From positions 1 through 27,511 of IMG/VR virus record IMGVR_UViG_3300034061_001485: a stretch of DNA of 27,511 nt. One strand, 5' to 3'. A model generated the notes under the pieces. It was given only the letters and a program-made list of their open reading frames with translations. It was not told where the DNA came from and did no database searches. Shown in pieces: positions 1 through 27,511 of the stretch; the first letter of the stretch is position 1, and every line of letters begins with the position of its first letter. The translations under genes were made by a program, and so were the position numbers. This DNA is from a virus.

Positions 1-482
1 TGATTGGGACTAGTGCCTCCTCTGGGGCTGCTACTAACGGTCCCGCATGGGAAGGCGGCGGTATGGGCGGAGGCAGCAACGCCACGCCACTGTCCCTTGC
101 TGGCGGCACATCGCGCTTTGGCGGCGGCGGCGGTGGATCAGGTGGGCATCATAACGCCACGCCAGCGGTGGTTGACGCGTCTGCCGGCGGTTTAACAGGT
201 CCAACCGTAGGCACCACAGCTTCAGGCGGCGGCGGCGCTGCTGGAACGTCTGGGGCAACGCCAACAGCAGGCACAAACGGCGCTGATGGAACTGCCGAGT
301 ATGGCGGGCAGGGCGGCGGCGGTGGTGGTTCTACGGTTGCCGCGTCAACTTCTGGTGCAAACGGCGGCGATGGTGGTCGCGGCGGCGGGGGCGGTGGTGG
401 AGGCGGCGTAGGCATGAACCCTGGCCTCGGCGGGCGCGGCGGGCAAGGTGGTCACGGATACGGATGGATTGCGACATGGTGA
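1..482 (+). CDS. Glycine-rich phage adhesin / tail-fibre-like protein, C-terminal part (5' end outside window)
   Basis: The frame is open from the left edge (first full codon at base 3) to a TGA at 480-482, so this is the end of a longer gene. The 159 visible residues are dominated by glycine runs (up to nine in a row) separated by short Ala/Thr/Ser/Asn stretches, and end in a small aromatic tail, GHGYGWIATW. Such Gly-rich C-termini are known in phage receptor-binding proteins and adhesins, for example the polyglycine-helix tips of T-even-like gp38 adhesins; that assignment here rests on composition only. It lies upstream of scaffold and coat genes, where a portal or accessory structural gene would be expected, and is followed by a small WDG-motif protein often found next to fibre proteins. 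Alternatively it could be a glycine-rich virion protein without receptor binding. Confidence 0.6.
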   Translation, partial: IGTSASSGAATNGPAWEGGGMGGGSNATPLSLAGGTSRFGGGGGGSGGHHNATPAVVDASAGGLTGPTVGTTASGGGGAAGTSGATPTAGTNGADGTAEYGGQGGGGGGSTVAASTSGANGGDGGRGGGGGGGGGVGMNPGLGGRGGQGGHGYGWIATW

Positions 483-688
483 AAGCGGGCGAGAAGCGTT
501 TTGCATTGGTGCGGGACGCGGATGGGCTGGTGGTGAATACCTGCGTCTGGGATGGCGTCACGCCTTGGAATGATCTGCCGCCAGACATTAGCGATATTGA
601 ATGCCCGGCCTATGTTGACCCAGGCTGGCGATACGTTGGCGGTGAATGGCTGCCACCCGAGCCACCGCCCGAGCCGCCGCCTGAATAA
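476..688 (+). CDS. Small conserved phage protein (VVNTCVWDGVTPW motif), fibre-associated
   Basis: This is a short protein of about 70 residues. Its core FALVRDADGLVVNTCVWDG, followed by GWRYVGGEWLPPEP and a Pro-Glu tail, matches a small domain commonly found at the end of phage tail-fibre proteins or encoded right after them. The biochemical role is unknown; an accessory or assembly role with the preceding Gly-rich protein is inference from position. The start used here (476) overlaps the upstream stop as ATGGTGA, suggesting translational coupling. An in-frame ATG at 464 would add four residues (MDCD) and cannot be excluded, because neither start has a strong ribosome site. The stop overlaps the next start as TAATG. 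Confidence 0.6.
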   Translation: MVKAGEKRFALVRDADGLVVNTCVWDGVTPWNDLPPDISDIECPAYVDPGWRYVGGEWLPPEPPPEPPPE

Positions 689-1488
689 TGGCGCGCACCG
701 GCACCTTTGACCCTCAGATACAGGCGCTTGCGTGGTTTGACGCGCAGGCGTTTGCTGAGGGCTGGTTTGCCGATGATCTTATCCCGCCGGCATCTACAGG
801 TATTACCGGCGATTTAACTGTTACGCTTGCCGATGTTACGCTTTCGGCGGATGGAACAGTAGCCAATGGCGCATCCGGTGATTTAAACGTCACGCTTGCC
901 GATGCCACATTGGCAGCTGATGGCACCATTACGCAACCAGGCATCACTGGCGATTTATCAGTAACCCTTGGGGCGGTGACGCTTTCCGCAGATGGCACAG
1001 TCACGTTGCCGGGTATTACCGGCGATCTGGCTGTCACGCTTGGGGCTTTAAGCCTATCGTCCTCCGGCATAATTCAGGAGCCGCAACCCGTTAGCGGTGG
1101 CGGGCCGGGCAATGCGCAACGCGGGCGCAAGCGCGCGGTTTATATGGTGGATGACAAGGTATTCGACCGGGCAGAAGATGCCGCGCGATACCTTGCCAGT
1201 GTCACCGCGCCAGAGCCGGAAGATGCGCCGGAACTCGCGCCGCGCGCCGCGCGCGCCGCGCCGGTTGCGGCGGTGGAAATTGAAGGCGAGCGCATGGCCC
1301 TGGGGCCCATCGCTTTGCCCGTTTCCGCAACGCCAGCTTTTGTGGCCGATATGGTACAAAGCGAATTGCAAGCCGCCAGGCGCAAGCTACAGGCCCGGCG
1401 CGATGCGATGGAGCGCGAGGAAATGGCGGCAGTCATGGCGGCAATGAAACTGCTTCTGGATGACGGCGAAGAGATCGTTTTTCATTGA
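688..1488 (+). CDS. Virion-associated beta-repeat protein, function unknown
   Basis: This 266-residue protein has three parts. Residues 1-38 are a short N-terminal segment. Residues 39-130 hold four tandem repeats of about 24 residues built on GDLTVTLADVTLSADGTV, whose alternating hydrophobic pattern suggests beta strands. Residues 131-266 contain a linker, a small module starting VYMVDDKVFDRAEDAARYL, an Ala/Arg-rich stretch and a predicted helical, charged C-terminus. I recognise the repeat type from phage structural proteins but not a defined function. Its place between fibre-like genes and the scaffold gene supports a virion or assembly role. It starts one base before the end of the previous gene (TAATG). 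Its last codons precede the ribosome site AAGGG (1488-1492) of the next gene. Confidence 0.65.
   Translation: MARTGTFDPQIQALAWFDAQAFAEGWFADDLIPPASTGITGDLTVTLADVTLSADGTVANGASGDLNVTLADATLAADGTITQPGITGDLSVTLGAVTLSADGTVTLPGITGDLAVTLGALSLSSSGIIQEPQPVSGGGPGNAQRGRKRAVYMVDDKVFDRAEDAARYLASVTAPEPEDAPELAPRAARAAPVAAVEIEGERMALGPIALPVSATPAFVADMVQSELQAARRKLQARRDAMEREEMAAVMAAMKLLLDDGEEIVFH
802..1077 (+). repeat. Four tandem ~72-bp coding repeats (beta-repeat domain)
   Basis: Four units, with protein core GDL-x-VTL-x-(D/A)-x-TL-x-ADG-T, begin at residues 41, 64, 88 and 112 of the overlapping gene, spaced 23-24 residues. The last unit has diverged (SLSSSGII). The units are related at DNA level but clearly drifted, unlike the near-identical array at 21864-22223. 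Confidence 0.75.
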
Positions 1489-1498
1489 AGGGCATCGC

Positions 1499-1801
1499 AT
1501 GAAATCGCCAGCATGGACCCGAAAGGCCGGGAAGAACGAAAAGGGCGGGCTGAATGAACCCGGGCGCCGATCCTATGAGAAAGCCAATCCTGGATCTGAC
1601 TTGAAGCCGCCGGTGAAGGCTGGCGATAACCCGCGCCGCGCTTCCTTTCTGGCGCGCATGGGTAACATGCCAGGCCCGGAGCGTGACGCGCAAGGCAAGC
1701 CTACGCGGCTGCTGAAAAGCCTGCAAGCCTGGGGCGCATCCAGCAAGGCCGATGCCAAAGCAAAGGCCAAGGCTATCAGCAACAGGAACAAAGCCAAATG
1801 A
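1499..1801 (+). CDS. DUF6321-like small basic phage protein
   Basis: This is a 100-residue Lys/Arg-rich protein. The N-terminal MKSPAWTRKAGKNEKGGLN, then PGRRSYEKANPG, then a segment ending RRASFLARMGNMPGP, match a small conserved protein (DUF6321 as I recall the family) common in podoviruses near portal, scaffold and capsid genes. Its function is not known; the high positive charge would suit binding to DNA or an acidic scaffold, which is inference. The ATG at 1499 is chosen over an in-frame ATG at 1460 because AAGGG at 1488-1492 sits six bases upstream and the conserved region begins exactly there. The stop overlaps the next start as ATGA (1798-1801). Confidence 0.75.
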   Translation: MKSPAWTRKAGKNEKGGLNEPGRRSYEKANPGSDLKPPVKAGDNPRRASFLARMGNMPGPERDAQGKPTRLLKSLQAWGASSKADAKAKAKAISNRNKAK

Positions 1802-1953
1802 AAAAGCCCGTCTGGAAAACCAAAGACCCGACCAAAGGCGACAAGAAGCTGGCGCCGAAACAGAAAGCGGCGGCGAAAGCCATGGCCAAGGAAGCCGGGC
1901 GCCCGTATCCAAACCTCGTGGATAACATGCGGGCCGCGCGCAAGAAGAAGTGA
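1798..1953 (+). CDS. Small basic phage protein (GRPYPNLVDNMRAARKKK C-terminus)
   Basis: This is a 51-residue ORF: an MKKPVWKTKDPTKGDKK start, a lysine/alanine-rich helix, and the C-terminal motif AGRPYPNLVDNMRAARKKK. The C-terminal motif recurs in small proteins next to DUF6321-like genes in podoviruses (recognised from memory). The gene is coupled to its upstream partner by an ATGA overlap, and both precede the scaffold gene, so they may act together in head assembly. The function is unknown. Confidence 0.7.
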   Translation: MKKPVWKTKDPTKGDKKLAPKQKAAAKAMAKEAGRPYPNLVDNMRAARKKK

Positions 1954-1998
1954 CTACGGCACCCGCCCTGCCGATGAAGGGCGAGACAGGAACCCCGA

Positions 1999-2850
1999 AT
2001 GAGCGAAACGCAAACACAAGAGCCTGACCTCGTTATTGAGGATCAGACTTCCCCGCTTGACACGCCAGCACCGGAAGCAGATGCCCCGGCGCCGGAACCT
2101 GAAGAGGTAGTCGTCACCATTGGCGATGAACCCGCCCCGGAGCCGCAAGAAACAACCCCTGCCCCGGAATGGGTCCGGGAATTGCGCCGCGTCAACCGAG
2201 AGCGAGAGCGCGAGATTAAGGAATTGCGGGATAAGCTGGCAGCGAAGGAAGCCGCCCCGCCGCCCGCAACCGATCCCGGCAAAAAGCCAACTCTGGAAGA
2301 TCACGACTATGACACCGATGCATATGAGAAGGAATTAACGGCTTGGTATGAGCGCAAGCGCAAGGCGGATGAGGAAGTGACCCGCCAGCTGCAAGCCGAG
2401 CAAGATCAGCAAAAGGCCTGGCAAGCCAAGCTTGAAGGCTATGCCAAGGCCAAAACTGAATTGCGCGTGCCGGATTACGAAGATGCCGAGGCGGTAGCGC
2501 AGGAAACTTTTAGCGTTCCCCAGCAAAGCATCATCGTGGCTGGCGCCGAAAACCCCGCGCTGCTGATTTACGCCATGGGCCGCAACCCGGCCAAGGCCAA
2601 GGAATTGGCTGCCATCACCGATCCCGTGAAATTTACCTTTGCCGTTGCCAAATTGGAGGCTCAATTGAAAGTTACCCCCCGCAAGGCGCCGCCGGCGCCC
2701 GAAAAGCCCATCCGTTCAACTGGTGGCGTGTCCGTATCCGGCGCCGTGGATGGCACCCTGGAACGGTTGCGCGAGGAAGCTTCCCGCACTGGCGATATGA
2801 CTAAGGTTATTGCTTACAAACGGCAGAAAGCCGCCGCCGCAAGAAAATAA
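1999..2850 (+). CDS. Capsid scaffolding protein (P22 gp8-like position)
   Basis: This is a 283-residue acidic, highly charged protein placed directly before the coat gene, as scaffolding proteins are in P22-like phages. Residues 1-55 are Pro/Glu-rich and probably disordered. Residues about 58-90 (VRELRRVNREREREIKELR) and 110-155 are charged helical or coiled-coil segments, typical of scaffolds. The C-terminus (residues about 225-283) is basic, ending VIAYKRQKAAAARK, as expected for a helix-turn-helix that binds coat protein. The role is to nucleate and size the procapsid and then exit. There is a weak AGGAA ribosome site before the ATG. The call rests on composition, length and position rather than on a diagnostic motif. 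Confidence 0.75.
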   Translation: MSETQTQEPDLVIEDQTSPLDTPAPEADAPAPEPEEVVVTIGDEPAPEPQETTPAPEWVRELRRVNREREREIKELRDKLAAKEAAPPPATDPGKKPTLEDHDYDTDAYEKELTAWYERKRKADEEVTRQLQAEQDQQKAWQAKLEGYAKAKTELRVPDYEDAEAVAQETFSVPQQSIIVAGAENPALLIYAMGRNPAKAKELAAITDPVKFTFAVAKLEAQLKVTPRKAPPAPEKPIRSTGGVSVSGAVDGTLERLREEASRTGDMTKVIAYKRQKAAAARK

Positions 2851-2880
2851 TTGACGGCAAGCCGGGCGCTGGCGTAATCT
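2851..2880 (+). promoter_or_regulatory. Candidate sigma70-type promoter upstream of coat gene
   Basis: TTGACG (2851-2856) and TAATCT (2875-2880) are separated by 18 bases, in the 148-bp gap between scaffold and coat genes. The -35 fits well; the -10 only moderately. It could give extra coat mRNA independent of read-through from upstream. This is prediction only. Confidence 0.35.
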
Positions 2881-2890
2881 GCCGGCGCCC
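2864..2890 (+). promoter_or_regulatory. Strong hairpin between scaffold and coat genes
   Basis: GGGCGCTGGC (2864-2873) pairs with GCCGGCGCCC (2881-2890) across a 7-base loop, with one G-U pair. No T-run follows, so it is not a classical intrinsic terminator. It overlaps the spacer and -10 of the candidate coat promoter. It would form only in read-through transcripts and may act as an mRNA stabiliser, processing site or attenuator between two products needed in very different amounts. Confidence 0.5.
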
Positions 2891-2998
2891 AGGTGTCGCG
2901 AGCCGTAAATCGCAGAGGGCATTGAACGGCAGCCGCCCGGCCTTATGGGTGAGACATGGCAACAATTCTTCCATCTCTCAACCCAGAGGCTTTGAAAC

Positions 2999-4273
2999 AT
3001 GGCGAACAGTTTCAGCAAAGAAGAGCGCATCGCGTTTGAAAACATCCTGGAGGGCTTCCAGGACGCGCTTGTGCTTTCCAGCAACGTGGCGATCTACAAC
3101 ACCGATCAGGTGATGATGGAGCGCACTAACAACATCATTTGGCGCCCGCAACCCTATATCGCGACCAGCTATGCTGGCACCGATATGACCGCCAATTTCG
3201 ATGACTACACCCAGCTTACCGTCCCGGCGACGATTGGCTTTCAGCGTTCCGTGCCATGGGTGATGACCGGCACCGAATTGCGTGATGCTTTGCAGGAAAA
3301 TCGCCTTGGCGATGCTGCCAAGCAAAAGCTGGCGTCTGATATCAACGTGGCGATCATGAACGTGGCCGCGCTGCAAGGCACGCTTTTCGTGAAGCGCGCT
3401 TCTGCCGCTTCCGGTTTTGATGACGTTGCTCAGTGCGAAGCCATCATGAACGAGCAAGGCGTGATGATGGATGACCGCTATCTGGCGCTTTCCACCCGCG
3501 ACTATAACGGCATGGCCAGCAACCTTCAGGCCGTTACCCGTTCCTTCGGCAATCAGACCAGTGAAAACGCGCTGCGCCGCGCCCTTGTTGGCACGGTGGC
3601 CAGCTTTGAAACCTACAAGCTGGATTATGCGCTTCGCAAAACTGCCGCTGCTGGTGGTGCTGGCCTGACCATGGATACCCGCGCGTCTGCTGGAAATTAC
3701 TATGTGCCGAAGGCGACCTCCGTGGCGGCTACCGGCGAAGTCAGCAACGTTGACAACCGCTATCAGACTATCACGATTTCCAGCACGACTTCCGTTGCGG
3801 CTGGCGATGCCTTCACGGTTGCGGGCATTGAAGCGGTCCATCATATCACCAAGCAAAGCACGGGGCAGCTTAAAACCTTCCGCGTGATCAGCGTGCCGAG
3901 CGCGACGACGCTGGTGATTTCCCCGCCGCTGATTACGGCGCAGGGTGCCACGGATGCGGAAGTGCAGTATCAGAATTGCACTGCTGCTAGCACATCGGCC
4001 ACGGCTTCTATCGTGTTCCTGAATACCGTGACCAACTTCATGAACCCCTTCTGGCATCGTGATTCGCTGGAAATCCTGCCTGGCCGCTTGGCGATCCCGA
4101 GCGATGCCGGCGCCGCTGTCATGCGCGCTTCGACTGACCAAGGCATCGAATTGGTTATGTCCAAGCAGTATGACATCAACACGCAAAAGACCAAGTATCG
4201 CTTGGATACTCTCTACGGCGTGGTGAATAAGCAGCCGGAAATGTCCGGCATTATGATGTTTTCCCAGACCTGA
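2999..4273 (+). CDS. Major capsid (coat) protein, P22 gp5 family
   Basis: This 424-residue protein matches the P22 coat family in length and sequence flavour. The N-terminus MANSFSKEERIAFENILEG and the segment RTNNIIWRPQPYIATSYAG are typical. A region rich in beta strands at residues about 240-330 (including AGDAFTVAGIEAVHHITKQ and TTLVISPPLI) corresponds to the inserted telokin-like I-domain of P22 coat. The C-terminus, DTLYGVVNKQPEMSGIM, also fits. It forms the HK97-fold icosahedral shell around the scaffold. The ATG at 2999 is chosen because conservation begins there; AGAGG about nine bases upstream could serve as ribosome site. A short overlapping reading frame from an ATG at 2956 is not considered real. 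Confidence 0.93.
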   Translation: MANSFSKEERIAFENILEGFQDALVLSSNVAIYNTDQVMMERTNNIIWRPQPYIATSYAGTDMTANFDDYTQLTVPATIGFQRSVPWVMTGTELRDALQENRLGDAAKQKLASDINVAIMNVAALQGTLFVKRASAASGFDDVAQCEAIMNEQGVMMDDRYLALSTRDYNGMASNLQAVTRSFGNQTSENALRRALVGTVASFETYKLDYALRKTAAAGGAGLTMDTRASAGNYYVPKATSVAATGEVSNVDNRYQTITISSTTSVAAGDAFTVAGIEAVHHITKQSTGQLKTFRVISVPSATTLVISPPLITAQGATDAEVQYQNCTAASTSATASIVFLNTVTNFMNPFWHRDSLEILPGRLAIPSDAGAAVMRASTDQGIELVMSKQYDINTQKTKYRLDTLYGVVNKQPEMSGIMMFSQT

Positions 4274-4297
4274 GCATAGCAAAAGGAGATCAAGAGT

Positions 4298-4918
4298 ATG
4301 TCGAGTTTTGTTCTGCCCCAGGGCAATTCTGGTGATATCACCATCCCCGCGAATGAAAGCATCGCGGTATTCTGTCAGGGTTCGGCGCAGGTCTATCGCA
4401 AGATTGGCTATCCGAATTACCCGGATCAGGTGACGCTGATTGGAACCGTGAATAATGGCCAGACTGTGTTTGGTCCGTATTCTTCCGGCGCGACCATCAT
4501 CGTTGAAGCTTCTGGTGGCGTGACTGCCTTCTATGAGGTTGGCACTGATCCGGTGGTTCAGCAGGGCCGCTTGAACGTCCAGGTGCAAGTGACGCCTGCC
4601 GTGATTGCCGATGGCGGTTCCATGGCTTTCACGGCTGCCAATCTGTTGACTGGGCTGGTGACTGCCACCCCGACAACTGGCCGGAATATCCAACTTCCGA
4701 CCGGCGCCGCGATGGACCTTGCCACCAATATGGCGGTTGATGAATCCTTCGATTGGTCACTGATTACGCTTGCGGCTTTTGCGTTGACTGTGACGCAAGG
4801 CGCGTCTGGCCACACCATCGTTGGTGCGGCTGCTACTGGTGCTGGTTCTGGTTCCGCTGCGCGGTTCCGGACCCGCAAGACGGCGGCGGATACCTTCGTC
4901 ACTTATCGCCTTGCGTGA
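4298..4918 (+). CDS. Probable capsid decoration / head-associated protein
   Basis: This is a 206-residue, Gly/Thr/Ala-rich, mostly beta-predicted protein immediately after the coat gene, with a good ribosome site (AAGGAG at 4281-4286). The N-terminal half (MSSFVLPQGNSGDITIPAN, then VNNGQTVFGPYSSGATI) looks like a small beta sandwich. The C-terminal half contains a segment ending ARFRTRKTAADTFVTYRLA, a motif I associate with the ends of phage surface and fibre proteins. Position and size suggest a decoration or stabilisation protein made in large amounts with coat. A head fibre is an alternative. No catalytic motif is visible. A strong hairpin follows the stop. Confidence 0.55.
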   Translation: MSSFVLPQGNSGDITIPANESIAVFCQGSAQVYRKIGYPNYPDQVTLIGTVNNGQTVFGPYSSGATIIVEASGGVTAFYEVGTDPVVQQGRLNVQVQVTPAVIADGGSMAFTAANLLTGLVTATPTTGRNIQLPTGAAMDLATNMAVDESFDWSLITLAAFALTVTQGASGHTIVGAAATGAGSGSAARFRTRKTAADTFVTYRLA

Positions 4919-4924
4919 TGACTT

Positions 4925-4946
4925 GGGCGGGCTTCACGGCCCGCCC
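4925..4946 (+). terminator. Perfect 8-bp hairpin after coat/decoration genes (terminator-like, no T-run)
   Basis: GGGCGGGC (4925-4932) pairs exactly with GCCCGCCC (4939-4946) across the loop TTCACG, just seven bases after the decoration gene stop. It is followed by TAACCCTTTG rather than a T-run, so it may be a weak or partial terminator, or a 3'-end protector that keeps coat/decoration mRNA more abundant than downstream mRNA. Confidence 0.5.
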
Positions 4947-4970
4947 TAACCCTTTGCAGGAGGCTTTCCT

Positions 4971-5138
4971 ATGCCGTTAAAGAAAGGCTATTCCAAGGCT
5001 TCCATTTCCAGCAACATCCGCAAGGAAATGAAGGCTGGCAAGCCGCAAAAGCAGGCGGTTGCCATTTCGTTGAATACCGCCCGCACTGCGGCCATGAAAG
5101 CGGGCAAGCCCGGTAAAGCGCCGAAAGGTGCAAAATGA
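4971..5138 (+). CDS. DUF6496-like small phage protein
   Basis: This is a 55-residue basic protein with the conserved pattern MPLKKGYSKASISSNIRKEM, then AGKPQKQAVAISLNTAR, matching the small family I know as DUF6496, widespread in phages and sometimes bacteria. Its role is unknown; helix prediction and positive charge suggest nucleic-acid or capsid-interior binding (inference). There is a strong ribosome site CAGGAGG at 4957-4963, seven bases before the ATG. The stop overlaps the next start as ATGA (5135-5138). Confidence 0.78.
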   Translation: MPLKKGYSKASISSNIRKEMKAGKPQKQAVAISLNTARTAAMKAGKPGKAPKGAK

Positions 5139-5443
5139 GACTTCTTCCAACTATTCTTTACCGTGTGCCTGGCGCGCATTTTGGCCCGCCGGGTGTTACC
5201 TATGATTATCTCGGCGTTGACACGGACGAGGCGCTAGAAGCCGCATTGTCGGAAGGCTGGCATGAAAGCTTGGCCAGCGCGATTGCGCCGCCCGATGCGC
5301 CGCCCGCGCCTGCCGATGACGCGCCAGTGACGCGCGCCGAATTGGAACAGAAGGCCGATCAACTTGGGATCAAGGTAGATGGACGATGGTCAGACAAGCG
5401 ACTGATTTCCGAAATTGAAGCCAAGATGGCGGCGCCGGCATGA
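5135..5443 (+). CDS. Small phage protein with C-terminal HeH/SAP-like domain
   Basis: This is a 102-residue protein. Residues 1-45 contain LYRVPGAHFGPPGVTYDYLG followed by EALEAALSEGWHES, a small module found in many phage neck-region proteins. After a Pro/Ala linker, residues about 65-98 (VTRAELEQKADQLGIKVDG then WSDKRLISEI) form a helix-extended-loop-helix (HeH/LEM/SAP-like) domain, a fold often used to bind nucleic acid. It may sit at the capsid vertex or on packaged DNA; that is inference from its position between coat and gp4-like genes. It is coupled on both sides by ATGA overlaps. Confidence 0.7.
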   Translation: MRLLPTILYRVPGAHFGPPGVTYDYLGVDTDEALEAALSEGWHESLASAIAPPDAPPAPADDAPVTRAELEQKADQLGIKVDGRWSDKRLISEIEAKMAAPA

Positions 5444-5916
5444 GTTACACCAAGCGCCAGCTGATCAATGCCGCGTTTGAGGAAGTGGGCCTTGCGGCCT
5501 ATGTTTTTGACCTGACGCCGGAACAGATGGAAGCGGCGCTGCGCCGGATGGATTCCATGGTGGCAACATGGAACAGCAAGGGCATTCGCATTGCGTATCC
5601 ATTGCCGCGCAACCCGCAGGATAGCAGCCTTGATGAAGAAACTTCAATTCCAGATCGAGCGATTGAAGCTATCGTTTCAAATCTGGCGATTAGGCTTGCG
5701 CCTTCGTATGGCAAGGCCGTGGCGGTGGAAGTGAAAACATCGGCCCGCCAGGCCTATGAGGCGCTGCTGGCGCGGGCTGCTATGCCTTCCGAAATGCAAT
5801 TCCCCAAAACCATGCCGGCGGGTGCTGGCAATAGGCCTTGGGTGTCTGACAATCCATTCATGCCGGGGCCGGTTGATCCTGTCTTGGTGGGGCCTGATGG
5901 CCCGCTTGAACCTTAA
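5440..5916 (+). CDS. Head-completion / tail accessory factor, P22 gp4-like adaptor
   Basis: This 158-residue protein is closely typical of the P22 gp4 family. It shows MSYTKRQLINAAFEEVGLA, the segment EAALRRMDSMVATWNSKGIR, then SNLAIRLAPSYGKAV and MPAGAGNRPW near the C-terminus. In P22, gp4 forms a twelve-subunit ring under the portal, closes the filled head and receives gp10 and the tailspikes. P22 gp4 also has weak peptidoglycan hydrolase activity; I cannot confirm active-site residues here. It overlaps the upstream gene as ATGA. The gp10 homologue lies two genes downstream rather than directly next to it. Confidence 0.9.
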   Translation: MSYTKRQLINAAFEEVGLAAYVFDLTPEQMEAALRRMDSMVATWNSKGIRIAYPLPRNPQDSSLDEETSIPDRAIEAIVSNLAIRLAPSYGKAVAVEVKTSARQAYEALLARAAMPSEMQFPKTMPAGAGNRPWVSDNPFMPGPVDPVLVGPDGPLEP

Positions 5917-5931
5917 CCCGGACGGGACGCC

Positions 5932-7281
5932 ATGCCGACGATCAACCAGCTTTCCGCGATCAACAGCCTAAGCGCAGGCGATAACATCTTGGTTTATGCG
6001 CCGGGCGAGGGTGACACGCGCCGCGCGAGCCTTTCGACGCTGCTGGACTTCTTTGAGTCGTATTTTGCCGATCCGGATTACACCACGCAAATCAACGCGC
6101 CGACTTCAAGCGGCTTCAATTTGCAGCTTGGCGCGCAAACGCAAAGCCTGTTCCTGATCATCAATCCCACTGGCGCTTTTGCGGCTGGCACCATTACCTT
6201 GCCGCCTGTGGCATCCTGCTTTGATGGGCAAGAAATTCTTGTGGTTTCATCGCAAAGCATCGCGGCGCTTACCGTAAACGGGAATGGCGCCACGTTGCTT
6301 GGGGTTCCTGGCGCGCTTGGCATTGGCGGGTTTTTCACCATCCGCTTTAATTTGCTGCAATCGACTTGGTATACTCTATCAAGCAATACGGCGGGCAGTT
6401 TTTCGACTTTGGCGCTTTCCACTTCGATCAATGACGTAAACGGCAACGAATTGTTGCGTGTTTCTGCCACGGCTTCAGCGGTGAATGAAGTGACGTTGAC
6501 CAATGCGGCGGCTGGCAATGCGCCAAGCCTTAGCGCAACGGGCAGTGATACAAACATCGGCTTGAACCTCATTCCCAAAGGAACGGGGACCGTTCAGGCA
6601 AATGGCGTGCCTGTGGTGACAACGACTGGCGCGCAAACCCTGACGAACAAGACGTTGACGGCGCCGGTGATCAGCACGATCAGCAATACCGGAACCCTGA
6701 CGCTTCCGATTTCAAGCGATACTCTTGTCGGGCGTGCGACCACTGACACCCTGACGAATAAGACGTTGACCGCCCCGACCATGACGGCGCCAGTGCTTGG
6801 AACGCCAACAAGTGGAACGTTGACGAATTGCACTGGCCTTCCGGTAGCTTCTGGCATTTCCGGGCTTGGGGCTAATGTGGCGACATTCCTTGCCACGCCA
6901 TCAAGCGCCAATATGGCGGCTGCCCTGACCGATGAAACGGGCAGCGGTTCAGTGGTGTTTGGCACTTCTCCGACAATCACCGGAATGCGTAACGCGGCAC
7001 CTGTTACTAAGGTTGCCGATTTCACGCTTGGCGATGCCGAGGATTACGTCATCAATAATAAGGCCGGATCTGCTTGCGTAGTCACGTTGCCGGCGGCTTC
7101 TGCCCAGGTTGGGCGCGTTGTGGTGTTGAAAACCATCCAAGCGCAAGCGATCAACAGCGCATCTTCCAATGTGGTGCCGCTTGCTGGTGGCGCGGCGGGA
7201 ACGGCGATTGTTGCCGGCGTTGCTGGCAACTGGGCCGAGATTGTTTCCGATGGCACTAACTGGATCATCATGAAGGCGTAA
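5932..7281 (+). CDS. Tail/head fibre-like structural protein with [10 protein letters not shown] repeats
   Basis: This is a 449-residue protein rich in Thr/Ser/Ala/Gly and predicted mainly beta. The N-terminus [19 protein letters not shown] resembles particle-attachment ends of podovirus fibres. A module at residues about 50-145 (containing [19 protein letters not shown]) is followed by a long Thr-rich shaft with two [14 protein letters not shown]-type repeats (near 234 and 272), a hallmark of phage fibres. The last ~95 residues form a compact domain including [19 protein letters not shown] and ending [12 protein letters not shown]. This domain is shared with the tailspike C-terminus at 15887-18151, and the 50-145 module looks like a diverged third copy. 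It sits between gp4- and gp10-like genes, where P22 has no fibre gene. Confidence 0.7.
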
Positions 7282-7291
7282 GGACAAAGAC

Positions 7292-7591
7292 ATGACCATT
7301 CGGGCACCTTTCTATCCCAAACGCGGCGCTAATCAGGTTGTTTCGCCTGCCGTTGCATCGGCAGAGATCACGATTGACCCGATCTCCAAAAGCGTGCGGC
7401 TGGTGAATAGCGGTTCCAATATCTGCCATGTGCGGATTGGCATTGGAACGCAAACTGCCACAACCGCCGATCTGCCGGTTCGGGCTAATTCCGAAGTGAT
7501 CGTTTCCAAAGGCGAGGGTGAGGGCAATGTTGCCTTTATCAGCGCAGCGGGAACCACGCTTCATGTGCAACCGGGCGAAGGTGGTGTTTGA
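7292..7591 (+). CDS. Small conserved podovirus structural protein
   Basis: This is a 99-residue, beta-rich protein (MTIRAPFYPKRGANQVVSP, then SVRLVNSGSNICHVRIGIG, ending SAAGTTLHVQPGEGGV). I recognise the pattern from small proteins encoded next to gp10-like genes in podoviruses, but its role is unproven; it could be a tail-hub or decoration subunit. AAGGA lies about eight bases upstream of the ATG. The stop at 7589-7591 abuts the GTG start of the gp10-like gene. Confidence 0.68.
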   Translation: MTIRAPFYPKRGANQVVSPAVASAEITIDPISKSVRLVNSGSNICHVRIGIGTQTATTADLPVRANSEVIVSKGEGEGNVAFISAAGTTLHVQPGEGGV

Positions 7592-8995
7592 GTGCAAATC
7601 CCGATCCTGACCGGCGTTTTCACCGATAGCAGTCCGGATTTCAGGACTGCCTATCCGGTCAATATGGTGCCGGTGCCAATGCCGCAGGGGATTTCCAATG
7701 GCTATCTTAGGCCATCGGATGGCCTTGTGAGCCAAGGAACGGGCCCGGGCGTGGATAGGGGCGGGATTGAATGGCGCGGGCAATGCTACCGCGTCATGGG
7801 TTCTAGGCTGGTGCGAATTGCCGCCGATGGCAGCCTCACGGATATTGGTGGCGTTGGGGATGACGGCAAGCTGGCAACCTTCGATTATTCTTTCGACTAT
7901 CTAGCCATCGCATCTGCTGGCGCGCTTTACCTTTACAATGGAACCACGCTTCAGCCGGTGACAGATGCAGACCTGGGCACTGTGCTGGATGTGGTTTGGG
8001 TAGATGGTTATTTCATGACTACGGACGGCGAGTTTCTGGTGGTCACGGAATTGAATAATCCATTTGCGGTTGACCCGTTGAAGTATGGCAGCGCAGAAGC
8101 CGATCCTGATTCGGTTGTGGCATTGCTGAAATTGCGCAATGAGGTTTACGCCTTAAACCGCCATACCATCGAAGTGTTTGACAACGTGGGCGGCGATAAT
8201 TTCCCCTTTGCCCGGATTGAGAGCGCGCAAATTCAGAAGGGATGCGTGGGCACTAGGGCGTGTTGCGTTTTTCAGGAAACGATTGCCTTCCTTGGTTCAG
8301 GCCGCAATCAGGCGCCTGGCATTTACCTTGGCACCAATTCAAACGCGCGCAAGATCAGCACGGCAGAAATTGACCGCGTGCTTGCCGGATATTCAGAGGA
8401 TCAGCTTTCGGAGGTTTTGCTTGAAGCGAGGAATGACCGCGCGCATCAATACCTTTACGTTCATTTGCCGGATCAGACGATTGTATTCGATGCGGCGGCA
8501 TCGGAAGCGTTGCAGCAGCCGATATGGTTTATCCTGACATCTTCGATTGAAGGTTTGGCGCAATACAGGGCGCGCAATTTCGTGTGGTGCTATGACAAAT
8601 GGCTTTGCGGCGATCCTGCAAGCAATGGCTATGGCTACCTGACCACGGCGCGCGCGGATCATTACGGCGCCAAAGTGCGGTGGCAGTTTCAAACCCCGAT
8701 CCTTTACAATGAAAGCCGAGGCGCTGTGGTGCATAGCCTCGAATTGGTTTGCCTTCCAGGTTATGCGGTGTTTGGCGTTGATTCGGTTGTGACCACTTCC
8801 TACAGCGTTGACGGGCAGAATTGGAGCCAAGACCGGCGATTGTCGTTGAATGGCTTTGGCGCCTTGAATAAGCGCGCTGTGTGGCACCAACAGGGCATGA
8901 TGAGGAATTGGCGCATTCAACGGTTCCAGGGCACCAGTGACGCGCTATTGCCCATTGCGCGGCTTGAGGCGAGCGTGGAGCCGCTTGCCGTATGA
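7592..8995 (+). CDS. Packaged DNA stabilisation protein, P22 gp10-like
   Basis: This 467-residue protein matches the P22 gp10 family in size and pattern: N-terminal MQIPILTGVFTDSSPDFRTA, NMVPVPMPQGISNGYLRPSDG, later YNGTTLQPVTDADLG, and ESAQIQKGCVGTRACC followed by FLGSGRNQAPGIYLG. In P22, a gp10 hexamer binds below gp4, plugs the portal channel and holds the needle; the family is beta-propeller-like. The start is GTG at 7592, directly after the previous stop, with GAAGG upstream. It ends in an ATGA overlap with the next gene, which occupies the needle position. Confidence 0.9.
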   Translation: MQIPILTGVFTDSSPDFRTAYPVNMVPVPMPQGISNGYLRPSDGLVSQGTGPGVDRGGIEWRGQCYRVMGSRLVRIAADGSLTDIGGVGDDGKLATFDYSFDYLAIASAGALYLYNGTTLQPVTDADLGTVLDVVWVDGYFMTTDGEFLVVTELNNPFAVDPLKYGSAEADPDSVVALLKLRNEVYALNRHTIEVFDNVGGDNFPFARIESAQIQKGCVGTRACCVFQETIAFLGSGRNQAPGIYLGTNSNARKISTAEIDRVLAGYSEDQLSEVLLEARNDRAHQYLYVHLPDQTIVFDAAASEALQQPIWFILTSSIEGLAQYRARNFVWCYDKWLCGDPASNGYGYLTTARADHYGAKVRWQFQTPILYNESRGAVVHSLELVCLPGYAVFGVDSVVTTSYSVDGQNWSQDRRLSLNGFGALNKRAVWHQQGMMRNWRIQRFQGTSDALLPIARLEASVEPLAV

Positions 8996-9747
8996 CGCGC
9001 ATTAAACTGAACCGCGATCAGCTTTCGGCATTTCTGCCCGATGATGACAGTGTTCGGAAGGTGGAGGCGCTTTTCAAGCAGGCAACCGAATTGACGCCGG
9101 CAGAAATCGCGGCCCTGACGATTTTGGTGCAAGAGGCATCGATCGACGCTGGCACGGCTGACGCCAAGGCTACGCAAGCCAATGGTGCGCTTGAACGCAT
9201 TGCCGATAGCCTGGAATTGCTAGCGTATGCGCCGCCGAGTTTGCCGGTGGTGCTGCCCGATGACGTGACACCGCCGATCACGCCACCAAAGCGGGCCAGG
9301 TTCGGATCGTTTTATGACACCACAAACCAAACGGCGGCGGTGATCAATACGGCCTATGCCGTCACTTTTGACACAACAGACCTGAGCGAAGGCGTTTATC
9401 GTGGCAGTCCAACGTCCCGCATTTATGTGGACGAGCCTGGGGTCTATAATTTCCAGTTTTCAGCCCAGCTTGACAAAACCTCTGGCGGTGTTGGAATTTT
9501 TGATTTCTGGATCAGGGTAAACGGCGTTGATATTTCCAATTCCGCCGGGCGCGTGCGGATACAGGGCAACAATTCCGAATTGGTGACAGCTTGGAATTTC
9601 CTGACCCGCATGAAGGCTGGCGACTATTTTGAGCTGATGTGGGCGGTGGATGACACAACCTGCCAGATCACGGCGTTTCCAGCCGTGGCGCCGATCCCCG
9701 GCATTCCATCGGTCATTCTGACCGTTTCAAACAACATCGGAGCCTGA
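8992..9747 (+). CDS. Jelly-roll (TNF/C1q-like) virion protein, candidate tail needle or fibre
   Basis: This 251-residue protein has two parts. Residues 1-80 are predicted helical with a possible coiled coil (TPAEIAALTILVQEASIDAG to ALERIADSLELLAY). After a Pro-rich linker (residues 83-100), residues about 103-251 form a beta sandwich of TNF/C1q type: GSFYDTTNQTAAVINTAYAV, then VDEPGVYNFQFSAQLDKTSG, and AGDYFELMWAVDDT. The gene follows gp10 directly, exactly where P22 has the needle gene 26; the Sf6 needle ends in a TNF-like knob, which makes a needle a fair hypothesis. A short side fibre is the main alternative, because the helical part is brief for a needle shaft. Confidence 0.62.
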   Translation: MTRIKLNRDQLSAFLPDDDSVRKVEALFKQATELTPAEIAALTILVQEASIDAGTADAKATQANGALERIADSLELLAYAPPSLPVVLPDDVTPPITPPKRARFGSFYDTTNQTAAVINTAYAVTFDTTDLSEGVYRGSPTSRIYVDEPGVYNFQFSAQLDKTSGGVGIFDFWIRVNGVDISNSAGRVRIQGNNSELVTAWNFLTRMKAGDYFELMWAVDDTTCQITAFPAVAPIPGIPSVILTVSNNIGA

Positions 9748-9750
9748 CCC

Positions 9751-10086
9751 ATGGCTGTAACCGTTAAAAATATCATTCCGGCAAAGCAGGCCGAAAACAC
9801 GCAAACGACGCAATACACGGCGACGGGCTGCAAGGCGATAATTGACAAGTTCACCGTTACCAATACCGGCGCCGCCAATGTTACCTTTGCGGTCAATTTG
9901 GTGGCGTCTGGCGGTTCGGCTGGGGCTTCCAATTTGGTGCTGGATGATAAGAACATCGTGCCTGGGGAGACTTACCTTTGCCCTGAATTGGTGGGACAGG
10001 TATTGGAGCCGGGCGGGTTTATCAGCACTTTGGCCGGCGCGGCCACAAGCCTGACCATTCGCGCAAGCGGGCGGGAAATCACTTAA
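9751..10086 (+). CDS. Small conserved phage beta-protein
   Basis: This 111-residue protein has the pattern MAVTVKNIIPAKQAENTQTT, ATGCKAIIDKFTVTNTGAAN, GGSAGASNLVLDDKNIVPGE and the end TSLTIRASGREIT. I recognise it as a widespread small structural protein in phage tail regions; the function is unknown. It is almost wholly beta-predicted, like a single sandwich domain. It follows the jelly-roll protein after three bases, so the two may form one complex. The 81 bases after it (10087-10167) carry no gene. Confidence 0.65.
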   Translation: MAVTVKNIIPAKQAENTQTTQYTATGCKAIIDKFTVTNTGAANVTFAVNLVASGGSAGASNLVLDDKNIVPGETYLCPELVGQVLEPGGFISTLAGAATSLTIRASGREIT

Positions 10087-10167
10087 TGCTTGCAACCGTG
10101 GCAAGTTTGGGGATAATTGGCGCGCTGAGACATCCGGCGGCCAGCGGCCATCCTTTAAGGGGTTCCG

Positions 10168-10611
10168 ATGTCTGACAGCTTGCAACGCCTTTTGCCGGAC
10201 CTTGGGCTTCCCCGCGATGCGGTGGATTGGCTTGTCATGCTTTACGATATGACGCAAGTTTTTGATGACGTGGCCGATGGCGATGCGCCGACGCGGGCTG
10301 ACTTGGATAAGTGCATTTGGAGTGCGCTTGTAGGGCAGTATTGCAATCCATTTTTTCAGGCGCATCACGCCAGCCTTTTGCCTGGGGTGGCAACCATGAT
10401 CTTAAAATGGCAAGCATCCGACAGAGTAGAACGTGAAGGTAAGCCCTGCGCTATGTCCTACGCATGGCGCGCTGGCTATTACGATGTTGTTTTGCTGGTT
10501 TGCCAGATTTGTTTTGGAGTGGTGCGAGCGATTGAATTGAGCGCCACCGTAATGCGCCTTTATGGCGAGAGGTTCGAAGATTATCAGCGGGAGTTCAATT
10601 TCCATGCCTGA
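10168..10611 (+). CDS. Conserved phage helical protein in the P22 gp14 position
   Basis: This 147-residue, mainly helical protein contains AVDWLVMLYDMTQVFDDVAD, CIWSALVGQYCNPFF, ATMILKWQASDRVEREGK, and WRAGYYDVVLLVCQICFG. Close relatives are common in podovirus tail regions just before the ejection genes (recognised from memory), but no activity is known. By position it corresponds to P22 gene 14, whose product aids ejection-protein assembly; I see no sequence basis for homology. AAGGGG precedes the ATG. The stop overlaps the next gene by eight bases. Confidence 0.6.
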   Translation: MSDSLQRLLPDLGLPRDAVDWLVMLYDMTQVFDDVADGDAPTRADLDKCIWSALVGQYCNPFFQAHHASLLPGVATMILKWQASDRVEREGKPCAMSYAWRAGYYDVVLLVCQICFGVVRAIELSATVMRLYGERFEDYQREFNFHA

Positions 10612-11356
10612 TCCGATCACAGGAGTTATTGCTGGCGCCACTGTTATTGGTGGTGGCCTTCTTCAAGCATCTGCAGCCGAAAGGGCGGCTGACGCACAAA
10701 TTGATGCTTCTCGCGCTGGTATTGCGGAACAAAGATCTGCACGAGATGAGGTTTCTAGGCTTTTAGAACCATATCGACAGGCAGGTTTGCCAGCAGTGCA
10801 AGGTTTGCAACCTTTCGCGGAAGCTGGGGCGCCTGCTTTGCAAAGGCAGCAGGCTTTAGCTGGTTTGCAGGGGCCGCAAGCGCAGCGAGATGCAATTTCT
10901 CAGATTGAACGTAGCCCGCTTTTTCAGGCACAAGTGCGAAGCGGCGAAGAGGCTCTTTTGCAAAACGCATCGGCAACCGGCGGTTTGCGTGGGGGCAACA
11001 CTGCCGCTGCACTAGCAAGATTTCGCCCGGCGATGCTGAATGCTGAGATTGAACGCCAATATGGGCGGCTTGGCGGCTTCACTGCGCTTGGCGTTGGAAC
11101 GCAACAAAACCTAGCCCAGTTGGGCCAAGCATCGGCGGCTGGAACAGGCGCTGCAACCATGCAAGCGGGACAAAATATCGCCAATCTGCAAGGCAATGTT
11201 GGCGCTGCTAGCGCCGCTGGTATTCTTGGAGAGGCGCGCGGTTATGGGCAAATCTTGAACGCGCCTATGCAGGCGTTTGGGATGGAGTCTGGTTTGAGGG
11301 CAAGTGGTTACACCGGCCAATCTCCATTTGGCAATTTGTTCGGTTTTACTAGGTAG
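10604..11356 (+). CDS. DNA ejection protein, P22 gp7-like
   Basis: This is a 250-residue Ala/Gln/Gly-rich protein. The N-terminus MPDPITGVIAGATVIGGGLL contains a hydrophobic, glycine-rich stretch (residues 6-24) that could insert in membranes; a long helical Ala/Gln region follows. The segment IERSPLFQAQVRSGEEALLQ then NASATGGLRGGNTAAALARF is typical of gp7-like ejection proteins. In P22, gp7, gp20 and gp16 leave the head ahead of DNA and build a conduit across the cell envelope. The start at 10604 is preferred to an upstream in-frame one because it begins the conserved region; it overlaps the previous gene by eight bases. This gene and the first part of the next look less GC-rich than their neighbours. 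Confidence 0.78.
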   Translation: MPDPITGVIAGATVIGGGLLQASAAERAADAQIDASRAGIAEQRSARDEVSRLLEPYRQAGLPAVQGLQPFAEAGAPALQRQQALAGLQGPQAQRDAISQIERSPLFQAQVRSGEEALLQNASATGGLRGGNTAAALARFRPAMLNAEIERQYGRLGGFTALGVGTQQNLAQLGQASAAGTGAATMQAGQNIANLQGNVGAASAAGILGEARGYGQILNAPMQAFGMESGLRASGYTGQSPFGNLFGFTR

Positions 11357-11367
11357 GGTTTCAAATC

Positions 11368-12666
11368 ATGGCAATTCTTCCCCTACAGCAACCGCCGCAA
11401 TATCTGACAGGAATGCAATCGCCATTAGCTGCAGCATCGGAAGGATTGCAGCTTGGTGCTGGTTTGGCGCAAACCCGCCTTGCAGGGGAAGCGCAGCAAC
11501 AAGCGCGGCAGCAAAGAACGCAACAACAGGCCGCTTTGCAGCAATATATGCAAAACCCAACAATGCAAGGCCTTTTGCAGATTGCGCCAATGCTTCCACC
11601 CGAAATGGTGAAAAACATTGCCGAAGCCAACAAGATGCTTTCGGAAGAGCAGCGCACAAATTCATTGCAGTTTGGCGGTAGTGTTTTGGGGTTTTTGGAA
11701 GCTGGCCGCACTGATGATGCGATTGGATTGTTGCGTGATAGAGCCACCGCATATCGCAATTCTGGTGATCAAGTAAACGCAACTGCGCTTGATAGGCTTA
11801 TCCGCGTTGTTGAGATTGATCCAAATGCAGCCAAGGCTATTGTGGGCCTTAATATGGCGGCTTCGCCTGGCGGTGAAACCTTTATTCGCGGTATTTCTGG
11901 CCTTGGCGGCGAGCAACGCGCGCGCGAATTGCAGCCTTCTGCGGTTCGCACCGCACAGGCTGGCGCGACTACAGCAGAAGCAACGGCAGGCGTATCGCCC
12001 GAGGCAGCCGCCGCTGATGTTGAAAAGAAAATGGCGGATATTGAGAAAATCCGCGCTGAGATTGCTGACAAGCAAGGCGAAATCCCTGAAAGCGCCCGCA
12101 CTATTGTCAATCAATCGGCGGATGCCGTTTTGGCGGCTAGGCAGCGTGCAGATCGTGCTACTTCCTTGGCGGAGAAATTTACTAATTCCTGGCAAAGTGG
12201 CGTTTTCACGCGCGCGACTGACGCTCTTGGAGACGCCGTTGGCAGCCAATCAGAACAGCGTCGTTTCCGGCAGGAGTTTGAACGCCTCCGCAGTAGCGAA
12301 ATTGTGAAATCCCTACCTCCAGGACCAGCAACAGATCGAGATATTCAGCTTTTTTCGCGCGGTTTTCCGCCGCCTGAGTCTGATGCTGAGACAATCAAGC
12401 AATTCTTGCAAAGCGTGGCGCGTGTGGCCCGTTATGAAGAGGCGTTTTCCGATGTTCGTGGCCAATGGGCAGCGGCCAATGGCCAGCTTGGCCCGGCCCG
12501 GCGCGAATTTACTATTGACGGAATACAAATCCCGCGTGGCACCACATTCACGAATTTTGCCAAACAGTATTTGGGTTTGGCTGCAAACCGAACTGCCGCC
12601 CAAGAGGCTGAAGCCTTGGCGCGGTCCCGTAGTTATGGGCGCGTCTTAGAAGGTCCGGGCCAGTAG
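11368..12666 (+). CDS. DNA ejection protein, P22 gp20-like
   Basis: This is a 432-residue mostly helical protein following the gp7-like gene, matching the order 7-20-16 of P22. Residues 10-75 are Gln-rich (QQQARQQRTQQQAALQQYMQ). Residues about 205-240 form a charged helix (AADVEKKMADIEKIRAEIAD). The C-terminal part includes FERLRSSEIVKSLPPGPATD then RDIQLFSRGFPPPESDAET, a signature I recognise from phage DNA-transfer proteins. No signal peptide or clear membrane segment is seen. It is released from the capsid to help the genome cross the periplasm. Gene boundaries are clean, with an 11-base gap upstream and two bases downstream. Confidence 0.78.
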   Translation: MAILPLQQPPQYLTGMQSPLAAASEGLQLGAGLAQTRLAGEAQQQARQQRTQQQAALQQYMQNPTMQGLLQIAPMLPPEMVKNIAEANKMLSEEQRTNSLQFGGSVLGFLEAGRTDDAIGLLRDRATAYRNSGDQVNATALDRLIRVVEIDPNAAKAIVGLNMAASPGGETFIRGISGLGGEQRARELQPSAVRTAQAGATTAEATAGVSPEAAAADVEKKMADIEKIRAEIADKQGEIPESARTIVNQSADAVLAARQRADRATSLAEKFTNSWQSGVFTRATDALGDAVGSQSEQRRFRQEFERLRSSEIVKSLPPGPATDRDIQLFSRGFPPPESDAETIKQFLQSVARVARYEEAFSDVRGQWAAANGQLGPARREFTIDGIQIPRGTTFTNFAKQYLGLAANRTAAQEAEALARSRSYGRVLEGPGQ

Positions 12667-12668
12667 CC

Positions 12669-15600
12669 ATGTCGGAAACGCGCCAAGCCCCGCCGAATGA
12701 TTACCGAGATCCATTTTGGCAAGACTTGATTGCCGGGACCGAGCAGCGGTTAGGCTTGCCCAATGGCTTGCTTGCAAGCGTAGTCACAAATGGCGAGCGC
12801 ACGCCGAATAACCGAGTTTCCAGTGCTGGCGCCCGGACGGTTTTTCAGATCATTCCTGAAACCCGCGATGCCATTCAGCGCAAATACGGAATTGATGCTT
12901 ACCTAAGCCCTGAAAATGCGGCAGAGGCGGCGGGCCTGCTTTTGCAAGAAAGCTTGCAGCGCAATCGTGGCGATGTTAGCGCAGCCGTAGCTGAATACCA
13001 TGGCGGCACCAACCGCGCGAATTGGGGGCCGATCACGCGGTCTTATACCAACCGCGTCATGGCGGGGATGCAAACTGATCAAGAGCCCGTTGCATCGCAA
13101 CAAAGCCGCGCCGCTTTGCAAGGGTTTATAGCGCAGCGCCAGCAAGAGGAGCAGCAGCGCAACCCCTTGACGCGCGTGTATCAGGCATATCGCGCGGGCG
13201 AGCTTACACCGGAAGAGCAGAAGCAATTTGAGGATGATGTTCGCAGTAACCGCGTAATGCTTCCGCCTGGCGGCGCGCTTTTGGGCGAATTGCCGCGCGG
13301 CTTAACGGCGCCGAGCAGGGCATTTGAAGCGCCGCAACAATTGCTTGACGCTTACACGTCCGGACGCCTTTCCCGGAACGAAAAGATTGAGTTCGAGCGC
13401 GATGTTGAAAAGGGCATCGTCAAGGTTCCCGAAGGGTTCCAGCTTGAAAAGACAGAAGATCTTGGCTTGCTTGGCCGGGTGCGCGAGGCCGTAACCGGCG
13501 AGGAACGCCGCGTTGCTGCGACTGAGGCGCTACCTGATTGGGCAACTATGCCCGAATTAAACCAAGCCAGCTTTGCAAGCTTCCGCGCTGGCCTTGGCAC
13601 CATGGCGTCATCGCCGGAAGAAACAGTGCGCCTTATCCAGGCACAATTCCCCGGCGTGCAAGTTCGGCAAGATGACCGGGGCAATTACATTCTGCGATCA
13701 TCGGTAAATGGGCAGGAATATGCCATTAAGCCGGGTGTGCGGATAAGCGATATTCCCCGCGCCGTTGGCACTGCGCTTGCCTTTACGCCAGCGGCTAGGG
13801 CGCCCGGCGTGGTTGGAGGCGCATTGGCTACCGGCGCCACGCAAGCGGGCATTGAAGGCACGCAAGCCTTAACGGGGGGAAGCTTTGACGCTGGCGATGT
13901 TGGCATGGCGGCGGCACTTGGCGGCGCTATCCCGGCGGCGATCAATGTCACGCAAATGGCCCGCCCCTTGGCGCAGCGCACATTGGACCGCCTGCGCGGT
14001 GGTGCGGCGGCAGCGCCAGAAGTGCCGCCTGGTGGTGCTGCGCCGGCGGCGCCCGGTATGGCCGCGCAAGCCGCGCCAGAACCGCCCCCGACAGCAGCGC
14101 CAAGGGTAGCACCGCAAGCGGCACCGGAACCGCCAGCAGCCGCCCCCAGGGCAGCAGCGGCCATGCCTGAAGTGCCACCGGCAGGCGCCCCGCAATACCG
14201 CCCCGTTGCGCCGGATGAGGTGTTGCAGCCGGGCGTGAATGTCCGGATGAACCTGCAAACCGGAATCCCGGAGGTGCAAGTTACGCCAAGCCCGGCGGCG
14301 GCGCGGCCCGTTGCGCCTGCAGTCTCGGCTATGACCGGCCCGGAATTGGCGCAAACTGCCCGGACGGCGGCGCAGGGTGGCATCTTCCGCGCTGGCGCGG
14401 CGCGTGAGGCGCTAGCGCGTGAGGCGGCGCCAAACCCCGAAACGGTGGCAGCAGCGCAGCGCCTTGGCATCATGGATTTTCTGCAACCGGACCATGTGAC
14501 CACCAGCCAGGCCTTCCGGGAATTGGCCCAGGCCATCAAATCCGTGCCGAGTTCGCAAACCCGCGCGGCGGAGATGGAAGGCTTGCAGCGTGTGGGAGAG
14601 CGCGCGCAACAAATCCTCGATAGCGCAGGACGGACGCCGCGCAGCGAATTGGACGCCACTTTGCGGGCGCGGTTCCAGAATGAAATTAAGCTTTTGAGCG
14701 ATGCCTCAGATCGGCTTTATACCCGTATGCGGGAGATTATCCCCGCCCGCGCCGAAGCCAACGCGGATGAAGCGCTACGCATTGTCAATCGCAGGCTTGA
14801 GGATTTGGGTGGCGAGAAAAGCAGCCTGACGCGGCTTGAGCGTTCAATCCTACAAAAGCTTGGCCCGCGCGAAAATGCCGATGCCCCGACCTATGCGCTT
14901 TTGGATGACGTGCGCCGTGAGGTGGGCCGGGCAGCCCGGCAACAGGGGCCCTTTGCTGACGCGGATACTGGTTTGGCCAAGCGGCTTTATGCAGCACTTA
15001 CGGATGACGCCGCCGCAGTAGCGGAACGCTATGGCGCCAAGGAAATGTCCGATTTGGCGCGCGCCAGCGTGAAAATGCGGAAAGGCATTGAAGATGATTT
15101 CGCTTCCCTGTTCGGGCGCGAATTGTCTGGTTCGATGCTCAATCGCATGGATCAGGCAATTCAGGCGATTTCGAAGGGTGACATTTCCAAGCTTTCCGAA
15201 TTGCTGAAAGCCGTGCCTCCTGACATGCGGCAGGAAGTGGTGGCAAATGGCTTGGCCACCGCCTTTGGCCGCGCTGCTAAAAATGGCGAATTGAATTTCA
15301 CCACGTTCACGAAATGGTTTGACGGCTTGCAGAAAGAGCCGCGCGCAATGACGTTTCTTATGAGTAATTTACCAAAGGAAACCGTAGCGCAACTGAAAGA
15401 CCTTTATCAGGTTTCCAAAGGCATCAGCATGGCAACGCGGGAGTTTGTGACGACCGGGCGCCTGCAGGCCGTGGCCGATCAATTGAAACCGGCCGACACG
15501 CTTATGGGTAAGGTTATGGAGTTCGCTCAGCGCAGCGCCATCAGCGCGCCGCTTGAGGGAGCTACCAGCATGATTGGCTTGCCTGGCGCTGGCTTGGCGG

Positions 15601-15890
15601 CGGGAATTGCCAGCACGTTGCGCGCGGGCAAAACCACGCCAATGCAAGCCGCCGATGCGCTTATCGCATCGCCAGAGTTCCGCGCGGTGGCAATTGATGC
15701 GGTCAAAACCCAGGGCCAGCCCAGCGCAGGCGCATTGCGGCGCATGGCCGTTTCGCAGTCCTTCCGCAAGTTTGCCGAGCAGATGAACCTGCCGCGCGAT
15801 GTTTCCGGGCGCGAAGCTTGGATCAGGAACGCAATTCAAACCGAGCGCCAATATACCAATGGCAATGGCAACGGAGCCAGAATGCAATGA
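12669..15890 (+). CDS. Large DNA ejection protein with N-terminal lytic transglycosylase domain, P22 gp16-like position
   Basis: This is a 1073-residue protein. Residues about 15-135 form a soluble-lytic-transglycosylase-like domain: likely catalytic Glu43 in TNGERTPN, then SSAGARTVFQI (51-61) and AVAEYHGGTNRANWGP, which fit the family. It would cut peptidoglycan locally during DNA entry. Two related ~32-residue motifs follow (about 169-200 and 224-256; pattern Y-x-x-G-x-L-x-x-x-E-x-x-x-FE-x-DV). A hydrophobic Ala/Gly region lies near 365-425, and a Pro/Ala/Glu-rich flexible linker at about 440-510. The rest is helical. P22 gp16 itself is smaller and lacks an obvious SLT domain, so this resembles T7 gp16-style fusion. 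The stop overlaps the tailspike start as ATGA. Confidence 0.85.
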   Translation: MSETRQAPPNDYRDPFWQDLIAGTEQRLGLPNGLLASVVTNGERTPNNRVSSAGARTVFQIIPETRDAIQRKYGIDAYLSPENAAEAAGLLLQESLQRNRGDVSAAVAEYHGGTNRANWGPITRSYTNRVMAGMQTDQEPVASQQSRAALQGFIAQRQQEEQQRNPLTRVYQAYRAGELTPEEQKQFEDDVRSNRVMLPPGGALLGELPRGLTAPSRAFEAPQQLLDAYTSGRLSRNEKIEFERDVEKGIVKVPEGFQLEKTEDLGLLGRVREAVTGEERRVAATEALPDWATMPELNQASFASFRAGLGTMASSPEETVRLIQAQFPGVQVRQDDRGNYILRSSVNGQEYAIKPGVRISDIPRAVGTALAFTPAARAPGVVGGALATGATQAGIEGTQALTGGSFDAGDVGMAAALGGAIPAAINVTQMARPLAQRTLDRLRGGAAAAPEVPPGGAAPAAPGMAAQAAPEPPPTAAPRVAPQAAPEPPAAAPRAAAAMPEVPPAGAPQYRPVAPDEVLQPGVNVRMNLQTGIPEVQVTPSPAAARPVAPAVSAMTGPELAQTARTAAQGGIFRAGAAREALAREAAPNPETVAAAQRLGIMDFLQPDHVTTSQAFRELAQAIKSVPSSQTRAAEMEGLQRVGERAQQILDSAGRTPRSELDATLRARFQNEIKLLSDASDRLYTRMREIIPARAEANADEALRIVNRRLEDLGGEKSSLTRLERSILQKLGPRENADAPTYALLDDVRREVGRAARQQGPFADADTGLAKRLYAALTDDAAAVAERYGAKEMSDLARASVKMRKGIEDDFASLFGRELSGSMLNRMDQAIQAISKGDISKLSELLKAVPPDMRQEVVANGLATAFGRAAKNGELNFTTFTKWFDGLQKEPRAMTFLMSNLPKETVAQLKDLYQVSKGISMATREFVTTGRLQAVADQLKPADTLMGKVMEFAQRSAISAPLEGATSMIGLPGAGLAAGIASTLRAGKTTPMQAADALIASPEFRAVAIDAVKTQGQPSAGALRRMAVSQSFRKFAEQMNLPRDVSGREAWIRNAIQTERQYTNGNGNGARMQ

Positions 15891-18151
15891 CTGAGATCGT
15901 CAGCCCCTTCGCGCAATTCTTTGATGTAAGCGGCGCGCCGTTGAACAATGGCGCAATTTATATCGGCACAGGTTCCCTTGACGCGCAAAGCAATCCGATC
16001 CCGGTCTATTGGGATAATGCCCTGACCATTCCGGCATTGCAGCCCATTCGCACATTGAACGGATATATTGTCCGGAACGGAACGCCAGCGCGTATTTTCT
16101 GCAATGCTGATAATTTCAGCATGACGGTAAAAACCAACACAGGGCGCGCGGTTTGGTCAATTCAGGATGCGACTTCCGATAAGAGCTTGCTTGAAATCTT
16201 GAGCCAGCCAGACGGCGCTTCGCTTATTGGCTTCACGCAAGCCAACACCGGAACGCCTGCGCGCACTGTTCAAGATAAGCTGCGCGATATTGTTTTCTTG
16301 AAGGATTTTGGCGCCGTAGGCGACGGCGTGACGGATGACGCTGCGGCTGTGCTGACGGCATTGAACAGCGGCGCCAAGGTGATTGACGGGCAAGGGCTGA
16401 CGTATAAAATCAACAGCCCGCTTTCAATTACTGCCGATAACCTGACAGTCCAGAACGCGACCTTTGATATTTCAAGCGTTCCAAACCAACCCGGCGATGA
16501 TTTCATCATCCGTTTTGAAGGGACACAGGGCGCTTTTGTAAACCTGACCGCAAACTTAAACGCTAATGACAATGTCATTTCCGTTGGTAGCACATCCGGC
16601 TTTTCTGCTGACCAATATGTCTGGGTGCAAAGCAGTCAATTCTTTTGGGCGTCACAGCAGGTTGGGCAGTACGGAAAGATTAAATCCATAGACAGCGCTA
16701 CACAAATGACGCTGTACGATAACGTGCTGTATGATTTCACGACCGCCAACACCGCGCGCGTTGCGCCTATACAAACAAAAAATGGGATTGTGCTGAATAA
16801 GGTGCAGTTTATCGGCGCGCAAGCTAACAACCAAGCGGCGCTTTATTTCAGCTTATGCTCAGATGTTCATGTGCAAGACTGCACGTTTCTGAATGTTGAT
16901 TATGCGTGCGTATATGTGTCGCGCTGCGTAAATGTGGTGGTAGATTCTGTTCAGTGCAGGTATTCTCGCGCGGCTGCGGGCCTTTCATACGGCGTTTTAT
17001 TTTTAAACGGCACTTACAATGGTGTTGTGGTAAACGGTTATAGCGAAGACCAGCGGCACTATGTAGCCACTGGATCGGCCACTGCCCTAGGCGGTGTCAA
17101 CCTTTATATAACGGTGGCGAATAACCATATAACTGCCGCGAGGAATGCGGGCATAGACGCGCATCCAACCCTTGATTACTACACCGTAAACGGCAACACG
17201 ATTGAGCAGGCGGCAGACGCAACAGGGACGACCGACGGGATTATCTGCCAAGGATTGAATTGCGTCATTACTAACAATACGATTGTAAACGCAACGCGCC
17301 ACGCAATATTTCACCAGTTGTTTCCGACTATCGGTTCGGGTTCTTGTATTATATCAAACAACCTAATCCGCAAAAGCGGCGGCGGCGCGTCAACAGATAC
17401 CGGCATCAATGTCACCAACGAAACAACTGGAGCCGCAACGCTTGATGGTGTAAATATAGTCGGAAACACAATAGACGGCACCAATGATTTTAGTATGACC
17501 ATCACGGCGGTTACGGGAAACATCAACAATGTTGCCATAACAGGCAATATCGTTCGCACAAACGCCACGGATAGCAGTTGCCGGTTGCGGGCGCAGGGCG
17601 CGGGAACTTCGATCAACGATATTTCCATCACTGGAAACATCTTCAAAAGTTCTGGAACGCAAAACCTCTATCTTTTGGGTTCCGCGTCAAGCAGTTTGAA
17701 TAGAGTTACCATTTCCGGCAACAATATAATCGGCGGCACCAACGGCATCCGTCTTTCCTACGCGCAAAACGTTGTAGAGACAGGCAACTATAACACTGGC
17801 GTAACGCGCAAGGTTTTCGTTGATACAGGCGCCAGCATTATCTGGCTTGACCGCCGGCAGTCGTCAATCGTGACGATGACAAACACAACCTATGTTGTGC
17901 TGGACCAAGACGAACAACTTATTGCCAACCGGGCGTCAACGATCACTGTCACGCTTCCCACTGCGGCAAGCTGGCCGGGCCGGGTGCTGCGGTTCAAGAC
18001 AATTCAGGCGCAAGCGGTTGATAGTAATGCGTCAAACGTGGTTCCGATTGGCGATAGCGCGGCAGGCACGTCAATCTTGCCCGCGACTGATGGCGCCTGG
18101 GCCTGGCTACAATCTGACGGCACCAACTGGGTAATCACGGCAAGGGGCTGA
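15887..18151 (+). CDS. Tailspike: P22-type head-binding domain plus right-handed beta-helix
   Basis: This is a 754-residue protein. Residues 1 to about 115 match the P22 tailspike head-binding domain (SPFAQFFDVSGAPLNNGAIY, NPIPVYWDNALTIPA, LNGYIVRNGTPARIFCNADN). At residues about 139-151, DFGAVGDGVTDDAAAV marks the start of a pectate-lyase-type right-handed beta-helix, with many N-rich turns (for example ISNNLIRKSGGG, VNIVGNTIDGTN, ITGNIFKSSG) to about residue 640. It should bind and probably cut a surface polysaccharide; substrate and catalytic residues cannot be read from sequence. The last ~75 residues (PGRVLRFKTIQAQAVDSNAS, ending QSDGTNWVITARG) repeat the C-terminal domain of the fibre-like protein at 5932-7281. 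The ATG at 15887 is preferred to an in-frame 15818 because the head-binding domain begins there. Confidence 0.9.
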   Translation: MTEIVSPFAQFFDVSGAPLNNGAIYIGTGSLDAQSNPIPVYWDNALTIPALQPIRTLNGYIVRNGTPARIFCNADNFSMTVKTNTGRAVWSIQDATSDKSLLEILSQPDGASLIGFTQANTGTPARTVQDKLRDIVFLKDFGAVGDGVTDDAAAVLTALNSGAKVIDGQGLTYKINSPLSITADNLTVQNATFDISSVPNQPGDDFIIRFEGTQGAFVNLTANLNANDNVISVGSTSGFSADQYVWVQSSQFFWASQQVGQYGKIKSIDSATQMTLYDNVLYDFTTANTARVAPIQTKNGIVLNKVQFIGAQANNQAALYFSLCSDVHVQDCTFLNVDYACVYVSRCVNVVVDSVQCRYSRAAAGLSYGVLFLNGTYNGVVVNGYSEDQRHYVATGSATALGGVNLYITVANNHITAARNAGIDAHPTLDYYTVNGNTIEQAADATGTTDGIICQGLNCVITNNTIVNATRHAIFHQLFPTIGSGSCIISNNLIRKSGGGASTDTGINVTNETTGAATLDGVNIVGNTIDGTNDFSMTITAVTGNINNVAITGNIVRTNATDSSCRLRAQGAGTSINDISITGNIFKSSGTQNLYLLGSASSSLNRVTISGNNIIGGTNGIRLSYAQNVVETGNYNTGVTRKVFVDTGASIIWLDRRQSSIVTMTNTTYVVLDQDEQLIANRASTITVTLPTAASWPGRVLRFKTIQAQAVDSNASNVVPIGDSAAGTSILPATDGAWAWLQSDGTNWVITARG

Positions 18152-18153
18152 CA

Positions 18154-18369
18154 ATGGCACCGATTGACCCCCGAGATTTCGGCAAGCTTGAGGCTGAGGT
18201 TGCCGGATTGCGCAATCAAGTGGAAGCCATGGCGGAAGATTTACGCGCCGTGAGATCCACGCTGGACGCGGCGCATGGAGGCTGGCGCGTTATGGTGGCA
18301 GTGGCAGGCATCTCCGGCGCTATTACGGCGGCGGCGGTGAAGCTGCTGCCATTCTGGCCATTCCGATGA
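18154..18369 (+). CDS. Small coiled-coil protein with C-terminal membrane segment (XhlA-like candidate lysis protein)
   Basis: This is a 71-residue protein. Residues 8-40 form a heptad-rich helix (FGKLEAEVAGLRNQVEAMAE then DLRAVRSTLD). Residues about 45-68 are a single hydrophobic segment (MVAVAGISGAITAAAVKLL). This layout matches XhlA/haemolysin-like proteins that assist holins. It is the first gene of the lysis cassette, with AAGGGG seven bases before the ATG and an ATGA overlap with the next membrane protein. It could be an antiholin or membrane-bound partner of the holin; its exact role is inference. Confidence 0.65.
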   Translation: MAPIDPRDFGKLEAEVAGLRNQVEAMAEDLRAVRSTLDAAHGGWRVMVAVAGISGAITAAAVKLLPFWPFR

Positions 18370-18653
18370 AACTCGATGATATGGCTTTAACCATGATCCT
18401 TGCGGCGGGTGGGGCTTGGATTGGGAGCATTGCGCGGCGGCTGCGCAATGAAAGGCGCCGGCCATCTTGGCAGATGGTTTTGCTTGAATTGCCTGGCGCA
18501 CTTGTTTGTGGCCTTGGGGCAGGCGGATTAGTGGTGGCAATAGGTTTTGATAACCCCCTGACCATTGCGGGCGCGGCGGCGGTTGCTGGCCACATTGGCG
18601 CAGCGGCTTTCGTGCAAATCTTGCTTGCCATCGTGAAAAAACGGATAGATTGA
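18366..18653 (+). CDS. Putative holin, LydA/holin superfamily III-like
   Basis: This is a 95-residue protein with about three hydrophobic segments (residues 5-22, 38-60 and 64-88), a basic cytoplasmic loop between the first two (ARRLRNERRRPSW), and a basic C-terminus (VKKRID). The glycine-rich middle segment (ALVCGLGAGGLVVAIGF) and the AGHIGAAAFVQIL motif resemble LydA-type phage holins. It would permeabilise the inner membrane at the end of infection. It is one of three successive membrane proteins here, so which is the true holin is uncertain. Confidence 0.68.
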   Translation: MKLDDMALTMILAAGGAWIGSIARRLRNERRRPSWQMVLLELPGALVCGLGAGGLVVAIGFDNPLTIAGAAAVAGHIGAAAFVQILLAIVKKRID

Positions 18654-18655
18654 CC

Positions 18656-19081
18656 ATGCCTATTCCTGCGATTGTCACCGCCCTTCTGCCCGCGCTGGGC
18701 ACATTGATAGATCGGCTGATCCCTGACCGCGCGGCGGCTGAGAAAGCCAAGGTCGAAATGGAGGCCGAATTGATCAGGGCCAGCAATGAGGCTGCGCTGG
18801 CACAGGTGGAAGTGAACAAGATTGAGGCCGCGCATTCCAGCGTATTCGTTGCTGGGTGGCGCCCGGCGATTGGTTGGGTTTGCGCGGGGGCCATGGCGCT
18901 TTATTACATCCCGATGGCGTTGGTGGGGACCGGCCTATGGGCATGGGCCTGCATTCAAGCTGGGGCCATTGTTCCGCGCCCGGAAATGGGCATAGTTGAA
19001 ATTATCGGCTTGGTAACGTCTTTGCTTGGTATGGGCACTCTCCGCACCACTGAAAAGCTAAACGGGGTAGCCCGCCAATGA
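18656..19081 (+). CDS. Holin of the GTA 3TM family
   Basis: This is a 141-residue protein. The N-terminal part is amphipathic and charged (ALGTLIDRLIPDRAAAEKAK, then helical to about 60). The motif FVAGWRPAIGWVCAGAMALY begins a membrane region with two further hydrophobic stretches (to about residue 130), the signature of the GTA_holin_3TM family first seen in alphaproteobacterial gene-transfer agents and phages. ATG 18656 is preferred to TTG 18650, two bases after the previous stop. The stop overlaps the endolysin start as ATGA, which strongly ties it to lysis. Confidence 0.82.
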   Translation: MPIPAIVTALLPALGTLIDRLIPDRAAAEKAKVEMEAELIRASNEAALAQVEVNKIEAAHSSVFVAGWRPAIGWVCAGAMALYYIPMALVGTGLWAWACIQAGAIVPRPEMGIVEIIGLVTSLLGMGTLRTTEKLNGVARQ

Positions 19082-19539
19082 CCATTTCCGCCCGGTGCGA
19101 ATTGCGCCTGGCAGGCGTGCATCCTGACCTGGTGCGGATGGTGCGGCGCGCGGCTGAAGGCGGGGCGCTGTTCCGGGTGGTGGAAGGGCTGCGATCACAA
19201 GAGCGCCAGCGCGATCTAGTGGCGTCTGGCGCATCGCAAACCATGGCCAGCCGGCACCTGACCGGGCACGCGGTGGATCTGGCGCCTTTTGTAGATGGCG
19301 CCGTTTCTTGGGATTGGAAACATTTCTTCCCGCTTGCCGATGCGGTGGCCGATGCGGCGCGCAAGGAAGGCGTGCCGATCATCTGGGGCGGCGCATGGGG
19401 ACGGCTGGTGCAGGATTGGCCGAAAGGCGGCGCTAAGTCTGCACAGGACGCCTATGCGGCAGAGCGCAAGGCGGCGGGCCGTAAGCCATTTCTGGACGGC
19501 CCGCACTTTGAATTGCCGGCGGCTGATTATCCAGCTTGA
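19078..19539 (+). CDS. Endolysin, M15 family peptidase (L-Ala-D-Glu / D-Ala-D-Ala type)
   Basis: This is a 153-residue single-domain zinc peptidase that cuts peptide stems of peptidoglycan. Visible motifs: VVEGLRSQERQRDL (substrate-side Arg39), the zinc signature SRHLTGHAVDL with ligands His60 and Asp67, and DGPHFEL with Asp140 and the third zinc ligand His143, spaced as in T5-type endolysins. There is no signal peptide, so it depends on a holin. It is the last gene of the long rightward operon. Its final 13 bases overlap the tail of a leftward gene, and no intrinsic terminator is visible between them. Confidence 0.9.
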   Translation: MTISARCELRLAGVHPDLVRMVRRAAEGGALFRVVEGLRSQERQRDLVASGASQTMASRHLTGHAVDLAPFVDGAVSWDWKHFFPLADAVADAARKEGVPIIWGGAWGRLVQDWPKGGAKSAQDAYAAERKAAGRKPFLDGPHFELPAADYPA

Positions 19540-19991
19540 TTGTTTGGTGATGTCAAAAGATCAAGCATTCTGTCTGAGAGTTTTAATCCCTTTGCAAGTG
19601 CCCCTTTTGCGGCTGCCACTTGAAGCGCCTCATTAAGCTTATGATTTTTTGCTGGAATTTGCCCGCGCGCCATAGCAATTTGGATAGATTTTCGCGATCT
19701 CCCCAAAATTTCCCCAACTTGCGTGTATGAAGCGCCATTATCAAGCAATGTCGCAGCCTTATGGCAATCTTCACTAGTCCATCTTTTCCGGGACATATCC
19801 ACAATATTTTTAGACCGGATTGGCATGATTTCAGTCGGCGCGGATTGGATTACAGCTTTTGCTTGTAATGGTGCGGGTGGCGCCTTTTCTTCCTGCACAA
19901 ATGCCACCATATCGCGCGCCAATGCCAATGCTTCCTTAGCATCTTTGCTGGCACCAATTGCCAGCTTTAAGATTTCCATACGATCCATCAT
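19527..19991 (-). CDS. Myb/SANT-like helix-turn-helix protein, possible regulator
   Basis: This is a 154-residue protein. The N-terminal helix (MEILKLAIGASKDAKEALAL) is followed by a Pro/Ala linker. A central HTH starts RKRWTSEDCHKAATLLDNGA and continues SYTQVGEILGRSRKSIQIAM, with the W-x-x-E-D opening and Q-V/I-G-x-x-L-G-R-S turn of Myb/SANT- and GcrA-type DNA-binding domains. The C-terminal part is Ala/Lys-rich. The start is placed at 19991 because AGGGAG lies just upstream; 19988 (second Met) is equally possible. It is the last gene of the leftward operon, convergent with and overlapping the endolysin gene. A role as regulator or small-terminase-like DNA binder is inference. Confidence 0.62.
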   Translation of the reverse strand: MMDRMEILKLAIGASKDAKEALALARDMVAFVQEEKAPPAPLQAKAVIQSAPTEIMPIRSKNIVDMSRKRWTSEDCHKAATLLDNGASYTQVGEILGRSRKSIQIAMARGQIPAKNHKLNEALQVAAAKGALAKGLKLSDRMLDLLTSPNNQAG

Positions 19992-19999
19992 CTTTCTCC

Positions 20000-20233
20000 C
20001 TAAGACATCCGTTCCACAACGCAAGCCGCTTCTGACACAACCTTGCAGCTAAAGCGCCAGCTTTCGCGCTGCTTATGCAGCACGGATAGCAACGGCGCGA
20101 TGCTTTTGCGCGGGCGGGCTATATGCAGCCTGTCACCCGGGGCCATGTCCCGGAAAGGGTATTTGTAACCCTTTGGGCCGGGCTTTTTCTTGATGCGCTT
20201 TGGCGCTTCAGACGCCTGGAAATCCTCACTCAT
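20000..20233 (-). CDS. Small basic protein with AT-hook-like KKKPGPKGYKYPF motif
   Basis: This is a 77-residue protein. A Lys-rich start (KRIKKKPGPKGYKYPFRDM) resembles an AT-hook. It is followed by APGDRLHIARPRKSIAPLLS and a C-terminal segment, QRESWRFSCKVVSE. A similar 'YPF-x-x-M-x-x-GD' pattern occurs in small phage proteins of unknown function. It is coupled to the RecT-like gene by an ATGA overlap (20230-20233) and followed after eight bases by the HTH gene, so it may assist DNA metabolism or regulation. No catalytic motif is visible. Confidence 0.58.
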   Translation of the reverse strand: MSEDFQASEAPKRIKKKPGPKGYKYPFRDMAPGDRLHIARPRKSIAPLLSVLHKQRESWRFSCKVVSEAACVVERMS

Positions 20234-21072
20234 TCGCTGGTTCCTTCTGATTGTTCGGCCATTTCCGCAACGCGATCCGTAATGGCCGCGCGCATTTCTT
20301 CCACCATGGCAGGATGGTGCATCTCCACGGATTCAAACGCCGCCGCGTTGGCGTTTGCCCATTCGCGCAAGGCTTCCGGGCTTTCCATGGTGCCCATGGC
20401 TTTCAGGGCTGCCTTCTGCCAAGCGGCAGGCGAGCGGATGAAGTATTCCTTTGCATCCGGTCCAATCAGCGGCAAGGCAGGCGCTTCAGGTTCCGGCGCG
20501 GGCGCGACGGGCGCGCTGGGGGCCAGGTTTTCAACGTGGCGCGGTTCGGCGGGCAGGTCTTGGGCTTCCTCGCCCGTAATCAAGCCGCGCAGCGCATCCG
20601 GAAACACGTCACGGATAGCAAAGCCGCGCGCACGCATTTGCAACATACGATCCGGGTATTGCGTCCATGGGCCAGACTTTCCCCACAGCCCGGCGCGCTT
20701 GGCATCGGCAATCGAGAACGTGCGGCGCTGTGGTTTTTCGCCCCGGCGCGTGACTTCGCACCATCCATGCCGGGCTTCGCCTTCACCGTCCACGCCTTCC
20801 TGGATGCTGGCGCAATCTGGATGGGCCCGGACTAGGGCAATCGCGCTATCGCCCCAGATCGAAGGCCGGCCATTGATAACGGCGATGTTCTGCAGGGCTT
20901 GCAGCGGGCCAAGGCCGACTTCCCGCCCCCATTGCAGGGCGACAAGCACATTGGCGGGCTTGCCCTGGAAATCGCGCGGGACCATCGTTGAACCGGCCAG
21001 CACTTCGGCAAAGCGCATGGCTTCCGATAGCGTGGCAGGTTCCAGCGCGGTTTTGTGTAGCGTCATGCTCAT
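20230..21072 (-). CDS. RecT-like single-strand annealing protein
   Basis: This is a 280-residue protein. The first ~170 residues carry a conserved block: SEAMRFAEVLAGSTMVPRDF, GKPANVLVALQWGREVGLGP, LQALQNIAVINGRPSIWGDS, then KRAGLWGKSGPWTQYPDRML and MRARGFAIRDVFPDALRG. I recognise this as the phage RecT-family fold, which pairs homologous single strands during recombination and repair. A Pro/Ala/Glu linker (about 180-200) and a helical tail follow. It lies three bases after the Gp157-like gene, with AAGGAAG upstream of the ATG; an in-frame ATG at 21066 is a minor alternative. No partner exonuclease or SSB gene is seen in the window. Confidence 0.78.
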   Translation of the reverse strand: MSMTLHKTALEPATLSEAMRFAEVLAGSTMVPRDFQGKPANVLVALQWGREVGLGPLQALQNIAVINGRPSIWGDSAIALVRAHPDCASIQEGVDGEGEARHGWCEVTRRGEKPQRRTFSIADAKRAGLWGKSGPWTQYPDRMLQMRARGFAIRDVFPDALRGLITGEEAQDLPAEPRHVENLAPSAPVAPAPEPEAPALPLIGPDAKEYFIRSPAAWQKAALKAMGTMESPEALREWANANAAAFESVEMHHPAMVEEMRAAITDRVAEMAEQSEGTSE

Positions 21073-21075
21073 GGT

Positions 21076-21618
21076 TCAGGCTTCCTTTGCCGTGATAAAG
21101 AGGGAAGGCGCGCTTTCTTCAATCACCGCGCCAGGTATGGTTTCGCCCTGCTTAATGCGGGCGTTGATCAGGGCCTTGTTGACTTCATATTTGACCCGCC
21201 AAACATCGGCGGGAAGGGCTTTCTCATCTGTCACAACAACGCGATCAGACCCGCGCCGTAGCGTGGCGGTATGATGCAGCGATTCGGCGGTAGCCGCGCC
21301 AGGATCACCACATTCAGCCAAGGCGGCGCGCAAGGCTTCCCGCGCCGCGCTGGCGGTGAAATCCAATTCCTTTTGCATCCGCGCCAGGGTTTGCACCAAG
21401 GCGGATATTTCATTGCGGGCGGCTTCGATAGCCGTCACCGCGCCAAGCGCGCCGCCAAGGACGCCTTCAAGGCTATTGGCGCCGATCCGGCGCGCATAAG
21501 ACGCCGCCATAAGCGCGCCTTCAATTCGAGCGAGCCAATTGCCAGGCAGCGGATTGGCTGGAACATCCAGCGCCGCAACGCGCTGGCGTAGGGTTTCCGT
21601 GATGTTATCGGCGGTCAT
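21076..21618 (-). CDS. Gp157-like phage protein
   Basis: This is a 180-residue helical protein. The N-terminal ~115 residues are Ala-rich helices (ALMAASYARRIGANSLEGVL; ARMQKELDFTASAAREALRA). The C-terminal 60 residues (LRRGSDRVVVTDEKALPADV, WRVKYEVNKALINARIKQGE, TIPGAVIEESAPSLFI) match the end of the Siphovirus Gp157 family. Gp157 genes commonly accompany RecT and other recombination genes, and one member was linked to phage resistance in Streptococcus; the activity is unknown. It is coupled upstream by an ATGA overlap with the pentapeptide gene. Confidence 0.72.
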   Translation of the reverse strand: MTADNITETLRQRVAALDVPANPLPGNWLARIEGALMAASYARRIGANSLEGVLGGALGAVTAIEAARNEISALVQTLARMQKELDFTASAAREALRAALAECGDPGAATAESLHHTATLRRGSDRVVVTDEKALPADVWRVKYEVNKALINARIKQGETIPGAVIEESAPSLFITAKEA

Positions 21619-22295
21619 TGCGCTAATCCTTTACGCTGAATAGCTTTTTCAAACATATCAAGAATGTCTTGCGTTTCGTCGCCCAGAGGCGTCCCGGCGC
21701 GGGTGGCGGTCCAATGCGCGCGGGCTTCAGCCATGCCGAAAAACCGGCACCCGGCGTTGACGTAAAAACCATCTTCGCATTGCCAAAGGAAAAACTCGTA
21801 TCCATCTGACCGTATGGCGCGGCGCAGGATACCGACGGCGGTTTTGTTGTTGTTGATTTTGGCGCCGGCCAAATCCGCGCCGGCCAAATACGCGCCGGCC
21901 AAATACGCGCCGGCCAAATTCGCGCGGGCCAAATTCGCGCGGGCCAAATTCGCGCCGGCCAAATTCGCGCGGGCCAAATTCGCGCGGGCCAAATTCGCGC
22001 CGGCCAAATTCGTGCCGGCCAAATACGCGCCGGCCAAATACGCGCGGGCCAAATTCGCGCGGGCCAAATTCGCGCCGGCCAAATCCGCGCGGGCCAAATT
22101 CGCGCCGGCCAAATTCGCGCCGGCCAAATCCGCGCGGGCCAAATACGCGCCGGCCAAATCCGCGCCGGCCAAATACGCGCCGGCCAAATACGCGCCGGCC
22201 AAATACGCGCCGGCCAAATACGCGCATTTTCCGCCTTTGCCGTCGCGCCATAGCTTGTGATCCGCTAGCATGGCGGCGATTTCTTCCGGTTTCAT
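21615..22295 (-). CDS. Pentapeptide-repeat protein with near-identical repeat units
   Basis: This is a 226-residue protein. Residues 1-24 (MKPEEIAAMLADHKLWRDG) match the cap before phage pentapeptide domains. Residues about 25-144 are 24 units of A-(N/Y/D)-L-A-(G/R), which should fold as a right-handed quadrilateral beta-helix with Leu inside. The last ~80 residues (SDGYEFFLWQCEDGFYVNAG, then RFFGMAEARAHWTATRAGTP) are a conserved phage C-terminal domain. Unlike Qnr/MfpA DNA mimics, the repeats carry eight Arg and only four Asp, so the face is not acidic. The start at 22295 overlaps the preceding stop as ATGA. The role is unknown; it is encoded with RecT and Gp157 genes, which may hint at DNA transactions. 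Confidence 0.85.
   Translation of the reverse strand: MKPEEIAAMLADHKLWRDGKGGKCAYLAGAYLAGAYLAGAYLAGADLAGAYLARADLAGANLAGANLARADLAGANLARANLARAYLAGAYLAGTNLAGANLARANLARANLAGANLARANLARANLAGAYLAGAYLAGADLAGAKINNNKTAVGILRRAIRSDGYEFFLWQCEDGFYVNAGCRFFGMAEARAHWTATRAGTPLGDETQDILDMFEKAIQRKGLAQ
21864..22223 (-). repeat. Array of 24 tandem 15-bp units encoding pentapeptides
   Basis: On the + strand each unit reads GCCGGCCAAAT(A/C/T)CGC or with GCG as the first triplet. Only two positions vary (Tyr/Asp/Asn codon and Gly/Arg codon), plus one further substitution giving a Thr unit. Because the period is a multiple of three, all frames on both strands stay open across the array. Confidence 0.95.
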
Positions 22296-22540
22296 TGCCC
22301 ATCTCCAAAAAGTGAAAGCTGCCCCGGTTCGGGGATCAGCACATCGGCGCCAAGCCCGGCCAGGGCATCGGCAATCGCAGCGGCTTCCTGCCGCAGCTCT
22401 GCCGCCATATCGGCGGTCAATTCGGCGCGATCGATCTCGCCGGCATCGTGCATCCGGCGCCCGGAAGCTTCCATCTGCCGGGCATCCAGCACCAGGCGCG
22501 CATGAAGCGCGACAAGGCGGGCGGTGGTTTCGGCGCGCAT
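22292..22540 (-). CDS. Small helical protein, function unknown
   Basis: This is an 82-residue protein, Ala/Glu/Arg-rich and predicted helical throughout (MRAETTARLVALHARLVLDA, RQMEASGRRMHDAGEIDRAE, LTADMAAELRQEAAAIADAL), with a short C-terminal tail PGQLSLFGDGQ. The tail resembles a QLSLF-type beta-clamp (DnaN) binding peptide, which would be interesting in a recombination operon but is only a motif match. The ATG at 22540 is used; a TTG at 22546 would create a four-base TTGA overlap with the upstream stop. The stop overlaps the pentapeptide start as ATGA. Confidence 0.58.
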   Translation of the reverse strand: MRAETTARLVALHARLVLDARQMEASGRRMHDAGEIDRAELTADMAAELRQEAAAIADALAGLGADVLIPEPGQLSLFGDGQ

Positions 22541-22542
22541 GA

Positions 22543-22719
22543 TCAAAAATTCCAGGCAACGGCGCCAAGATCAGCGCAAACGCGGCGGGCTTCACGGCGC
22601 CCGGAAACGGGCACGCGCTGGCCCGCGCCGTAGTCTTGGCCAGCATTTACGATAGTCAGGAACCAGCCAGCTTTGCCGCCGTTGGTGAGATATGCGCGTT
22701 TTGCAGGAAGGCTATTCAT
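22543..22719 (-). CDS. Small protein, function unknown
   Basis: This is a 58-residue protein (MNSLPAKRAYLTNGGKAGWF, LTIVNAGQDYGAGQRVPVSG, RREARRVCADLGAVAWNF). The pattern of short beta strands followed by a basic helix ('REAR..C..LG') resembles small phage proteins whose ends hold an 'EAR' helix, but I do not recognise a named family. The start is well defined: GGAGG lies eight bases before the ATG at 22719. It follows a 67-base non-coding gap containing a hairpin, so this may be the first gene of a separately controlled part of the operon. Confidence 0.6.
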   Translation of the reverse strand: MNSLPAKRAYLTNGGKAGWFLTIVNAGQDYGAGQRVPVSGRREARRVCADLGAVAWNF

Positions 22720-22750
22720 CGGTTTATCCTCCGTTTGAGTGTGCCCAATG

Positions 22751-22788
22751 GTTATTGCATAACATGGCGCGCGGCGCAATAACTTTTT
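22751..22788 (+). terminator. Hairpin with T-run on the + strand, between leftward genes
   Basis: GTTATTGC (22751-22758) pairs with GCAATAAC (22776-22783), followed by TTTTT (22784-22788) on the + strand. It is intrinsic-terminator-like for rightward transcription, although all genes here run leftward. The inner GTTAT-TGC-ATAAC can form an alternative small hairpin. On the - strand the same arms would form an intergenic mRNA hairpin without a T-run. Confidence 0.45.
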
Positions 22789-22909
22789 ACGCTATGGAGC
22801 GAAAAATTATCAGGCCGCTTGCCACCATACCGGAAAGCCACGCGCCGCAAAGCAGGGCAAGAGGCAACGCGTGGCGAGGCGCCGGGCGCGCGAGGAATGC
22901 GCCAATCAT
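22787..22909 (-). CDS. Tiny membrane protein, function unknown
   Basis: This is a 40-residue ORF (MIGAFLARPAPRHALPLALL, then CGAWLSGMVASGLIIFRSIA) with one hydrophobic stretch at about residues 14-38. It is supported mainly by its ATGA overlap (22906-22909) with the preceding membrane-protein gene. It could be a superinfection-exclusion or membrane-modifying early protein, but that is speculation. Very small size keeps confidence moderate. Confidence 0.5.
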   Translation of the reverse strand: MIGAFLARPAPRHALPLALLCGAWLSGMVASGLIIFRSIA

Positions 22910-23076
22910 ATCAACCCCAACAGCGCCAGCCATACCGCCACAACCCAGGCAATGCCCCGGAATAATGCTTCGAGCCCTGCCGCGATCCAAGCCAAGCCAA
23001 ACAAGGCAGCGATACCGGCAAAAGCAAGTAGCGGCCCGAGGACCGCTACCCAGAAGTCATGATTATCGCGCCGCAT
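22906..23076 (-). CDS. Small two-helix membrane protein, function unknown
   Basis: This is a 56-residue protein: charged start MRRDNHDF, then two hydrophobic helices (about residues 9-32, VAVLGPLLAFAGIAALFGLA, and 41-56, GIAWVVAVWLALLGLI) around a short loop with Glu and Arg. It starts one base after the stop of the upstream 109-aa gene and overlaps the next tiny membrane gene as ATGA. No weighty ribosome site is seen, so translation may be coupled. It is distant from the lysis cassette, so an early host-takeover or exclusion role is more likely than lysis (inference). Confidence 0.55.
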   Translation of the reverse strand: MRRDNHDFWVAVLGPLLAFAGIAALFGLAWIAAGLEALFRGIAWVVAVWLALLGLI

Positions 23077-23077
23077 G

Positions 23078-23407
23078 TTACACCCGCACCGGCAATGATG
23101 GGAAATAATTTTCGCGGCGATAGGGCGGCGCATCAGCTTCAGCGCGTTCTAGAGCCTTGCCGACAATATCTGAAAGAGCATCGTTCAGATGTTCCGGCAA
23201 CATCTTGTAATCTTCCGCGATTTTATCCGTGGAGCAGTGCGCCGCATCCTTGCGTAGCTTTTCCATGGTGGCCATCAAAGATTCCACCGCGTAAAGCGCA
23301 AGGAATGCGCGTGTTACGTCAGGATGTTCGTCACCGCGCCGATCCGTTGGCGCAAGGTCCAATTGCTCTTTCCAGCGGATGATATCCATTTCAATGCCAT
23401 TTTCCAT
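23078..23407 (-). CDS. First protein of leftward operon, function unknown
   Basis: This is a 109-residue, acidic, helical protein (MENGIEMDIIRWKEQLDLAP, TRAFLALYAVESLMATMEKL, EDYKMLPEHLNDALSDIVGK). I do not recognise the family and see no HTH or catalytic motif. The ATG at 23407 is chosen over the longer frame because AAGGGAG sits eight bases upstream. As the first gene behind the leftward promoter it occupies the place of an early regulator (lambda N/cIII-like position), but it does not look like a CI repressor. Confidence 0.65.
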   Translation of the reverse strand: MENGIEMDIIRWKEQLDLAPTDRRGDEHPDVTRAFLALYAVESLMATMEKLRKDAAHCSTDKIAEDYKMLPEHLNDALSDIVGKALERAEADAPPYRRENYFPSLPVRV

Positions 23408-23440
23408 GGGTCTATCTCCCTTGTGTTTTCCGATAGGCAA

Positions 23441-23468
23441 ACCCTACCACAAGAAAATTTAACGTCAA
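23441..23468 (-). promoter_or_regulatory. Candidate leftward early promoter
   Basis: Reading leftward: -35 TTGACG (complement of 23463-23468), a 16-base spacer, and -10 TAGGGT (complement of 23441-23446), about 34 bases before the first leftward start. The -35 is strong, the -10 weak. It faces away from the rightward promoter at 23482-23509. Confidence 0.45.
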
Positions 23469-23481
23469 GAAAAAAATTCGC

Positions 23482-23509
23482 TTGACCCTGAAATTTTTTC
23501 AGGTATTGT
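23482..23509 (+). promoter_or_regulatory. Candidate rightward early promoter (upstream of Cro-like gene)
   Basis: TTGACC (23482-23487), 16-base spacer, TATTGT (23504-23509). The ATG of the Cro-like gene at 23517 lies so close that the transcript would be nearly leaderless. No Shine-Dalgarno sequence is visible before that ATG, which agrees. Confidence 0.5.
23487..23503. promoter_or_regulatory. 17-bp perfect palindrome, probable operator
   Basis: CCTGAAATTTTTTCAGG: arms CCTGAAA and TTTCAGG around a TTT centre. It fills the spacer between the -35 and -10 of the rightward promoter, the usual place for a repressor or Cro-type operator. It is the best candidate site for the Cro-like protein encoded immediately downstream. 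No second perfect copy was found in the divergent region. Confidence 0.6.
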
Positions 23510-23516
23510 GCCAAGC

Positions 23517-23720
23517 ATGATTGAGAACCCTAAACAACTGATTGACAAGCTCGGCGGCGCTACGAAGCTGGCGCTGGCCATTGGTTCAACCGCTGGCGCC
23601 GTAGGGAAATGGCCTATTCATGGCATTCCATTCAGGCACCACGCCATGCTGCGCCAGGTGGCACGGCGCCGGGTAAGCCGGGCCGAATTGGACGCCGTGC
23701 TGGCATGGGGCCGCAAGTGA
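23517..23720 (+). CDS. Cro-like / carph-isopro HTH transcription regulator
   Basis: This is a 67-residue protein. Residues about 7-45 (QLIDKLGGATKLALAIGSTA, GAVGKWPIHGIPFRHH) match small phage Cro/YdaS-like HTH proteins of the 'carph-isopro' type: L-x-G-G-x-T-x-x-A at the first helix and V-x-x-W followed by I-P after the recognition helix. The C-terminus is a basic helix. It probably binds the 17-bp palindrome just upstream and controls its own promoter. The ATG at 23517 is used; GTG 23508 would overlap the -10. The stop overlaps the next GTG start as GTGA. Confidence 0.78.
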   Translation: MIENPKQLIDKLGGATKLALAIGSTAGAVGKWPIHGIPFRHHAMLRQVARRRVSRAELDAVLAWGRK

Positions 23721-23956
23721 CGCTTTGGGCCAATATCGCCGCCGGCACAGTGCGGTTGACACCAGATCAGGACGCCGCGCTTTGGCGCTTGCGGGCCGAG
23801 GGCAAGGGCTGGAACGCCATTGAACGGACCCTACGCGGCATGGTGCGGCGGCTTGAAGTGCGGGCCAGGCCGTGCCTGAAATGTGGGAAGATATACGCCA
23901 GCCATGACCGGCGGCGGAAGTTTTGTGCATCCTGTGGAGGAAGAAATGAGAAATAA
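23717..23956 (+). CDS. Small HTH plus zinc-ribbon protein, putative DNA binder
   Basis: This is a 79-residue protein. Residues 14-40 (LTPDQDAALWRLRAEGKGWN followed by AIERTL) look like a Myb/Trp-rich HTH related in style to GcrA's N-terminus. Residues 53-73 hold CLKCGKIY and FCASCG, a four-cysteine zinc ribbon (Cys53, Cys56, Cys70, Cys73). The GTG start at 23717 gives a GTGA overlap with the Cro-like gene; an in-frame ATG at 23705 is possible. It overlaps the GcrA-like gene by 11 bases. A regulator working with its neighbours is plausible but unproven. Confidence 0.65.
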   Translation: MTLWANIAAGTVRLTPDQDAALWRLRAEGKGWNAIERTLRGMVRRLEVRARPCLKCGKIYASHDRRRKFCASCGGRNEK

Positions 23957-24641
23957 TAGATATGTAAACCCTTGGACGCCCGAGAGGGATGCCCAGCTGC
24001 GCGCGCATTGGGCTTCCGGGCTGTCAACGCGCCGGATTGGCGATGCGATGGGATTGAGTAAAAACAGCATCGTTGGCAGGGCCCATCGGTTGGGGCTTGC
24101 GGCGCGCGAAAATCCGGCGAGCATCCCGGTGGCACCGATTACGGAACATCAGCGTGAGGTGGTGCAGCGCATGTGGTATAGCGCCGGGAACGCTGAGATT
24201 ATGCGCGCCGCCGGGATGGGCTGGAAGCGCATCCTGCGAGTTGCGGCGGAATTGCAGTTACCGCCAAGGAATGCGATTCGTGCCATGGTGGCACGGACGC
24301 AGGCGGCGCGCATCAATACCCCCCCGATGCGTGCCGCCTTTTTCTCCCGCGCGACTTTCTCACGCGCGGTTGAGGCCGGGCCTTCCTCCCTCCCGGCAGC
24401 TAACTTGCCGGGCGCTGCGCCGCGCTTGCCGTTGACGCAGCGCCCGGTCTTTTCCAGCCATCCGTGCCGCTTTCCTTTGTGGGGAGACAAAGAACGCCCC
24501 ACGCATTGTTATTGTGATGCGCCAGCCGTTGCGCTGATCAATGGCCGGCCGTCCCGTTATTGTGTGGCCCATTATGAAGCCTGTTATTACATGCCGATGG
24601 CGGAAGCCGGGATGCCCAAGCCGTTCAAGTGGAGGGATTGA
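23946..24641 (+). CDS. Phage-encoded GcrA-like cell-cycle regulator
   Basis: This is a 231-residue protein. Residues 10-51 form the GcrA-type DNA-binding domain: WTPERDAQLRAHWASGLSTR then RIGDAMGLSKNSIVGRAHRL. Residues about 65-105 add a second helical, possibly HTH-like segment (ITEHQREVVQRMWYSAGNAE). A Ser/Pro/Ala-rich linker leads to the C-terminal GcrA motif at 172-215: HPCRFPLWGDKERPTHCYC with Cys174, Cys188, Cys190, then RYCVAHYEACYY with Cys206 and His209. In Caulobacter, GcrA binds sigma70-RNA polymerase through its C-terminal part and activates promoters with methylated GANTC. This copy is longer than typical GcrA because of the middle segment. GGAGG six bases upstream fixes the start. 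Confidence 0.85.
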   Translation: MRNNRYVNPWTPERDAQLRAHWASGLSTRRIGDAMGLSKNSIVGRAHRLGLAARENPASIPVAPITEHQREVVQRMWYSAGNAEIMRAAGMGWKRILRVAAELQLPPRNAIRAMVARTQAARINTPPMRAAFFSRATFSRAVEAGPSSLPAANLPGAAPRLPLTQRPVFSSHPCRFPLWGDKERPTHCYCDAPAVALINGRPSRYCVAHYEACYYMPMAEAGMPKPFKWRD

Positions 24642-24642
24642 G

Positions 24643-24831
24643 ATGAGCGATTTTATCGGCGGCTGGCCTTGGCTTGAAATGCCTGAAGTGCCCCGCGTTG
24701 TGGTGGTGCAGATTGCGCGCGAAGTGCTGCCCGTGCTTTTGGTGCGGGATATCGCGCCATCTCCCACTACTGCGGCAGATTTGGCGTTTCAATATGCCGA
24801 GGCTTTTGTGAAAAAGGCGCAACGGGCATGA
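24643..24831 (+). CDS. Small protein between GcrA-like and helicase genes, function unknown
   Basis: This is a 62-residue protein (MSDFIGGWPWLEMPEVPRVV, VVQIAREVLPVLLVRDIAPS, PTTAADLAFQYAEAFVKKAQ). The first part is aromatic and acidic; then comes a mixed strand/helix region and a C-terminal helix. No family is recognised. GGAGGG precedes the start, and the stop overlaps the helicase start as ATGA, so it is probably translated with the helicase. Confidence 0.6.
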   Translation: MSDFIGGWPWLEMPEVPRVVVVQIAREVLPVLLVRDIAPSPTTAADLAFQYAEAFVKKAQRA

Positions 24832-26192
24832 ATGAAGAATATCTCGCGTTTCTCGCCGCAAAGCGGCCTGCAGCGCATTCAACCGGGCTTGCATCAGTTC
24901 CAGACCTTCACCCGGCATTGAAGCCGCATCAGCGCGATTGCGTTGCTTTCGGGCTTCGGCAAGGCCGATTTGGATTGTTCCTTGACACTGGCATGGGTAA
25001 GACCTTTGCCCAGCTTGAATGGGCCAATCATGCGCTTGAGGCCAGCAATGGCAAGGCGCTGATCCTGGCGCCATTAGCGGTGGCCGCGCAGATCGTGCGC
25101 GAAGGCAAGGCGCGCGGCTATGAGGTGCAGCAAATCCGCGATCAGGCCGATGCCCGCGAAGGCATTAACGTGTGCAACTATGACCGCCTAGATAGGCTGG
25201 ACTTTGACGCTTTTGGCGCCGTGTCCCTGGATGAAAGCAGCATCCTGAAAAGCTTCACCGGAAAGACAACGCGCGCCTTGATTGATGCTTTCCGTGATCA
25301 TCGCTTTCGCTGCGCTGCAACCGCAACGCCGGCGCCGAATGATCACATGGAACTGGGGCAACATGCGGAATTTCTTGGCGTGATGCCTTCCAATGAAATG
25401 CTGATGCGTTGGTTCATTGCCGATCAAACCGAAATGGGCCGCTACCGGCTGAAAGGCCACGCCCAAGATTCCTTTTGGGATTGGATGGCGTCTTGGTGCC
25501 GGATGGCTGAAACCCCGGCTGATTTCGGATATGATGCCAGCGAGTATGTCCTGCCGCCGTTGAACGTGCATCGCCACAAGGCCGTTGGCGATGTTCGCGC
25601 GCCTGCTGGATTGCTTTTTATGGGCGATCTATCGGCAACCACGCTGCACGAAACCAAGCGTCAGACCGCGCAAGCACGCGCGCAAGCCATCGCGGCAATC
25701 ATGCCGGCCAATGATGCTTGCGTGGTTTGGTGCGACACGGACTATGAAGCCGATGCCATCCGCGCCGAAATTCCTGAAATCCAGGAAGTTCGCGGTTCGC
25801 ATCCGATCGAACGCAAAGAAGCAACCCTTGAAGCCTTTGCGTCTGGCGAGGTGAAGTGGCTTTTGACCAAACCAAGCGTGGCCGGGTTCGGCATGAATTG
25901 GCAACACTGCGCGACGATGATCTTCGCTGGGCGGTCATTTAGCTATGAGGCTTGGTATCAGGCAGTTCGCCGTTGCTGGCGATATGGGCAACAGCGCCCG
26001 GTTGACTGCCATCTGATTGTTGCCGAAGGTGAGGATCAAATTGGCCGCGTCATTGACCGCAAGAGCGCCGATCATACCAAGATGAAGCAAGCCATGTCAT
26101 CCGCAATGCGCCGCGCCATGGCGCAGGATGCTGGCGTGCGCGTTCCATATCAACCGACACACAAAGGGGAGTTTGCATCGTGGATTTCGTGA
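24828..26192 (+). CDS. SNF2-type DEAD/DEAH-box helicase (dsDNA translocase)
   Basis: This is a 454-residue superfamily 2 ATPase. It shows LKPHQ (31-35), Walker A LDTGMGKTF with Lys58-Thr59, Walker B-like DESS (135-138), and motif III TATPAPN (165-171). In the C-terminal lobe it shows LLTKPSVAGFGMNWQ and motif VI QAVRRCWRYGQ (378-388), with the finger residues Arg382 and Arg385. It should use ATP to move on double-stranded DNA. The substrate is unknown. It precedes a DNA methyltransferase with overlapping ends, a pairing I have seen in other phages, so it may serve modification, anti-restriction or replication. It is compact, with no extra nuclease domain. Confidence 0.87.
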   Translation: MNEEYLAFLAAKRPAAHSTGLASVPDLHPALKPHQRDCVAFGLRQGRFGLFLDTGMGKTFAQLEWANHALEASNGKALILAPLAVAAQIVREGKARGYEVQQIRDQADAREGINVCNYDRLDRLDFDAFGAVSLDESSILKSFTGKTTRALIDAFRDHRFRCAATATPAPNDHMELGQHAEFLGVMPSNEMLMRWFIADQTEMGRYRLKGHAQDSFWDWMASWCRMAETPADFGYDASEYVLPPLNVHRHKAVGDVRAPAGLLFMGDLSATTLHETKRQTAQARAQAIAAIMPANDACVVWCDTDYEADAIRAEIPEIQEVRGSHPIERKEATLEAFASGEVKWLLTKPSVAGFGMNWQHCATMIFAGRSFSYEAWYQAVRRCWRYGQQRPVDCHLIVAEGEDQIGRVIDRKSADHTKMKQAMSSAMRRAMAQDAGVRVPYQPTHKGEFASWIS

Positions 26193-27076
26193 GTTTGGGA
26201 AGCAACCAAGGCGATAACTGGCAAGCCATCCATGGCGATTGCGTGGATGTAGTGCGCCAGATGCCTGATGAAAGCGTTGGGTTTTCGGTCTATTCGCCGC
26301 CGTTTTCAGGGCTTTACATCTATAATGATTCCGAAGCCGATATGGGAAACTGCGCCAATGACGCGGAGTTTGCGTTACAGTATCGGTTTTTGGTGCGGGA
26401 ATTATTCCGCGTGACCAAGCCGGGCCGATTGGTAGCCGTGCATTGCAAGGACTTGGTTTATTACCGCACGCAAACCGGCCATGACGCGGGCTTGCGCGAT
26501 TTTCCGGGCTTGCTTGTGAAAGAACATACCGACGCTGGTTTTTCTTTTCATTCGCGAGTGACGATCTGGCGCTGCCCTGTGCGGGAAATGACGAAAACCA
26601 AGGCGCATGGCCTGCTTTACAAGCAACTGCGGGCCGATAGCACATTCAGCCGGCAGGGCTTGCCTGAGTATCTTTTGATCTTTCGCAAATGGGCGCGCGA
26701 AGGCCAGGAGGTGGTTCCTGTCACGCATACGCCTGAAAGTTTCCCTCTTGATCAGTGGCAACAATGGGCTTCACCAGTTTGGATGGATACGCGCGAAACT
26801 GATGTTTTGAATGCCACCCGAGATCCCAAAGATGAAAAGCATATCTGCCCAATGCCGCTTGATCTAACAACGCGCGCTGTCACCATGTGGAGCAACCCCG
26901 GCGATACGGTTTTAAGCCCGTTCATGGGTATTGGCAGCGAGGGGTTTTGCGCGTTAAAACTGAAGCGGCGGTTTGTCGGAGTGGAATTGAAAGAAAGCTA
27001 TTTCCGGCAAGCATCGCGCAACCTGGCAGCGGCGGAGCGTTCCGCTGAGAGCCTTTTCGATTGGGCAGCCGCATGA
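26180..27076 (+). CDS. DNA methyltransferase, beta-class (N4-cytosine or N6-adenine)
   Basis: This is a 298-residue enzyme with the beta-class motif order: catalytic motif IV SPPF (39-42) near the N-terminus and the AdoMet-binding motif I-like TVLSPFMGIGSEG (Ser246-Gly255) near the C-terminus, followed by VGVELKESYF. Ser in SPPF is more usual in N4-cytosine enzymes, but base specificity cannot be read safely. It is not CcrM-like, because DPPY is absent. Start GTG 26180 has AGGGGAG nine bases upstream and overlaps the helicase gene by 13 bases; GTG 26189 would give a GTGA overlap. No cognate restriction endonuclease is seen, so protection or regulation is likelier than a full restriction system. 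Confidence 0.88.
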   Translation: MDFVSLGSNQGDNWQAIHGDCVDVVRQMPDESVGFSVYSPPFSGLYIYNDSEADMGNCANDAEFALQYRFLVRELFRVTKPGRLVAVHCKDLVYYRTQTGHDAGLRDFPGLLVKEHTDAGFSFHSRVTIWRCPVREMTKTKAHGLLYKQLRADSTFSRQGLPEYLLIFRKWAREGQEVVPVTHTPESFPLDQWQQWASPVWMDTRETDVLNATRDPKDEKHICPMPLDLTTRAVTMWSNPGDTVLSPFMGIGSEGFCALKLKRRFVGVELKESYFRQASRNLAAAERSAESLFDWAAA

Positions 27077-27216
27077 CTGACCGGACACGCGATGAACGCA
27101 TTGCCGCAAATATCCGCGCAGCGCTGCGATTGATCAAACAGGGCTTTGCCGCACATGCGGAGGGCCTGCTACGCGAAACCCTAGAGATGATGGAGAAAGA
27201 CAATGCAAATTCGTGA
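27073..27216 (+). CDS. Small helical protein, function unknown
   Basis: This is a 47-residue charged helical protein (MTDRTRDERIAANIRAALRL, IKQGFAAHAEGLLRETLEMM). It is supported by its ATGA overlap with the methyltransferase gene and by a 14-base overlap with the next gene. No family is recognised. Confidence 0.55.
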   Translation: MTDRTRDERIAANIRAALRLIKQGFAAHAEGLLRETLEMMEKDNANS

Positions 27217-27451
27217 AGGCACGGAAGAAATGAGCGATGAACAACTAGCGCGCGCGGAGATGTTGCGCGCCGCCATAGAAGGCGACAGGCCAAAGCCAAG
27301 ACTGGAAACGCGCGTGGAATGGCTGGAGGATGACGGTTCAGCGCAGCGCACGGCTATCCTCAAGCTGGAGCGGGTGGTAGAGCGAATTTTCAAATCGCTT
27401 TTGGCGCTACTGATGGTTTGCGCTGCGCTGGCGCTGGCGGTGCTGACATGA
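27203..27451 (+). CDS. Small tail-anchored membrane protein, function unknown
   Basis: This is an 82-residue protein. A charged helical N-terminal part (SDEQLARAEMLRAAIEGD; LETRVEWLEDDGSAQRTAIL) probably forms a coiled coil. A single C-terminal membrane helix follows (IFKSLLALLMVCAALALAVL, 62-81), giving a tail-anchored layout like XhlA-type or inner-membrane accessory proteins. GGAG lies about seven bases before the ATG. The stop overlaps the next start as ATGA. It lies in an early operon, so involvement in lysis is unlikely. Confidence 0.6.
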   Translation: MQIREGTEEMSDEQLARAEMLRAAIEGDRPKPRLETRVEWLEDDGSAQRTAILKLERVVERIFKSLLALLMVCAALALAVLT

Positions 27452-27511
27452 GCATCACCACAGAAGAAGCGGAACGGCTGGCGCAAACGCATGATCTCGT
27501 GCGGTTCACGC
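27448..27511 (+). CDS. Start of a further gene, truncated by the window end
   Basis: An ATG overlaps the previous stop as ATGA and the frame stays open to the edge (MSITTEEAERLAQTHDLVRF...). This is too short to assign. Confidence 0.45.
   Translation, partial: MSITTEEAERLAQTHDLVRFT

Follow-up and report, generated by a model that had tools for sequence, protein, structure and literature searches.

The window analysed here (27,511 nucleotides) is the whole of one IMG/VR virus record, IMGVR_UViG_3300034061_001485, and comes from a phage whose coat protein is of the P22 type. Comparison by protein and by DNA found no close relative of it among GenBank phages, and no tyrosine integrase was found in the window or in its relative G001. 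The locus of interest is a rightward run of genes, one of which encodes a GcrA-family protein with two HTH domains (Table 1). The start of this gene is placed at the ATG at 23946, with GGAGGAAGAA upstream, and its stop at 24641; starting instead from the in-frame GTG at 23883 would lengthen the protein by 21 residues, but the sequence before that codon makes a poor-looking ribosome site.

Table 1. Features of the gcrA locus, in window coordinates; residue numbers refer to the GcrA-family protein.
Feature	Position	Strand	Evidence and remarks
Imperfect inverted repeat, candidate operator	23445..23505	.	overlaps the -35 box
Sigma70-like promoter of the cro-gcrA operon	23482..23509	+	TTGACC-16-TATTGT; consensus match only
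Cro/YdaS-like HTH gene	23517..23720	+	PF15943 YdaS 30.7 bits (cut-off 30); P22_Cro 23 bits, below cut-off
Small HTH-like and Zn-ribbon protein, 83 aa	23705..23956	+	CxxC...CxxC; weak Zn-ribbon matches below cut-off
Tandem-HTH GcrA-family gene	23946..24641	+	231 aa; ribosome-site-like GGAGG; PF07750 52.1 bits
HTH1, GcrA-type DNA-binding domain (residues 10-51)	23973..24098	+	phmmer 7ye1/5yiu; Foldseek 5yiu; AF2 helices
HTH2, diverged second HTH (residues 62-106)	24129..24263	+	AF2; profile-profile match; lacks the [KR]N..G[RK].H signature
Additional helix after HTH2 (residues 108-123)	24267..24314	+	AF2; AR.NT.P.R conserved with L048/L049
Linker (residues 124-167)	24315..24446	+	AF2
Sigma-interaction-like domain (SID; residues 168-221)	24447..24608	+	canonical SID HMM; alignments; Foldseek 5yix_B weak
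62-aa ORF	24643..24831	+	homologue (62-64% identity) follows GcrA in L048/L049
SF2/SNF2-type helicase	24828..26192	+	phrog_62 E=2e-58
Beta-class DNA methyltransferase (SPPF motif)	26180..27076	+	PF01555 70.9 bits

When the window genes were compared by tblastn with the loci of relatives, they were found to form a recurring cassette, with RecT, Gp157 and pentapeptide-repeat genes reading leftward and a Cro/YdaS-like gene, optionally a Zn-ribbon gene, GcrA, the helicase and the methyltransferase reading rightward. Cro/YdaS-like homologues lie 5' of GcrA in L018, L020-L022, L026, L028, L030, L031, L036 and L092, and a homologue of the Zn-ribbon gene, which in the window overlaps the gcrA start, occupies this position in L023/L025. 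The initial annotation had set gcrA directly behind a Cro-like switch. There is a Cro/YdaS-like gene upstream, but the Zn-ribbon gene intervenes and no repressor gene was identified opposite the cro-like gene, where a divergent 120-aa ORF (23078-23440) has no family match. A consensus promoter scan gave two matches in this region (0.4 +/- 0.6 in shuffles). The arms of the inverted repeat are 25 nt long, 72% complementary and 11 nt apart, and in relative L028 the corresponding place is taken by a repeat of 21 nt with 90% complementarity. On spacing alone, we infer that the cro-gcrA genes are co-transcribed. Two minus-strand genes elsewhere in the window were also recorded: one (19527-20024) encodes a separate DNA-binding protein with a weak GcrA/HTH_23-like HTH (PF07750 13 bits; phrog_664), and the other (21615-22646) a long pentapeptide-repeat protein (A-x-L-A-x) which adjoins the cassette in several relatives too.

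The Pfam GcrA model PF07750 matches residues 10-214 of the window protein at 52.1 bits (cut-off 26.9), and the nearest solved structures by sequence (phmmer, PDB) are the GcrA chains 7ye1 (E=1.6e-6) and 5yiu (E=1.3e-5). Judged by its sequence, the protein is a member of the GcrA family as Pfam defines it. Orthology is a different matter and was rejected: the NCBIfam equivalog model for the cell cycle sigma 70 cofactor GcrA (NF050816) scores 35.6 bits against a cut-off of 280, over residues 10-72 only, and the architecture expected of an ortholog (one HTH, an unstructured linker and a SID) is broken by HTH2 at 67-102 and the helix at 108-123. The GcrA of Caulobacter crescentus (PF07750; 5yiu, 5yix, 7ye1) likewise has an N-terminal HTH, a long linker and the C..P/C/YCxxH motif; it has a single HTH in 173 residues, whereas the window protein has two HTHs and an extra helix in 231. 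In the C. crescentus protein the DNA-binding domain spans residues 1-45, the unstructured linker 46-107 and the SID 108-173, and sigma2 is the target (PMC7403470).

The profile searches and structure prediction against GcrA which the initial annotation had proposed bear out its identification of a GcrA homologue at both ends of the chain. In an AlphaFold2 (AF2) model using ten related sequences, HTH1 is formed by helices 12-23, 28-35 and 39-48 with pLDDT near 90 or above, and Foldseek superposes it on the solved GcrA DNA-binding domain 5yiu at 0.8 Å over 43 residues (prob 1.00). The W-x-x-E-R-D motif claimed for this domain is present as W-T-P-E-R-D, and the domain carries the signature SKNSIVGRAHR.

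An extra HTH-like segment had been noticed at about residues 65-105, and it is real. The AF2 model contains three helices there (67-76, 82-89 and 93-102; pLDDT about 87-95), and when an HTH2 profile built on four phages is compared with that of the GcrA HTH, the two align colinearly over 42 columns with a score of 26.95, above all of 100 column shuffles (9.3 +/- 2.3, maximum 19.6). We take this part of the chain to be a second HTH of GcrA type that has diverged. The [KR]N..G[RK].H signature of HTH1 is missing from the HTH2s examined, so HTH2 probably has another target or another mode of binding. By itself the window HTH2 segment scores -1.7 bits against the HTH1 HMM, which is non-significant; with the signature lost as well, it may not bind DNA specifically. 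Matches to the tandem-HTH fold, with weak E-values, include Tc3 transposase (1u78) and Pax-6 (6pax), whose DNA-binding domains are paired. The segment is conserved in the uncultured phages L048, L049 and L074. Beyond it, the linker is predicted to be mostly disordered, with a helix modelled at 127-143 and pLDDT below 50 for residues 129-164.

The C-terminal CRFP...CYC...YCVAH motif is present as first described, in the pattern C-x-F-P, C, YCxxH, and C174, C190, C206 and H209 are invariant across the SID alignment. A canonical-SID HMM built without the window protein matches residues 170-214 at 31.0 bits (E=6e-9 at Z=1000), while the best of 2,000 composition shuffles reaches 13.6 bits. This domain is of lower confidence in the full-length AF2 model. 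Foldseek of a separate SID model (pLDDT 71) returned GcrA-SID 5yix_B as the top PDB match, albeit a weak one (E=1.1, prob 0.60; TM 0.62 normalised by target), so that the structural comparison did not speak against the kinship of residues 172-215 with the GcrA SID, on which the initial annotation had staked its identification; the sequence evidence for it is stronger. A broad SID profile finds 5yix_B with E=3e-13. A profile from the tandem-HTH relatives alone gives no GcrA match in the PDB, which indicates that the link between the window SID and GcrA runs via intermediates. The FPLWGD motif is replaced in the SIDs of several relatives with gcrA in the same slot (L020, L031 and L048), and this does not fit well with an unchanging contact to the conserved sigma70. 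A scan of bacterial genome contigs with the SID pattern gave one chance-like match.

In most of L018-L031 and in L036 and L057, sequence alone suffices to detect a second HTH with significance (E about 1e-9 to 1e-4), and on this basis the tandem HTH is a family trait of the phage relatives. The extra domain had been called unexpected in the host protein, which stands for C. crescentus GcrA; among the phage relatives, however, many have additional HTHs. The GcrA of L057 has three HTHs; those of L044/L046 carry an extra HTH on the N-terminal side of the canonical one. As to sampling, the search that gave 80 of 386 relatives used a two-HTH query, which favours tandem forms.

Comparison of close pairs reveals a mosaic. 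L048 and L049 share 86-100% DNA identity on both sides of a stretch over codons ~158-190, the SID core, where identity falls to 40-62%. The GcrAs of L021 and L030 are alike in HTH2, the linker and most of the SID and differ in HTH1 and the tail, and L092 lacks the HTH2 of L020/L031, with the remaining linker alike. Such comparisons show that GcrA modules move separately between related phages. The L048/L049 difference (in L099 from 714 and in L098 from 4412) has the form of a small exchange tract covering the SID core only. The neighbouring genes have their own history: the helicase and methyltransferase of the window share ~90% identity with their counterparts in L029, L036, L021 and L026, with GcrA at 37-40%, and the helicase is 85-90% identical among phages whose GcrA differs strongly. 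In the methyltransferase gene, blastn leaves the centre (window 26448-26755) unaligned with G001 (L101), a twin phage 96% identical elsewhere, which would fit a swap of the target recognition region.

GANTC is strongly depleted in the window, with 16 sites observed against 58 expected under a maximal-order Markov model. The ratio is 0.15-0.28 in the tandem-HTH phages (the window, G001, G006, G008, G009, G012 and G013), except for G002 at 0.62, and ranges from 0.16 to 0.65 in single-HTH phages, with low values in G014 (0.16) and G017 (0.25). Control phages give 0.40-0.90, including 0.45 for EBPR podovirus 2, 0.40 for Pan4, which has a cyanobacterial host, and 0.56-0.58 for alphaproteobacterial phages. 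GANTC depletion is known for CcrM-positive hosts (PMC3973325), but since the control phages are depleted too, depletion alone does not identify such a host, and the case it makes for a host that is alphaproteobacterial and CcrM-positive is weakened. Mapping of GANTC near phage transcription starts, as the initial annotation had suggested, found none in the ~220 bp (less at contig ends) 5' of the cro-like gene, either in the window or in nine relatives. With the site absent there, methyl-GANTC control of the cro-gcrA promoter, and methyl-GANTC-dependent activation of the cassette from it, are unsupported. Other motifs are also scarce in the whole window (GTAC, 3 against 33 expected; CCGCGG, 0 against 19; GAATTC, 0 against 15.5), which suggests that other restriction or methylation motifs are avoided as well.

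We consider it fairly probable that the protein is a phage relative of GcrA, the sigma70 cofactor, whose one DNA-binding domain has here been turned into a tandem, and that it biases the host polymerase as an activator. By homology, the docking site of the SID would be sigma70 region 2 within the host RNA polymerase holoenzyme, with HTH1 (in which the GcrA recognition-helix signature is kept) and HTH2 (in which the fold is kept and the signature lost) borne on the long flexible linker. The two HTHs may together read a longer bipartite site. Alternatively, one chain might grip DNA where the dimeric host GcrA may use two; given that Caulobacter GcrA is a dimer in solution (PMC3667746), we conjecture that two HTHs on one chain could take the place of the GcrA dimer. 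The position of the gene, after the Cro-like gene and before the helicase and methyltransferase, points to early expression and an early role for the activator, which would bias the host polymerase to a chosen set of promoters. Independent exchange of HTH1, HTH2 and SID between related phages suggests that the target set or the partner is what evolves. It is possible, though we hold this only tentatively, that the tandem-HTH GcrAs as a whole are modular phage cofactors of sigma70, in which recombination shuffles the modules that read DNA and those that contact sigma independently of each other, retargeting polymerase to promoters without methylated GANTC; under that reading, the specificity subunits of restriction systems would offer a somewhat similar case of module shuffling.

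The role of HTH2 admits a different interpretation, which we regard as rather unlikely, in which it is a structural or protein-contact module (for dimerisation, or for another part of RNA polymerase) or has decayed, and the protein works as an ordinary GcrA through HTH1. The lost signature and the failure of a simple HMM to detect HTH2 from HTH1 fit this interpretation, as does L092, whose GcrA occupies the same slot without HTH2 yet has its linker and SID in common with L031/L020, indicating that HTH2 is dispensable in some phages. Against it, HTH2 is a confidently predicted, well-formed three-helix HTH, its tandem-HTH fold matches include paired DNA-binding domains despite their weak E-values, and second HTHs recur in many phages, once as three copies. 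A more distant prospect is that the protein inhibits, with the SID occupying sigma70 or HTH1 occupying GANTC, so as to displace host GcrA and stall the host cell cycle. Sigma-targeting phage proteins for transcription takeover are common (PMC7403470), and passages of the phiCbK report (PMC3556154) propose that phage GcrA copies alter the host state; yet a complete DNA-binding domain and SID, with no domain truncated, are what an activator needs, and two HTHs would be superfluous in a decoy. We judge inhibition unlikely.

Least probable of all is a self-contained epigenetic pair in which the downstream phage methyltransferase writes marks and the tandem GcrA reads them, a scheme which the recurrence of the order GcrA-helicase-methyltransferase in several phages favours. 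The enzyme (26180-27076) is not CcrM: NCBIfam NF050803 scores 48.8 bits against a cut-off of 830, in the C-terminal part only. Nor do the types co-vary. Between the window and G001, GcrA is 99% identical and the methyltransferase 77/51/81% by thirds; conversely, L103, L036, L104 and L026 have the methyltransferase in common (~90%) with GcrA at ~38% identity, and in EBPR podovirus 2 and Pan4 helicase and methylase are paired without an annotated GcrA. On these two grounds the pairing was rejected as unlikely.

That phages carry GcrA genes was already known, as the initial annotation stated: phiCbK gp222 and a protein of Brucella phage EF4 belong to the same family, and in the passages of the phiCbK report at hand (PMC3556154) gp222 is presented through its similarity to host GcrA with no tandem HTH described. 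The phages themselves differ in type, phiCbK being a large siphophage and the window of the P22-coat type. The best full-length structural match in BFVD is UniProt A0A6J5NEL4, a 238-aa 'GcrA cell cycle regulator' from an uncultured Caudovirales phage (33% identity, E=7.5e-12), and judged by this match it is probably of the same tandem type, already deposited as GcrA. We know of no characterisation of it. Tandem GcrA/Myb-like HTHs resembling the HTH2 of the relatives, about seven of them, also occur in WP_185707964 of Sphingobium yanoikuyae, which has no sigma-interaction domain, unlike the window GcrA; its gene (L139:628-1857, plasmid NZ_CP060123.1) is annotated as a 410-aa 'hypothetical protein'. 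In a limited literature of titles, abstracts and passages, no description of a tandem-HTH GcrA was found.

GcrA is one of the few known activators that work via sigma region 2, and the characterised GcrA has one HTH per chain. In the phage GcrAs, where HTHs have been added and SIDs can be exchanged, nature has in effect run domain-swap experiments, which reveal the parts that tolerate replacement. They could show how such a cofactor picks its promoters, and whether phages redirect alphaproteobacterial transcription. With a second DNA-binding domain, and with pieces swapped freely among related viruses, the protein resembles a toolkit of modules with which the host RNA polymerase is steered, more than a simple copy of a host gene.
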